Source: Shewanella psychromarinicola
GTDB lineage: Bacteria > Pseudomonadota > Gammaproteobacteria > Enterobacterales > Shewanellaceae
Reading direction: 5' to 3'
Length of the DNA: 64,000 nucleotides
Assembly: GCF_003855155.1 (NCBI RefSeq)
Contig: NZ_CP034073.1
Location: forward strand, 4,092,001 to 4,156,000
The notes under the pieces: model-generated
Told to the model about the DNA's origin: nothing
What the model saw: the letters and a program-made list of their open reading frames with translations, nothing else
Databases searched by the model: none
In this document: positions 1 to 64,000 of the stretch, one piece after another
How positions within the stretch are numbered: the stretch's first letter is position 1
Layout of the letters: every line of letters begins with the position of its first letter
Translations under genes and position numbers: made by a program

Positions 1-636
1 ACCGTTTTACTTGGTGCAACAATCGAATTTCAAAGCCGTACATCTATTATTAACACTTTTGAAGAGGACATCACCTTAGCTGAGTGTTTAGTGCTATCTG
101 AAGCGTTAACCAAAATAACCTTGAACTGGGGTGAAGCACCCCGAGATTTAGACTCACATCTCTATATCACTGATGCTGAAGGTAATGAAAGCCATGTGTA
201 TTATGCCAATTCAGAAGTCACTATTAATGAAACCATCATCTATTTAGATGTTGATGATATAACAAGTTATGGGCCTGAAGTGATTTCTATTCCTCAATTT
301 CCTGTTGAAGGTAGTTACGATTATTACGTAAAGAATTTTTCTGACTCACCAGACATTAACCCAGCGACAACACGCGTTGAATTTATATTTAATAATGAAC
401 AACATATATTTAGCCCTCCAACAGATGGTATTACAAAATGGTGGCATGTAGCTAAAATTGAAAAAGATGCTGATGGTCAGTTATTGTTCGCTGCCATCAA
501 TGAATGGAGCGAAGAACCGCAGTCGGTGACTGTGCAATCATCACAAAGACAGCAATCAGTTGTTCCAATCAAAAAAATTGAATCAATTGTTAAAGGCATG
601 ATTAATAGCAAGTATTACGATAATCATACCAAGTAA
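1..636 (+). CDS. YfaP-like (DUF2135-type) domain protein, C-terminal part
   Basis: The frame is open from the first base of the window to a TAA at 634-636, so these 211 residues are the C-terminal end of a gene that begins upstream. The visible part has the pattern of a YfaP/DUF2135-like beta-sandwich: LNWGEAPRDLDSHLYI, then YLDVDDITSYGPEVISI, then a GSYDYYVKNFS strand. Domains of this type usually sit at the C-terminus of large secreted or surface proteins with Ig-like or carboxypeptidase-regulatory repeats. The last 40 residues are a polar tail. A strong hairpin terminator follows directly. The overall function cannot be judged without the missing N-terminus. Confidence 0.7.
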   Translation, partial: TVLLGATIEFQSRTSIINTFEEDITLAECLVLSEALTKITLNWGEAPRDLDSHLYITDAEGNESHVYYANSEVTINETIIYLDVDDITSYGPEVISIPQFPVEGSYDYYVKNFSDSPDINPATTRVEFIFNNEQHIFSPPTDGITKWWHVAKIEKDADGQLLFAAINEWSEEPQSVTVQSSQRQQSVVPIKKIESIVKGMINSKYYDNHTK

Positions 637-644
637 ATAGCGAG

Positions 645-676
645 AGGGATTAAGTTAACACTTAATCCCTTTTTTA
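645..676 (+). terminator. Rho-independent terminator after the YfaP-like gene
   Basis: An 11-bp perfect stem (AGGGATTAAGT, 645-655, and ACTTAATCCCT, 660-670) with a TAAC loop runs into a T tract, 9 bases after the stop codon. Confidence 0.85.
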
Positions 677-1370
677 TTCATTATTTAGTTTGTTACTGTC
701 TTTAATGAATTTATCCACTTTACCTTTCTCAAACCTCATCGCCTTCCTCAAACTAGCTTCATTTTTCTCGATTACCTATTCCTGCAGCACCATCAGGGTA
801 ATCGGCCGCCCTAGCGTCAAAAGACCATCGGGTACAACAAAATTTTTCTATATTCAGCTGGACGAGGTCTTTAAATAGCCATTTTATGAAGTAACAAGAT
901 AACCCCCTTTTTATTTGAGTTGCCAACACCTACGCTCAATTACTGATGAGATGATTTCAACCCAAAAGTCTATGCATTCGGCAATTAATCGCCATAAAAT
1001 GACTTATAAGCTAAATCTATCACAGCAGAAAAGCTTGTTATTTATCAAGTAGTATATGGGGATGTGGGATTAAGAATACGTGCATCAACCCAGACCTAAT
1101 TTGATGAGCGGCTCGAAGTAAGGTGTACTTGTGCATTGATTATAAATTTAATGGTTGAAGTAATTGTTTACGTTTTAAGCAATTTTCAACAGTGTCAATG
1201 TACCTCCATTCCTATAGATTAAAAGGTATTTGAAGATCGACAAACAACCACTAAAGAGACGAGGAGCATATACCTTGGTTGTAAATTAATACTCTTCTTT
1301 TATATGAGAAAGCAAGGTGGCGATATTACAATATGAATATCCGACGAGAGGCGTTTTAGTCACGTCCCTG
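677..1370. other. Intergenic, decayed coding fragment on the minus strand
   Basis: No intact gene is recognised in about 700 bp. On the minus strand between about 848 and 674 a coding-like stretch reads VVPDGLLTLGRPITLMVLQE, then a TAG stop, then a lysine-rich tail VIEKNEASLRKAMRFEKGK that ends at a stop at 674-676. It has no start codon and no ribosome site, so it looks like the 3' end of a degraded gene of unknown family. The opposite plus-strand open frame (690-878) has no ribosome site and is taken as its shadow. The rest (about 880-1370) shows nothing I can support. Confidence 0.4.
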
Positions 1371-1390
1371 TGTTGTGTTGTGTTGTGTTG
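1371..1390. repeat. TGTTG x4 microrepeat
   Basis: Four head-to-tail copies of TGTTG lie just past the 3' end of the minus-strand usp gene (stop at 1413). Replication slippage may change the copy number; no function is evident. Confidence 0.8.
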
Positions 1391-1412
1391 TCTGATCGAT
1401 AGATTTTTGAAC

Positions 1413-2312
1413 TTATCTAAGCTCACTTGTGGGCGGTTTAACGGCGAGTATGTCGCAGGGGAGTTGATTAATCAGCAGTTCAGGAATATGGCCTTTAATT
1501 GAGTGGATTAACCCTGTGTGCTCGGCCGCTCCCATGATGACCATATTCACATCGAGTTGATGGGCCTTGATGGGAATAGCATCTTCAGGTAAGCCATGAG
1601 CTATGTGACAGTGATATTTTTCAGACAGTAAATCTGCCACTGCGTGATTAAGAATGCTTTGCTGGTTTGCTTGTTGTGACAACATTGAATGAGCATGGGC
1701 CCTATCTTCGGTTTCAAAGGCTATACTGTAATTGTCAGCCAAAAAACAATTAATGAAGTGTAAATCATTATTGATGCTGTCTGCTATACCTTTAGATTCA
1801 TGAATAATGTGATGATTAAAAGCTTGATGGCAATCTTGAGTGTGATTAATGTCTAAGGCGGTCAGCACGTGCCCTTGGGTCTGCCATTGACTGCTATTAA
1901 CAAACATTACGGGTACCAAGGTTTCTCTTAATAAGTGCCATTCGTCAGCAGAAATTAACTCAGAAATAATGGAGTGATAACGTTTATGAGGCAATACCAC
2001 AAGATCATAATGTTCTTGTTTTAGTTGATTTAGCACTGCGCGATAAATGGTGCTCGATTGGCAACTGATTTGTTTGCTTGGGTATTTGAGAACTTGCTCT
2101 AATCCTTTGGTTGTCAATGTTCGTTTTGACTTAGGTTCAATTACACAGCTTCTTTCTAATAGACGTTTCAACAGGCTAGTTTGGGTAAGCTTTACGGTTA
2201 GCAATGTGAGTTTTGCGCGTGATCTACTGGCTAAGATAACGGCTTTGTGAAATGAGCTATTCAGTAGGTTTGGTGTTTCTGTAACAGCTAATATGTGCTC
2301 ATATGGGTACAT
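1413..2312 (-). CDS. Tandem universal stress protein (UspA/UspE-like)
   Basis: Protein of 299 residues with two universal-stress domains. The first begins MYPYEHILAVTETPNLL, with an N-terminal strand and an alpha/beta layout. The second ends in the classical GAAEHTGLIHSIKGHIPELLINQLPCDILAVKPP, resembling the ATP-binding G-2x-G-9x-G(S/T) tail of Usp proteins, although here the last position reads GHIPE rather than GSTAE, so nucleotide binding is doubtful. The ATG at 2312 is preferred over an upstream frame extension because GGAGG lies 8 bases before it and the homologous domain begins there. Such proteins are cytoplasmic and are induced by starvation or respiratory stress. The gene stands alone. 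The function is inferred from the family only. Confidence 0.8.
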   Translation of the reverse strand: MYPYEHILAVTETPNLLNSSFHKAVILASRSRAKLTLLTVKLTQTSLLKRLLERSCVIEPKSKRTLTTKGLEQVLKYPSKQISCQSSTIYRAVLNQLKQEHYDLVVLPHKRYHSIISELISADEWHLLRETLVPVMFVNSSQWQTQGHVLTALDINHTQDCHQAFNHHIIHESKGIADSINNDLHFINCFLADNYSIAFETEDRAHAHSMLSQQANQQSILNHAVADLLSEKYHCHIAHGLPEDAIPIKAHQLDVNMVIMGAAEHTGLIHSIKGHIPELLINQLPCDILAVKPPTSELR

Positions 2313-2822
2313 GGTAGCGGCCTCCATCGTAATGGTATTAGACCTGTACAATCCTAGTTTAACAGAGGCATTTTCGCCTCATACTTCAGTATTAGTGGAT
2401 CTCACCCTGACACAGAAAGATTGATTGACACTAACTGAGGGGGCTTTATAGTGAATAGTTAAGCCATCGAACCGGAGTAAAATCAAACATCTACATAATT
2501 GTTGCGACCATATTTATTGTTACAATTTTTATCCCACCTTGACCATAAATATTTGCGCCGCAAATGAAGCCAGCCATTTTACTAACTCAATCAACTATCG
2601 CAATAAACCCATATTGCAAAATCTAGGCGATTGAGCATTTTCATCCAAGAGTTTGTTTACAAATGCAAACAAAACGACTTGTTAGATGTAAGCAGGACTG
2701 TGCGGATTAAATACCGCCTCAGCAGAGGCACTCAATGTGATATGACATCGCATCTGAGTATAAAGTGAGTGTTGTTACATTAGGCCTAAGGAGATCTAAG
2801 CCACATGTTGTCAGTGAATGAT
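2313..2822. other. Intergenic, no gene seen
   Basis: About 510 bp between two minus-strand genes. I found no convincing open frame, RNA gene or terminator. A weak inverted repeat (GTTTG at about 2651 and CAAAC at about 2666) is the only structure noted. The 3' side presumably holds the region downstream of yecH. Confidence 0.5.
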
Positions 2823-3065
2823 TTAGTGATTACAAATTTTATCTGCTGCTGTTGTAATACCACCTTCACTAGGGATGAACTTACCTTTGCCTTCTAAAAA
2901 CTCAATAAGCATCTCAGCGTCCATCTCCGCTGCAGAGCAGGTATGATAACGAGTATCAGCACCAAAGTTAGTATGCATTAACGTTTTAAGCTCTTGCTTT
3001 GTTAACGCAGAGCCATGGGTTAGCATCAATTGCATAACTTGATGGCCGTGTACTGATCCAGACAT
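2823..3065 (-). CDS. yecH: YecH family metal-binding protein (DUF2492)
   Basis: 80-residue cytoplasmic protein matching the YecH/DUF2492 family along its whole length. It starts with SVHGHQVMQLML, has the conserved HTCSAAEMDAEMLIEFL segment with Cys43, then the KGKFIP motif, and ends KICNH, a typical C-terminal Cys-x-His pair. The conserved His and Cys residues suggest metal binding, but the cellular role of the family is not established. The start is well supported: GGAG lies 6 bases before the ATG. It stands next to two stress-protein genes on the same strand, but with gaps too long for one operon. Confidence 0.85.
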   Translation of the reverse strand: MSGSVHGHQVMQLMLTHGSALTKQELKTLMHTNFGADTRYHTCSAAEMDAEMLIEFLEGKGKFIPSEGGITTAADKICNH

Positions 3066-3324
3066 TGTATCTCCAATTAAGGTGTAAATTTATTATACTT
3101 TATAGCTTATTTTTTTTTCATAAATACAGATCTCACCCACAAGATCCGAAAAAATATTTTTTTGATGCCCGGATTAAAAAATGATACGGCATACCCACTA
3201 CATCTGTATAAACGATACCCGTAAAATAAAAAATTAATATTCAACTTAGCATAGCTTTGCGAATAAATATTCGATGAAATCAGCCGTCAGAGTGATGATA
3301 AATTTAGCGGCATCTGTTGATTTA

Positions 3325-3543
3325 TTAACGGCCTTTTGCATGGCTTTCGCTTTCTTTTGAGCTTTTTTCGATCTCTGCAAGTGCTGAATAAATTGCTTGA
3401 AAGATAAGCCTGTCAGCCTCCACAGTGTCATTATCAGGAACATCCCAGGCCATAATTTCGCGATATTTTTCGACGACTTTACGAATATCTTCAGTGATAT
3501 TGTCTTGGTAACGTTCAATTTCTATATTTTGTATATCAGACAT
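3325..3543 (-). CDS. Small hypothetical protein, probably frameshifted
   Basis: A 72-residue acidic protein begins MSDIQNIEIERYQDNITEDIRKVVEKY at an ATG at 3543. I do not recognise the family. After residue 60 (ALAEIEK) the sequence becomes a short serine/lysine tail and stops. In the +1 frame the same strand continues, reading AQKKAKAMQKAVNKSTDAAK and ending FIEYLFAKLC at 3246. The two frames meet in a run of six A (GAAAAAAGC on the coding strand, near 3364-3369). A five-A run would give one protein of about 98 residues, so either an A was inserted or the run causes slippage. The gene is 25 bases upstream of nothing on its own strand; the STAS-Usp gene lies just upstream. Confidence 0.5.
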   Translation of the reverse strand: MSDIQNIEIERYQDNITEDIRKVVEKYREIMAWDVPDNDTVEADRLIFQAIYSALAEIEKSSKESESHAKGR

Positions 3544-3568
3544 ATAAATACACCTTAACCATAATAAG

Positions 3569-4426
3569 TTAGAACACAGGAGCTTGAACCGGAACGATTA
3601 ATATTTCACAACGACTATGATTTTGAACATAATGCGCCACTGAGCCCAATAACTTGTTTATGCCTTTTTTCTTTTTTGCCCCAAAAATGGCTAAATCAAC
3701 ATCTTGTGCTTCCAAAAAAGACACAACGCCATAATTTATCTCACCACAAATTACTTTGGTCTCTATGGGAAAATCGGTATCCAAATCGTTTACAAACGCT
3801 TTCATCTGAAACTGAGCAGCATCAATAGCTTTTTTGTTTTGATCTTTGATGATATCTAGATCAACAACGTTGTAGCCCACTGGATCGCCATAGAGTGTAT
3901 AAGCGAGTACTTCTGGAACAACATTGAGTAATGTTAACGAAGCTTGATAGTAGTTAGCTAATTCTATTGCGCGTTTGCATGCATGCTTTGAATACAAGGA
4001 AAAATCCACCGCAACCACGATATTTTTATAGGGGTGTAATTGTTCCACCGCCTTTTCAAACTCTTGTTTTTCACGTAACCAGTCCCATGCTTGTTGCAGA
4101 TTTTCTCTGTTAAAATAACGCACTTCACTAGATATTAAAAAAGGCTTCGCGATTAACGCCATCCAATGTTCCCAAGACTTATCGCCAACCATCGCAATGC
4201 GATCAAAATCACTAAGATGTTTCATACCAAACTTAACATCATCTATGGCGGCATCTAAATCCCAGCCGGAAAAATTATCAAACTCAAAAAGTAATGAGAT
4301 TTTGCCTAATCGTTTAATTTGCGTTTCAAGTTGAGGTAAAAAATTCTGATAATCTGCATCAGTTAATTGTCCTGAAGCTCGTACAGCAATGATATTAGCA
4401 TCAAATACAGGGATAAATTGCAACAT
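3569..4426 (-). CDS. STAS-like (SpoIIAA-like) domain fused to a UspA domain
   Basis: 285 residues with two parts. Residues about 1-115 match the SpoIIAA-like/STAS-like fold (GQLTDADYQNFLPQLE, LLFEFDNFSGWDLDAAIDD, RIAMVGDKSWEHWM), a small domain also found alone in many proteobacteria. Residues about 135-285 are a universal stress domain starting NIVVAVDFSLYSKHA and ending with FGAKKKKGINKLLGSVAHYVQNHSRCEILIVP, which keeps the G-x9-G-S-V-A ATP-site tail. The start at 4426 is chosen for its AAGGAAA ribosome site and because the fold begins there. The first domain could sense or bind a partner and the second nucleotide; this is inference. Cytoplasmic, with no membrane segments. Confidence 0.8.
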   Translation of the reverse strand: MLQFIPVFDANIIAVRASGQLTDADYQNFLPQLETQIKRLGKISLLFEFDNFSGWDLDAAIDDVKFGMKHLSDFDRIAMVGDKSWEHWMALIAKPFLISSEVRYFNRENLQQAWDWLREKQEFEKAVEQLHPYKNIVVAVDFSLYSKHACKRAIELANYYQASLTLLNVVPEVLAYTLYGDPVGYNVVDLDIIKDQNKKAIDAAQFQMKAFVNDLDTDFPIETKVICGEINYGVVSFLEAQDVDLAIFGAKKKKGINKLLGSVAHYVQNHSRCEILIVPVQAPVF

Positions 4427-4624
4427 AGGATTTTCCTTCTTTTGCGGATAGTTCACATCCAGAATCAGTTAAAACACACTACTCACTAACTTCATCTTAA
4501 AACCTTTTTTTATAGAGCTTATTGATCAATGACAACATTTCAGAATGAAACGTTTCATGATGTTACAATTTAGTGTATTGAATTTGCTCTTACCTTTCCT
4601 GATTATATACCAGCTTCAAAAACC

Positions 4625-4714
4625 TCACGGCCTTGGGTCTTGCCCTGTCTTTGCCATGAGCTCTTCGTGTTCATCATCACGCGCCTCATGGGCCAGGAAA
4701 CTCGGAGGACCCAT
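4625..4714 (-). other. GC-rich islet with a 29-codon open frame
   Basis: This stretch is clearly richer in G and C than its surroundings. On the minus strand it carries a short frame, MGPPSFLAHEARDDEHEELM followed by AKTGQDPRP and a stop. A stop codon immediately precedes the ATG and no ribosome site is visible. It may be the tail of a lost mobile or foreign gene, or a small conserved element; the family is not recognised. Confidence 0.25.
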
Positions 4715-4972
4715 CTAAGCCATTGAAAGAATAATTAATTGCATTTTAATTTTAGCAACTCTATCAAGGCTTCAGCAAGTTCTTTTCCTAGAGTCTTATT
4801 TAAGCTAATTATAGCGCATGTTCAGCATTTATTTATGCCTGTTGCTGATGCTCAGAGAGATGTTCATCCGTTGTATATTCTTGTCGTTGTTATTTAATTT
4901 TTTTTCAAACCCATAAATTGAGCCATGTTTGAATCCATAATATTTGGTTAATCACATCAATGGTAAACCTAG

Positions 4973-5029
4973 AAAACGAAGCAAAACGAAGCAAAACGAA
5001 GCAAAACGAAGCAAAACGAAGCAAAACGA
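4973..5029. repeat. 10-bp tandem repeat (AAAACGAAGC), about 5.7 copies
   Basis: Five perfect head-to-tail copies of AAAACGAAGC plus a partial sixth. It is not in a gene. The 10-bp period is not a multiple of three and equals about one helical turn. It lies about 480 bp upstream of dld. Confidence 0.95.
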
Positions 5030-5241
5030 CGAAGCCTAAAACACCCATCGCACTCATCCTATAAGATAACTTTTGATACTTTTATTTCGATAGCTTTTAT
5101 CTTTATTCAAACGTACAAATTGAACGGGATTTATCAATAGGTTGGGCTCTGAAAAGTTTAATTTAAGCAATTAGGTAGATTCAAAGCAGCACAAACTGTT
5201 TGATAACAATAAAGGGGGGAGTAAGAGGTATTATTTGAAAA

Positions 5242-5370
5242 TTAAGTTTTCAGCACCCAACCATCGTTGCCGGTTTGTTGAGCCTTATCGTGGTTTCCGC
5301 TCTCGATTTTCAAACAGTGATCAACATACGTCATACGCACTAATGCTGCAGCTTGGCGAGTAATGTTGGA
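5242..5370 (-). pseudogene. 3' remnant of an unidentified gene
   Basis: On the minus strand a coding-like run reads NITRQAAALVRMTYVDHCL, then KIESGNHDKAQQTGNDGWVL and KT before a stop at 5242-5244. A TAA stop precedes it at 5371-5373 and there is no start codon, so only the C-terminal end of a gene appears to survive. Its amino-acid composition is protein-like and unlike random AT-rich translation. The family is not recognised. Confidence 0.35.
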
Positions 5371-5509
5371 TTATTTTAATAGAAAATATCGGGATAATCT
5401 ATTGTGGTGTTTTGGGTTTTATTAGCCTAGGGTAGAGATATTGTATTTGTTGTTTCAACATATAGCTGATTTTTAGCAACTGTTGAATGAATGTTAGGAA
5501 GTTCACATC

Positions 5510-7210
5510 ATGCCCCATCCGCAGTTACTGCAACAACTTCAAGACGTTGTAGGTCAAAATCAAATCATTATAAATAAGCAAAAATCACGCCGATTTCGCT
5601 TTGGTTGGCGAACTGGCGGCGGTGATGCGCTTGCGGTGCTCAAACCGCAGTCTCTGCTGGTGTTATATAAGGCCTTGCAAGTGTGTGTTAACCACAAAGT
5701 TATTATTATTATGCAAGCGGCTAATACAGGGTTAACAGAGGGCTCCACACCCAGTGGTGATGATTATGACCGACCTATTATTATCATCAATACGTTGGCA
5801 ATGGATCAAGTTTCTTTATTGGAACAAGGTCAACAGGTTTTAAGTTTTCCAGGGGCAACCTTGTTCAGCCTAGAGACGTTGCTAAAACCAATTAAGCGTA
5901 CGCCTCATTCGGTGATTGGTTCTTCGTGTTTAGGAGCATCCGTGGTCGGTGGCATAGCCAATAATTCGGGCGGCGCGTTAGTCAAACGAGGTCCAGCGTA
6001 TACTGAGATGGCGTTGTTTGCGCGGGTTGATGAACAGGGTGAACTACAACTGGTTAATCATTTAGGTATTGAGCTGGGTGAGACTCCTGAAGAGATATTA
6101 ACCAATTTGATGACGGGTAATTTTGCTAAGGAAAACTTGGCGCCAAGCGATGCTCAGCGTTCAGATACAGAATATCAGCACCGTGTCCGTCAGGTAGATG
6201 AAAACAGCCCTAGCCGCTACAACGCCGATCCAAGGCGTTTATTTGAAGCCAGTGGCTGCGCAGGCAAGTTAGCTGTTTTTGCGGTCAGGTTAGATACTTT
6301 TGCCGTTGCTGAGCAAGAGCAAACATTTTATGTTGGCACTAACGATCCCTTAGTATTGGGCAGGCTCAGACGGGAAATTTTACAACAATATAAGCATTTA
6401 CCAGAGGTGGGCGAATACTTACACAAAGATATTTTCGATATCTCTGCCCAGTATGGCAAAGACACATTTTTGAGTGTGAAACACTTAGGCACGGATCGTT
6501 TACCTAAGTTGTTTGCATTAAAAGGCCGAATAGATGCCGTGTGTAAATCGTTACCCTTTGTGTCTTCTCATTTAAGTGATTGGCTTATGCAACTTGCCAG
6601 TCGATTTTTTCCGCAACATTTACCGCCGCGTATTTTGCAATATCGAGCCAAATACGATCATCACTTAATTTTGAAAATGAGCGAGCAAGGTATTGCAGAA
6701 GCGAGAACTCATTTGACTGGCTTTTTTGCCGAGCAAGAAGGTGACTTTTTTGAATGTGATGCACAAGAAACACAAGCTGCCGTTTTAAACCGTTTTGCAG
6801 CCGCAGGTGCTGCTATGCGCTACCATACCTTATATCAAAAAGACGTAGGTGATTTATTGTCGTTAGATATAGCACTAAGACGGGATGATATTGACTGGTT
6901 AGAACAACTTCCGGAAGCATTGGAACAACAGCTTGAAATGAAGCTCTACTATGGGCACTTTTTCTGTCACGTTTTTCATCAGGATTACATTTTGAAAAAA
7001 GGTGCAGATCCTAAAGAAGTGAAGAAAAGCATGCTTGAATTGCTCAATAAACGCGGCGTTAAATACCCTGCTGAGCATAATGTGGGCCATTTGTATGAAG
7101 CAGAGCAAACTCTTAAAGACTTTTATTTAACTCTCGACCCAACCAATACATTCAACCCCGGTATTGGTAAAACTGAAAAAAACCAGCGTAATTGTAGTTG
7201 CCAACATTAA
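5510..7210 (+). CDS. dld: D-lactate dehydrogenase, quinone-dependent (Dld)
   Basis: 566 residues, close to the 571 of E. coli Dld. This peripheral inner-membrane flavoenzyme oxidises D-lactate to pyruvate and passes electrons to quinone. The FAD-binding part lies in about residues 30-270 (TGGGDALAVLKPQSLLVLYKAL, ANTGLTEGSTPSGDDYDRPI, HSVIGSSCLGASVVGGIANN). The following domain (YVGTNDPLVLGRLRREIL onward) is the Dld membrane-binding type, and the C-terminus keeps AEHNVGHLYEAEQTLKDFY and DPTNTFNPGIGKT. GGAAG lies about 10 bases before the ATG. The last residues (NQRNCSCQH) are unusual. It is transcribed alone. It differs from the Dld-II type that is better known from Shewanella lactate operons. 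Confidence 0.92.
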   Translation: MPHPQLLQQLQDVVGQNQIIINKQKSRRFRFGWRTGGGDALAVLKPQSLLVLYKALQVCVNHKVIIIMQAANTGLTEGSTPSGDDYDRPIIIINTLAMDQVSLLEQGQQVLSFPGATLFSLETLLKPIKRTPHSVIGSSCLGASVVGGIANNSGGALVKRGPAYTEMALFARVDEQGELQLVNHLGIELGETPEEILTNLMTGNFAKENLAPSDAQRSDTEYQHRVRQVDENSPSRYNADPRRLFEASGCAGKLAVFAVRLDTFAVAEQEQTFYVGTNDPLVLGRLRREILQQYKHLPEVGEYLHKDIFDISAQYGKDTFLSVKHLGTDRLPKLFALKGRIDAVCKSLPFVSSHLSDWLMQLASRFFPQHLPPRILQYRAKYDHHLILKMSEQGIAEARTHLTGFFAEQEGDFFECDAQETQAAVLNRFAAAGAAMRYHTLYQKDVGDLLSLDIALRRDDIDWLEQLPEALEQQLEMKLYYGHFFCHVFHQDYILKKGADPKEVKKSMLELLNKRGVKYPAEHNVGHLYEAEQTLKDFYLTLDPTNTFNPGIGKTEKNQRNCSCQH

Positions 7211-7308
7211 TCTGTTGCCAAGATCCCGTTCCTTATGCAAAACAGCCCTCTACACAAAGGGGGCTGATATTTACCTAAGAATTGATGTCTGTTCACAGAG
7301 TCTAACTA

Positions 7309-7770
7309 TTACAACGACTTTCGCATTGGAATACAATCCAAACGGATCCCCCGCGGTGAATGATAAGTTGACACTTCATCACCAACAAAACCACAGGCGC
7401 GATAAAATGATGCGGCATTTAGCGTGGATTCGAGTTGTAATAATTCAAGACCGTTCTCCAAGGCTCGGCATTCAAGAAATACCAACATTGACTTTGCAGC
7501 CCCTTGTCCAAAATTGTCAGGGTCGACAAAAATAGCGTCTATCATGCCCGTTTCAAGATTAACTTTACCGCATCCGATAACACGATCCTTGAATAGCGAA
7601 ACATAGAAGTTCGCTACAATATCATTAATCAATGCCTCAGAGATGTCGCCTTGTGTCCATAATGCCAACTGCGATGAGCTGTAAAATCCGATGCATTTTT
7701 CAATAATAGCTCGGTTTCTCATGGTGTAAATAGATTGAACGTCAGACTCTAGCGCTTTCCTGATTATCAT
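7309..7770 (-). CDS. GNAT family N-acetyltransferase
   Basis: 153 residues when started at the ATG at 7770, which begins the fold (MIIRKALESDVQSIYTMRNRA) and has AAGG a short distance upstream. The acetyl-CoA site is seen in IDAIFVDPDNFGQGAAKSML (a degenerate Q-x-x-G-x-G/A loop, about residues 76-95) and in the downstream LNAASFYRACGF helix-strand element. Enzymes of this type transfer an acetyl group from acetyl-CoA to an amine; the substrate is not predictable here. It converges with dld. A hairpin between them (7243-7266, CAGCCCTC...GGGGGCTG) lacks a T tract. Confidence 0.8.
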   Translation of the reverse strand: MIIRKALESDVQSIYTMRNRAIIEKCIGFYSSSQLALWTQGDISEALINDIVANFYVSLFKDRVIGCGKVNLETGMIDAIFVDPDNFGQGAAKSMLVFLECRALENGLELLQLESTLNAASFYRACGFVGDEVSTYHSPRGIRLDCIPMRKSL

Positions 7771-8060
7771 CGTAAATGACCTTGAATTAATGATCTCATG
7801 AATGTGATTTATTGACTTGATAACCGGCATCAATAATTGAATAAATCACATTCCAGCATTAACAACATAACGCTTAGCGCTTGTTTTAACAACTGTATTA
7901 CTCATTAGAACTAGTCTGCGTTATCTAAAACTAAACCAATAGATTAATCGCGTTACAGCCAAGCTTAAAGCTGCAATAATAATGCTATGCGCAGTAACAG
8001 ATTGATTATTCGACTACGTTATCCGCTTCATGTTTAATTTACTTCTAATAGGATTTACCG

Positions 8061-8657
8061 ATGCGCGCTTTTGTAGTTCGAGCCAGAGCGGCTCCAGTTG
8101 ATAGTCAGCAGTTTGTGGCGAGTATAGGCCAAGAGGCCCATACTGAAATTTTAGCCCATACCTTAATGAACACCATCTTTGTGGCCCAGTCTCATCGGGA
8201 TGATGTTATTGTTTATTTAGTATTAGAAAGCACCCAAGATTTTTCTCGCACCATCTGTTTCCGTTCAGGTGAACTGGGTCATATAGGCGGCTTCCATGAG
8301 CAAAATTTAACCAATAAAATTGCCAAAGCCTTAACCGCGTCAAAGGGCATGACGAAAGAGCAATTGCGTGTGGTTGAGCCCGGCATTACGGTACGCACTG
8401 TGAGTTTTGAAAAGCTAGTGCAAGAGTTAGCCGAAGAATATCAACTGTATATGTTGGAGAAAAAAGGCACCCCAGTGCGTGACATAGAGTTTGCACATAA
8501 TCCTTGTTTTCTACTCACCGATCATATTCCTATGCCTAAAAAGAGCTTTAATAGCTTAAAGCGACTCGGTACTCAACATATAAACTTAGGGCCAAAAATG
8601 CTATTCGCGTCTCAATGCGTGGTGTTAATCCATAATGAGTTAGATATACGGTTGTAA
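8061..8657 (+). CDS. trmY: Putative tRNA pseudouridine N1-methyltransferase (TrmY family)
   Basis: 198 residues matching the TrmY/COG1901 SPOUT family from start (MRAFVVRARAAPVDSQQF) to end. In archaea this enzyme methylates pseudouridine at tRNA position 54. Family features seen: FRSGELGHIGGFHEQNL, the TKEQLRVVEPGITVRT stretch, and the C-terminal knot region FLLTDHIPMPKKSFNSLKRLG followed by INLGPKMLFASQCVVLIHNELD, which binds S-adenosylmethionine in SPOUT enzymes. Bacterial members occur in Vibrio and Shewanella and their substrate is uncertain, as m1-pseudouridine-54 is not a usual bacterial tRNA base. The gene stands alone. Identification is firm, function is by analogy. Confidence 0.88.
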   Translation: MRAFVVRARAAPVDSQQFVASIGQEAHTEILAHTLMNTIFVAQSHRDDVIVYLVLESTQDFSRTICFRSGELGHIGGFHEQNLTNKIAKALTASKGMTKEQLRVVEPGITVRTVSFEKLVQELAEEYQLYMLEKKGTPVRDIEFAHNPCFLLTDHIPMPKKSFNSLKRLGTQHINLGPKMLFASQCVVLIHNELDIRL

Positions 8658-9466
8658 ATCAATACGATTGGATCAAGGACCTGCAGTTGATGGATAATTT
8701 ACGTCAATTAACGCTAAGCTTGTTGAGCTTACATAACAGACAAATCCTATCAATAAAGCTTAAACCTTAGTCTCCGTCGTCCTTGCTTTCTAATGGATGT
8801 CTTACCTTTTTGGCAATTTATTATGCCCTATTCCGCTACCTTGTGGATTGCCGCAGGTATGCGGTGACTTATGGCTTCCGACATCACTCAGTGGCATTAC
8901 GATATGCTCATACCCGCTAATTTTTTCGTCAAGAATGCAAAATTAGATTTTGACGCCTCTCAAATAACCCGCCCAGGTCCCAAACAACACCGAAAGCCGA
9001 CGAGATAAAACACTAAGTCGAAACGAGATTTGCGGCTGATGTTAAACGCTAACTTTTTAGAATGAGTCCGTGATGAAGTGGTTGATGTTCAAGACCCACA
9101 CATTCGCAACCGTGTTATATTTATTGATGGCCAAACTCTTGAGCTAAACTGATGAGTTAAATGTTAATGTTGCGCAAAAGATAGCAGAAATGCGCCGGGT
9201 TATAATCTTTAGCGTAATGAAGGTTATGGTTTATTTATTGCTTGAAAATTCCACGCAAGTAGCGAGTTTGATAAGGGTTTATTATCCCTTGAGATAGCCA
9301 AGTGATCAGCCACGTTAACAACCTTTTTATCAGCTTGTACCATAATGCCGTTGTTGATCAAATCGGCATTAATGTTTAGGCTTAAATAAAATAAAATCTT
9401 GTTAATTCAAGGCTGTTTTGTTACAAATGCACTAGATTAAAAAAAATTAACGTTAAGGAATAACGA
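8658..9466. other. Intergenic region with decayed coding fragments
   Basis: About 800 bp with no intact gene. A fragment at 8793-9008 is listed separately. A further short plus-strand fragment at 9066-9152 reads VRDEVVDVQDPHIRNRVIFI followed by DGQTLELN and a stop, preceded by a TGA. Both look like pieces of lost genes. The last 60 bases hold the promoter and AAGGA ribosome site of the DUF805 gene. Confidence 0.5.
8793..9008 (+). pseudogene. Decayed gene fragment with internal stop
   Basis: A plus-strand frame starts at an ATG and reads MDVLPFWQFIMPYSATLWIA then AGMR, meets TGA at 8865-8867, and continues in the same frame as LMASDITQWHYDMLIPANFF for a further 47 codons to TAA. The first part is hydrophobic and could be a membrane segment. 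No ribosome site is obvious. The family is not recognised. Confidence 0.4.
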
Positions 9467-9862
9467 ATGGATTGGTATGTAAAGGTTTTAAAACAGTATT
9501 TCGATTTTAGCGGCCGAGCACGTCGTAAAGAATACTGGATGTTTGCACTGATCAGCATGATCATTAGTATTGTGCTGACCTTATTGGATATGGGTGTGGG
9601 CTTATACAGTGAACTTTATGGTGCTGGATTATTGAGTTCTATTTATTCACTCGCCATCGTCATTCCAAGCATCGCAGTGAGTGTTCGTCGTCTTCACGAT
9701 ACTGACCATTCTGGTTGGTGGTTATTATTAATGTTTATCCCGCTGCTTGGTGCATTAATTCTGCTCGTCGTGATGTGCTTTAACAGTAAAGATGATAACG
9801 AATACGGCCCGAATCCAAAAGCAGAACCAAACCTTGGTGAGAGTGATGACTTAGCCGTTTAA
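9467..9862 (+). CDS. DUF805 family membrane protein (YhaH-like)
   Basis: 131-residue inner-membrane protein of the DUF805 family. The signature start MDWYVKVLKQYFDFSGRARRKEYWMF is typical, as is the RRLHDTDHSGWWLLL motif between membrane segments. Three to four hydrophobic segments are visible (about residues 25-45, 55-70, 85-105) and the polar C-terminus (NSKDDNEYGPNPKAE) is probably cytoplasmic. The biochemical role of the family is unknown. The start has AAGGA 7 bases upstream. It is transcribed alone and is followed by a strong bidirectional terminator shared with the yedI-like gene. Confidence 0.88.
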   Translation: MDWYVKVLKQYFDFSGRARRKEYWMFALISMIISIVLTLLDMGVGLYSELYGAGLLSSIYSLAIVIPSIAVSVRRLHDTDHSGWWLLLMFIPLLGALILLVVMCFNSKDDNEYGPNPKAEPNLGESDDLAV

Positions 9863-9903
9863 TCTTAAGTGATTCACTAACAGAGATTAGCATCACTCAT
9901 TAA

Positions 9904-9934
9904 AAAAGAGCATGGTCATTGACTATGCTCTTTT
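9904..9934. terminator. Bidirectional terminator
   Basis: Stem AAAAGAGCAT (9904-9913) and ATGCTCTTTT (9925-9934), extended by GTC/GAC around an ATT loop after one mismatch. T runs on both strands serve the converging DUF805 and DUF808 genes. Confidence 0.85.
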
Positions 9935-9965
9935 GGTATCTGCAGCCAGCTTTATCACTATAAAA

Positions 9966-10898
9966 CTAGGTTTTAGAGGGCATTAGCTTAGTCACACCAT
10001 TGATCACTAATACCGCTAAACCACCAGCAACAACACCAAATAGTGCATTCAACACGCTTGGGGTTAATAACCCTAAAAAGCCACCTACAACACTCACTTG
10101 GCTTACCAGCGTTTCTGCATGCGCAATCCATTCAGATACCAGATGAATACCGTGAGTTAAAATACCGCCACCAACCATAAACATGGCAATAGTACCGACA
10201 AATGTGAGAATTTTCATTAAGTAAGGGGCTGCAGATACTAATCCTAATCCCAATTTATGCCCTATTCCACTGGGCTTACGTTGAGCAAGATACAAACCAA
10301 GGTCATCAATTTTAACAATCCCTGCCACTAGGCCGTATACGCCTATCGTAATCACAATGGCAATAACGCATAAGGTTAAAAATTGCCCCATTAGGTCCAT
10401 GTGTGCAGCAACACCTAAACTAATTGCGATAATTTCAGCGGATAAGACAAAGTCGGTGCGAATCGCCCCTTTTATTTTTTCTTTTTCGAATGCTGCTAAG
10501 TCTTCGATATCAGCTTTTGCTTTGGCAACCACCGCATCGTCATCGACCACTGGTACACGCTTATGTGTTAGTGAATGATAGACCTTTTCAAAGCCCTCAT
10601 AACATAAAAACAAACCACCAAACATCAATAAAGGAGTAATAGCCCATGGAATAAACGCACTGATCAGCATGGCCATCGGCACCAAAATGACTTTATTGCG
10701 AAACGACCCCATGGCGACGGCAAACACGACAGGAAGCTCTCGCTCAGAGGCAACACCCGATACTTGCTGCGCATTTAACGCTAAATCATCACCCAGAACA
10801 CCAGCGGTTTTGCGTGCCGCCACTTTGCTCATTGCCGCTACATCATCCAAAATAGTGGCAATATCATCTAATAGGGTTAATAAACTGGCACCTGCCAT
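9966..10898 (-). CDS. yedI: DUF808 family inner-membrane protein (YedI-like)
   Basis: 310 residues matching YedI/DUF808 along the whole length. It starts [21 protein letters not shown], a family hallmark, followed by [21 protein letters not shown] and by membrane segments at about 70-110, 155-200, 220-250 and 270-305. The loop [21 protein letters not shown] is also typical. It sits in the inner membrane; its transport or other activity is not known. Transcribed alone, convergent with the DUF805 gene. Confidence 0.88.
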
Positions 10899-11035
10899 AA
10901 AAAGACTTATCCTTTTAAATCAATCAGTTGGTTGATTTTTACTTATGTCATACATCGTTTAGAGTAAACACATGGGAACACTTAAACCCGTGATATTGAC
11001 CTAGTGTTGATACTCAAAATACTACTCAGTACACG

Positions 11036-11335
11036 TTAAGTCAGTGAGTCGTCTTCTACCATCACACCACAAGAGCTATGTAACACTAAATGGTTTTTGA
11101 TTAATCGCTGACAGGCCTCTTAACCACAAGTTAATAAGGCTAATATATGCCTATTTTGAGTACTTAAGTTACTGGCATTTTTATCAACGTTAGCATTAAG
11201 CTCTTTGGCAATAGCTTGAAATGGCTGACGCGTGTCTAAATTTACCAATGGACTATTCATTAACGCACCAGACACGGTCAACTAAAACACGCCATCACAG
11301 TAAGTTATATCAATAGAAGTGGCTTTAAATGCCAT
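11036..11335 (-). pseudogene. Pseudogene of a ~99-residue protein, two in-frame stops
   Basis: One minus-strand frame can be read from ATG (11335) to TAA (11036-11038): MAFKATSIDITYCDGVF, TAG, LTVSGALMNSPLVNLDTRQP through STQNRHILALLTCG, TAA, then EACQRLIKNHLVLHSSCGVM and VEDDSLT. The whole frame stays in register and looks protein-like, with only two nonsense codons, so decay appears recent. AAGG lies upstream of the ATG. It is downstream of the DUF3334 gene on the same strand (95-bp gap) and was probably its operon partner. The family is not recognised; sequencing error is less likely with two separate stops. Confidence 0.65.
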
Positions 11336-11429
11336 TTTTATAGCTAACCTTCTATGAATAGTGCATTTTGGTAAACAAAACAACCAAGATAAATAACTTA
11401 ACATGGTTGTTTTCATTATATCCCTGACG

Positions 11430-12140
11430 TTATAACCCAAGCTCGCTGAGTAAGTCATCAGCATCGTCGACAACAAGGCCTTTTACATTGGGATCATTGA
11501 GTACATCTTGTGATTTATCTGATTTAGCTTGCGCTTTTTGACCGTGAGTTTCGATTAATGAGTCAAGATCAAATTCCTCATTCATTTCAAAGTCTGCAGA
11601 TCGAAGAAACTCTGTTTTATCCATGGCAAATTCAAGATAAAAAATATGGTTATTTTCAGTCCTAAACGACACTCTTCTCGCGACGGCGTTATCGAGGTTA
11701 GTATCGACTGAAATCGTTAATTCTTTATTAATCGTCAACATTTTAGGCTGACTTTGGCTAATGGATGTTTGTAATTCTTTTGATATTTTACCAATAAAAT
11801 CACCCAAAATCTGGTTCATTAATTCGCCCATTACATTGCTCACATCATCAGAAGTATGTGAAAACGCTAATTCCGTTTCAGGCATTCCCATGTTGAGCAT
11901 ATAACGGCGATAAATTTCAATAGCCGCTGCCGCAGAAAAGTTGATCACAACCAAGCCAGAAAAACCACCATCGAAAATAGAGAAACAACCCAAATCAGGT
12001 TTTAAGCGGGTGCGAGAAATACTTTGAATCATCCCAGCATGACTAATTTGGCTAGCACTCGTGCTAGAAAGAACATGAGACACTGAATGACAAAGCTTAA
12101 GTAGAATATCGTCATTGTTGACGATAGAAGATGAATTCAT
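11430..12140 (-). CDS. DUF3334 family protein, CheX-like
   Basis: 236 residues matching the DUF3334 family found in Shewanella and Vibrio. The core (FDGGFSGLVVINFSAAAAIE, MGMPETELAFSHTSDDVSNVM, GELMNQILGDFIGKISKELQ) resembles the CheX/CheC phosphatase fold, including a helix E-L-M-N-Q reminiscent of the E-x-x-N phosphatase motif of CheC/CheX proteins. The C-terminus is an acidic tail ending DADDLLSELGL. It is likely a cytoplasmic protein tied to signalling or chemotaxis; catalytic activity is inference. A divergent chemoreceptor gene begins 270 bp away, which fits that idea. Downstream lies the pseudogene at 11036-11335. Confidence 0.8.
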   Translation of the reverse strand: MNSSSIVNNDDILLKLCHSVSHVLSSTSASQISHAGMIQSISRTRLKPDLGCFSIFDGGFSGLVVINFSAAAAIEIYRRYMLNMGMPETELAFSHTSDDVSNVMGELMNQILGDFIGKISKELQTSISQSQPKMLTINKELTISVDTNLDNAVARRVSFRTENNHIFYLEFAMDKTEFLRSADFEMNEEFDLDSLIETHGQKAQAKSDKSQDVLNDPNVKGLVVDDADDLLSELGL

Positions 12141-12413
12141 AGCATTAATACCTTTTCGTTAATTACACTAATCTTGCGGGTAAACCGTAAAAAAATCAAA
12201 ATTAAAACAATTGCTTAGCACATTAATTAACCAAACAACGTTAATATTCAACTAACCAGTTGATAAAAAACAGCTTTAACCAATTCACTACCTTATGCTT
12301 ACAAATATAAAATATGCAGTTTGTTCACAAAAACAATCTTTTACGCTTATTTTTTTTAATATTTTCATTATAATCCCATTACTTTGTATTGATAGTTTAA
12401 AATAGGACTGATA

Positions 12414-14030
12414 ATGATTAGATTATTGAGACGCCTAACCATTTTAAAGCGATTATTTATTATGTTAGCTTTAGCCGCTTTAGGTACAGTGGTTTTCGGT
12501 TCTTTTTCCATTAATGAACAATACAATCATTTAATAGAGCAAAAGTTCAAACAGCTCACCGGACAAGTCAACCAATTAAGTAGCACGCTTGATGCCTTTA
12601 AGCTTGTTAATCCTGATGCAACGGTCGAATTATTAAGCCAGTTTGTTAGTGACATTAAGGTCTCTGAGCATCAAGCGTTTATTGTTGTCGATAATCAAAA
12701 TAATATTATTGTTAATCCACTAAACCCAAGATCAATCAGTAAATCCATCAACAACTTGGCGGCAAATGATGCTTCAACGCCTTATCAACAGCTAATCACC
12801 ACGGCAAAACAACACCAAACAGCCCAAGCAAAGTTTGCGGTTGTCGATCAACAAAATCAACCGCAAACGGTACTTGCCGCAGCACAATATTATCCAAAAC
12901 TTGAATTAACGCTAATCACCCAAGCAAACGTCAACGATGTCAATAACAGTATGACAGGTATCATTATTGACTATTTCATTATTATGATGATGATTGCAGT
13001 GCCTATTTTTGCGTTCTTTTTATTGCTTAATCATTCCATTACCCAACCTCTTAACGTCACAATCGACGCGATGGAACAAATCGCCAAAGGTGAAGGCGAT
13101 TTGACTCAACGCTTGTCGACAGAAGGCAATGATGAAGTCGCCAAACTAGCCGATGCGTTCAATCAATTTGTGATTAAAATAGCTAATATGGTTGCTAATT
13201 TACAACCTCTTGGGCATACCTTAAATAATGAAGCTGTGCATTTATTAGATACTGTAAAATTATCGAATCAAAGCGCGAACCAAGTGCACAGCGAAACTCA
13301 AAGTGTCGCCGCTGCGATTAACCAAATGCTATCGACGAGCCAAGAAATGGCTCGAAACACTCAAGATGCGGCAGACGGTGCCAGCAATGTGAAACATCAA
13401 GCCGAACAAAATCAACAATTGATGCAACAAACAGTTGAACAGACAGAAAGTTTAGTCGGTGAGCTACAACAAGCAGAAACGGTGTCGTTAACCCTCAGTC
13501 AATCATCTGCTGAGATTGGCAGCATCCTTGACGTGATAGGTAGCATTGCAGATCAAACTAATCTACTTGCACTGAATGCCGCCATTGAAGCTGCACGCGC
13601 AGGTGAACATGGCCGAGGTTTTGCTGTAGTCGCTGATGAAGTGCGTGCGTTGGCAAACAGGACTCAGTCTTCAACCAATGAAATCAATAAAATTATTAAC
13701 CAGATCCAGACAGGTATTCAATCGGTTATTAACAGTATTACTAACACACAGCAACATTCTGCTCAGCTGCAATCAAAAGCTGTGCAATCAAGTGATGCGA
13801 TTATCGCAATTTTAGCGCTTATCGAAAATATTAGTAGCATGACAGCGCAACTCGCCAGCGCCACAGAAGAACAAGCACTCGTCACCGAAGACATTAACAT
13901 TAATGTCAGTACGATTTCTGAACTCACCGAACTATCGTTAACAGCTAACGAAACCCACAGTCAGGCAGCACAATCGTTGCAAACTATTAGTGTAGATATG
14001 AGTCAGACACTAGGACAATTTAAAATATAA
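12414..14030 (+). CDS. Methyl-accepting chemotaxis protein
   Basis: 538-residue chemoreceptor. A first membrane segment (about 12-32) is followed by a periplasmic sensing region of about 150 residues, probably a single Cache/PAS-like domain ([20 protein letters not shown]). A second membrane segment lies at about 182-207. HAMP follows ([33 protein letters not shown]), then the cytoplasmic coiled coil whose tip reads [20 protein letters not shown] and [17 protein letters not shown] at about 376-416. No C-terminal CheR pentapeptide is seen. The ligand is unknown. AGGA precedes the ATG. Divergent from DUF3334, with a 273-bp promoter region between them. Confidence 0.93.
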
Positions 14031-14374
14031 TTTAATTCGATCAACTCATTACACAAACAAAGGCTTTCCACGGTTGATATTATACCCATCAGCATGGAAA
14101 GCCTTAATGTTACTACCCTCACCCTCGCCGTCTTATCGACAAACAATATTGGCTTATAGCCATGGTCTATATCAACATCACAGCTCATTTCGAGTCGAAC
14201 ATCGCTTTTAGCTATTATGACTTTAGGGTATATTATGCCTATTAGATTAAATAGCTGAGTTCTACAAGGTATCATTTAACCAATAAGCTAGTGGATATTT
14301 CGACTAGCTTATTGAAATATTGATATTTAATCCGATGAGTATTTAGTTGTCATTCATTACAGAGTATGTTGTCT
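14031..14374. other. Intergenic between MCP and ptsH
   Basis: About 340 bp. Apart from the inverted repeat at 14060-14105 (listed separately) no gene is supported; a minus-strand open frame overlapping the MCP end looks spurious. The 3' part should contain the pts promoter. Confidence 0.5.
14060..14105. repeat. 11-bp inverted repeat
   Basis: AAGGCTTTCCA (14060-14070) and TGGAAAGCCTT (14095-14105) form a perfect 11-bp stem with a 24-base loop, 30 bp after the MCP stop. No T tract follows, so it is a weak terminator at best; it could be an operator or a structured mRNA end. Confidence 0.7.
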
Positions 14375-14632
14375 ATGTATCAAAAAACGGTCACCATTGT
14401 TGCTCCTCACGGTATTCATACCCGCCCAGCGGCATTACTGGTTAAAGAGGCAAAAGAGTTTGATTGCGACGTCATAGTCGAATGCAATGGTAAGCAGGCC
14501 AGCGCCAAAAGTTTATTCAAGTTACAAACATTAGGTCTATACCAAGGTGTGTCAGTGACGGTATTTGCTTCCGGTGAACACGCCCAAGCAGCCGTTGACA
14601 AAATTGCCTCACTGCTGATGACTCTGAGTTAA
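14375..14632 (+). CDS. ptsH: HPr phosphocarrier protein
   Basis: 85 residues when started at the second ATG (14375), exactly the length of E. coli HPr and placing the phospho-accepting His at position 15 (APHGIHTRPAALLVKEAK) and the regulatory-site Ser at 46 (ASAKSLFKLQTLGL). HPr takes a phosphate from Enzyme I and hands it to EIIA proteins in the cytoplasm. The upstream in-frame ATG at 14366 is less likely for this reason. First gene of ptsH-ptsI-crr. Its TAA stop is part of the first unit of a 10-bp tandem repeat. Confidence 0.93.
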   Translation: MYQKTVTIVAPHGIHTRPAALLVKEAKEFDCDVIVECNGKQASAKSLFKLQTLGLYQGVSVTVFASGEHAQAAVDKIASLLMTLS

Positions 14633-14695
14633 TTAGAGTTAATTAGAGTTAATTAGAGTTAATTAGAGTTAATTAGAGTTAATTAGAGTTAATTA
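14626..14695. repeat. 10-bp tandem repeat (GAGTTAATTA) x7 between ptsH and ptsI
   Basis: Seven perfect copies of GAGTTAATTA run from the last codons of ptsH (the first copy carries its TAA stop) to 28 bp before ptsI. Perfect identity implies recent expansion. Copy number would change the spacing between two genes of one operon in steps of 10 bp. Function is unknown. Confidence 0.97.
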
Positions 14696-14723
14696 GGACA
14701 ACCATAGTTAATAGGACAGCGAT

Positions 14724-16457
14724 ATGTCAATCAACGGAATAGTAGTATCTGCAGGCATCGCTTTTGGTAAAGCACTGACTATCACCACTCAACTGCCACC
14801 ACTGGATTTTAAACTTCTCTCTATTGAACAAATTGACCAGCAGCAACAACAGCTAACACAAGCCATTAATCACCTTATTGCTCATTTACAACACTGCCAA
14901 CATCACCTGTACCCAGATGGTGATAATTTCCAACTTATTGATAGCGATATTATGTTGCTTGAAGATGAGGAACTACAACAGCAACTTCATCAACATATTC
15001 GTCAATTTAAAGTCGGTGCCGCCGTTGCTGTTGATCGCATTTTTAATCAACATGCAGCAGAAATGTCGGCATTAGATGACCCTTATTTGGCTAATCGCAG
15101 TGTTGATATTATGTGTTTGGCTAAGCGCTTAACCAGTGCGTTGCACGGGCACTTACAATGGGATTTATCGACCCTTGCCGAAGACACCATATTACTGGCT
15201 GATGATTTAACCCCTGCAGAATTTGCCATATTGCCACTAACTCACATCACCGGGCTGATCCTAGAGTCTGGAGGTCTAACAAGCCATACTGCTATTTTGG
15301 CTCGGGCAGCAGGGATACCTGCATTACTCAATTATCAATTTTCACAAACCAAAGACGTCATTGACGATGGCACTCAGCTTATTTTAGATGGTATGTCAGG
15401 TGAATTACATGTTGCCCCGTCAGCTGACGTTTTTGATCAATTAAAGCAGAAACAACAACAAGAATTGCTGCGTCGCCAAGCATTGATGATTTATAAAGAT
15501 AAACCCAGTCAAACTCGCGACGGTCATAAGGTCACTTTGCTGGCCAATGTGGGCAACCTGAGTGAAATATCTCATGTCACCGATGTTGGAGCCCAAGGTA
15601 TTGGCTTATTTCGTACCGAATTTTTACTGATGAATGCCAAAGCTCTGCCAGATGAACATCAACAATATAAACTTTATTGCGATGCCCTTCATAGCTTACA
15701 AGGTGAAGTGCTTACCATTCGAACGTTTGATATTGGCGCCGATAAAGAAATTCCTTTCTTGCCTCAAAACAACGAAGATAACCCTGCCCTTGGCATTCGT
15801 GGCATTCGCTATAGTTTGGCACACCCAGAGACCTTTATTACTCAAGTGAAAGCCGCCCTTCGCGCCGCTAATCATGGCCAAGTTCGATTAATGTTTCCGA
15901 TGGTAAGCCAGGTAGAAGAACTTGACGCCGCCTTTTTGTTAATTGAACGCGCTAAATCCGAGTTGAACGAGCAAGAAAAAGGTTTTGGGGCTCTCAGCTA
16001 CGGCATTGTGGTTGAAACCCCAGCAGCAGTTCTGAACCTGCCAAGTATGTTGCCATTACTCGATTTTGTCAGTATCGGCACCAATGACTTAACCCAATAT
16101 ACCTTAGCGGCCGATCGCACCAATCCGCATTTAGCTAAACAATACCCACCACTGTCACCGGCAGTAATACAACTTATTGCCTTAACGATTTCCCACTGTA
16201 AACACACTCATGTCAGTGTTTCATTGTGTGGTGAACTTGGCAGCGATCCACAAGTTCTGCCCTTATTGGTAGGACTTGGGCTTGATGAGTTGAGTATCAA
16301 TCCTGCTAATTTATTAGACGTAAAAGTGGCATTGATTGAAGGTAACTACACCCATTTTGTTAACCATGCACAACACATCGCTTTGTTAACTCGCATTACT
16401 GATATTCGTGAAGCCATTAACGCTTTTTCACTCGATTGCGACCAATCACACGAATAA
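14724..16457 (+). CDS. ptsI: PTS Enzyme I (phosphoenolpyruvate-protein phosphotransferase)
   Basis: 577 residues, close to E. coli Enzyme I (575). It autophosphorylates from phosphoenolpyruvate and passes the phosphate to HPr. The active His is His188 in SGGLTSHTAILARAAGIPAL. The PEP-binding barrel follows, with GAQGIGLFRTEFLLM, RTFDIGADKE, and DFVSIGTNDLTQYTLAADR, and the catalytic Cys502 in SLCGELGSDP, the same number as in E. coli. AGGA precedes the ATG. Second gene of the pts operon. No sugar-specific EIIBC gene is in the window, so the sugars served are not visible here. Confidence 0.95.
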   Translation: MSINGIVVSAGIAFGKALTITTQLPPLDFKLLSIEQIDQQQQQLTQAINHLIAHLQHCQHHLYPDGDNFQLIDSDIMLLEDEELQQQLHQHIRQFKVGAAVAVDRIFNQHAAEMSALDDPYLANRSVDIMCLAKRLTSALHGHLQWDLSTLAEDTILLADDLTPAEFAILPLTHITGLILESGGLTSHTAILARAAGIPALLNYQFSQTKDVIDDGTQLILDGMSGELHVAPSADVFDQLKQKQQQELLRRQALMIYKDKPSQTRDGHKVTLLANVGNLSEISHVTDVGAQGIGLFRTEFLLMNAKALPDEHQQYKLYCDALHSLQGEVLTIRTFDIGADKEIPFLPQNNEDNPALGIRGIRYSLAHPETFITQVKAALRAANHGQVRLMFPMVSQVEELDAAFLLIERAKSELNEQEKGFGALSYGIVVETPAAVLNLPSMLPLLDFVSIGTNDLTQYTLAADRTNPHLAKQYPPLSPAVIQLIALTISHCKHTHVSVSLCGELGSDPQVLPLLVGLGLDELSINPANLLDVKVALIEGNYTHFVNHAQHIALLTRITDIREAINAFSLDCDQSHE

Positions 16458-16526
16458 AGTAGGTAAAGCTGGCAGAGCCGTTTACACTTAACCGCATAAA
16501 AAAATGACTAACAGGGGCTTGTTCTT

Positions 16527-17036
16527 ATGGGATTTTTAAGCCGAATACGGCGATTGATTTCTGGCCAACCACCATTGACGGGCGGTATAGCTATTTATGC
16601 ACCAGTATCGGGTGATATTGTTGCAATTGAAAAAGTACCCGACGTGGTATTTGCTGAAAAAATTGTTGGCGATGGTATTGCTATCGACCCTAAGGGCGAA
16701 TTTATGGTTGCCCCAATTGATGGCACCATTGGTAAAATTTTTGAAACCAATCATGCGTTCAGCATCGAGTCACCCCAGGGGCTAGAATTGTTTGTTCACT
16801 TTGGTGTTGGCACCGTTGAGCTCAAGGGTAATGGTTTTAAACGTTTAGCCGAAGAAGGTCAGCAAGTCAAAGCAGGTGAAGCCATTTTGGCTTTTGATCT
16901 GGCCTATTTGCGCGATAAAGTCGACAGTCTATTGACCCCTGTGGTGTTGGCCAATATGGAAGATATTAAGCAATTAGATAAAGCCCAAGGTAGTGTCATT
17001 GCCGGTAAAGATATTATTTTTACTGTGCAAATGTAA
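16527..17036 (+). CDS. crr: PTS glucose-type EIIA component
   Basis: 169 residues, the same as E. coli EIIA-Glc. His91 (LELFVHFGVGTVELKG) is the phosphorylated residue and His76 (ETNHAFSIES) is its active-site partner, matching His90 and His75 of E. coli. The protein is cytoplasmic. It accepts phosphate from HPr and, in enteric bacteria, regulates adenylate cyclase and permeases; whether it does so here is inference. It is 69 bp downstream of ptsI with GGGG before the ATG. Last gene of the operon. Confidence 0.95.
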   Translation: MGFLSRIRRLISGQPPLTGGIAIYAPVSGDIVAIEKVPDVVFAEKIVGDGIAIDPKGEFMVAPIDGTIGKIFETNHAFSIESPQGLELFVHFGVGTVELKGNGFKRLAEEGQQVKAGEAILAFDLAYLRDKVDSLLTPVVLANMEDIKQLDKAQGSVIAGKDIIFTVQM

Positions 17037-17351
17037 CATCATGTTGGCCCGATCTATTTTAACGACATAGTTCACCGACATAGTTAACTGCCATAGTTAA
17101 CCGATAATGCTAATGGTTATTGCTAATGGTTAGCGACACATTAATATGCAACCGCACGCTTAAATTAGCCTAGGTTGCAAATTATGAAATCGCCCCAAAA
17201 CGCCGTCTTAGGCTTGTTCAAGCCGCTTCACAATGCCACAATGTTGTTAAATGCATTCACTGATATCCATCTTACATAAGGCACTTTTCAGGCTTATTTT
17301 GAAAGCCAAACCTTACTATTACAATCCAATCGACATTAATGGAGTATTCTT
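17037..17351. other. Intergenic with short imperfect repeats
   Basis: About 315 bp between crr and the yffB-like gene. It contains three loose copies of CATAGTTMAC (about 17067-17102) and two of GCTAATGGTTA (about 17108-17130). No clear terminator for the pts operon and no gene were found. Confidence 0.5.
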
Positions 17352-19526
<2,175 letters not shown>

Positions 19527-19527
<1 letters not shown>

Positions 19528-20411
19528 TGCCTGTGCGTACGTTCCCTTTGAATGAGTCTGTTATGTCCACTTTAATGCCCCATAAAATAATTGATAATCA
19601 GCCACTGTATTACTCGGATGAAGGCCATGGACCTGTGGTTATTTTTTGTCATGGCTTACTCGCAAACAGTCATATGTGGCGAGCACAGATCGATGAATTA
19701 TCAACACAGTATCGTTGTATCGCCATCGACTTTTGGGGCCATGGTCAAACGACGACTATCCCAGAGACGACTCAAAATTTGCAAGATGTGGCCCAACATG
19801 TATTAACACTAATGGATATGCTCAATATTCATTCGGCCGCCATCATAGGCCATGGCAGTGGCGGCGCCATTGCGGCAGAACTGATTTTACATGCCCCAGT
19901 TCGTATTAATGGGCTGGTGATGTTAAACAGTTTTGTTGGATTTGAACCGCAAGTCAATTGCATTAAATATCAAGGGTTAATGGCTGAAATAGCCAACAAA
20001 CAAGCAATATCATCGGAGCTTGCACAGACTATTAGCGGCTTATTTTTCAGTAAAGACATTGAGCAATTAATCACCCAAGATGCCACGCTTACGGCCGAGA
20101 TAGAGCAATTCAGCACTGAATTAACCACTTATTCCAGCGCGCAAATTGCCGCGTTACTTAAATTTGCCAACATGGCCATCTTTAAACGCGATACCCTCGA
20201 ATTTGTCGAATCGCTAACATTACCCACATTAGTGACGGTTGGATTAAGCGGCCATTTGCGTACCGCACTGGAAAGTTATTTAATGCATGACTCCATCGAT
20301 GGCAGTCAATTAGTCCACATAGAACAAACGGGTCACTTAGCTAACATCGAAAAACCGACTATTTTTAATCAGCATCTTATTGATTTTTTGAGTAAAATTA
20401 ATTTTAATTAA
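19527..20411 (+). CDS. Alpha/beta hydrolase
   Basis: 294-residue alpha/beta hydrolase. Visible elements: an oxyanion strand (VVIFCHGLLANSHMW), DFWGHGQTT, the nucleophile elbow GHGSGGA with Ser111, and a C-terminal TGHLANIEKP with the catalytic His. The substrate is unknown; esterase, lipase or peroxidase-like activity are all possible. The ATG at 19527 overlaps the TAA of the M15 gene (TTAATG). An alternative ATG at 19563 (MSTLMPHKI) would shorten it by 12 residues. It closes the yffB-dapE-M15-hydrolase run. Confidence 0.82.
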
Positions 20412-20447
20412 TCACTTAAATGGATAGACCAGATCCACCGATATTGC

Positions 20448-20456
20448 TGATATAAT
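20448..20456 (+). promoter_or_regulatory. Extended -10 promoter for can
   Basis: TGATATAAT forms an extended -10 element (TG, one base, TATAAT) about 63 bases before the can start codon. No good -35 is seen, which fits an extended -10 promoter. Confidence 0.5.
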
Positions 20457-20518
20457 CGAGACAAATGACATATAGTCTGTAATGCGTTACCGGCGAAAAC
20501 GACCTAATTTGAGCACCA

Positions 20519-21133
20519 ATGAAACTTCTTCAACCTTTATTTGAAAATAATCGCCGTTGGGCTGAACGGATCAACAAAGAAGATCCCACCTTTTTCGAAA
20601 AATTAGCAAAACAACAAAATCCTGAGTACCTGTGGATTGGTTGCTCTGACAGTCGAGTGCCTTCTAATCAAATTATCGACTTATTACCGGGTGAAGTATT
20701 CGTTCATCGTAATATCGCTAATATGGTGATCCACACTGATTTAAATTGTTTATCGGTGCTGCAATACGCTGTTGATGTGCTGAAAGTAAAGCACATTATG
20801 GTCGTTGGGCATTATGGCTGCGGTGGTGTGCGTGCGGCAATGAATCAAGAGCGATTGGGGCTGATTGACAATTGGCTTGGGCATTTGCGTGATATTCATC
20901 GTTTTCATTGTGCAGAACTTGAACCCATGACTGAGCAACGGCGTTTTGATCGTCTTTGCGAACTTAATGTTATAGAACAAGTGTCAAATGTCGTGTCGAC
21001 CAACATAGTCCAAGAAGCATGGGATCGCGGTCAGGATGTAGCAGTACATGGTTGGATTTACGGGGTTAATAACGGATTACTCACCGATTTAGACGTGACC
21101 ATTGACCGTCTTCATGGCCGAAATTTCGCATAA
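20519..21133 (+). CDS. can: Beta-class carbonic anhydrase
   Basis: 204 residues, near the 220 of E. coli Can. Interconverts CO2 and bicarbonate in the cytoplasm. Zinc ligands and the dyad are in place: Cys42 and Asp44 with Arg46 (WIGCSDSRVPSNQI), His98 and Cys101 (VVGHYGCGGVRAA). It is a single-gene unit with its own extended -10 promoter. It lies between the dapE run and the Kdo8N genes and has no clear functional link to either. Confidence 0.95.
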   Translation: MKLLQPLFENNRRWAERINKEDPTFFEKLAKQQNPEYLWIGCSDSRVPSNQIIDLLPGEVFVHRNIANMVIHTDLNCLSVLQYAVDVLKVKHIMVVGHYGCGGVRAAMNQERLGLIDNWLGHLRDIHRFHCAELEPMTEQRRFDRLCELNVIEQVSNVVSTNIVQEAWDRGQDVAVHGWIYGVNNGLLTDLDVTIDRLHGRNFA

Positions 21134-21292
21134 CGGCTCCTTCTATCTGCTTTTACACTTTATCAATAGGTCGTTTATTTAGTAGGCCTTTGTTTATTGT
21201 TATTAAAAATATGCAATAAAAGTCGCGAACCACCACTGAAGGACGTTATAATCATCCCGTTTATTTAGCGCTACTATGCGCAGAATTTTTAG

Positions 21293-22489
<1,197 letters not shown>

Positions 22490-22515
22490 CATTAATGTCT
22501 CTTGGTCAGTGATAG

Positions 22516-23631
<1,116 letters not shown>

Positions 23632-23651
23632 TAAACGATACATTTAGTCAT

Positions 23652-23674
23652 AAAGGGCTCTTATGAGCCCTTTT
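23652..23674 (+). terminator. Terminator after kdnB
   Basis: AAAGGGCTC (23652-23660) and GAGCCCTTT (23665-23673) form a 9-bp stem with a TTAT loop and trailing T-rich sequence. It separates kdnAB from kdsB. Confidence 0.85.
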
Positions 23675-23719
23675 ATTTATTGTCTACACCATTGTCACAA
23701 CCACAAGTAGGTCATATTA

Positions 23720-24457
23720 ATGAACGTTACTCTATTAATCCCTGCACGTTATGGTTCAAGCCGTTTCCCGGGTAAACCACTCGCCCCGATTAATGGTAAA
23801 CCCATGATCCAACACGTTTATGAACGAGCCTCATTAGCAAGAGGGGTAGATAATATTTATGTCGCTACTGATGACGACCGGATCAAAGACGCGGTTGAAT
23901 CTTTTGGTGGTAAAGTGGTAATGACCAGCCCAGATGCGGCTTCAGGTACCGACCGTATTAACGATGCCATCGAGCAACTTGGTCTTAGTAATGACGATTT
24001 AGTGATTAACTTGCAAGGCGATCAGCCGCTGATTGATCCAATATCAATTGAACAAATCATTACGCTTTTTGAACGTCACCCTAATGAGTTTGACATGGCG
24101 ACCTTAGGTTTTGAAATTGTCGATAAAGGTGAGTTAGACGATCCATTGCACGTTAAGATGGTATTCGATAATCACCATAATGCATTATATTTCTCACGAG
24201 CCCGCATTCCTTTTGGTCGAGATACTAACGACTACCCTGTTTACAAACATTTAGGTATTTATGCATACACTAAGCGTTTTGTGAATGCCTTTGCTAAGTT
24301 GCCTTTAGGTAAACTTGAAGACATCGAGAAATTAGAACAGTTACGCGCACTGGAATATGGTTACAAAATTAAAATCGCCATCAGTGCATTTGACTCACCA
24401 GAAGTTGATACCCCAGAAGATATTCGCAAGTGTGAGCTACGTTTGGCCGTCGACTAA
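23720..24457 (+). CDS. kdsB: CMP-Kdo/Kdo8N cytidylyltransferase
   Basis: 245 residues, the normal KdsB length. It activates Kdo (or, next to kdnAB in Shewanella, Kdo8N) with CTP before transfer to lipid A. Motifs: [15 protein letters not shown] at the N-terminus (CTP site), [28 protein letters not shown], and the C-terminal [19 protein letters not shown] and PEVDTPEDI. The gene has its own space after the kdnB terminator. Substrate preference for the amino sugar is inferred from context, not visible in residues. Confidence 0.94.
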
Positions 24458-24532
24458 GCAATAGATATGGATCTAGCCTGCGCTGGCTTAACAGCAAGGC
24501 TATAAAATATCAATATTAAACAGGAGTTTACA

Positions 24533-24790
24533 ATGAGTTTAGAAGGCTATGAAGTATGGCTAATTATCATTTTAGTCCTAGGTGTTATCGCGAGTAATAT
24601 TGCAGTGTTGAAATATTCGGCCAAATTTAAAATGCCTCAATTTGGTGAGCATAAAGGCAAAGAGCTTAACCCTGAGCAAAAAAATAGTTCAGAAGAACTT
24701 GATAAAGAATCTTCTACCAAAGAAGGCAAAGACAGTAAAGACAGTAAAGACAGTAAAGACAGTAAAGACAGTAAAGACAAAACACTATAG
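24533..24790 (+). CDS. DUF2897 family small membrane protein with DSK repeat
   Basis: 85-residue protein with one N-terminal membrane segment (VWLIIILVLGVIASNIAVL, residues about 9-27) and a highly charged cytoplasmic tail. The start and segment fit the DUF2897 family of Shewanella and relatives; the function is unknown. The tail contains five tandem Asp-Ser-Lys triplets encoded by a 9-bp DNA repeat, so its length can vary without a frameshift. GGAG precedes the ATG. It follows kdsB with 75 bp between. Confidence 0.78.
   Translation: MSLEGYEVWLIIILVLGVIASNIAVLKYSAKFKMPQFGEHKGKELNPEQKNSSEELDKESSTKEGKDSKDSKDSKDSKDSKDKTL
24731..24775 (+). repeat. In-frame 9-bp tandem repeat (GACAGTAAA) x5
   Basis: Five perfect copies encode (Asp-Ser-Lys)5 at the end of the DUF2897 gene, followed by a partial copy. 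A 9-bp unit keeps the frame whatever the copy number. Confidence 0.95.
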
Positions 24791-24883
24791 TGGCCGATTG
24801 TCGTATGCCTCAGCAAGCACTGTACAAATAGCATATTGTACATATAAACACTTATACATCTCACACCTAAACCACATAATAAA

Positions 24884-24912
24884 AAAGCTAACACCATAAT
24901 AGGGTTAGCTTT
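24884..24912. terminator. Bidirectional terminator between DUF2897 and perM
   Basis: AAAGCTAAC (24884-24892) pairs with GTTAGCTTT (24904-24912). A runs precede and T-rich sequence follows, so it can serve both converging genes. Confidence 0.75.
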
Positions 24913-24970
24913 AATTTTTATACAACGGGTTAGGCTACTGTATCAGGATTAATGCCCCCATTCGCAAGCG

Positions 24971-26053
24971 CTATTCAGAGTCGAACTTGACTCGTCGTTG
25001 CTCTTGGTTATTCGGCCAAGCATTTATCACCGCTTTCACTAACGACGCTAGCGGTATGGCAAAAAAGACTCCCCACACGCCCCATAAGCCACCAAATACC
25101 AACACAGCGGCAATAATCACTACCGGATGTAAATCCACTGCATCAGAAAACAATAGCGGTACCAGCACATTGCCGTCTAACGCCTGAATAATGCCATAGC
25201 CTAATATTAAGTATCCAAATTCAGCACTGAAACCCCATTGAAAAAAAGCCACTAACGCAATTGGTAATGTAACCAACGTGGCACCAACATACGGGATCAA
25301 TACAGACAATCCAGTCAACACACCTAGTAACGTAGAATAACGCAGCCCCATGATGGCAAAAAAGATATAGCTGGCTACGCCTACAATGACAATTTCAATC
25401 ACTTTACCACGAATATAGTTGAAGATTTGTTGGTCCATTTCAAACCATACTTTTCGCGCTAAACCGCGGTTAGTAGGGAAGAAACGTTTGCTACCTCTCA
25501 GCAAAAGGTCTTTGTCTTTTAAAAAGAAAAAAACCAATAATGGCACTAAAATGGCGTACACCATTAACACTAGTAATGACGCAGAATAACCCAGAATTTG
25601 TTTACCTAAATCAATAAGATGCTGTGTATCTAGCATTTTATTGATTTCTTCCATCATCGAATCAAGTTGCGATGCACTGACAAATTTAGGATAATCTGCA
25701 CTAAACTCTCTAACGATTAGCATTCCCTTATCGATCATAGAGGGTAAATCAGTGACCAATGACACCCCTTGACGCCAAATACTGGGTACCAAACCTAACA
25801 TCAAAATGAGCATCAAACTTAAAAAAACCACCAACACTATCGTTGCGGCGGCGGTTCGACTGATCCTCAGCCGCGACATTTGTGCCACCGGCCACTCAAG
25901 CAAAAAGGCTAACACCAAAGCAACGAGCAAGGGCGCAAGTAATCCGGCACCAAAGTACAATGCAAGACCTATCCCAATAATGATAAACATTAACGTTATG
26001 GCTTGTGGATCACTAAAACGGGTTTTGTACCAATCAGTTAAAAATTCCAGCAT
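24971..26053 (-). CDS. perM: PerM / AI-2E family transporter
   Basis: 360-residue polytopic membrane protein of the PerM/AI-2E (COG0628) family. Hydrophobic segments are at about 18-65, 75-95, 150-180 and in the C-terminal half (VIEIVIVGVASYIFFAIMGL, LLGVLTGLSVLIPYVGATLV, with the conserved LIPYVGA). The C-terminal region LDGNVLVPLLFSDAVDLHPV is a family signature. Substrates are uncertain; some members export autoinducer-2 or ions. The ATG at 26053 has AAGG upstream; a longer frame lacks support. It follows the TusA-like gene by 25 bp and is divergent from bepA, the same neighbourhood as in E. coli. Confidence 0.9.
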   Translation of the reverse strand: MLEFLTDWYKTRFSDPQAITLMFIIIGIGLALYFGAGLLAPLLVALVLAFLLEWPVAQMSRLRISRTAAATIVLVVFLSLMLILMLGLVPSIWRQGVSLVTDLPSMIDKGMLIVREFSADYPKFVSASQLDSMMEEINKMLDTQHLIDLGKQILGYSASLLVLMVYAILVPLLVFFFLKDKDLLLRGSKRFFPTNRGLARKVWFEMDQQIFNYIRGKVIEIVIVGVASYIFFAIMGLRYSTLLGVLTGLSVLIPYVGATLVTLPIALVAFFQWGFSAEFGYLILGYGIIQALDGNVLVPLLFSDAVDLHPVVIIAAVLVFGGLWGVWGVFFAIPLASLVKAVINAWPNNQEQRRVKFDSE

Positions 26054-26078
26054 TGAAAAACCTTTTATATAAACAATA

Positions 26079-26300
26079 TCAATTTGTTTTGGTGATGATA
26101 AATGACAAACAATGCGATTGATCTGCAATGATTTCAATACCAAAACCCATTTTTTTTATCAACAAGGGAACATCTCGGCGTGAACCAGGGTCAGACAAGA
26201 GTACATGTAATTTTTCATCCAGATCCATTTGCTTCAGTAAAAGTTTTACTTTTACCAAAGGATAAGGACAAACATAGGGTGTTAAATCAATTAAAATCAT
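26079..26300 (-). CDS. TusA/SirA-like sulfur-carrier protein
   Basis: 73-residue TusA-like fold protein. The Cys-Pro-x-Pro motif is VCPYPLVKVKLLLKQ (Cys11 from the ATG at 26300), and GSRRDVPLLIKKMGF is the usual second helix. TusA-like proteins carry sulfur as a persulfide on that Cys, for example to tRNA thiolation or molybdenum enzymes. This is a divergent member, and its acceptor is unknown. It is the first gene of a two-gene unit with perM, which links a sulfur-carrier protein with a membrane transporter. Confidence 0.85.
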   Translation of the reverse strand: MILIDLTPYVCPYPLVKVKLLLKQMDLDEKLHVLLSDPGSRRDVPLLIKKMGFGIEIIADQSHCLSFIITKTN

Positions 26301-26426
26301 TATCAACTTGCTTTAAACAATCTAGGGCTATTATCCTAGTTTGGACAATAAACCACAAGCAATGTAAATTAAGCATTCTTGTTGGTTAAGATTAAATTTT
26401 CGATTCAATCATCATAAAGGTTCCGT

Positions 26427-27896
26427 TTGCGTAAATTATCATTATTGACCTTTTCAAAAACACTGGCCGCTAGTGCTATTAGCGTTTTGTTTGCTGCCAG
26501 TATTGGCCACAGCTTTGCCAATAACGATCTTCCTGATCTTGGCACCGCAGCGGTCAATACTTTTAGTTTAGAAAAAGAAACCGTTTACGGTGATGCCTAT
26601 ATGCGCGTTATACGTTCTTCGGCACCCGTGCTCAGTGACCCGGTGCTGAATCAATATTTATCAGAACTGGGAAATAAGCTGGTTGCTAATGCCACTGGAG
26701 TAAAAACACCCTTTTACTTTTTTTTACTGCGCAATGATGAAATCAACGCTTTTGCTTTTTTTGGTGGTCATGTTGGAGTACATAGCGGATTATTTTTAAA
26801 TGCCGATACCGAAAGTGAATTAGCATCGGTATTAGCCCACGAAATTTCTCACGTCACCCAACGACATTTAGCTCGCTCACTTGAAGCACAAGAAAAGAGT
26901 TCGACGGCGACTATTGTGGGGATGTTAGGGGCTATTTTATTAACGATTGCCGCACCTCAAGCCGGTATGGCTGCGCTAGCAACAACTCAAGCATTAGCCA
27001 CACAATCTAAAATTAACTATACTCGGTTACATGAAAAAGAAGCCGACCGTATTGGAATGCAAATTCTTGTAGATGCTGGATTTGATCCCAATGCTGCCGC
27101 TACATTTTTTGGTCAACTTGCTATTCGCTATCGCTTTACCACGACGCCACCGCAAATGTTACTGACACATCCGTTACCAGAATCACGTATTACCGAGGCG
27201 CGTAATCGCGCGGCTCAGTACCCTAAACATAATGTTCCTAATAGTTTAAACTTTCAGTTAGCTAAAGCCCGTATCCAAGTACGCTTTTCCAGTTTTAGTG
27301 ATGATGCAGCGTTATCTTTGTTTGATCAACAACTAAAAAAGAACGAATACTCTTTTAAAGAGGCTGCACTCTATGGCAAAGCCTTAGCACTTTTCCGTTT
27401 AGAGAAATTTGATCAAGCTGAAGTCATTATTGATGGGTTACTTAAACAAGATGACAATAATCTGTTTTACATCGACACCAAAACAGACTTATTAGATCAG
27501 AAAAAAGATTTTGCGGGGGCGATAGCATTATTAGAAGCTCAACGGAAATTAAAACCGACCTCACAAGTGGTCAACGCTAACTTAGCCAATATTTATGTTC
27601 AGGCAGATCAGCCTAAAAAAGCTATCCCGCTGTTAGAAGAACTGATATTTTTCGATAAACAGAACATGTTGCCATATCAAATTATGGCTGATGCATACCG
27701 TAAGCTAGACAACAAAGCACTTGAGTATTACAGCAATGCTGAACTGATGGCCTTATCGGCGAACTATAAAGGTGCGATTGACCAACTCAATTATGCCTAT
27801 CGCTATTCCGATGGCCAAACCTTACAACTGGCGCGAATTGAAGCGAGAATAAGGCAGTTTAGACAAGCGGATAGAGCTATGGAGGCATTAAAATAG
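26427..27896 (+). CDS. bepA: Periplasmic chaperone/metalloprotease BepA
   Basis: 489 residues, near E. coli BepA (487). BepA acts in the periplasm on outer-membrane assembly (LptD maturation or degradation). A signal peptide is clear (residues 1-31, ending GHSFA). The M48 zinc site is H138-E139-x-x-H142 (VLAHEISHVTQRH) with the third ligand Glu in LHEKEADRIGMQI. C-terminal tetratricopeptide repeats (about 310-480) follow. Translation starts at TTG with AAAGG 6 bases before it. Divergent from tusA-perM; a terminator follows before arsC. Confidence 0.94.
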   Translation: MRKLSLLTFSKTLAASAISVLFAASIGHSFANNDLPDLGTAAVNTFSLEKETVYGDAYMRVIRSSAPVLSDPVLNQYLSELGNKLVANATGVKTPFYFFLLRNDEINAFAFFGGHVGVHSGLFLNADTESELASVLAHEISHVTQRHLARSLEAQEKSSTATIVGMLGAILLTIAAPQAGMAALATTQALATQSKINYTRLHEKEADRIGMQILVDAGFDPNAAATFFGQLAIRYRFTTTPPQMLLTHPLPESRITEARNRAAQYPKHNVPNSLNFQLAKARIQVRFSSFSDDAALSLFDQQLKKNEYSFKEAALYGKALALFRLEKFDQAEVIIDGLLKQDDNNLFYIDTKTDLLDQKKDFAGAIALLEAQRKLKPTSQVVNANLANIYVQADQPKKAIPLLEELIFFDKQNMLPYQIMADAYRKLDNKALEYYSNAELMALSANYKGAIDQLNYAYRYSDGQTLQLARIEARIRQFRQADRAMEALK

Positions 27897-27941
27897 CTGC
27901 GATAATCTAACCTTATAAGCAATTCTTTGATAGAATAATGA

Positions 27942-27977
27942 CAAACAATAAACCCACTTATTGTTTGCCATTTTTTT
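27942..27977 (+). terminator. Terminator after bepA
   Basis: CAAACAATAA (27942-27951) pairs with TTATTGTTTG (27958-27967), loop of six, then seven T. Confidence 0.85.
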
Positions 27978-27988
27978 AATGACGGACT

Positions 27989-28351
27989 ATGACCATGACA
28001 ACCACAAAAACGACGATACTACATAACCCGCGCTGTTCAAAAAGTCGTGAAACATTGGCATTGCTGCAAGCAAATAATGCCGATGTCACTGTTGTTGAAT
28101 ATTTAAAGACGCCACCCACTACCGCAGAAATCCATACAATATTACAGCAACTTGGCTTAACGGCTCGCCAACTTATGCGCACCAAAGAAGACGAATATAA
28201 AGCTCAGAATTTGGCGGATACATCGTTATCGGAAGCTCAACTTATCGCTGCAATGGTAGCAACACCTAAATTAATTGAGCGCCCTATTGTGTTAGCGAAC
28301 AACAAAGCTGCCATTGGTCGTCCACCTGAAAATGTTTTGTCTATTCTTTAA
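27989..28351 (+). CDS. arsC: ArsC-family arsenate reductase (YfgD type)
   Basis: 120-residue thioredoxin-fold reductase. The active Cys16 lies in ILHNPRCSKSRETLALL, the glutaredoxin-dependent ArsC motif, and the RPIVL loop and GRPPENVL end are conserved. E. coli YfgD has the same neighbourhood beside bepA. No other arsenic genes are adjacent, so a housekeeping thiol-reductase role is as likely as arsenate resistance. Two start codons (27989, 27995) are possible. The next gene begins 11 bp later. Confidence 0.88.
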   Translation: MTMTTTKTTILHNPRCSKSRETLALLQANNADVTVVEYLKTPPTTAEIHTILQQLGLTARQLMRTKEDEYKAQNLADTSLSEAQLIAAMVATPKLIERPIVLANNKAAIGRPPENVLSIL

Positions 28352-28362
28352 CGAGTAAAATA

Positions 28363-28740
28363 ATGACTTCACAAACCTTGTTTCAACTAAGTCGAATTGG
28401 TTACCTTGCATTACTCTTGTTGCTCAGCGGCTGGTTTATTCAACAAGGTATAAATGGAACTTACTCGCTAGGATTCAGCTTAATATGGATTTTACCTTTA
28501 TTGTTGCCGCTAAAAGGTATTTTAACGGGTAACCCATACACTTATGCATGGGCGAGTTTTATTCTGTGTTTGTATTTATTACATGGATTAACCCTAGCTT
28601 ATGTCACCACTGACGCCCTTGTTTTTGCCCTAATTGAATCGGTGCTTATTTGCGTACTACTTGTCAGTTTTCCGTTTTATGCCCGCATACGTGGCCGAGA
28701 GTTGGGATTAGGGTTAAAGAAAAAATCTGAGCAACAATAA
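28363..28740 (+). CDS. DUF2069 family inner-membrane protein
   Basis: 125 residues with four membrane segments (about 10-27, 38-52, 62-80, 88-105) matching DUF2069, a family usually found beside arsC/yfgD and wrbA in gammaproteobacteria. Family landmarks are LLPLKGILTGNPYTYAWASF and a basic C-terminus. The function is unknown. It probably forms an operon with arsC and is followed by a strong terminator. Confidence 0.85.
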   Translation: MTSQTLFQLSRIGYLALLLLLSGWFIQQGINGTYSLGFSLIWILPLLLPLKGILTGNPYTYAWASFILCLYLLHGLTLAYVTTDALVFALIESVLICVLLVSFPFYARIRGRELGLGLKKKSEQQ

Positions 28741-28766
28741 CCAACCTTCATTTTTGTTGCCTCACT

Positions 28767-28787
28767 AAGCGCCTTCGGGCGCTTTTT
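28767..28787 (+). terminator. Terminator after DUF2069 gene
   Basis: AAGCGCC-TTCG-GGCGCTT stem with a stable UUCG loop and a T tract. Confidence 0.95.
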
Positions 28788-28888
28788 TGTTAGTTGCATT
28801 TATACAAAACAGCATGCTACATTATTTTGCTAACAGGGTGTTATAAAAATGTATTTTTAAATAATAATAAAATAGACAGGGAGGTTTA

Positions 28889-30808
28889 ATGAAGTTATCG
28901 CAAAATTTAGGGATCTACAGTCTTTTAGCCAGTGCCATACTAGTTAGCGCCTGCGGAGGAGATTCAGACAATAACAATCCAGGTGTACCTACCTCATCCA
29001 CTTTCGAAATCTGCAGTGAAAATATTACTTATTCCATTGCCGACACAAACTCTCAACTGACTTTTATTCTTGAACACGATTATGCCAAAGACAAACCAGG
29101 TAGCATTATTGCCAGTATCAATGAACAAGACAGTATTGGAAAAACATTTTTGTGGCAGCAGATTTCAGGACCCAGTCTTGAACTTGCTGCAGTTAATAGC
29201 CAAGTATTAGCATTCACACCCACAAGTAACCAAGATTACGCTTTTAAAGTGACGGTCTCTGGCGATAACATCAACATTGAAGAAACGGTATCAATTACTG
29301 CCGATTCTAATGACAATCTTTTACGCATTAATAGCGATCATCAAATGGTGAATAGAACTGATGCGAGTTTGCGTATACAGAATATAAACGGCCAAGTACC
29401 TGAAAATATCAGTTGGTGCATGTATCCGAGTGCTAATAATAAAGCCTTTACCAACGTGGATTTAAGTGACATAAATAGGCCGTTTTTTGTTGCGCCAAAC
29501 GTCGATACCGATCAACTATTCAGTCTTAAAGCTACTGCCACATTTGACGGCCAAACCATTAGTGATGACGTCAATTTACTCGTAACCAAAGAAAAAACCA
29601 CCCCATCGGACGCCTACTTCAGCTACCCCATTGCACGAATGCACCCTTACAAGCCTGACTCACCATATGCAAACCAACTAATCTCTTGTGTTTACTCGAA
29701 CCAATTCGTTGATCCATGCAACATCATTAATGAGTTGCCCTTTATTAGCCAAGATACCAATCTCGATCCTATCGATACGATTATGGACAGAGTGGTCGTG
29801 TCGCACGACTGGATGGGGGCAAACTTTGAAGCCTATTTACGTACACAAACTCATAATGATTTTGTAGAATTGTTGCAATCAGTGACTGCTGTCGTCATCA
29901 GTTACGATATCAGACCAGCCTTTTATACTGGTTTTATAGGAGCAATATATCTTGATCCTGAATACCTGTGGCTAACTTCTGCCCAGCGAGATACGATTAA
30001 TGAAACGCCTGATTATCGCAGCAACTTTGGTGAAGACCTGAATTATTTATCTCCCTATCGTTATGTTAAAGATAATGCTTATGCAAGTGAATACATAGAA
30101 AAAGGTAATCGCATCAACCGCACGATTGACAGCATGTCTTATGATTTAGCTGATTTGCTCTATCATGAACTGGCTCACGCAAATGATTATTATCCACAAA
30201 GCATGCATGCAAATTTGCAAGGTCCAACCTTAGAAAATGATTTTAATCGTCGGTATGATGGTAAAGAGATGACATCAGACCAACTTAACATTCGCTATCC
30301 ATTAACCAGTAATGAGATGTATGGTCTTGCAAAAGTAAATTATGCCGGTGAATCTGCAAATAACACCCAAAAAGCCTATACTCCAAGTGATGTAGCACTA
30401 TTTTTCTCAAGTGACCTCGCCAACGATGATTATGCTTATTCGTCAAGACGAGAAGATGTTGCCATGCTATTTGAAGAAGTGATGATGAGCCATCGATATG
30501 GTATTTTGCGTGATATCGCCATTACTGACAAACCAGAAATTGAGACAAGCTCGACGATTGTGGTTGAATGGGGCCAACGTGGTCGAGTCGGTCAACCAGA
30601 GTTATACGATCGTGCTAGTTACGTCTTAAGCCAAATGTTACCTGAAATAGAGGTAAAACAAGTGATGGATGGTTTACCTGCGCCAGTAGCGTTAGTTAAA
30701 GGCCAAACCTGGGCACAAAACTTGCTACTAACAACTGATCCATCAAAATCTCCACAGAAAATCTCATCACAAACTGAACAAAATACTGTTGACACTAGGG
30801 GCTGTTGA
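28889..30808 (+). CDS. Lipoprotein with zinc-metalloprotease motif, 3' end altered by IS insertion
   Basis: 639 residues. A lipoprotein signal (residues 1-21, lipobox LVSAC, lipidated Cys22) leads to a linker and an Ig/PKD-like N-terminal region (FLWQQISGPSLELAAVNSQ). A likely gluzincin domain follows: DLLYHELAHANDYY gives His426/Glu427/His430, and SRREDVAMLFEEVMM near 525-535 may supply the third ligand. It is probably an outer-membrane or periplasmic metallopeptidase; the family is not otherwise recognised. The last two codons and stop are contributed by the IS. Joining across the CTAG duplication restores a frame ending RPLQFSGSDHVKQ with TAA at 31690-31692 (649 residues), so about 12 residues were lost. 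Activity may well survive. Confidence 0.8.
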   Translation: MKLSQNLGIYSLLASAILVSACGGDSDNNNPGVPTSSTFEICSENITYSIADTNSQLTFILEHDYAKDKPGSIIASINEQDSIGKTFLWQQISGPSLELAAVNSQVLAFTPTSNQDYAFKVTVSGDNINIEETVSITADSNDNLLRINSDHQMVNRTDASLRIQNINGQVPENISWCMYPSANNKAFTNVDLSDINRPFFVAPNVDTDQLFSLKATATFDGQTISDDVNLLVTKEKTTPSDAYFSYPIARMHPYKPDSPYANQLISCVYSNQFVDPCNIINELPFISQDTNLDPIDTIMDRVVVSHDWMGANFEAYLRTQTHNDFVELLQSVTAVVISYDIRPAFYTGFIGAIYLDPEYLWLTSAQRDTINETPDYRSNFGEDLNYLSPYRYVKDNAYASEYIEKGNRINRTIDSMSYDLADLLYHELAHANDYYPQSMHANLQGPTLENDFNRRYDGKEMTSDQLNIRYPLTSNEMYGLAKVNYAGESANNTQKAYTPSDVALFFSSDLANDDYAYSSRREDVAMLFEEVMMSHRYGILRDIAITDKPEIETSSTIVVEWGQRGRVGQPELYDRASYVLSQMLPEIEVKQVMDGLPAPVALVKGQTWAQNLLLTTDPSKSPQKISSQTEQNTVDTRGC

Positions 30809-31648
30809 TCTTTCACATTGGCAGCCAAATTATAGAGCAAGCTAGAGCCAGCAGGCTTTCAAAATTAATTTTCAATTTATCATAGCGGGTAGCTATCGCT
30901 CTAAAATGCTTGAGCCGAGCAAAAGCATTTTCAACTAAATGCCGATATTTGTATAAACACCAATCGATATCGCCATTTCCTTGCTTCGAATTTTGTCTTC
31001 TAGGGATCACTGGCTTTGAACCACATTCACGCACTTTATCTCTAATCGCTTCACTGTCGTAGCCTTTGTCTGCAATAATAAAATGACTTTGTGGCAATAG
31101 TTCAATAAGGGCATTAGCTGCTTTGCTATCATGAACTTCTCCACCTGTAACAATGAATTCTATCGGTAAACCATAGCTATCTACCGCGAGATGGATTTTG
31201 CTTGTATTACCACCACGACTTAACCCAATTGCTTGATTTTCATCAGATGATGCACCTGAACTGTGTTGATGGGCTTTTACATAACTTCCATCAATAAATT
31301 CCCATTCAGTATCACTATTAGTCGATAATGTTTTGAACAGCCTAAGTAAAATACCTTTTCTTGACCACAGTAAAAATCGACGGTAAATGGTATTCCATAA
31401 GCCAAAATATTCAGGTAAATCTCGCCAAGGGCAGCCAACACGCAATCGGTAAAGGATACCTTCCATCGTAAATCGATGCTCTTGCTTGTTATAAACTCTA
31501 TCATCAAGCAGAATAGCTTTTAGCTTCGACCACATCTCATCAGTGAGCATTAATCGGGGCATGGTAATCTCGTTGTATTTGTTTTTGGCGAAGTGAATTA
31601 TACGAGATTACCTTCTTCGCACAAAATTCAAACAAAGATCAACAGCCC
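30799..31648 (-). mobile_element. IS5-family insertion sequence (IS427-like), 850 bp, intact
   Basis: Perfect 15-bp terminal inverted repeats (GGGCTGTTGATCTTT at 30799-30813 and its complement at 31634-31648) bound an 850-bp element with one transposase gene. The CTAG duplications fit the IS427 subgroup, which targets TA-type sites. Identical ends, exact duplications and an undamaged gene indicate a recent jump. It sits in the last codons of the lipoprotein gene. Confidence 0.95.
30813..31562 (-). CDS. IS5-family DDE transposase
   Basis: 249 residues. N-terminal DUF4096-like helices (MPRLMLTDEMWSKLKAILLD, RLRVGCPWRDLPEYFG) are followed by the DDE catalytic core: the first Asp in EFIDGSYVKAHQ, the second in IIADKGYDSEAIR, and the Glu in YRHLVENAFARLKHFRAIATRYDK (the Y-x2-R-x3-E-x6-K signature of IS5/IS4 transposases). 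It is a single open frame without the -1 frameshift seen in some relatives, and reads as functional. Confidence 0.95.
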   Translation of the reverse strand: MPRLMLTDEMWSKLKAILLDDRVYNKQEHRFTMEGILYRLRVGCPWRDLPEYFGLWNTIYRRFLLWSRKGILLRLFKTLSTNSDTEWEFIDGSYVKAHQHSSGASSDENQAIGLSRGGNTSKIHLAVDSYGLPIEFIVTGGEVHDSKAANALIELLPQSHFIIADKGYDSEAIRDKVRECGSKPVIPRRQNSKQGNGDIDWCLYKYRHLVENAFARLKHFRAIATRYDKLKINFESLLALACSIIWLPM

Positions 31649-31710
31649 CTAGACCATTGCAATTTAGTGGCAGTGATCACGTGAAGCAATAAGCCATTGA
31701 CTCACGCAAT

Positions 31711-31748
31711 AAAAAACGCCAAATGAATGCATTTGGCGTTTTTTATTG
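31711..31748. terminator. Strong bidirectional terminator
   Basis: A 14-bp perfect stem (AAAAAACGCCAAAT, 31711-31724; ATTTGGCGTTTTTT, 31731-31744) with a six-base loop. It lies between the lipoprotein gene's original 3' end and the converging hda gene. Confidence 0.95.
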
Positions 31749-31806
31749 TCTAATCGGATAGACTGATGGCGATAATTTTATGTCTAATGAATTAAACCCT
31801 AAGGCA

Positions 31807-32517
31807 TTAAAGGCTCAGCATCTCTTTAATAAACGGGATGGTTAACTTACGTTGATGCACCATCGAAGCTTTATCTAATTTATCGAGTACATCAAACAAA
31901 GAACGTAAATCACGCGCCATTCGAGTCAGTAAAAATCGTCCTACGTCATCTGACAACTGCAGTCCTCGCATTGCCGCTCGGCGTTGCAAAGCAACTAGTT
32001 TTTCGTCGTCTGCCATCGGTTGAAGTTGATAAATTAAGCCCCACTGCATACGAGAAACCAGATCTGGCAACAAAAAACCCGTTTCAGAAGGTGAAGCTTT
32101 GCCGCTGACAATCAGGCGGCAATCTTGTTGTTCAGCAATACGATTATACAAATGAAAAATCGCTTCTTCCCATATAAGGTTACCCGCTATCGCTTCTATA
32201 TCATCAATACAAATCAATTCAAGAGATTCTAGGCCCTCAAATAATGCCGGTGAAATGCTTGCGTGGATACCTAATGGAATATAGAGAGTGCGGCGTTCCG
32301 AGTCATTAGCATGGGCGCAGGCAGCATGCATTAAATGTGTTCGGCCTGATTTTTCAGGACCATAGACATATAAAGAAGAAGCCAACCTCCCCTCAGCACT
32401 GGCTTGAAGTTTTTGGATCAACTCGTCGTTACCCGAAGCCGGGTAATAACTTTGGAAGGTTTCATCGTCAGGTAAATAAACGGGTAAAGATAATTGTCTT
32501 GGTGAGTTTTGTGTCAC
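31807..32517 (-). CDS. hda: DnaA regulatory inactivator Hda
   Basis: 236-residue AAA+ protein. With the DNA clamp it stimulates ATP hydrolysis by DnaA and so limits re-initiation. The clamp-binding motif QLSLPV is at residues 8-13, as in E. coli Hda. The Walker A is degenerate (YGPEKSGRTHL), the Walker B is LICIDDIEAI, and the arginine-finger region is DLVSRMQWG. The start is GTG at 32517. It faces a terminator downstream. Its neighbours DUF2066 and uraA are also its neighbours in related genomes. Confidence 0.94.
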   Translation of the reverse strand: MTQNSPRQLSLPVYLPDDETFQSYYPASGNDELIQKLQASAEGRLASSLYVYGPEKSGRTHLMHAACAHANDSERRTLYIPLGIHASISPALFEGLESLELICIDDIEAIAGNLIWEEAIFHLYNRIAEQQDCRLIVSGKASPSETGFLLPDLVSRMQWGLIYQLQPMADDEKLVALQRRAAMRGLQLSDDVGRFLLTRMARDLRSLFDVLDKLDKASMVHQRKLTIPFIKEMLSL

Positions 32518-32670
32518 TCAGATAGGTCTCAAAATCATAAACGAACTAACACTATTATATACCTAAGTCGCTCAATTATGCGAGTTTCAACGACAAACCT
32601 GCACATAACGAGTCTTGGTACAGTATTTAACCCTGCACTATTACAATGTACCGCGCACCAGTAATACTTA

Positions 32671-33765
32671 TTAGCCCAACCATTGATAAATCAATTTAGG
32701 TTTGGTGTTGTCAGTCTTAGACTCATAAAATGACTCTACACTGCCCTTTGTATCTAATTGTGATAGCCGACTATCAATATTAAGCAGCCGCTGTAAATCG
32801 TCTACACTACTAAACAACGCTATCGAGTAAGTAGCAGAATCCCCCTTGAACTGGCTAAGCTTAATCGACTTTACTGCACTGAGCTGACGAAGGTAGGTCT
32901 CAACATGCACCACTTGAGTAATGTTATTTAACCCAGTAAAGCTGACTTGTGTTGCAACATCATTACCTGTAGAGGCGATTGCATACTGGCTAATATAATA
33001 ATCGGCCAGAATGTTCATCATTTGTTTAGTCGCTTGTTTATAATCAGCAGCATTACCTTGTTGTGAAATTAATGCTTGTAACACGCCATTAGTTCTATTT
33101 TTATCAAATAATTTAAAGGAGAAATGGACATTACCGCCTTGAGTGTCCACATTCGCAACGGCAAAGTAATCCGCTTGATAACGCGCAGATGCATTGGCTA
33201 ATACATCAGTAAACATCCCTCGTACATCAGTGATACTCACTTGCATAACATCATCCAAGTCCATAATCGGCAGCAATAATGGTATGCCTTTATTAGTAGA
33301 CTCTTGAGCCAACTCAATACGAATATCTGCCGAAGAAGCATCAGCTAACACAGTCGGTTCATTGTTCTCATTGACAGACATCCATAACAGGGTCAAGGGT
33401 CGCTGACTACCCCAAACAGGTAAACCTGCTTGACGTAACGTTGAAATAATCCGTTGATGGTCAAAACTGGCCTTGAGCATTAGCTCGCCATTTTTCTCAT
33501 AATAACCATATTGAGTCAAAATGACTTCTGGTGTATTAATTTGAGCCTTAACCAATGGATTTAACACCACGCTAGGCAGACCAGAATTTTTTATGAAAAC
33601 GGCAGCTAATGCCTCTTTGAGGCCGTGATCTTTAACATCGTTTGCGCGTGAGCTTACCGCAATATCCGCTTCATCAAGCTTGCCGACTTCTGCAGCTTGC
33701 ACGAGCGCGATTGAGGTAAGCGCAAACAGGGGTAACACAATGAGATTAATTAGTTTTTTCAGCAT
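32671..33765 (-). CDS. DUF2066 family exported protein
   Basis: 364 residues from the ATG at 33765, which starts a clear signal peptide (MLKKLINLIVLPLFALTSIA, cut after LVQA). The mature part matches DUF2066 (LKEALAAVFIKNSG, VILTQYGYYEKNGELMLKASFD, RPLTLLWMSVNENNEP, and a C-terminal repeat of mixed strands). The protein is periplasmic or outer-membrane associated; its function is unknown. The ribosome site is not obvious, so the start is chosen by the signal peptide. It is upstream of hda on the same strand, with about 150 bp between. Confidence 0.85.
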   Translation of the reverse strand: MLKKLINLIVLPLFALTSIALVQAAEVGKLDEADIAVSSRANDVKDHGLKEALAAVFIKNSGLPSVVLNPLVKAQINTPEVILTQYGYYEKNGELMLKASFDHQRIISTLRQAGLPVWGSQRPLTLLWMSVNENNEPTVLADASSADIRIELAQESTNKGIPLLLPIMDLDDVMQVSITDVRGMFTDVLANASARYQADYFAVANVDTQGGNVHFSFKLFDKNRTNGVLQALISQQGNAADYKQATKQMMNILADYYISQYAIASTGNDVATQVSFTGLNNITQVVHVETYLRQLSAVKSIKLSQFKGDSATYSIALFSSVDDLQRLLNIDSRLSQLDTKGSVESFYESKTDNTKPKLIYQWLG

Positions 33766-34315
33766 CTGATAACATAAACGCAGCAAATAAAAGTAGGCAA
33801 ATTATATCATAATAAAATTTCATCGAGTAATAGATAACGAAAACTCTTTTTTGCACAAACATATTGAAAGGAAGTGATTGATCTTTTGAGATAAATTTTA
33901 CAACAGTTTATGGCCGTTTTATCCAAGGCAACGTTTATGGTGTGTCGATGTTCGAGATGAATAAGTGATAATGCAGTAGAAAGAAGCCACAAACGCTGCC
34001 GGAGGGTTCGGCTAAACCGCGGTAATGATGTTAAGCAAGTGTCTTTGTAAGCTAGGGTCTTTGTTACAAGAGACAGGCTTACTTAGAGACTTTGTCTCTA
34101 ACACTTGCGCCGCATCATTTTAAGCAAAGAGCTAACTCGCTTATCGCGAAAAAATTTTGACAGCTCGAGTTCAACAAGACCTGGGTATTGTAGCCATATC
34201 GAATAACAATAATCGCTACAGCGCCCTATAAGTTGTTATGCATATGATCGCTTTTATGTGACAATTCGCGCCGTTTAATCACACGCTAACTTTCTAATCA
34301 AAGATGGAGAAAAAT
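33766..34315. other. Divergent intergenic region upstream of uraA
   Basis: About 550 bp between DUF2066 and uraA. The middle holds a large RNA-like inverted-repeat structure (34024-34119, listed separately). A GCCGGAGGGTTCGGC hairpin (about 33998-34013) lies just before it. No gene was recognised. Confidence 0.5.
34024..34119. ncRNA. 96-nt three-way-junction inverted-repeat element
   Basis: Every helix is perfectly paired: outer stem AATGATG/CATCATT (34024-34030 with 34113-34119); second stem GCAAGTGT/ACACTTGC (34035-34042 with 34101-34108); hairpin A GTAAGC/GCTTAC (34047-34052 with 34077-34082), itself capped by GTCT/AGAC and TTG/CAA; hairpin B TAGAGAC/GTCTCTA (34084-34090 with 34094-34100) with a TTT loop. 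This is too ordered to be chance. It could be a small RNA, a leader element for uraA (start about 197 bp downstream), or an intergenic mobile repeat. The strand is unknown. Confidence 0.5.
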
Positions 34316-35545
34316 ATGAAACGCGTGTTAATTCCGCTACAAGGCGCACAAATGTTATTTGTCGCTTTTGGTGCACTAGTGCTAATGCCGTTATTAACGG
34401 GCCTAGACACAAGTGTTGCCTTGTTTACTGCCGGTTTCGGTACCCTACTGTTTCAATTAGTCACCAAACGTCAAGTCCCCGTCTTTCTCGCTTCTTCCTT
34501 TGCCTTTATCGCGCCGATTTTATATGGCGTACAAACATGGGGTATTCCTGCCACCATGGGCGGATTAATGGCTGCAGGTGGTATGTATATGCTACTTGGA
34601 TTAACAGTAAAGTTACGTGGCACAAAATTTATTCATACTCTATTGCCTCCTGTTGTCGTTGGCCCAGTCATCATGATCATTGGTTTAGGCTTGGCACCGG
34701 TTGCGGTCAATATGGCGTTAGGCAAAAGCGGTGATGGCAGTCTCATCATCGTCGAGCCAAATATCGCATTAATCATTTCTCTTTCTGCATTAATGACGAC
34801 TATCATAGTCGCGGTATTTGCCAAAGGGTTAGTCCGTTTAATGCCTATTCTCGCCGGTATTTTAGTGGGTTATTCTGTCAGCTTAGCTAATGGTATTGTC
34901 GACTTTACGCCTGTCAGTGAAGCGCCTTGGTTCGCGATGCCAAACTTTGTGGCCCCTGAGTTTAACTGGCACGCGATATTATTTATGATCCCAGTCGCTA
35001 TTGCCCCCGCGGTAGAACATATTGGCGATATTTTAGCGATATCAAATGTCACTAGAAAAGACTTTTTCAAAAAGCCTGGTTTACATCGCACCCTAATCGG
35101 CGATGGCATTGCTACGATTGCTGCATCGGCACTGGGCGGTCCTCCTAATACAACATACAGCGAGGTCACCGGCGCAGTTACACTGACTAAAAGCTTTGAC
35201 CCGCGCATTATGACTTGGACTGCTATCACCGCGATTACCTTAGCCTTTATCGGCAAACTGGGCGCTATGATGCAAACCATTCCCGTTCCGGTCATGGGTG
35301 GCATTATGTGCTTACTGTTTGGCTCTATTGCAGCGGTGGGATTAAATACATTAATTCGTAATCAAGTCGATTTATCAGAACCACGCAATCTGAGTATTGT
35401 CGGGGTAACATTAGTGTTTGGTATTGGCGGAATGGCTTTTGGTATTGGCTCGTTCAGTTTAACAGGTATCAGCTTGTGCGGTATCGTGGCTATTTTCATG
35501 AACCTGATTTTACCTGCCGTGAGAAAGCCACAAACAGACGAGTAA
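34316..35545 (+). CDS. uraA: Uracil permease (NCS2 family)
   Basis: 409-residue uracil:proton symporter of the nucleobase/ascorbate transporter family, with about 14 membrane segments. Family motifs: PAVEHIGDILAISNVTRKDF (substrate-binding Glu), GGPPNTTYSEVTGAVTLTK, and PVPVMGGIMCLLFGSIAAVG. The start at 34316 has GGAG upstream; an ATG 12 bases earlier overlaps that site. It stands alone and ends at a strong terminator. The structured element upstream might control it. Confidence 0.94.
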   Translation: MKRVLIPLQGAQMLFVAFGALVLMPLLTGLDTSVALFTAGFGTLLFQLVTKRQVPVFLASSFAFIAPILYGVQTWGIPATMGGLMAAGGMYMLLGLTVKLRGTKFIHTLLPPVVVGPVIMIIGLGLAPVAVNMALGKSGDGSLIIVEPNIALIISLSALMTTIIVAVFAKGLVRLMPILAGILVGYSVSLANGIVDFTPVSEAPWFAMPNFVAPEFNWHAILFMIPVAIAPAVEHIGDILAISNVTRKDFFKKPGLHRTLIGDGIATIAASALGGPPNTTYSEVTGAVTLTKSFDPRIMTWTAITAITLAFIGKLGAMMQTIPVPVMGGIMCLLFGSIAAVGLNTLIRNQVDLSEPRNLSIVGVTLVFGIGGMAFGIGSFSLTGISLCGIVAIFMNLILPAVRKPQTDE

Positions 35546-35592
35546 TATCCTTTTACAGCATCGTTAAGTAAACACATATAAAATGTAAAATA

Positions 35593-35628
35593 AAAAAGCC
35601 CCAATAGCGATTAGCATTGGGGCTTTTT
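35593..35628. terminator. Bidirectional terminator between uraA and grxD
   Basis: A 13-bp stem AAAAAGCCCCAAT (35593-35605) and ATTGGGGCTTTTT (35616-35628) serves both converging genes. Confidence 0.95.
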
Positions 35629-35660
35629 ATTGAACGCTTAACGCACTCAATCAATAGCAA

Positions 35661-36002
35661 TTATTCTGCAGAATCTTCTGTACGGAACTTATCAGCTGTC
35701 GCTTTGATGATTGGCTGAAGTTCACCTTTTTGGAACATTTCAGTGATGATGTCACAACCACCAATCAATTCGCCTTCAACCCATAATTGTGGGAATGTTG
35801 GCCAATTAGCAAATTTTGGTAATTCAGCACGAATATCTGGGTGCTGTAAAATATCTACGAAGGCAAATTGTTCACCACAGTTGATCATCACTTGAGCAAC
35901 TTGAGATGAAAATCCACAGCTTGGTAGTTTAGGCGAACCTTTCATGTACACAATAATTGGGTTTTCGCTAATTTGCTGTTTAATCTTTTCTACAGTTTCC
36001 AT
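35661..36002 (-). CDS. grxD: Monothiol glutaredoxin Grx4
   Basis: 113 residues. The monothiol active site CGFS is at Cys29-Ser32 (SPKLPSCGFSSQVAQVM), with the glutathione/Fe-S contacts WPTFPQLWVEGELIGGCDI. Proteins of this class bind and pass on [2Fe-2S] clusters in the cytoplasm. It is divergent from sodB, an iron-dependent enzyme; shared iron or redox control is plausible but not shown by a clear operator. Confidence 0.95.
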   Translation of the reverse strand: METVEKIKQQISENPIIVYMKGSPKLPSCGFSSQVAQVMINCGEQFAFVDILQHPDIRAELPKFANWPTFPQLWVEGELIGGCDIITEMFQKGELQPIIKATADKFRTEDSAE

Positions 36003-36143
36003 TTGATTTCCTAATTACAACGACTGAACATATAGTGACTATTGTACGACACCTAGACAAAGAACAAAATGCCACAGTTTGTAGGGTTTTTTTAAAATCG
36101 ATAAAATCGATTACTGCAATCCACATAATTCCCTAAACAATGA

Positions 36144-36171
36144 TTCACATCACAAAAATAATCAGTACAAT
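36144..36171 (+). promoter_or_regulatory. Possible sigma-70 promoter of sodB
   Basis: TTCACA (36144-36149) and TACAAT (36166-36171) with a 16-base spacer, 65 bp before the sodB start codon. It is a moderate match only. Confidence 0.35.
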
Positions 36172-36236
36172 GGTTCTAAATGAATGTTACCTGATGGGTA
36201 AACAAAACGATAACCTGAATCCATGGAGAAATACTA

Positions 36237-36821
36237 ATGGCTTTCGAACTACCAGCATTACCTTATGCAAAGAACGCACTTGAACCACACATTTCTCAAG
36301 AAACCATTGAGTTCCATTATGGTAAGCATCACAACACCTATGTGGTAAAACTAAACGGTTTAGTTGAAGGAACTGAATTTGCTGGCAAAACACTAGAAGA
36401 AGTTGTTAAAACTTCAACTGGTGGTATGTTCAACAACTCAGCTCAAGTTTGGAACCACACTTTTTACTGGAACTGCTTAGCACCTAACGCTGGCGGCGAA
36501 GCAACTGGCGATATCGCTGCTGCTATCAATGCTTCTTTTGGTTCTTTTGAAGAATTCAAAGCTAAATTTACCGATTCTGCAGTAAACAACTTCGGTAGCG
36601 CTTGGACATGGTTAGTGAAAAAAGCTGACGGTTCATTAGCGATTGTTAACACTAGCAATGCTGCTACTCCATTAACTGACGAATCAGTTACCATTCTATT
36701 AACGGTAGACGTATGGGAACATGCTTACTACGTTGATTACCGTAACGCACGTCCAGAGTATTTAGCTCACTTCTGGCAACTTGTTAACTGGGAATTTGTT
36801 AACAACAACTTTGCTGCTTAA
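36237..36821 (+). CDS. sodB: Iron superoxide dismutase
   Basis: 194 residues, near E. coli SodB (193). Converts superoxide to hydrogen peroxide and oxygen in the cytoplasm. Metal ligands fit: His27 (EFHYGKHHNTYV), His74 (QVWNHTFYW), Asp158 and His162 (TVDVWEHAYYVDY). The Fe type is indicated by the WNCLAPNAGG and GSAWTWLVKK segments. GGAG precedes the ATG. Codon use is regular, as for a well-expressed gene. Followed by a strong terminator. Confidence 0.97.
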   Translation: MAFELPALPYAKNALEPHISQETIEFHYGKHHNTYVVKLNGLVEGTEFAGKTLEEVVKTSTGGMFNNSAQVWNHTFYWNCLAPNAGGEATGDIAAAINASFGSFEEFKAKFTDSAVNNFGSAWTWLVKKADGSLAIVNTSNAATPLTDESVTILLTVDVWEHAYYVDYRNARPEYLAHFWQLVNWEFVNNNFAA

Positions 36822-36842
36822 TGTTAATTAATAGCAAAAATC

Positions 36843-36868
36843 AAAGGAGCCGTTAAGGCTCCTTTTTT
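36843..36868 (+). terminator. Terminator after sodB
   Basis: AAAGGAGCC (36843-36851) pairs with GGCTCCTTT (36857-36865), then more T. Confidence 0.95.
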
Positions 36869-37001
36869 ATGCATTAAAATCCACCAAAAGTACCACGACT
36901 CTGACAGCTTTATTTTTGCAACTATTGCAAATGCTACTGTTTGTCTTTGTTTTTATTTAATTTATTTTTCATTAAAACTTCGCCAAGTTATTTTTCCTGT
37001 C

Positions 37002-37008
37002 CTACACT
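37002..37008 (+). promoter_or_regulatory. Possible stress (RpoS-type) -10 element for yeaG
   Basis: CTACACT is close to the RpoS -10 consensus CTATACT and lies about 112 bp before yeaG, whose homologues are stress- and starvation-induced. No strong -35 is seen. Weak evidence. Confidence 0.3.
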
Positions 37009-37119
37009 TTAGTCGTAAAGCCTAATATTGCGCCACCGACTCATCACCACATTATAGACCATCGCGTTAATCACTCTGGCTTTTTAAGCAATACAACTGC
37101 ACGTTTTTAAGGGGTTACT

Positions 37120-39054
37120 ATGGGCATTTTTGAGCATTATCAACAACGTTATCAAAAAAAACGCGACGAAGAATATACCTTAGAGCAATTTCTCGCTATC
37201 TGTAAACAAGATAAAAGTGCCTTTGCATCTGCTGCTGAACGTTTATTAATGGCCATTGGTGAACCGCAGATCATCGACACAGCAAAAAATCCGATCTTAA
37301 GTCGAATATTTTCTAATCGTGTTATTGCAAGCTATCCATCGTTTAAAGATTTCTATGGCATGGAGGACGCGATTGAACAAATTGTGGCCTATTTAAAACA
37401 TTCTGCTCAAGGCTTAGAAGAATCAAAACAAATATTGTATCTATTAGGCCCTGTCGGTGGCGGTAAATCATCGCTAGCCGAAAAACTCAAAGCATTGATG
37501 CAGCAAGTGCCCATTTATATATTAAGTGCCGATGGCATTCGCAGCCCTGTCAACGACCATCCTTTTTGCTTGTTTGACCCAGAAGAAGATAGCGAATTAC
37601 TTAAAAACGAATACAACATTCCCAGCCGTTATATTAAAACAATTATGTCTCCTTGGGCGGTAAAACGTTTACATCAATATGGTGGTGATATTGCTAAATT
37701 TCGAGTGGTTAAAGTTTATCCGTCGATATTAGACCAAATTGGTATCGCCAAAACAGAACCCGGGGATGAAAACAATCAAGATATATCAGCACTAGTGGGT
37801 AAAGTTGATATTCGTCAGTTAGAACATTTCTCACAAGATGATGCCGATGCCTACGCCTACTCTGGAGCATTATGTCGAGCCAACCAAGGATTAATGGAGT
37901 TTGTCGAAATGTTTAAAGCGCCGATTAAGGTGCTCCATCCATTATTGACCGCTACACAGGAAGGCAATTATAACAGCACTGAAGGCTTGTCTGCGTTACC
38001 GTACAACGGCATTATTTTGGCCCATTCCAATGAATCCGAATGGTCGACGTTTAGAAACAATAAAAACAATGAGGCGTTTTTAGATCGCGTCTATATCGTT
38101 AAGGTGCCCTACTGCTTACGGGTTTCTGAAGAGATGGAAATTTATCAAAAATTGTTAGCCAACTCCGAATTATCAACTGCATCTTGCGCACCAGGCACAC
38201 TTGAAACCCTGGCTCAATTTAGCGTGTTATCACGTTTGATCGCACCTGAAAACTCATCGATTTATTCAAAAATGCGCGTCTATAACGGTGAAAGCTTAAA
38301 AGACACCGATCCTAAAGCCAAATCCTACCAAGAATACCGAGATTACGCCGGCGTAGATGAAGGCATGCAAGGTTTATCGACTCGTTTCGCCTTTAAGATT
38401 TTATCAAGAGTATTCAATTTTGACAGTGCAGAAATAGCGGCCAATCCGGTTCATTTATTTTATGTACTCGAAAAGCAAATTGAACAAATGCAATTTCCCA
38501 ATGACATTAGCGAAAAATATCTAGAGTTTCTGAAAGGTTATTTAATCCCTAAATATGTTGAATTTATTGGTAAAGAAATTCAAACCGCCTATCTTGAGTC
38601 TTATTCAGAATACGGACAAAACATTTTTGATCGCTATGTCACCTATGCAGATTTTTGGATCCAAGATCAAGAATATCGAGATCCTGAAACCGGACAATTA
38701 TTTGATCGTGGAGCACTCAATGCTGAACTAGAGAAAATAGAAAAGCCAGCGGGGATAAGTAATCCAAAAGATTTCCGTAATGAGATTGTCAATTTTGTCT
38801 TACGTGCGAGAGCCAATAATGAAGGCAATAATCCGTTGTGGACCAGCTATGAAAAGCTGCGCATTGTCATAGAAAAGAAAATGTTTTCTAATACAGAAGA
38901 TCTGTTACCGGTTATTTCATTTAACGGCAAAACATCCAATGATGATCAGCGTAAGCATGACGATTTTGTTAATCGCATGATGGAAAAAGGCTACACCAAA
39001 AAACAAGTCAGATTATTGTCAGAATGGTATTTACGAGTGCGGAAATCATCGTAA
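37120..39054 (+). CDS. yeaG: PrkA-family serine protein kinase YeaG
   Basis: 644 residues, the same as E. coli YeaG. An N-terminal AAA/PrkA domain carries Walker A GPVGGGKSSLAEKL (about residues 110-123), and the C-terminal half is the PrkA kinase-like domain (EGNYNSTEGLSALPYNGIIL, AHSNESEW, YKMRVYNGE-like YSKMRVYNGES). Its homologues respond to sustained nitrogen or carbon stress. The role and targets are only partly known. AAGGGG precedes the ATG. First gene of yeaG-yeaH-ycgB, a conserved trio. Confidence 0.95.
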   Translation: MGIFEHYQQRYQKKRDEEYTLEQFLAICKQDKSAFASAAERLLMAIGEPQIIDTAKNPILSRIFSNRVIASYPSFKDFYGMEDAIEQIVAYLKHSAQGLEESKQILYLLGPVGGGKSSLAEKLKALMQQVPIYILSADGIRSPVNDHPFCLFDPEEDSELLKNEYNIPSRYIKTIMSPWAVKRLHQYGGDIAKFRVVKVYPSILDQIGIAKTEPGDENNQDISALVGKVDIRQLEHFSQDDADAYAYSGALCRANQGLMEFVEMFKAPIKVLHPLLTATQEGNYNSTEGLSALPYNGIILAHSNESEWSTFRNNKNNEAFLDRVYIVKVPYCLRVSEEMEIYQKLLANSELSTASCAPGTLETLAQFSVLSRLIAPENSSIYSKMRVYNGESLKDTDPKAKSYQEYRDYAGVDEGMQGLSTRFAFKILSRVFNFDSAEIAANPVHLFYVLEKQIEQMQFPNDISEKYLEFLKGYLIPKYVEFIGKEIQTAYLESYSEYGQNIFDRYVTYADFWIQDQEYRDPETGQLFDRGALNAELEKIEKPAGISNPKDFRNEIVNFVLRARANNEGNNPLWTSYEKLRIVIEKKMFSNTEDLLPVISFNGKTSNDDQRKHDDFVNRMMEKGYTKKQVRLLSEWYLRVRKSS

Positions 39055-39118
39055 AAACCCAATATTGGCAGAGTAGATAGTCAATGACTCTGGCAGAAAT
39101 ATGACTTGGGAGAGGCGT

Positions 39119-40387
39119 ATGGCTAATTTTATTGATAGACGACTCAACGCAAAAGGCAAGAGCACCGTTAATCGGCAGCGTTTTATTGAACGTTACAAAA
39201 AACAAATCAAAAAAGCCGTCGGTGATGCGGTAACACGTCGCAGTGTCACTGATATTGATAAAGGAGAAGAGATCAGTATTCCGACTCGAGATCTCAGTGA
39301 ACCGCTGTTTAGACAAGGTCAAGGCGGGAAGCGTGATCGTGTTCACCCGGGTAATGATCAATTTAATCGCGGTGATCAAATTCAACGCCCTAAGGGCGGA
39401 CAAGGAAATGGATCTGGACAGGGCGAAGCTTCAAACTCTGGTGAGGGAGATGACGATTTTGTGTTTCAAATATCAAAAGATGAATATTTGGAACTGTTAT
39501 TTGAAGATTTAGAATTGCCCAACTTGCAAAAAAACCGCCTCAATAAACTGATAGAGTACCAAACTTACCGTGCAGGCTTCACCAATGATGGTGTACCAGC
39601 CAATATTAATATTGTCAGATCGATACGTTCATCACTTGCAAGGCGCATTGCCATGAGTGGTGGAAAAAAGAAAGCGCTCAAACAATTAGAAGCCGAATTA
39701 GCGTTACTTGAAGATACGCCAGGGGCCAAAGCTGAGATAATTTTAGCCATTAAAGAACAAATATCAGTACTCAAGCAGCAAATCGCTAAAGTGCCCTTTC
39801 TTGATACCTTTGATTTACGTTATAACAACTATGCCAAACGTGAAATCCCCTCCAGCCAAGCGGTAATGTTCTGTTTAATGGACGTATCTGGCTCTATGGA
39901 TCAAACAACCAAGGATATGGCTAAGCGTTTTTATATTCTGCTGTACCTATTTCTTACTCGCAGTTATCAAAACCTCGAGGTGGTCTATATTCGCCACCAT
40001 ACACAAGCCAAAGAAGTTGATGAACACGAGTTTTTTTACTCACAAGAAACCGGTGGAACTATCGTATCAAGTGCGTTAAAACTGATGCACGAAATACAAC
40101 AAGCACGTTACCCCGAAACTGAATGGAATATTTATGCTGCTCAAGCATCTGACGGCGATAATTGGTCTGATGACTCCCCAACTTGCCATGAAATACTGGC
40201 GAAACATATTTTACCAAAAGTGCGTTACTTCAGTTATATAGAGATAAGCCATCGAGCTCATCAGACGCTGTGGGACCAGTATGAACAACTACAACAGCAG
40301 TTTGATAACATTGCGGTACAGCATATTCACCAAGTTGAAGATATCTACCCTGTATTTCGCGAACTTTTTAAAAAACAAGCTATATAG
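39119..40387 (+). CDS. yeaH: YeaH (DUF444) protein
   Basis: 422 residues of the DUF444 family. The start at 39119 ([20 protein letters not shown]) is chosen for the GGGAGAGG ribosome site. A basic N-terminus and a Gly/Gln/Arg-rich linker (about 60-115) precede a von Willebrand A-like region with the metal-site motif [11 protein letters not shown] (about 264-274). The protein is thought to work with YeaG; its activity is unknown. It begins 64 bp after yeaG and ends 9 bp before ycgB. Confidence 0.93.
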
Positions 40388-40396
40388 GGGGCTATC

Positions 40397-41923
40397 ATGG
40401 TTCAAAAAAAACGTAACCCGTTAGATGATGGACCCGAGTGGACATTTGATTTACTAAAACAATATCAACAAGAAATAGAAAAAGCAGCGGCTTTTTTTAA
40501 GCTTGATACTTACCCGAATCAAATTGAAATCATTACTGCAGAACAAATGATGGATGCATATGCAGGTATTGGGATGCCGATTGGTTATACTCATTGGTCA
40601 TTTGGAAAACGTTTTATCCAAACAGAACAAGGCTACAAACGTGGTCAAATGGGCTTGGCGTATGAAATTGTTATCAATTCAGACCCCTGCATTGCCTATT
40701 TAATGGAAGAAAATACCATCACCATGCAAGCGTTAGTTATGGCTCATGCTTGTTATGGACATAATAGTTTTTTTAAAAATAACTATTTGTTTAACACTTG
40801 GACTGATGCAAGCTCTATTATCGATTACTTAGTATTTGCTAAAAATTATATCCGTGAATGTGAATTACGTTATGGTGTTGAACAAGTCGAACTGATCTTA
40901 GATTCTTGCCATGCATTAATGAATTACGGTGTTGACCGCTATAAGCGTCCTGCTGAAGTGTCATTTAAAGAAGAACAAGCAAGACAACAAGAGCGAGAGA
41001 ATTATTTACAGAGCCAAGTAAATGACTTATGGCGAACGCTGCCGACATCACCACAAAAAGACAACCTTAAAACGACAGCCATTTTCCCCAGCGAACCCCA
41101 AGAGAATATTTTATATTTTATTGAAAAAAACGCGCCATTATTAGCCTCTTGGCAACGTGAATTAGTGCGCATTGTACGTAAAATGGCACAGTATTTTTAT
41201 CCACAAAAGCAGACCCAAGTCATGAATGAAGGTTGGGCGACTTTTTGGCATTACACTATCCTGAATCACTTATATGATACAGGTAAAGTCACCGACCGTT
41301 TTATGCTCGAATTTTTACAAAATCACACCGCGGTAGTCGCACAACCGGCCTACAATAGTCCTTCTTACAACGGAATTAATCCTTATGCATTAGGGTTTGC
41401 AATGTTTATCGACATCAAACGAATTTGTGAAACGCCAACGGATGAGGATAAAAAGTGGTTCCCAGATATAGCAGGTAGCGATTGGCTCACTACGGTTCAT
41501 TTTGCCATGGAGCACTTTAAAGATGAGAGTTTTATTAGCCAATATTTATCACCCAAAGTGATCCGTGACTTTAAATTATTTGGCGTTTTAGATGACCAAA
41601 AACGCAGTCAACTTTCAATATCAGCCATTCATGATGATCAAGGTTATCAAGACATTCGCAACATTTTATCGCAACAATATAACCTGTCGAATATAGAGCC
41701 CAATATTCAGGTGCAGAAAGTGCAAGTTGACGGTGATCGATCTATTATCTTACGGTACATTCCATTTGACAACATTCCGCTCGCAGACAACCATCAAGAG
41801 GTATTAAAACATTTGCATCGGTTATGGGGGTTTAACGTCACATTAGAACAAATTGATGACTCAGGCGACGTTAGCACACTCTCTACTTGCCCTGAAACAA
41901 AAGAGTACAGCATATCCACCTGA
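40397..41923 (+). CDS. ycgB: SpoVR family protein YcgB
   Basis: 508 residues, near E. coli YcgB (510). It starts KRNPLDDGPEWTFDLLKQYQ and has the SpoVR core (GMPIGYTHWSFGKRF, AYEIVINSDPCIAYLMEEN, AHACYGHNSFFKNNYLF, VMNEGWATFWHY). His and Glu clusters in it suggest a metal-bound enzyme, but no activity is established. Third gene of the yeaG-yeaH-ycgB operon, so probably part of the same stress response. Confidence 0.94.
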   Translation: MVQKKRNPLDDGPEWTFDLLKQYQQEIEKAAAFFKLDTYPNQIEIITAEQMMDAYAGIGMPIGYTHWSFGKRFIQTEQGYKRGQMGLAYEIVINSDPCIAYLMEENTITMQALVMAHACYGHNSFFKNNYLFNTWTDASSIIDYLVFAKNYIRECELRYGVEQVELILDSCHALMNYGVDRYKRPAEVSFKEEQARQQERENYLQSQVNDLWRTLPTSPQKDNLKTTAIFPSEPQENILYFIEKNAPLLASWQRELVRIVRKMAQYFYPQKQTQVMNEGWATFWHYTILNHLYDTGKVTDRFMLEFLQNHTAVVAQPAYNSPSYNGINPYALGFAMFIDIKRICETPTDEDKKWFPDIAGSDWLTTVHFAMEHFKDESFISQYLSPKVIRDFKLFGVLDDQKRSQLSISAIHDDQGYQDIRNILSQQYNLSNIEPNIQVQKVQVDGDRSIILRYIPFDNIPLADNHQEVLKHLHRLWGFNVTLEQIDDSGDVSTLSTCPETKEYSIST

Positions 41924-41961
41924 CCTAACTAAGCACAGATATTGAGCCATAATTAACAGAT

Positions 41962-41992
41962 AAAAAAACCAATCAATGTGATTGGTTTTTTT
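41962..41992. terminator. Strong bidirectional terminator
   Basis: A 14-bp stem AAAAAAACCAATCA/TGATTGGTTTTTTT with an ATG loop, between ycgB and the converging fadR. Confidence 0.95.
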
Positions 41993-42054
41993 ATATCTAT
42001 GATTCGATATCCCAAGCGGATTAAGCAAGGATCATGATTCACAACTAACGTTAA

Positions 42055-42774
42055 TTAGCTATTATCATGACCCATTTCAGCGGGCAAATCATCGCGCAGC
42101 TTTTGCCACATTTTGCCACTTTCAATACCATTAATACGCATTAGCGAAGGCACATCAGTATAATTTTTGTCTTTAGCTAGCGTTTCAAGTTTAAGATAAA
42201 AACGCATGGTTAATTCACGCGCTTCTTGGCTTGAAAAGTAATAGCGTCCAACACGATTGTAAAGGCCTTTGAATCCATTTAAAATCAAAACATACAATGG
42301 GTTGCCTGATGCAAAGGCTAATGTATGATGCAACTGATAATCAAATTCAGCATACGCTTCAGCCTCATTTTCTAAGCTGTGAATACCGGCCAAGACTTCA
42401 ACCACTTTTTCGGGATTGTGACGGATTGATGCCCGAAAATATATGTTACTGACGTTACCACGAGCAGCCATTAGTTGATCGACTAATAATGGAAAACCAT
42501 CAGGATTTAAATCAGCAATCGTCCCTAAAATATTCAACCCAGACGTTTCCCAAAAGTTATTCACTTGGGTAGGTTTACCATGTTGGATTTTCAACCAACC
42601 ATCTCGAGCAAGACGTTGTAGCACTTCTCTTAACGTCGTGCGAGTAACACCGATAAGTTCAGAAAGCTCACGTTCAGCAGGTAAAATGGAACCAGGTGGA
42701 AATTTGTTTTCCCAAATGGAACGAACAATATATTTCTCGGCAAAACTTGCTGGCCCTTTGGCATTGATGATCAT
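42055..42774 (-). CDS. fadR: Fatty-acid metabolism regulator FadR
   Basis: 239 residues, the same as E. coli FadR. The N-terminal winged helix reads ILPAERELSELIGVTRTTLR and EVLQRLARDGWLKIQHGKPT, almost identical to E. coli and so expected to bind the same operator. The C-terminal acyl-CoA-binding domain is clear (FDYQLHHTLAFASGNPLYVL, NGFKGLYNRVGRYYFSSQEA). It represses fatty-acid degradation and activates unsaturated fatty-acid synthesis genes in relatives. Divergent from nhaB, as in E. coli. A likely FadR site lies in its own promoter. Confidence 0.97.
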   Translation of the reverse strand: MIINAKGPASFAEKYIVRSIWENKFPPGSILPAERELSELIGVTRTTLREVLQRLARDGWLKIQHGKPTQVNNFWETSGLNILGTIADLNPDGFPLLVDQLMAARGNVSNIYFRASIRHNPEKVVEVLAGIHSLENEAEAYAEFDYQLHHTLAFASGNPLYVLILNGFKGLYNRVGRYYFSSQEARELTMRFYLKLETLAKDKNYTDVPSLMRINGIESGKMWQKLRDDLPAEMGHDNS

Positions 42775-43359
42775 CAGCCTTCATATCCTATTGCTAAACA
42801 ATGACGAAACTATTATTACTGATCATACCAGAGCGGTGGAAAATAAAAACCATTGTTTAATCACCACTCTCTTAACGATTGATTTTCGAACAACTCTAGT
42901 CTATTCAAATGTCATTAATTGAATGCACATCACATTAAACCACTGTAATCATGAACATATCAGCAATTTAAGTCATAAAACCAAACAGATTTAGTATATA
43001 CTGATGTAGATATTTTATTATCTTTATGTTGTTTTTTTTACCAAATAACAACGTTACAATTCGATTTTTTTTAGGCTACACTATCGATAAAATAACAGCC
43101 ATGCAGCGTTAGCCACATACATTCTTGTACTAACTCATTGTTTGCTATATCAAGATATCGTTATTAAACAGAAAATAATGGGTCATAATCCTCTATTTAT
43201 CGAATGGCATTTTAACTCAATTAACCAAAAATTGATTTTTATCAAGTTTTCGAATGTGAGTTGCCTCTATTCTTCCGAATCTGTTAAACATAATGATGTG
43301 TTGTAAGCTATCAAATATGGTATCCATACCGTCACAATAACAATATCGGAGAGGCTACT
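42775..43359. other. fadR-nhaB divergent promoter region
   Basis: About 585 bp, AT-rich, without a gene. It contains the likely FadR operator at 42817-42833. A good plus-strand promoter match is TTACAA (43054-43059), 17-base spacer, TACACT (43077-43082), about 280 bp before nhaB. GGAGAGG precedes the nhaB ATG. Confidence 0.6.
42817..42833 (-). promoter_or_regulatory. Likely FadR operator
   Basis: On the minus strand CTCTGGTATGATCAGTA matches the E. coli FadR site TCTGGTACGACCAG at 12 of its 14 central positions. It lies 43-59 bp upstream of the fadR start codon, so FadR probably controls its own gene. Confidence 0.65.
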
Positions 43360-44964
43360 ATGCCTGTAACCAGAGGTAAGGCGTTGTTTGTCAATTTTTT
43401 AGGCAAATCACCTAAATGGTACAAATACGCAATTTTGGCGTTTTTAGTAATTAATCCCCTGCTGTTTTTTTATGTCAGTCCATTTTTCGCCGGCTGGGTT
43501 TTAGTGGTTGAATTTATTTTCACCCTTGCCATGGCGCTTAAATGTTATCCATTGCAACCCGGTGGTTTGTTAGCCATACAAGCCGTAATTATCGGTATGA
43601 CATCTGCCTCACAGGTTCTTCATGAAATTGAAGCCAACTTAGAAGTTTTATTACTCTTGATCTTTATGGTCGCCGGTATTTACTTTATGAAACAGTTACT
43701 ACTGTTCGTATTTACCAAAATGATCACAAAAGTGCGTTCTAAAATTATCGTGTCCTTGATGTTTTGTATTGCATCAGCTTTTTTGTCTGCGTTTTTAGAT
43801 GCCTTAACGGTCATCGCGGTTATTATTGCTGTTGCAGTAGGTTTTTACTCTATCTATCACAAAGTCGCGTCAGGCAAGAGTTTTAGTGATGGTAACAGTG
43901 ACGATGCTAGTCATGACCATACTTCTGAAACAACTGGACAGCTTGACCACGATGAATTGGAAGCGTTCCGAGCCTTTTTACGTAACTTATTAATGCACTC
44001 AGGTATTGGTACCGCGTTAGGTGGTGTATGTACCATGGTTGGTGAACCACAAAACTTGATCATTGCTGCGCAGGCCCATTGGCAATTTGGCGAATTCTTT
44101 CTACGAATGTCCCCAGTGACCATGCCTGTATTGGTTGCGGGTATATTGACTTGTTTTCTTGTCGAAAAATTCAAAGTTTTTGGTTATGGCGCTCAATTAC
44201 CCGACGCTGTACACCGTATTTTATCTGATTATGCAGCCCATGAAGACTCGCACCGAACAGATCAAGATAAAATGAAACTGGTTGTCCAAGCCTTAATTGG
44301 TGTTTGGTTAATTGCAGGCTTGGCACTTCACTTAGCTTCTGTTGGCCTCATTGGTTTATCTGTTATTATTTTAACCACTGCATTTAATGGCGTTACTGAT
44401 GAACATGCGCTCGGAAAAGCTTTTGAAGAAGCACTGCCTTTCACTGCATTATTAGCGGTATTTTTTGCCATTGTTGGTGTGATCATTGACCAGGATCTGT
44501 TTGCACCAGTTATCCAGTGGGCATTAGGTTATGAAGGAAATATGCAGTTAGTGATTTTCTACATTGCTAACGGCTTATTGTCTATGGTCAGTGATAACGT
44601 GTTTGTGGGTACTGTTTACATTAATGAAGTAAAAGCTGCATTGATGAGTGGCCAAATCACTCGAGACCAATTTGACTTGCTTGCGGTGGCGATTAATACC
44701 GGTACTAACCTGCCTTCAGTAGCAACGCCGAATGGACAAGCTGCATTCTTGTTCTTGTTAACGTCGGCTATAGCACCGTTAATTCGCTTGTCTTATGGCC
44801 GTATGGTATGGATGGCTTTACCTTATACCATTGTATTATCTATTGTCGGTGTATTGGCTATTGAAACCGGTTTCTTAGTCGATATGACTAATATGCTCTA
44901 TGAAACTCAATTATTAATCCACCACTCAGCCAAAGACATCACTGGTGCTGCAATGGGTCATTAA
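43360..44964 (+). CDS. nhaB: Sodium/proton antiporter NhaB
   Basis: 534-residue inner-membrane Na+/H+ antiporter. Clear family features: [20 protein letters not shown] at the start, [40 protein letters not shown], and [20 protein letters not shown] hydrophilic loop with His and Asp (about 175-205) is predicted to be cytoplasmic. It exports sodium in marine and enteric bacteria. Adjacent and divergent to fadR as in E. coli; a terminator follows. Confidence 0.96.
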
Positions 44965-45023
44965 TTAAATCTCGTTATTGGACTTAGCAGTTAAATTATC
45001 TTAAAGTCTCTACAGTCTATTAG

Positions 45024-45050
45024 AACACCCTCATTTGAGGGTGTTTTTTT
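45024..45050 (+). terminator. Terminator after nhaB
   Basis: AACACCCTCA and TGAGGGTGTT form a 10-bp stem, then a run of T. Confidence 0.95.
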
Positions 45051-45078
45051 CTATCACAACGTTTATTAGGAACTGAAA

Positions 45079-45588
45079 TTGTCGCAATTACAGCAGTTTT
45101 GTCGTAGCCGTATTTCTTGGGGTTTATTGTTATTATCCGCTATTGGGCTAGAGTTAGCGGCCCTATTTTTTCAATATGGCATGGATCTAGCGCCTTGTGT
45201 GATGTGCATTTACATCCGAGTTGCGGTACTCGGTATTTTTCTGGCTGGGCTTATAGGCATGCTACAACCTGAAGTGTGGTTTTTACGCCTAGTAGGTATG
45301 GTCGGTTGGGCAATCTCTGCTGTGTGGGGCTTACAATTAGCGTATGAATTAAATGATATGCAGGTTAATCCGTCACCTTTTGCTACTTGCTCTTTTTACC
45401 CTGAGTTCCCCAGCTTTATGCCATTGGACACATGGTTGCCTTCAGTATTCTCGCCGACAGGCATGTGCAGTGACTCACCATGGTCATGGCTTTCTGTTAG
45501 CATGGCCCAGTGGATGATGGTTGGTTTTGCTGTTTATTGTGTAATCTGGTTATTAATGTTGTTGCCGGCGCTTAAACCAGCAAGATAA
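45079..45588 (+). CDS. dsbB: Disulfide bond formation protein DsbB
   Basis: 169-residue inner-membrane quinone reductase that reoxidises DsbA. Four membrane segments, with the two periplasmic disulfide pairs in place: Cys40/Cys43 (LAPCVMCIYIR) and Cys104/Cys130 (ATCSFYPEF, PTGMCSDSPW). Translation starts at TTG with AGGA upstream. It lies after nhaB as in many gammaproteobacteria and has its own terminator. Confidence 0.96.
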   Translation: MSQLQQFCRSRISWGLLLLSAIGLELAALFFQYGMDLAPCVMCIYIRVAVLGIFLAGLIGMLQPEVWFLRLVGMVGWAISAVWGLQLAYELNDMQVNPSPFATCSFYPEFPSFMPLDTWLPSVFSPTGMCSDSPWSWLSVSMAQWMMVGFAVYCVIWLLMLLPALKPAR

Positions 45589-45625
45589 ACCAGCAAAAGT
45601 AAGCGTGAAGAGTAAATTAAGCATC

Positions 45626-45648
45626 AAAAGACCTCATTGAGGTCTTTT
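45626..45648 (+). terminator. Terminator after dsbB
   Basis: AAAAGACCTC (45626-45635) pairs with GAGGTCTTTT (45639-45648). Confidence 0.85.
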
Positions 45649-45747
45649 GGCTTTTATAGCCTTTGCTGGGCTTAAGATAGGGCGGATTAGGTTATAACCG
45701 GACTATTTCAGCTATTTATATCCCGAACAGGTGTTTTATTGCACTTA

Positions 45748-46194
45748 TTATTCAATGTCCAATAATGGCCACAATACAATACAGTCTTCTAAATATTTCA
45801 CTTTCATTTCATTGACGGTTTTGCCTTGTACCGAAATACCCGCGCTGTGCATGGCCTCTTTACTTCCTGTCAGCAACGGATGCCAACTCGGTAAACCTTT
45901 ACCAAGATGCAAGCGACGGTATGCACAACTGTCAGGTAACCAAGTCAACTCAGCGATATTTTCTGGAGTAATAGCTGTACATTCAGGAACATAAGTAAAG
46001 CGATCAAGGTAACTACGGCAACCACAGGTGTCGTTGTCTAATAGATGGCATGCTGCCTTAGTGTAATAAAGTTCATCGGTATCATCATCGATGATTTTAT
46101 TTAAACAGCATTTACCGCAGCCGTCACAAAGTGACTCCCATTGTTCGGGTGTCATGTTTTCTAAAGGTGTGGTTGTCCAAAACTGAGTCATCAT
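45748..46194 (-). CDS. ycgN: YcgN family cysteine-cluster protein (UPF0260)
   Basis: 148 residues. Cysteine clusters typical of the family: [15 protein letters not shown] near residue 22, [10 protein letters not shown] near 53-60, PECTAI and DSCAYRRL later, with the conserved [11 protein letters not shown]. They could bind zinc or an iron-sulfur cluster; the role is unknown. Two adjacent ATGs (46194, 46191) are possible starts. First in a minus-strand group with the MltB-like and ycgL genes. Confidence 0.92.
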
Positions 46195-46256
46195 TTTCTA
46201 TCTATAGTAACTTTTTATCGAAATTTGACCGCATTTTACACCGAAAACACCTCAGT

Positions 46257-47225
46257 TTACTGTTTAATTCTCTCAGAGAGGTAAGTTATCGCTAAGGTAT
46301 CGTACAAAGTGTCATTGAATTGATGCAATAAACGGAAGTTATCGTACACCAAATATAAGCGCCCTTTCGGTCCATCAGGCACAATTAATGACACATCCAT
46401 GTCGTTTCGTTGCGGTAAGTCATTACCATTGAAGCGTCTGACACCGTAGGCTTGCCACTGTGGGAATGTGTGATGAGTGCTTAAACCATGCAAATTAGGA
46501 TCTAACATCATGGTGGCTTTTACCTGTCGCCCCCATGTAGAATCATATTGCCACCCTTGTTGGTGCAACATATTCGCCGTTGATGCAAAGGCATCATCCA
46601 TGCTGTTCCAGACATCGATTATACCGTTATTGTCGGCATCGACACCGTACTTTAGTAATTGGCTCGGCATTATTTGCATCTGTCCCATCGCCCCAGATGA
46701 GGAACTGAGCAATAAATCCTCAGTTATATTTGTCTGCTCGATTAACTTAAGCGCAGCAATAAATTCGTTAATGTAGAATGCTTCTTTATCACCTTTATAT
46801 GCGAGTGAGGCTAATACAGATAGTCCAGGGAAACGACCCGGACGCTCTCCAAAACGAGAGTTCATGCCCCATAACGCCATAAGGAAACGAGGCTGAACTT
46901 GATAAGTTCGACTCAAGTCATTTATTTGGGGTTCATGCTGCTGAAACATCGCTCTAGCGGTGCTGACAGTAATTTCTGGAACAGCTTGGGGGATAAAGTA
47001 CTCTAAGGATGTCGATGGTTGTAAGTCGGTGCTGAAATTGGCTTTTTTGAATATTTTAATATTAGCAATATAGCGTTCTGCTGTAAGTTGATTAACGCCA
47101 GCGGCTATCGACTTCTGTTGAAGCTGTAACAGGTAGTCAGTAAATTCACGATGGCTGTATTCAGCCATCAAGATATTAGAACAAAAGAAGTAAAAAAATA
47201 CGCTTAAAATGATTTTTTGAATCAT
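46257..47225 (-). CDS. MltB-like lytic transglycosylase, catalytic Glu replaced
   Basis: 322 residues with a signal peptide (1-21) and the family 3 transglycosylase fold: SSSSGAMGQMQIMPSQLLKYGVDADNNG, a DVWNSMDDAFASTANMLHQQGW block and a C-terminal peptidoglycan-binding-like end. In active members the loop reads roughly (A/L)xWGxE(S/T)xxG. Here it is ALWGMNSRFGERPG, with Asn122 where the acid should be (codon AAC). The rest of the site is intact, so the protein may bind but not cut glycan, or may use another acid. The alignment is by eye. Downstream of ycgN's own strand and close to ycgL. Confidence 0.82.
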   Translation of the reverse strand: MIQKIILSVFFYFFCSNILMAEYSHREFTDYLLQLQQKSIAAGVNQLTAERYIANIKIFKKANFSTDLQPSTSLEYFIPQAVPEITVSTARAMFQQHEPQINDLSRTYQVQPRFLMALWGMNSRFGERPGRFPGLSVLASLAYKGDKEAFYINEFIAALKLIEQTNITEDLLLSSSSGAMGQMQIMPSQLLKYGVDADNNGIIDVWNSMDDAFASTANMLHQQGWQYDSTWGRQVKATMMLDPNLHGLSTHHTFPQWQAYGVRRFNGNDLPQRNDMDVSLIVPDGPKGRLYLVYDNFRLLHQFNDTLYDTLAITYLSERIKQ

Positions 47226-47256
47226 ATTAGTCTTGATTACTCCTTTGAGAATGAGC

Positions 47257-47550
47257 TTATTTCTTAAGGGCTACTGTCTTAAGAGCTAATTCTTGTTTGT
47301 GTTGTTCGAGTAAATTAACTTGCGGTGGCGGTATTTGTAAGTAAAAGCCTTGTTCAGCCAATGCAGACTTCACTTTGTTAATATCAGCGATACCTAAGTG
47401 AGTTCGTTTAGATAATGGGACAATCATTACTAATGTAGGCGTGCCGAACATTTCCATTAACGACTCAGGAACCTCATCAAAAACATCACGTTTTTTAACA
47501 AAAAGGTAAGTATCTGCTCTTCGACCACTTTTATATACTGCACATATCAT
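47257..47550 (-). CDS. ycgL: YcgL domain protein
   Basis: 97 residues when started at the ATG at 47550, MICAVYKSGRRADTYLFVKK, the usual family start (M-x-C-A-V-Y-K-S). The family continues as FGTPTLVMIVPLSKRTHLGI and IPPPQVNLLEQHK. The role is unknown; it accompanies minCDE and rnd across gammaproteobacteria and is divergent from minC here. A longer start at 47589 lacks conservation. Confidence 0.92.
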   Translation of the reverse strand: MICAVYKSGRRADTYLFVKKRDVFDEVPESLMEMFGTPTLVMIVPLSKRTHLGIADINKVKSALAEQGFYLQIPPPQVNLLEQHKQELALKTVALKK

Positions 47551-47669
47551 TTTAGTGTAAATTTCCAAAGGTTCAAACTTGATAGTCAACTGAGCACACT
47601 ATAACATGGTGAGACAAGAAAATAATTGTAAATCAGTTTATCACTGAAGTATTGGAGAATCACGCCGAG

Positions 47670-48335
47670 ATGGCTAAAGAAAATCTCGAATTAAAGGCCA
47701 CGTCTTTTACATTGTCAGTGCTGCATATTAATCATAACGATCTCGATATCATAGCATCTGAATTAGACTCAAAATTGGCTCAAGCTCCTCAGTTCTTTTT
47801 GGGCGCACCCTTGGTATTAAATTTATCTGCCATTCAGCATTCCCACATAGATTTCAATGCGCTAAAACAATTATTAATTGACCGAAATCTTATTATTGTT
47901 GGCATTACCGACGCAAGCCCAGCGCAAATTGAACAAGCAAAGTGCATGGCTATTGCCGTGGTAAAGTCGGGCAAACAAGCCCGTAAAGCAGAGTTGCCTA
48001 AACGGGCAACCAAAATTATTAAGCAAAATGTGCGTTCTGGACAACAAATATACGCACAAAATGCTGATTTAATCATTTTTGGTGCGGTTGGTAATGGCGC
48101 AGAAGTCATTGCAGATGGTAGCATTCATATATATGGCGCTCTTCGTGGCAAGGCCATGGCTGGCGCAGCGGGAGATAATCAAAGTGTGATTATCGCTAAC
48201 TCGTTAGAAGCAGAATTAGTATCGATTGCTGGACAGTATTGGTTGACTGAACATTTGCAACAATACGATCTAAGCCAAAGAGGCTGTGTTCGCCTTGATG
48301 GCGCATCCCTCACTGTTGAATCATTGCCCCAATAA
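47670..48335 (+). CDS. minC: Septum site-determining protein MinC
   Basis: 221 residues from the ATG at 47670. MinC inhibits FtsZ assembly away from mid-cell. The N-terminal domain ([21 protein letters not shown]) is followed by a linker and the C-terminal beta-helix with [40 protein letters not shown] and the MinD-binding RSGQ (in [10 protein letters not shown]). An upstream TTG at 47652 is less likely. First gene of minCDE. Confidence 0.96.
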
Positions 48336-48362
48336 TCGGCAAATACAAGGACATAAAAATAA

Positions 48363-49172
48363 ATGGCACAAATTATTGTTGTCACATCAGGTAAAGGCGG
48401 TGTGGGTAAAACAACATCCAGTGCAGCAATTGCCACCGGATTGGCCTTAAAAGGAAAAAAAACCGTTGTTATCGATTTTGATATCGGTTTACGCAACCTT
48501 GATTTGATAATGGGTTGTGAACGCAGAGTTGTATATGATTTTGTCAACGTTATCAATGGTGAAGCCAATTTAAACCAAGCATTAATTAAAGATAAACGCT
48601 GTGATAAACTGTTTATTTTACCCGCGTCTCAAACACGCGATAAAGATGCGCTAACGAAAGAAGGCGTGGGTCGAGTACTTGACAATTTAACAAAAGATTT
48701 CGATTATATTGTGTGTGATTCCCCTGCGGGGATTGAACAAGGTGCAATGATGGCACTTTACTTTGCTGACATTGCGATTGTGACCACCAATCCAGAGGTT
48801 AGCTCAGTACGTGACTCTGACCGTATTTTAGGTATGCTACAGAGTCGCTCACGTCGTGCTGAATTATCTCTGGAACCGATTAAAGAATATTTACTGTTAA
48901 CTCGCTACTCTCCTGCCAGAGTCAGAACAGGTGAAATGCTCAGCGTTGAAGATGTGAAGGAAATCTTAGCCATTGAATTGCTAGGTGTGATCCCTGAATC
49001 TCAATCGGTACTGAAAGCATCAAACTCAGGAGTACCAGTCATTATTGATCAAGAAAGTGATGCAGGTTTAGCATACGGCGATACCGTTGCGCGCTTATTA
49101 GGTGACGATGTGCCGGTTCGATTTATCACAGAAGAAAAAAAGGGATTCCTTAAAAGGATATTTGGGAGCTAA
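48363..49172 (+). CDS. minD: Septum site-determining ATPase MinD
   Basis: 269 residues. Deviant Walker A is [13 protein letters not shown] (residues 8-20). Walker B-like residues are in [19 protein letters not shown]. The amphipathic membrane-targeting helix is at the extreme C-terminus ([13 protein letters not shown]). MinD recruits MinC to the membrane and oscillates with MinE. It begins 27 bp after minC and ends 2 bp before minE. Confidence 0.98.
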
Positions 49173-49174
49173 TT

Positions 49175-49435
49175 ATGTCGATACTTGATTATTTTAGAAG
49201 CAGTAAAAAGCCCAATACCGCATCATTGGCAAAGGAACGATTACAAATTATTGTGGCTCATCAGCGTGGAGAACGCGGTATACCTGATTATTTTCCAAAG
49301 ATGAAACAAGAAATCATCGAAGTTATCCGAAAATATGTCCAAATATCAGAAGACCAAGTGTCTGTGCAGTTAGACCAAAATGACGACAATTTATCGGTTT
49401 TAGAGCTTAACGTCACCTTACCTGATACTAAGTAA
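49175..49435 (+). CDS. minE: Cell-division topological specificity factor MinE
   Basis: 86 residues. The membrane-targeting start is [10 protein letters not shown], and the anti-MinCD segment follows as [18 protein letters not shown]. The C-terminal domain forms the topological dimer ([10 protein letters not shown]). It drives MinD release and pole-to-pole oscillation. Last gene of minCDE, with a strong terminator after it. Confidence 0.97.
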
Positions 49436-49473
49436 CTATCACTGGTTGAGATTAAATCGCTAGGACAAAATAA

Positions 49474-49511
49474 CAAAAAGGATACTTGCAGCAATGCAAG
49501 TATCCTTTTTA
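49474..49511. terminator. Bidirectional terminator after minE
   Basis: A 16-bp stem (AAAAAGGATACTTGCA and TGCAAGTATCCTTTTT) with a GCAA tetraloop serves minE and the converging rnd. Confidence 0.95.
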
Positions 49512-49530
49512 GTTTGATGATCTTATTGCA

Positions 49531-50643
49531 TTAATTGAAACGTACTCGCGCTAGCAAATCACCGATCAACATTCCTCGCCAACCACTTAGTAGCAAAGGT
49601 GTTGAGGTCGTTTTATTATTGAAAAGCCATAACAAAAACTCATGAATATGGCGTTTAGAACCAACAAATTCTAATGCAACATTTTCTCGCTCACATAATT
49701 CAGTCAAGACGTTCTTAACCTCTTTAAAAGCTGATTTATAACCAGGTTTAAGCGCAACAATATCAACTTCTTCAGGTAGATTAACTAAATCTGCAGTCGC
49801 CATTACCGTTAATAAGTCTTTGCCATGAATACGTTTTTCTTGATCCGTTAAATCATTTAATTGAGCTAATTCTGCTAACGTGGTCGGTTGTTTTTTGGCT
49901 AATGCAATTAATGCATGATCTTTTACCACAAAACCGAGCGCAAGATTACGGCTTACCGCTTTGTTTAAGCGCCATTTAGCCAATACTTTTAAATAGGCTA
50001 ATTGCTGACTCGATAGCTGAAAGGCATTTTTTACTTTAAGGTAAACGCTGTCGCCTTCTGGCAATGACAAACGCCCTTCAGTCATGCGCTGACCTTCTTC
50101 AAACAACCATTCAATACGATTGTTTGCCGCAAGTTTCTCTTGGAGCTGTGGATATAATTGATACAAATAAAACACATCATTGGCTGCATAGTGTAATTGT
50201 GCTTCAGTGAGTGGACGTTTCATCCAATCGGTACGTGACTCGCCTTTATCTATTTCAACTTGCAAGCATGCATCGACTAGTTTGGCATATCCTAAACCGT
50301 GGCCGAAACCGGCAAGACTAGCAGCTATTTGGCTATCAAATAATGGGCTAGGTTGGCATTCACCGTAATGAGCAAACACCTCAAGATCTTCACTGCATGA
50401 ATGCACTAACTTAACAACATTCGGGTTAGTTAATAATTGCCAAAAAGGGCTTAAATCGGTAATCGCGACCGGATCAATTAATGCTAAGGTCTTGCCATCG
50501 TAGGCTTGAATAAGACCTAATTTAGCATAATAGGTTCGAGTGCGGACAAACTCAGTATCGAGCACCAATAAGGTGCTTTGTTGGTATTGTTCAACTAATG
50601 ACAATAAGCTGGCATCATCATTGATATATTCAAACGTTAACAA
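49531..50643 (-). CDS. rnd: Ribonuclease D
   Basis: 370 residues. The DEDD exonuclease domain is seen in VLDTEFVRTRTYYAKLGLIQ (Asp/Glu pair), HSCSEDLEVFAHYG (second Asp) and LHYAANDVFYLYQLY (Tyr/Asp pair), followed by the HRDC domain (SQQLAYLKVLAKWRLNKAVS). It trims tRNA and other RNA 3' ends. It faces minE. The spacing to fadD (91 bp) includes a terminator for fadD. Confidence 0.94.
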   Translation of the reverse strand: MLTFEYINDDASLLSLVEQYQQSTLLVLDTEFVRTRTYYAKLGLIQAYDGKTLALIDPVAITDLSPFWQLLTNPNVVKLVHSCSEDLEVFAHYGECQPSPLFDSQIAASLAGFGHGLGYAKLVDACLQVEIDKGESRTDWMKRPLTEAQLHYAANDVFYLYQLYPQLQEKLAANNRIEWLFEEGQRMTEGRLSLPEGDSVYLKVKNAFQLSSQQLAYLKVLAKWRLNKAVSRNLALGFVVKDHALIALAKKQPTTLAELAQLNDLTDQEKRIHGKDLLTVMATADLVNLPEEVDIVALKPGYKSAFKEVKNVLTELCERENVALEFVGSKRHIHEFLLWLFNNKTTSTPLLLSGWRGMLIGDLLARVRFN

Positions 50644-50706
50644 AATAGGCTCCGCTAAAAAGAGATGTGGGCCATGGCAGTCAACTGAGAATAGCTAAGC
50701 ATAAAA

Positions 50707-50730
50707 AAAGCCGGCTCAGTTGCCGGCTTT
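50707..50730 (-). terminator. Terminator after fadD
   Basis: AAAGCCGGC (50707-50715) pairs with GCCGGCTTT (50722-50730), with a T tract on the minus strand (seen as A run at 50703-50709). Confidence 0.9.
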
Positions 50731-50734
50731 GATT

Positions 50735-52408
50735 TTACGCTTTGGTAACTTCATCTCGAAGTTGTCGGCGTAAAATTTTACCCACATTGGTTTTCGGTAA
50801 TTCGTCTCTAAATTCTACCAGCTTAGGAACTTTATATCCCGTTAAATGATGACGGCAGTGCTTAATCAGCTCTTCTTCGGTTAATGATTTGTCTTTTGCG
50901 ACCACAAAAATCTTTACTAACTCGCCACTGGCATCATTGGGAACGCCAACAGCAGCGACTTCAATCACTTTAGGGTGTAAGGCAACGACCTCCTCCACTT
51001 CATTCGGGAATACGTTAAAACCTGACACTAAAATCATGTCTTTTTTACGATCAACAATGAAAAAGAAACCTTTTTCATCCATGTAACCAATATCGCCTGT
51101 TGCTAACCAACCATCTTTATCAATTACAGTAGCTGTTTCTTCCGGACGGTGCCAATAGCCCAGCATGACTTGAGGGCCTTTAGCATATAACTCGCCAGTT
51201 TCGCCTTGAGCCAATACCTTTGAATCTTCATCCCTGATTTGAATAAAGGTCGATGGTGCAGGAAAACCAATCGATCCATTATAACCACTGAGGTTATATG
51301 GGCAGCAAGTCACTAAAGGCGATGCTTCTGTTAAACCATAACCTTCTAATAAACGTGTCTTAGTCAGATTTTGCCATTTATCGGCGACCGCGCGTTGTAC
51401 GGCCATACCACCGCCAATCGACAGTTTTAAGCCAGAAAAATCAAGTTGGGTGAATTCTTCATTGTTCACCAAAGCATTGAATAAGGTATTAACACCGGTC
51501 AATACGGTAAACGGGTACTTTTTCAATTCAGCCACAAATGCGGGAAGATCGCGAGGATTGGTGATAAGTAAATTTTTGCTGCCTTTGTGCAAAAACAGCA
51601 AACAGTTAACCGTAAGGGCAAAAATATGGTACAGCGGCAAGGCTGTCACCACAAACTCAGTGCCATTATCAAGGGCTGGAGAGTAAGCACCATTGGCCTG
51701 TAAAACATTACTCACCACATTTTTATGGCTTAGCATTGCGCCTTTAGATACCCCGGTTGTGCCACCGGTATATTGTAAAAAGGCTAAATCAGCACCCGTA
51801 ATATCCGCTTTAATATACTGCAGACGACGACCTTTTGATAAGGCATCGCGAAACGATAATGCATGAGGTAAATGGTATTTGGGTACTAATCTTTTAATGT
51901 ATTTAACGACAAAATTCACTAAGGTGCGTTTCGGTGCACTAAGTTGATCACCAAGATTGGTAATAATGACCGATTCAATAGGTGTTTGAACGACAATCTT
52001 TTCTAAGGTATGAGCAAAATTTGACACCACTACAATAGCTTTCGCACCTGAATCGACTAGTTGATGCTTTAATTCCCGCGGAGTATAAAGTGGATTAACG
52101 TTAACCACCACCATACCCGCGCGTAAAACACCAAACAGAGCAATAGGATATTGCAACAAATTGGGCATCATCAGGGCAACACGATCACCTTTTTTTAAAT
52201 GCAGTTCGTTTTGTAAATAAGCTGCAAAAGCTCGACTGCGTTCTTCGAGTTTACGGTATGTGATCGTCGCACCCATGTTAATAAAGGCAGGTTGGTCGGC
52301 ATATTTTGCTACTGAATCTTCAAACATATGTACTAAGGAACTGAATTGAGATGGGTCAATTTCGGCCGGAACATGTTCAGGTAAATTATTAATCCAAGGC
52401 TGGTCCAC
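50735..52408 (-). CDS. fadD: Long-chain fatty-acid CoA ligase FadD
   Basis: 557 residues, near E. coli FadD (561). Activates fatty acids to acyl-CoA at the inner membrane, using ATP. Signature motifs: [20 protein letters not shown] (AMP-binding P-loop), [36 protein letters not shown] (adenylation hinge region) and [16 protein letters not shown]. It belongs to the same pathway as fadR, 8 kb away. No FadR operator was found upstream, so control may differ from E. coli (PsrA-type control has been described in Shewanella). Confidence 0.95.
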
Positions 52409-52606
52409 AAGTGTCTCCTAATAATACCCACTGTGCTAAGACGTGCATACCCCGTCAGTGGTAAAATATTTTATTGTCTGCGTATCATTAATATTGTTAT
52501 CGCAGGCTTTATTATGATGCTTATCGTGACCGAAATCATACAAGCGTTTTAATTTTCGACTATAGTCACATAAATAATCGAAAAATAATAGCGATTTCAA
52601 CCAGTG

Positions 52607-53500
52607 TTAACGGCTATTTAGAATAAATGCTCCAATCGATTCGGCCACCTGTTGGGCATTTCCCATATGAAGGTGATGGTCTCCGGATAAATGTACTATT
52701 TCAATATGGGTAAACCATTTATTGGCTTGATCTGTTGATGCGGTTAATTGTTTATAGCCATCATGGCCAATAATCAGTAAAGAAGGCGTGTCACTGGTGG
52801 TCATCAGCGCATCTACCTGATCAAACGTAAATCGGTTCAGCGAATCTAACTTTAATCTAGGGTCACTGCGCCAATGATATTGTCCATCAGTGAGCGCCAT
52901 ATTACGCTTGGTGATCAGTGCACACCATGGCAATGCCAATCCAGTCAGTTGATGGCGAGCTTGAACCGCAACGTCCATAGAGGAATATGTCGGAGCGGGT
53001 CTGGCTAATTGACGATTAAAACGTTGTTGTTGCAGTAAACCTTTACGTAAGCGATCTTTAGCTTGGCTGGAAGACTCTGATAATGGTGCAAGTGCTTCTA
53101 TTAATATAAGTTTATGGATGTTTTCAGCAAGACAAGCATTATAAGCTGACGCCACTATGCCGCCAAGCGAATGACCCAATAAAATAATCGGCCCGGTATC
53201 TTGTGCGATAGCATGGATCACGGCTTGCAGATCATAAATGTAATCGACCCAATGCAATGGATAGCGCCCTGGACGGTGATCTGATAATCCATGTCCAGGC
53301 CAATCAATGCACATTAGTTGAAATGTATCGAACAAACCTTGATCGGCAAAAGCCTGTGCTAAGGGAATAAAACTGTCTGCATTGTCAAGCCAGCCATGCA
53401 AAGCCAATATCATCGGCTTACTAGCATCACCATAGCGTTTCGCAGCAAGGGTTATATGAGCCAACGGCAATTGAATCTCGGCGACGTTAACGTTCAACAT
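52607..53500 (-). CDS. Alpha/beta hydrolase
   Basis: 297 residues. Oxyanion strand ILALHGWLDNADSFIPLAQA, DWPGHGLSDHRPGRYPLHWVD, and the nucleophile elbow GHSLGGIVASAYN (catalytic Ser). The late His lies in SGDHHLHMGNAQQVAESI, and the Asp probably in LLIIGHDGYK. Substrate unknown; the shape suggests an esterase or a serine hydrolase of the kind found near fadD in many Shewanella. It lies 198 bp upstream of fadD on the same strand. Confidence 0.86.
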   Translation of the reverse strand: MLNVNVAEIQLPLAHITLAAKRYGDASKPMILALHGWLDNADSFIPLAQAFADQGLFDTFQLMCIDWPGHGLSDHRPGRYPLHWVDYIYDLQAVIHAIAQDTGPIILLGHSLGGIVASAYNACLAENIHKLILIEALAPLSESSSQAKDRLRKGLLQQQRFNRQLARPAPTYSSMDVAVQARHQLTGLALPWCALITKRNMALTDGQYHWRSDPRLKLDSLNRFTFDQVDALMTTSDTPSLLIIGHDGYKQLTASTDQANKWFTHIEIVHLSGDHHLHMGNAQQVAESIGAFILNSR

Positions 53501-53724
53501 GATGGGCTCACTTTACAAAACGAATTGATCTAAATTGGGAGCGGAGACGGGGTCATGGCTTAATCATCTGCTTAACTATCCACTTACAGGTCAGCTTTTC
53601 ACAGCAAACGTGCACTTTGTACCGCTAACATGCCGAATTACCATGACAATAGTGAATCTATTGCATGTACATTCAATATGACTCAAAGTGCTATTTTAGA
53701 TGCGTTTACTATTTCGTGTTCAGA

Positions 53725-54588
53725 TTATTTAGCCGCAGTTTTGGTAAACTTAAGTGTCATACGATCACTTTCACCAATATCAAGGTATTTTTGTTTATCT
53801 TGATCGCCCATCGCTAAACGGGGTGGTAATGTCCACACACCTTTGGGATAATCTTTGCTGTCTTTAGGATTGGCATTTAATTCTGAGTTCGCAGTCAGTT
53901 CAAAACCGTATTTATTGGCAAGTTCAACCATTTGATTTTGTTCCATATAACCACTTTCTGCAGCCATCCCCACGTTTGCTCTGTGCTCGACGACCCCTAA
54001 TGAACCTCCGACTTTTAACACGTCATAAGCGGCTTTAAATACACCTTCTAACTCACCTTTCATGGCCCAATTATGCAAATTACGGAATGTTAATACGTGG
54101 TCTGCAGAGTTATCTTTGCCTAATGAAAATTTAGCCGGTGGATCGAGGGTTACAAACTGAACATTGCCAACGCTCGCTTTGTTGTCACTCACCCATTTTT
54201 CAAATTTAACACCGGCTGATTTATAATAAGCCGTCTGACGGTTATCTTCTGCAGGCTTAGTTTCAAAATTGGCGGCAACATATTGACCTTTTGAGGCTAA
54301 ATAAGGCGCAAGAATTTCAGCATACCAACCACCACCCGGCCATAACTCAATAACCGTCTGTTCAGGCTTTACATCAAAAAAAGCTAATGTTTCTGCAGGA
54401 TGACGATATTGATCACGCAGTTTATTTTCTGTAGACCGAAATTCGCTGGCCACCGCCTTAGCAAGCGCAGCATTGACCTGCGGCGCCGTCACTTTTTTAT
54501 CGGGCATACTATCGGCTGCGTATATTGCGGTCGACATACCTAAACTTGATAAGCCAATTAAGGCTCCTAACATCATGTTACGTTTCAT
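53725..54588 (-). CDS. Exported SAM-dependent methyltransferase-like protein (COG4798)
   Basis: 287 residues with a signal peptide (1-24, ending AIYA). The mature part has a Rossmann-like class I methyltransferase fold: TVIELWPGGGWYAEILAPYL (motif I, GGG), VQFVTLDPPAKF, LTFRNLHNWAMKG and SLGVVEHRANVG. S-adenosylmethionine is not expected in the periplasm, so export of such a protein is odd. It might bind another ligand. Its ATG overlaps the stop of the M50-type gene upstream (ATGA), so the two are coupled. Confidence 0.8.
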   Translation of the reverse strand: MKRNMMLGALIGLSSLGMSTAIYAADSMPDKKVTAPQVNAALAKAVASEFRSTENKLRDQYRHPAETLAFFDVKPEQTVIELWPGGGWYAEILAPYLASKGQYVAANFETKPAEDNRQTAYYKSAGVKFEKWVSDNKASVGNVQFVTLDPPAKFSLGKDNSADHVLTFRNLHNWAMKGELEGVFKAAYDVLKVGGSLGVVEHRANVGMAAESGYMEQNQMVELANKYGFELTANSELNANPKDSKDYPKGVWTLPPRLAMGDQDKQKYLDIGESDRMTLKFTKTAAK

Positions 54589-55262
54589 TTTGACACTCCC
54601 TTTTTTCGACCCACTTTACGCCAGCAGAGCCACAACATATAGCCACTAAATGCTAGCCATGACATTACCCACAACCATGCTGGTAGCCAAGTCATTTTAG
54701 CTAACAAAACCGCATCGCCTTGGCTGCTTAACCCCAATAACACCATTGGACTGGCCATGGCGTTTAAAATAATCATCAGGCCTAATATACGCAGCAAGGT
54801 GTTTAATAGGCTACTATTTTTTAATTTAAGTGGTAACAAAAAAAGTATTATCAAGACGCTAAGAATAATAATTGTTAACAGATCACGAGCCCAGAAAAGT
54901 AACGAAGCCGCCACTGTTATGGCTAACAGGGTGAGTGTAAACCGGATAGTCTGTTTTTGAGTAGCCATGAGGAAGATTGTATATCCCCACAATGCGGCAC
55001 CAAAATAACCGGCATAAGCAATTAATATGCTACTGCCGCCTTGACTAAAACAAAGGCCTGCACCGTTTGGAAATAATTGAATATGACTGACCGAGCCACC
55101 CGTCATTAACGTCGCGATGCCATGAGATAATTCATGGAAATAGCTTTCAAACCATTTAAAAGGAATAGAGATATACGGAAATCGAGTTAATAAAAAAGCC
55201 AGCAGTAATTCAATCATAAAACGGCTGCGACTGGGTATTGCAGACCACGATACATTAGGCAT
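54585..55262 (-). CDS. M50-type membrane metallopeptidase
   Basis: 225 residues from ATG 55262. It has a zinc site FHELSHGIATL (His43, Glu44, His47) next to the first membrane segment, then several hydrophobic segments (about 60-80, 95-115, 120-140, 150-175, 185-210). This fits a peptidase M50B-like or CAAX-like intramembrane protease; the second metal ligand is not clear. The start overlaps the stop of the small gene before it by 8 bases (ATGCCTAA), and its stop overlaps the methyltransferase start. The middle gene of a three-gene operon. Confidence 0.8.
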   Translation of the reverse strand: MPNVSWSAIPSRSRFMIELLLAFLLTRFPYISIPFKWFESYFHELSHGIATLMTGGSVSHIQLFPNGAGLCFSQGGSSILIAYAGYFGAALWGYTIFLMATQKQTIRFTLTLLAITVAASLLFWARDLLTIIILSVLIILFLLPLKLKNSSLLNTLLRILGLMIILNAMASPMVLLGLSSQGDAVLLAKMTWLPAWLWVMSWLAFSGYMLWLCWRKVGRKKGVSK

Positions 55263-55584
55263 ATAAATCAATACCAACCATTTGTTGAATTTCGTCTCTT
55301 TTAACAAAATGCTGTGTAGACAAATATTGCGCTATGGCACCACGTTGACTATGGGTATCACGATCATATTCAACACGTGCCTGCTGTTTAGCCGACAAGG
55401 TTAAATCATCAACAATGACCAAGTTACGGGTTTCAATGCCTTTAACTTCACGGTCTGAAGCAAAAGGGTTGATAATAATAGGTTCGCGGGCCGCAATGAT
55501 CGGTCGATTTCCGGCAACAGTTTGACTCAGACTGATAGGGCCTGATTGATTATTGACCATTAATAATGCTGCATTTATCGTCAT
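55255..55584 (-). CDS. Small hypothetical protein, first gene of the M50 operon
   Basis: 109 residues, soluble, no membrane segment. Sequence starts MTINAALLMVNNQSGPISLS, with a central PIIINPFASDREVKGIETRN and a C-terminus rich in charged helices (KQQARVEYDRDTHSQRG). I do not recognise the family. The start has a GTTAATG context without a strong ribosome site. It is translationally coupled to the M50-type gene. Confidence 0.7.
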   Translation of the reverse strand: MTINAALLMVNNQSGPISLSQTVAGNRPIIAAREPIIINPFASDREVKGIETRNLVIVDDLTLSAKQQARVEYDRDTHSQRGAIAQYLSTQHFVKRDEIQQMVGIDLYA

Positions 55585-55643
55585 TAACGATACCGTTTAC
55601 CTATATTTGTCTCTTATACTTTATGTCAAATAACGCCGAATGG

Positions 55644-56342
55644 CTATTCTCGGCCAGGAAGTTTTTTCCATGTAACCGTATCACGAAGGTACACTGGCGA
55701 AAGTTCATCGACAGAGGTATGTAAACCTTGTTGGTAACCTTGCTGCGCAAGCACGATCATGGCTTTTGCATCTGGGTAAGTTGCTTGACTGCATGGAGTA
55801 ATGTGCGGCGCAATATTCAATAATTGTGGATAGGCTTCAAATCCTGTGCCACAAACACTAATGGTTTGTTGAGTATCGAGTGTCAATTCAATCGCTTCTG
55901 GCGCGCTAACGTGTTCTTCACCCACTAAGGTGGCAATACCATCTTTGGCAATATATTGTCCCCAATACACTTCTTTCATGCGGGCATCAATACAACACAA
56001 TACCTGTGAAGCTCCGAGCTCAATCGCCATTTGCGCCATGGCAGTAAGCGTAGAAATACCAATAACGGGTAAATCTAGCCCCAGTGCTAAACCTTGGGTC
56101 ATGCTAGTACAAATACGAATACCGGTAAAGCTGCCGGGGCCGCGGCCATAAGCAATTAAATCAATATCGGCTAGTGTCACTTTAGCTTCAGCTAAGACGG
56201 CGTCGACCATAGGTAACAAACGTTGGCTATGTTCGCGCGGAGCATCTTCAATACGAGCATAAACGTCGCCGTTAATGGTTAATGCTACTGAGCAAGTTTC
56301 AGTGCAAGTATCAAGCGCGAGGATATGTAACTGCTTAGGCAT
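55644..56342 (-). CDS. tsaB: tRNA t6A biosynthesis protein TsaB
   Basis: 232 residues, the TsaB length. Begins HILALDTCTETCSVALTING, an ASKHA fold, with the conserved YGRGPGSFTGIRICTSMTQG and LALGLDLPVIGISTLTAMA. It forms the TsaB-TsaD-TsaE complex that makes threonylcarbamoyladenosine in ANN-decoding tRNAs. Lies 72 bp before yoaA on the same strand (yoaA first), an arrangement known from gammaproteobacteria. Confidence 0.95.
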   Translation of the reverse strand: MPKQLHILALDTCTETCSVALTINGDVYARIEDAPREHSQRLLPMVDAVLAEAKVTLADIDLIAYGRGPGSFTGIRICTSMTQGLALGLDLPVIGISTLTAMAQMAIELGASQVLCCIDARMKEVYWGQYIAKDGIATLVGEEHVSAPEAIELTLDTQQTISVCGTGFEAYPQLLNIAPHITPCSQATYPDAKAMIVLAQQGYQQGLHTSVDELSPVYLRDTVTWKKLPGRE

Positions 56343-56413
56343 TTTGATGGGTTACTCGGTAATCACGACAAATAAGCCCATTATGATAACTGATGGGCGA
56401 TGTTTTAAAAAGC

Positions 56414-58339
56414 TTAAGGGATCTGTTTTAAAAATTGTAATGCGTGCTCTAAGTCGCGAGTTCGCTGCATTGGCGGCAATGAATTAATAAACGCTTGCCC
56501 ATATGCGCGATTCACAATCCGATTATCGCACAAGATAAGCACACCACGATCTTTTTCATCACGGATTAATCTCCCTACGCCCTGCTTTAAACTGATCACC
56601 GCTTGCGGCAATGAAATAGTGGCAAAAGGATCGAGTCCTTGACGCTCAGCATTAGCCGCTCGAGCCTTGTATAATGCGTCATCTGGAGACACAAACGGTA
56701 ATTTATCAATAATCACACAACTGAGTAATTTACCGCGAACATCCACTCCTTCCCAGAAACTGCTGGTTCCCAACAACACCGCATTACCGAGTTGTCGAAA
56801 TTTATTCAATAAACTTTGTTTACTGGCCTGCCCTTGCACTAAAAGCGGATACTTGACTTTACCTTGCAACATTACGGCGACTTGTTGCAGCATATGATGA
56901 CTGGTAAATAAAATAAATGTCCGTCCTTGTGCGGCATTAATGGCTTGAACACACACATCAACCAGTTGTTTTGCTGAATGTTGCGACTGCCCCACCTTGC
57001 CTAAATGACGAGGTACGCAAAATACGGCTTGATTGGGATAGTCAAATGGACTGTCTAAAATGAGTTGCTTTGAGTCAGCCAAGCCTAACTCTTTAGCAAA
57101 ATGCGCTAAGCTGCGATTCACTTGCAATGTCGCGGAAGTAAATATCCAACGCGTATCCTTAACAAACAATTGCTGACATTGTTTGGCGACATTAATCGGG
57201 CTCATGCGAAGCATAATAAACCGAGGGCCAAGTTCTACGCTGTAAGCCGCTTGCAGGTCTTGGCACTCAAAATAATGACGTAATGTCTCAGCCAGCGCCT
57301 GTAATTGCTCAAAGGCAATATCGAGTTGATCATCTCGACCCAGATGATATTGCATATTATTGGCTAAATCGACAAGCGCCTGGTGTAAGCTCCAAGATGT
57401 GCTGGCAAGTGTTTTATGGGCAAGCACTTTGCGCCAATCAGAGACTTGATGTTCAAACATCAAGTTGTGCCATTCACTGAGGGCAATTAAGCCACGCTGA
57501 GCCAGTTGTTCAAGTTGAATGCTGTCGCGGATCACTTCTTTATGCAGTTTGATCACCGCATTGAGTCGTTTATCAATTTCGCGACTTGAAATGTGGCTGC
57601 CAAAGTAACTGATACAGATATCAGGCACTAAATGGGCTTCATCAAAGATGACAACATCTGGGTCCGGCAATAACTCCGCAAAACCAGAGTCCTTCAATAA
57701 TCGGTCTGCAAAAAATAAATGATGATTGACCACTACCACTTTAGCGTCCATAGCTTTAATGCGTGCTTTACGGGTAAAACACACATCATAATGATCACAT
57801 TTTTTACCGGTACAACTTTCTTTGGTGCTGACGACGGTGGGGATCACTTCAGAATGTTCAGCCACCGAGGTTAAATTGCCGATATCGCCATCTTTACTTA
57901 AATGTGCCCACTGGTTAATTTTTAATAAATCATCAATGTAAAATTCAGTAAACTTATTGGCCATTTGCATCTGTTTTTCAAGGCGTAATTGGCATAAATA
58001 ATTATTACGCCCTTTGAGTAATGCAACAGGGACATGAATATCAAGCATGGTTAGCAATGCAGGTAAGTCTTTGAGAAATAACTGTTCTTGAAGATTTTTA
58101 CTGCCAGTACTGATGACCACTTGCTTACCACTGAGCAAGGCAGGGATTAAATACGCGAAGGTTTTGCCCACGCCCGTACCCGCCTCTAAAATCAGATTAT
58201 GCTTTTTAGCAATAGCCTCACTCACCGCAACCGCCATATCTGTTTGGGTCTGGCGATTGTGATAATGATGTACATGTTTTGCTAACGCACCGCGCTCGCT
58301 AAATTCGTGGGTAACGGATTGGGTAAGTGTCGAGCTCAA
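56414..58339 (-). CDS. yoaA: DinG-family DNA helicase YoaA
   Basis: 641 residues, XPD/DinG-type helicase of YoaA length. Walker A LEAGTGVGKTFAYL (51-60 region), DEAH box VVIFDEAHLV, and iron-sulfur cysteines in NYLCQLRLEK and ESCTGKKCDHYDVCF. C-terminal helicase motifs are GTSSFWEGVDVRGKLLSCVI and QGVGRLIRDEKDRG. In E. coli YoaA acts with HolC in repair of damaged forks. No LexA box was found in its promoter. Confidence 0.95.
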   Translation of the reverse strand: MSSTLTQSVTHEFSERGALAKHVHHYHNRQTQTDMAVAVSEAIAKKHNLILEAGTGVGKTFAYLIPALLSGKQVVISTGSKNLQEQLFLKDLPALLTMLDIHVPVALLKGRNNYLCQLRLEKQMQMANKFTEFYIDDLLKINQWAHLSKDGDIGNLTSVAEHSEVIPTVVSTKESCTGKKCDHYDVCFTRKARIKAMDAKVVVVNHHLFFADRLLKDSGFAELLPDPDVVIFDEAHLVPDICISYFGSHISSREIDKRLNAVIKLHKEVIRDSIQLEQLAQRGLIALSEWHNLMFEHQVSDWRKVLAHKTLASTSWSLHQALVDLANNMQYHLGRDDQLDIAFEQLQALAETLRHYFECQDLQAAYSVELGPRFIMLRMSPINVAKQCQQLFVKDTRWIFTSATLQVNRSLAHFAKELGLADSKQLILDSPFDYPNQAVFCVPRHLGKVGQSQHSAKQLVDVCVQAINAAQGRTFILFTSHHMLQQVAVMLQGKVKYPLLVQGQASKQSLLNKFRQLGNAVLLGTSSFWEGVDVRGKLLSCVIIDKLPFVSPDDALYKARAANAERQGLDPFATISLPQAVISLKQGVGRLIRDEKDRGVLILCDNRIVNRAYGQAFINSLPPMQRTRDLEHALQFLKQIP

Positions 58340-58548
58340 AGCATCCTCAAATTATCGCGCTAATGCTGATGTGATATGGTTTGGGCTATTATGCTTATAA
58401 CAGCTTCATGTTCCAACTGTTTATCATCAAAAGTACAAAAGGATGTCGATGTAACAGCAATGACGACTGGATTCAATTATTGTAAACCGAGCATTAAAAT
58501 ATGCTGGAACCTGTGTGACTCAGCATTTATTCGAGCAACATAAAGGGA

Positions 58549-58809
58549 TCATTGCTTTATGGTTATTGGGGGAAACTCGTTGGGAAGGATTATTTGCCTA
58601 GCATTCTCAAAGGAGAGTTGAAACACCCTTTTGGGGTCTGTCGCTTTACATTTTTCCGTCATACTGATGACTTTTCCTGCTGGCGATTGACCAAATAAAT
58701 CAAACGAGAATGTCCAATCCGTCACCTTACGATCACTAGTAAAACGCCCGATGACAATCAACTGAGATGCGGTATCAGGATTGTGATAACCGTCGCCCAA
58801 TGAAAACAT
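58549..58809 (-). CDS. Small hypothetical protein B
   Basis: 86 residues, soluble, mixed strands (TASQLIVIGRFTSDRKVTDW, TFSFDLFGQSPAGKVISM) and one Cys. Family not recognised. Start at 58809 is supported by AAGGAC just before the ATG and by its 8-bp spacing from the stop of small gene A, a typical coupled pair. Confidence 0.5.
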   Translation of the reverse strand: MFSLGDGYHNPDTASQLIVIGRFTSDRKVTDWTFSFDLFGQSPAGKVISMTEKCKATDPKRVFQLSFENARQIILPNEFPPITIKQ

Positions 58810-58817
58810 AAGTCCTT

Positions 58818-59024
58818 TTATGGGCGTAAGCCTTTATTATCCTTTAATTGCACCTTTGCTAATGTTTGAGTCATGATTTCAACGCGATGGTGGTTAAATT
58901 CAGCAATCGATGATGTCATTAATGTCATCATCGACATGATCACATGCACTGAGGGTGCATTAACATTACAATAAAAGCCTGTCGGCGACTTATTCGTCCA
59001 CCCTTTTATTATTTCAAATGGCAC
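58818..59024 (-). CDS. Small hypothetical protein A
   Basis: 68 residues from a GTG at 59024, reading PFEIIKGWTNKSPTGFYCNV and ending QLKDNKGLRP. The C-terminal half (SIAEFNHHRVEIMTQTLAKV) looks helical. There is no strong ribosome site, and an internal start at MSMMTLMTSSIAEF is possible. Family not recognised. Directly followed by small gene B. Its coding region contains a perfect-arm palindrome (58908-58933). Confidence 0.45.
   Translation of the reverse strand: MPFEIIKGWTNKSPTGFYCNVNAPSVHVIMSMMTLMTSSIAEFNHHRVEIMTQTLAKVQLKDNKGLRP
58908..58933. repeat. 26-bp near-perfect palindrome
   Basis: CGATGATG, T, CATTAATG, T, CATCATCG: outer arms and centre are both self-complementary, with only two T:T positions unpaired. 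It lies in the coding region of small gene A. Confidence 0.75.
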
Positions 59025-59209
59025 TCGATTGCGAAGGATCCGAACTGATGACCCTTAAGCTTTTAGATAAACATGAGGAAAGAAACGTTACTGGCAAGAT
59101 TTCAATGTCTCTGTCCGCTAGAGTCAATAACAATCTAGCACAATGCCAAAGAGGCTATCGGCTTATTTACTGCCAATAGCCCCAAGCAACTTATCGCTAC
59201 AGAGGCAAA

Positions 59210-59440
59210 TTATATCCACTCGGCTATTTTATCTCTAGTGGGTTTACTGCCTTTATGAACCACTTTTTCATCTACCACCACCGCTGGCGTGCTCATAACG
59301 TCATAAGCCATGATTTGCGCCATCTCGGTCACTTTTTCGATTTTGATTGCGACACCCTTTTCATCTGCAACGGCTTGGACCAATTCGGCAGTTTCAAGGC
59401 ATTTTTTACAACCAGAGCCTAATACTTTAATGATTTTCAT
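59210..59440 (-). CDS. Redox-active thioredoxin-fold protein (TM0996/MTH895 type)
   Basis: 76 residues with CxxC (GSGCKKC, Cys11/Cys14) and the cis-Pro loop STPAVVVDEKVVHKGSKPTR. Members of this family are small thiol-disulfide proteins. It lies 24 bp downstream of the DUF318 permease gene on the same strand, a pair conserved in many genomes and often linked to metal or metalloid handling. Its ATG has AAGGAA-like sequence upstream. Confidence 0.9.
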   Translation of the reverse strand: MKIIKVLGSGCKKCLETAELVQAVADEKGVAIKIEKVTEMAQIMAYDVMSTPAVVVDEKVVHKGSKPTRDKIAEWI

Positions 59441-59464
59441 TTTTATTCCTTAATAATTAATTTT

Positions 59465-60478
59465 TTAAATTGAAGATGACAAGGTTGGCGCTAGTGCATT
59501 AAAAATCCAACCGACCAGTGTAAACGCGACTAATAAAAGACAGAATAATATCGCCAGTAAGCGCCATTGCATAACTTGTTTTAGCAAAATAAATTCAGGA
59601 AAACTTGCCGCCACTGTACTCATACAAAATGCCAATGTGGTGCCTATAGGTAGACCATTGATAATCAGGCTTTCCATCACAGGAATAACCCCTGTCGCAT
59701 TGGAATAAAGAGGAATACCCAGCAACACAGCGGCAGGAACAGACCACCATTGTCCGTCACCCAAATGCGCCGCAATCCAACCGTCGGGAACAAAACCATG
59801 TAATGCAGCACCTAAACCGACACCAATAATGACCCATTTCCATACCCGGCCAAAAATATCCAGCATCTCAGTTTTGGCAAATTGATGCCTTTGTGGCAAA
59901 GACAAGGGGTCTGCACTGACGCCATCATCAACCTTATCTTCGCCGCCCTTTTGTTGACCACGTTTTAACGCTTCTGCCGCAAACGATTGCAACCAACGTT
60001 CCGCTTTAATCGTGTCAAGAAATAACCCTCCTAACATGCCCACACTCATGCCGACGGCGACGTACAAAAGAGTAAACTTTATCCCCAATAAACTCATCAG
60101 CAGTAATATTGCCACTTCGTTGATTAAGGGCGAAGTGATCAAAAAACTCATGGTGATCCCCAAAGGGATCCCCGCAGACGTGAAGCCTAAAAACACCGGA
60201 ATACTCGAACAGGAACAAAATGGGGTGACGACACCAAATCCAGCTCCCATCAAGTAACCTACGCCTCGATGTTTACCGGCTAAATAATCCCTGACTCGCT
60301 CCACATTTAACGACGCCCGCATTAGGGCAATGAGATAAATCATCACTAAGAGCAATGCAAAAATTTTAGTGACATCTTCAACAAAGAAATGCAGCGCATC
60401 ACCGAGCTTTGTCTCTGCCGACAAGCCCAATACACTGTAAATAAGCCAAGATGCCAAATCAGAAAAGATTTGAAACAT
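59465..60478 (-). CDS. DUF318/ArsP-like permease
   Basis: 337 residues from ATG 60478 (an in-frame TTG at 60493 is an alternative). Many membrane segments. The cysteine motif TPFCSCSSIPVFLGFTSAGI is the core of the permease family to which ArsP belongs, followed by ITSPLINEVAILLLMSLLG, and a second half with IPLYSNATGVIPVMESLI. A charged loop (GEDKVDDGVSADPLS) joins the halves. Efflux of metalloids or organic arsenicals has been shown for some members; the substrate is not known here. Operon with the thioredoxin-fold gene. Confidence 0.88.
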   Translation of the reverse strand: MFQIFSDLASWLIYSVLGLSAETKLGDALHFFVEDVTKIFALLLVMIYLIALMRASLNVERVRDYLAGKHRGVGYLMGAGFGVVTPFCSCSSIPVFLGFTSAGIPLGITMSFLITSPLINEVAILLLMSLLGIKFTLLYVAVGMSVGMLGGLFLDTIKAERWLQSFAAEALKRGQQKGGEDKVDDGVSADPLSLPQRHQFAKTEMLDIFGRVWKWVIIGVGLGAALHGFVPDGWIAAHLGDGQWWSVPAAVLLGIPLYSNATGVIPVMESLIINGLPIGTTLAFCMSTVAASFPEFILLKQVMQWRLLAILFCLLLVAFTLVGWIFNALAPTLSSSI

Positions 60479-60500
60479 AAATAAAATACTCAAGAAATCG

Positions 60501-60564
60501 CTTAAGCTTAAGATAACTGATTTTTCAGATAAAATTTAAGACATAGATCTCGATTTTATCGAGA
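60501..60564. promoter_or_regulatory. Inverted repeats upstream of the permease
   Basis: TCTCGAT-TTT-ATCGAGA (60548-60564) is a perfect 7-bp inverted repeat 70 bp before the permease start. CTTAAGCTTAAG (60501-60512) and CTGA-TTTT-TCAG (60517-60528) are further palindromes in the same promoter. One may be an operator for an ArsR-type regulator, but no such gene is in the window. Confidence 0.45.
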
Positions 60565-60572
60565 CTGCATTA

Positions 60573-60728
60573 ATGATCAACTCAGGTCACCCAATTTCAG
60601 TTAATGAGGCATTACTGAGTAAACATAACCACATTAGTATTTGCGAACAAATAACCGTGAGCGCTAAACAGCGATATGCAAAGCTGAAACAGAAATGGAT
60701 CAAATTTCATTTCCTGATATGCCAATGA
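60573..60728 (+). CDS. Possible 51-residue ORF
   Basis: Plus-strand ATG at 60573 to TGA at 60726-60728, reading MINSGHPISVNEALLSKHNH then ISICEQITVSAKQRYAKLKQ and a basic end. The stop overlaps a second tiny ATG frame (60725, 32 codons). No ribosome site is clear, and the family is not recognised. It occupies the position where a divergent regulator of the permease might be expected; it could be a remnant of one. Confidence 0.25.
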   Translation: MINSGHPISVNEALLSKHNHISICEQITVSAKQRYAKLKQKWIKFHFLICQ

Positions 60729-60907
60729 ATAGCAACGAATTAGTTAGGCTACAGATCGTTATAAAAGATCATGAGCAGCTTGTCGTTGTTATACTTATTG
60801 AAATAAGATTGAATATTTTATAAAAATGTATCGACAACAAAGATCCTAATTGGGTTGTCTTAAACGTCAATAATGCACATGCAACTATCAAAAATTGAGG
60901 CTAAACA
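60729..60907. other. Intergenic before the DUF1569 gene
   Basis: About 180 bp, AT-rich; contains the GAGG-type ribosome site of the next gene. Nothing else is supported. Confidence 0.4.
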
Positions 60908-61450
60908 ATGCAACGTAGACAATTTTTAAAAGTGGGTGTAGCGAGCGCAGCCATCGGCTTAGGGGGGGCGAGTGTGATGTGGTTAAACCAAGGCAAGGAT
61001 ACTAAGCTACTTAATTTAAACGCATTGTTATCGATCCTGAATAAAATGTCATTATTACCGCCAGAGCAATTAGCAAGCCTAAGTACTGGCCAATGGAACA
61101 CTGCCCAGGTATTCAGCCACTGTGCCCAAAGTGTTGAGTTTTCGATGACCGGGTTTCCGCAACATAAATCTGCCGTATTTAAGCACACGGTTGGCACACT
61201 AGCGTTTGCGGTTTTTGCCACTAAAGGGGCGATGTCGCATAGCTTAAGTGAATCTATTCCCGCGGCACCAATACTAGATGAACATGTCGACGTTAACGTC
61301 GCCTTGAACCGTTTGATACAATCCTTAGGTGATTTTCAGCAATATGAGGGTGAACTCAAGCCACACTTTGCTTATGGCGCATTAACTAAATCAGAATACG
61401 AACTTGCCCATGTATTACATTTTTATAATCACCAGCAAACTTTTACCTAA
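60908..61450 (+). CDS. Tat-exported DUF1569 protein
   Basis: 180 residues. A twin-arginine signal (RRQFLKVGVASAAIGLGGAS) marks export in a folded state. The mature part matches DUF1569, a DinB-like four-helix fold (QWNTAQVFSHCAQSVEFSMT, FGALTKSEYELAHVLHF-type end YGALTKSEYELAHVLHFYNH). His residues at the helix ends (FSHC, LAHVLHFYNH) could bind metal. The function is unknown. It stands alone. Confidence 0.85.
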   Translation: MQRRQFLKVGVASAAIGLGGASVMWLNQGKDTKLLNLNALLSILNKMSLLPPEQLASLSTGQWNTAQVFSHCAQSVEFSMTGFPQHKSAVFKHTVGTLAFAVFATKGAMSHSLSESIPAAPILDEHVDVNVALNRLIQSLGDFQQYEGELKPHFAYGALTKSEYELAHVLHFYNHQQTFT

Positions 61451-61620
61451 GTCAGTTAGTCGTTAATCTTTGCTTGGGATAATAAACGGTTATCAAACAG
61501 CCTTTCCCTGTTAATTATCTTGTATTGACTTACGAACAAAACCAATGCCAACTTTGATATAATATTAGGTGTAATAGTATGATTCTAAATTACTTATTCT
61601 ATCTCACATCCCCAGTTGAG
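61446..61620. repeat. Direct repeat, copy A
   Basis: Starts CCTAAGTCAGT (61446-61456); its best part, GGGATAATAAACGGTTATCA and the following AACAGCCTTT (61476-61505), matches copy B at 62106-62135 with one difference. A later block, TCTATCTCACATCCCCAGTT (61598 on), matches copy B with changes. Confidence 0.8.
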
Positions 61621-61660
61621 ATTCGTTAATTTAGAACGAGATAAGTATTAGCAGGTTAAA

Positions 61661-62062
61661 TCAGCCTCCACGCGACATTGAGTGCAGCTTAGAGCGACCA
61701 TTGTTTGCCATGCTATTAGTTTCACTTAACCGCAACGCCCAATTACCCTGATGTTGCTGCTCGCAGGCAGTTTCGGTATCAAAGCTAACATGCTGATTGA
61801 TGTCTTTGAGGTTAATATCGTATTGAGCAAGGGTGCGTTGAATTAAGCTTAACAATATCGCTTTATCACCGCGTTGATTAAATTGCATTAGCTGTGATTC
61901 AGTATCAAATATGCAAATAATCCGTAAACCTTTAGGAAATATAGCATAATCAACCATATGGGTAATCCACGCAAAACCTGGATAGGCCGCTATTGCTTGT
62001 TGGCATACAGAGGTTAATCCCTCTCTTAATTGATTGTCTCTTTTTTTGTCAATTTTACGCAT
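61661..62062 (-). CDS. Conserved hypothetical protein bracketed by direct repeats
   Basis: 133 residues, basic N-terminus (MRKIDKKRDNQLREGLTSVC) and a conserved-looking core (YPGFAWITHMVDYAIFPKGL, RIICIFDTESQLMQF, LIQRTLAQYDINLKDINQHV). Similar Shewanella and Vibrio proteins exist; some are labelled Fis-family regulators without clear evidence. No DNA-binding motif is seen. The last 20 residues (NSMANNGRSKLHSMSRGG) differ in composition. The gene lies exactly between two copies of a direct repeat. Confidence 0.7.
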   Translation of the reverse strand: MRKIDKKRDNQLREGLTSVCQQAIAAYPGFAWITHMVDYAIFPKGLRIICIFDTESQLMQFNQRGDKAILLSLIQRTLAQYDINLKDINQHVSFDTETACEQQHQGNWALRLSETNSMANNGRSKLHSMSRGG

Positions 62063-62077
62063 ACTAAAAATGTTCTT

Positions 62078-62288
62078 CCTAAGTCAGTATAACTAACCTC
62101 ATCTCGGGATAATAAGCGGTTATCAAACAGCCTTTTGTTTCTCTATCTGCCTTACATTAACGTTCAATAGGCCAGCTATTGACGCGTCAATACGCCTCGA
62201 TAGCAACACAAAAGACCAGCTTGATATTGATGACTTAACGATAGACTGATTTTTATCCGTCTATCCCATCTCTATATCCCGAGTTGAG
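62078..62288. repeat. Direct repeat, copy B
   Basis: CCTAAGTCAGT (62078-62088), then the 30-bp block at 62106-62135 (29 of 30 identical to copy A) and a later diverged block ending CCCGAGTTGAG. The first block lies upstream of the start of the 133-residue gene; copy A lies downstream of its stop. Confidence 0.8.
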
Positions 62289-62478
62289 GCTAAGCTAATA
62301 AATCATCTTGTTAAAACATATTTAGCGCATTGTTTTTATGCAGATAAAATATCGGAAACAATGACACTACTTAACCTTATTATCTCAATCGGGGTTAATT
62401 ATAACCCACTATTTTACTAGCAAGAGCATTGTTCAAGTTTAAGACAATGGCTAAGCAATAAAACGACTTTAGATTATC
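62289..62478. other. Intergenic, nothing recognised
   Basis: About 190 bp of AT-rich sequence between copy B and the diguanylate cyclase stop. No gene or hairpin of note. Confidence 0.4.
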
Positions 62479-63348
62479 TCAACTTGCATTGACTCGATTT
62501 CCGCCAGCATTTTTTGCTCTATACATTGCTTGATCTGCATGTTGAATTAATTGCTGCTCATCATCACCGTTTTCAGGGTAACGAGCAACGCCAATACTCG
62601 GTGACAGTTGCAAATTAAGACTGTCAAATTGATAAGGTTTCTCAAGCTCAATACGTATGTTTTCAGCAATAACAAGCACATCATCAAATAAATCAATTCC
62701 ATTTAACACAACTAGAAACTCATCCCCACCAAAGCGCCCAACCGTATCCGATTTACGGACACAATCGCGCAAACGTTGAGCTATATTCTTGAGTAGCTTG
62801 TCACCGACAAGATGACCATAACTATCATTTACATGCTTAAACCCATCAATATCGATAAATAACAAGGAAAGATCAGTGCCTTCGCGGCGCGCTAATCCAA
62901 GTGAAGTTTGTAAGCGCCCAAACAATAATGTCCTGTTCGGCAATTCTGTTAATGGATCATGTCCTGATATGTAATGCAGTTGCCGTTCCATTTGCTTGCG
63001 TTCAGTAATATCGTGAGCAATCGCGATTCTAAATTGGTGATACTCTGACCATCGAGCAGACCAAAGAATGTCGACGATTTCTCCATCCTTGCGGACCCAG
63101 CGATTTTCAAACCGAGGTTGAAGTTTCCCACTCATTAGTGTGTCAACAACGTTAAGCGTTCTTATGCCATCCTCGGGATAGACAAAGCCAATCATTGGTT
63201 TGCCTATCACTTCGTCAGGAGAATATCCAAAAATATCTTTAAACGCAGCACTGACAAACACAAAACAGCCTTTTCTATCAACGACACAAACTGCATCAAG
63301 CATTAAATCCATAACATCTCTAAGCGCCACTAAGTCAATGGTCTTCAT
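62479..63348 (-). CDS. PAS-GGDEF diguanylate cyclase
   Basis: 289 residues. A PAS domain (about residues 8-125: VVDRKGCFVFVSAAFKDIFG, DEVIGKPMIGFVYPEDGI, PAC end AIAHDITERKQMERQ) precedes a GGDEF domain (HDPLTELPNRTLLFGRLQTS, FIDIDGFKHVNDSYGHLVGD). The active site is intact (GRFGGDEFLVVL), and RKSD lies five residues before it, which is the inhibitory c-di-GMP site. It makes cyclic di-GMP and is probably a cytoplasmic sensor of unknown signal. The ATG at 63348 begins the PAS domain better than the one at 63357. Confidence 0.93.
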   Translation of the reverse strand: MKTIDLVALRDVMDLMLDAVCVVDRKGCFVFVSAAFKDIFGYSPDEVIGKPMIGFVYPEDGIRTLNVVDTLMSGKLQPRFENRWVRKDGEIVDILWSARWSEYHQFRIAIAHDITERKQMERQLHYISGHDPLTELPNRTLLFGRLQTSLGLARREGTDLSLLFIDIDGFKHVNDSYGHLVGDKLLKNIAQRLRDCVRKSDTVGRFGGDEFLVVLNGIDLFDDVLVIAENIRIELEKPYQFDSLNLQLSPSIGVARYPENGDDEQQLIQHADQAMYRAKNAGGNRVNAS

Positions 63349-64000
63349 ACAGTGCATACCTCGAGAAGTTAGATTTATTGTTAAAGGCTAATATATGCCA
63401 GCTTATAAGCAGAGTAAAATAAACTCAACGACTTATGGGAATATCATTTATTCATATCGATGAGGAAAGGCCTGAGAATTAACCTTGTATTAGTTATAGT
63501 GTAGTTTATCCATTGAATGAACAAACAGCACAAGTGATTTATTCTATTAGCATTCTGCTCACGACCATAAAAACATCGCCTACAGACAAAGCGAAGCTCG
63601 AACGAGTCATACTGATGCGGATCGAGCGTTCAGCCTTGCTGAGGAAATAACCGATGCAGCGATGTCATTAGACTCTGTTATTCAAACCGTTAATGTTTAG
63701 GGTCAATATGATAGATGTGCAGCCCTCGAACGAATTAAATGCTTCAGTGGTAAGCAAAAAATATTACATTATCATTTAAGCCAAGGTACCATTCACTTTA
63801 TAGAGTATAATTTATCCGTAATCCATGACCATGTTGTTGGCTTTATTGAGCATAAAAAAATAACAAAGCATAACTTATGCCATTAATATGCTCATTAAAT
63901 AATATAAATGCTTTATCCGCGCTTGCAAACTAGCATAAATGCGGTTAAGTTAATTGCAAGTCGATACACACGACATTCAATGAGAGTATAATTCCTCATT
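63349..64000. other. Gene-poor end of window, decayed coding fragment
   Basis: No intact gene in about 650 bp. A plus-strand coding-like fragment from about 63551 reads HSAHDHKNIAYRQSEARTSH, TDADRAFSLAEEITDAAMSL and DSVIQTVNV before a TAG at 63697-63699. A stop precedes it and there is no start. It resembles a lost gene's 3' end; the family is not recognised. The rest shows nothing I can support. Confidence 0.4.

Follow-up and report, generated by a model that had tools for sequence, protein, structure and literature searches.

Site-2 proteases carry their third zinc ligand, an aspartate, in an NxxPxxxxDG motif, and class I methyltransferases usually bind the ribose of S-adenosylmethionine (SAM) through an Asp or Glu at the end of strand beta-2. 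SpnF, a protein with the same methyltransferase fold, is a cytoplasmic polyketide enzyme. For the locus itself, the closest described arrangement is the yoaA-tsaB-yeaY-fadD-rnd region of Escherichia coli K-12, where the same backbone flanks a slot that holds the Slp lipoprotein only. We examined the corresponding region of Shewanella psychromarinicola, whose genome is a single contig of 5.13 Mb, in a window of 64,000 nucleotides (the whole stretch of DNA that was analysed). Here the region comprises the following genes, of which SML, M50B, MT and abH are not annotated in the E. coli locus:

56414..58339, minus strand: yoaA, upstream backbone gene (NF053712, E 4.9e-244)
55644..56342, minus strand: tsaB, flanking backbone gene upstream of SML (TIGR03725, E 6.3e-62)
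55255..55584, minus strand: SML, uncharacterised small protein of 109 aa
54585..55262, minus strand: M50B, multi-helix membrane protein resembling site-2 proteases, 225 aa from the ATG at 55262
53725..54588, minus strand: MT, 287 aa, with an export signal and a class I methyltransferase fold
52607..53500, minus strand: abH, alpha/beta hydrolase, downstream backbone gene (Abhydrolase_6, E 4e-19)
50735..52408, minus strand: fadD, downstream backbone gene (NF006523, 1064 bits)
49531..50643, minus strand: rnd, downstream backbone gene (TIGR01388, E 1.8e-110)

The three overlapping genes of the preliminary description were verified, all on the minus strand, with overlaps of 8 bp between SML and M50B (55255-55262) and 4 bp between M50B and MT (54585-54588); a start at the in-frame TTG at 55307 would extend the M50B ORF to 240 aa. 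By a rough estimate, purifying selection acts on all three genes. Comparison with five Shewanella relatives, counting only pairs with usable dS, gave dN/dS values of 0.13-0.17 for SML (3 pairs), 0.07-0.12 for M50B (4 pairs) and 0.03-0.16 for MT (5 pairs), which are rough because dS exceeded 1 in most pairs. Scans for promoters (26 versus 23.6 in shuffles) and terminators (11 versus 9.1) showed no clear excess, a weak stem at 55635-55654 between tsaB and SML being among the matches; as these counts barely differ from those of shuffled sequences, no transcription units were inferred. Elsewhere in the window (59210-60493, minus strand) a Thioredoxin_3 protein with a GCKKC motif (PF13192) adjoins an ArsP_1 permease (PF03773). 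The open-licence literature gave no match for Shewanella together with tsaB, yoaA and fadD.

The overlaps had suggested a single undescribed envelope system of three proteins, whose genes should stay together in other genomes. Within the genus they mostly do. A profile search matched M50B in 128 of 129 genomes, the exception (G651) having neither an M50B nor an MT match, and the best MT match lay within 600 bp of M50B in 118 of the 128 (best match per genome, strand ignored), one of these (G646) being a remnant with several stops. M50B and MT fall on different contigs in G635 and G640, in the latter both at contig starts, and are separated in G639 by a GMC oxidoreductase gene on the same strand (PF00732, PF05199; L238:3405-5003). 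Seven genomes (G559, G568, G572, G577, G597, G599 and G668) have M50B without an adjacent MT, which is instead elsewhere, represented by a weak paralogue only, or without a match. In G611, M50B is split into two overlapping pieces and SML, MT and abH appear intact (loci L180 and L243).

A second sample consisted of 80 named loci (75 Shewanella records and five from Colwellia and kin) and was anchored on M50B, so that the 129-genome count is the less biased of the two. SML was recognised in 76 of these loci and MT in 69. The four loci without SML comprise one that also lacks tsaB (L118) and three that show it (L139, L154 and L167); SML can therefore be lost or become unrecognisable. Contig ends truncate two of the 11 loci without MT (L108 and L127). 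The SML and M50B genes abut or overlap in 63 of 76 loci; for M50B and MT the corresponding figure is 11 of 69 under a longest-ORF rule and 12 of 69 after a recount. All of these counts depend on the choice of start codon. In the 12 loci where M50B and MT overlap, M50B is always at least 70% identical to that of the window, and the median gap between the two genes is 82. The abH gene is split into two ORFs in G071 (L022:1104-2014) and likewise in L116.

Outside the genus the parts separate. An SML profile matched in 60 of the 148 genomes of the order, and in all 49 of the positives that were inspected (the window, 27 loci, G006 and 20 further loci) SML directly follows tsaB, in G006 as part of a longer ORF beside it. 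M50B is adjacent in 22 of these 49 genomes and none was recognised in 26, the last (G111) being cut by a contig end. M50B itself matched in 39 of the 148 genomes; of 30 inspected neighbourhoods, 22, from four families, have it in the tsaB-SML slot and eight elsewhere. MT matched in 52 of 148 genomes of the order, 47 of 229 of the class sample and 31 of 200 of the phylum sample, some of these matches being weak. Across the order, M50B and MT are both matched in 23 genomes, M50B only in 16 and MT only in 29, and none of 29 class-sample MT loci had another window gene labelled within flanks of about 1.5 kb. Beyond the order, SML gave two hits (L064 and L065, E ~2e-4) with no tsaB label within 3.2-3.3 kb, which may be due to chance.

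The content of the slot differs between lineages. Slp stands alone in all four loci tested from one family (f21; L041, L053, L054 and L055) and in E. coli K-12 (yeaY), M50B stands alone in five loci of another (f16), and M50B occurs with Slp in five of five loci of a third (f15), joined by MT in four of them (L031-L034, not L035). MT occupies the slot without M50B in L039 and L040 (f20) and in L030 (G030), which belongs to the window's own family. The window's genome gave no Slp match with a search for which the E. coli control was positive. As the slot content varies while SML stays beside tsaB, we interpret the region as a variable site in a fixed backbone to which SML belongs. The backbone yoaA-tsaB-SML / abH-fadD-rnd would thus enclose a variable middle, in which lineages of the order may keep M50B, the outer-membrane lipoprotein Slp, MT or combinations of these.

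M50B and MT also occur in other settings. In L042, M50B sits outside the slot and overlaps msrA. A divergent M50B directly follows or overlaps an upstream ORF in four loci of one genus (g3; L042-L045), this ORF being in L042 a peptide methionine sulfoxide reductase preceded by an HlyU-type regulator (Pfam labels for L042 only). In G289 (L076:1477-3097), M50B and a distant MT-like gene are divergently oriented neighbours, and tsaB is not labelled close by. A second recurring MT neighbourhood places the gene between purH and purD (L058:354-4387, plus strand; Pfam labels for L058 only), and ORFs of comparable length are arranged likewise in L059 and L061.

We therefore consider it probable that the locus is a composite of separable parts and not a dedicated three-protein machine. 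Beyond proximity, we found nothing that ties SML, M50B and MT into one pathway; this proximity is pronounced in Shewanella, incomplete in a few related families and not seen in the other settings inspected. A dedicated system of all three acting jointly, with SML or MT as a substrate of M50B (or, in a weaker form, an SML-M50B pair), would account for the trio being intact in most genomes of the genus, for both overlaps in the window and for the position of M50B directly behind SML in 22 of the 30 loci inspected across the order. We nevertheless regard it as distinctly unlikely, given that SML follows tsaB without a recognised M50B in more than half of the inspected genomes (26/49), that MT is matched in 52 genomes of the order, 29 of which gave no M50B match, that the M50B-MT overlap is confined to 12 of 69 loci, all with M50B proteins at least 70% identical to that of the window, and that seven Shewanella genomes keep M50B without MT alongside. 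Thus the expectation that the three genes stay together held for most of the genus and failed elsewhere, and the proposal of one envelope system is not sustained, as its parts separate outside the genus and MT is common in other neighbourhoods. The chief objection to calling these two unrelated is that M50B recurrently follows SML in four families. For the composite locus, we read the SML/M50B overlap in Shewanella as shared expression and not shared function.

SML matches no Pfam or NCBIfam family at E<=1. The N-terminal part differs in length and sequence between homologues, while the last ~45 residues are conserved; the window protein ends in ...RDEIQQMVGIDLYA-stop, the tail lying at 55255-55290 with a GIDLYA-type end. 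The stop directly follows G-[IVF]-D-x-[YFL]-[AVI] in all 76 named-locus proteins and in 27 of 27 proteins of the order, and different ends were found in L221, L222, L225 and L233, which are among 20 more distant proteins. Such a fixed C-terminal end suggests a partner-binding tail, similar to a C-terminal docking peptide. SML may be cytoplasmic, acting with tsaB/yoaA or alone and binding a partner through this end. The idea that the protease processes the small protein lost ground, because SML persists without M50B and is unlikely to be kept chiefly as its substrate. SML represents an uncharacterised small-protein family tied to tsaB, a gene of t6A tRNA modification, and offers a testable handle.

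M50B is a full-length match to Peptidase_M50B (PF13398; E 8.1e-49, 166.5 bits, cut-off 26), with its closest relatives among named records in Shewanella sp. SG41-4 (93% over 209 residues) and S. frigidimarina (91%). Its putative metal site comprises the following features:

55122..55136, minus strand: HELSH zinc-site motif, M50B residues 43-47
54714..54716, minus strand: codon of Asp183, candidate third zinc ligand, invariant in 35 of 35 homologues and putatively equivalent to the site-2 protease (S2P) aspartate

None of the 35 homologues, which extend down to 22% identity, deviates at His43, Glu44, His47 or Asp183, and the HExxH lies inside helix 33-53 of the predicted model. We therefore agree with the preliminary description that the middle gene encodes a zinc site, the membrane protein being, on in silico grounds, a probable zinc protease of site-2 type. 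As judged from fold and residues, M50B would be a zinc intramembrane protease with His43, His47 and Asp183 as metal ligands and Glu44 as base, and would cleave a transmembrane segment, such as a leftover signal peptide or a small regulatory protein of the membrane. A search of PDB sequences with M50B found no S2P, and VIA-align placed no other family above the S2P rows, a result that excludes nothing. Asp183 stands between Gly and Ala, and the DG motif of classical S2Ps is absent from the M50B sequence. This missing NxxPxxxxDG context would be expected of a degenerate protein that keeps only the membrane fold, a reading that we hold to be highly improbable because invariance of all four residues across the 35 homologues is unexpected for a dead enzyme. 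An in-match TGA in some f2 genomes was considered as a recoding signal and rejected: L042-L044 contain unbroken ORFs of 214-228 aa, and the matched stretch reaches or passes the ORF's own stop.

If M50B is a protease, its main task may be to clear the signal peptides or lipoprotein leaders of exported slot products. MT and Slp, which are encoded beside it in the slot, are exported proteins or lipoproteins, and E. coli RseP removes remnant signal peptides (PMC8144685). Such a role as its main function is very unlikely in view of loci that retain M50B without MT and Slp in the slot (the five f16 loci, L240 and L242). No function for the family was apparent in the portions available of the PF13398/M50B literature among the matches listed. 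As a short S2P-like protease that is matched in nearly every Shewanella genome, M50B is likewise a testable handle.

The third protein combines a methyltransferase fold with an N-terminus of export type and a modified cofactor site:

54517..54588, minus strand: predicted MT signal peptide, about residues 1-24 (residues 1-30 with pLDDT of about 51-56)
54322..54348, minus strand: MT motif I, ELWPGGGWY, residues 81-89, with Trp for the first usual Gly
54268..54270, minus strand: MT Asn107 at the end of strand beta-2 (model strand 102-107), aligned with the Asp of 3dh0

The N-terminus reads MKRNMMLGALIGLSSLGMSTAIYA-AD and resembles a Sec-type signal peptide by eye. A crude hydropathy-plus-motif rule, for which the whole upstream extension was scanned where the ORF extension was long, detected a signal peptide or lipobox (hydrophobic core plus cleavage-type motif) in 44 of 45 MT homologues and in 69 of 69 named-locus MT proteins. 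The remaining homologue scored 1.49 against a threshold of 1.5, and five of the 45 have a lipobox-like motif. Among MT ORFs of the phylum sample, leaving out those below 80 bits, 23 of 24 had an export signal, seven of the 24 being already among the 45. Three loci from another class of the phylum (L199, L202 and L203) have MT copies with lipoprotein signals that appear twin-arginine-like by eye, and each carries a second MT-like ORF. Such copies may be exported in the folded state, perhaps together with their ligand. The occurrence of several kinds of export signal in one family argues for a function outside the cytoplasm, and N-termini across the family thus give in silico support to the export proposed for the methyltransferase-fold protein. 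MT would be exported by Sec, fold outside the cytoplasm and act there on an envelope substrate.

The model has the seven-stranded, Rossmann-like class I methyltransferase fold. SAM methyltransferases are its structural neighbours (Foldseek), and the MT profile matches solved SAM methyltransferases with E 5e-4. In motif I (GxGxG), the second and third Gly (residues 85 and 87) are present in 43 and 45 of the 45 homologues and the first in none. All 45 lack an acidic residue where beta-2 ends, a site placed from the sequence alignment and the strand limits of the model and not from a ligand-bound structure; the residue there is Gly in 14, Asn in 11, Ser in eight, His in six, Ile in three, Gln in two and Val in one. 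These homologues were hand-picked from MT loci, with L080 and L083 among those left out. Near-invariant blocks (FRNLHNW, EHR and IGESDRMTLKF) suggest a real active site. An RN...LKPGG pattern raised the possibility of a UbiE-type quinone methyltransferase, which was rejected as only two of 45 proteins matched PF01209 at E<=0.01 (best 0.0061).

These features of fold and profile would also fit an ordinary cytoplasmic SAM methyltransferase whose N-terminal stretch is an inward-facing membrane anchor or a mis-called start. That interpretation is unlikely, since it leaves unaccounted for the hydrophobic core with cleavage motif or lipobox in all but one of the 45 homologues, and the twin-arginine-like lipoprotein signals on three copies from another class. 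Lacking the ribose-binding acid, MT would bind a different ligand, or would accommodate SAM in a non-standard manner. The proposal that the exported fold binds a different ligand thus stands in part: the SAM site is altered in silico, which makes such a ligand a live idea, while the ligand itself is only that. Our tentative interpretation, to which we give somewhat less than even weight, is that MT is a widespread extracytoplasmic family of methyltransferase fold that no longer uses SAM in the standard way. If this is true, the family either performs other chemistry on an envelope substrate or points to an extracytoplasmic pool of SAM or a related nucleoside. Action outside would mean methylation where SAM is not known, or reuse of the fold in many Pseudomonadota. 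MT presumably corresponds to COG4798 (COG name), for which nothing was found in the open-licence literature. A search of that literature for periplasmic, secreted, exported or extracytoplasmic methyltransferases returned, among the matches listed and in the portions of text available, none on the MT family.

Compared with the site-2 proteases RseP (9j82), SpoIVFB (8vjl) and MjS2P (3b4r), M50B is without the classical DG motif and, at 225 residues, too short for an added PDZ or CBS domain, while no difference was seen from Pfam Peptidase_M50B (PF13398). SpnF (4pne), a methyltransferase-fold cyclase in the MT Foldseek list, indicates that this fold is capable of other chemistry; it shares the fold with MT, and specific kinship is not indicated. 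The class I SAM methyltransferases 3dh0 and 1vl5 differ from MT, which has an export-type N-terminus, an altered motif I, no beta-2 acid and a conserved C-terminal block of its own ending in IGESDRMTLKF.
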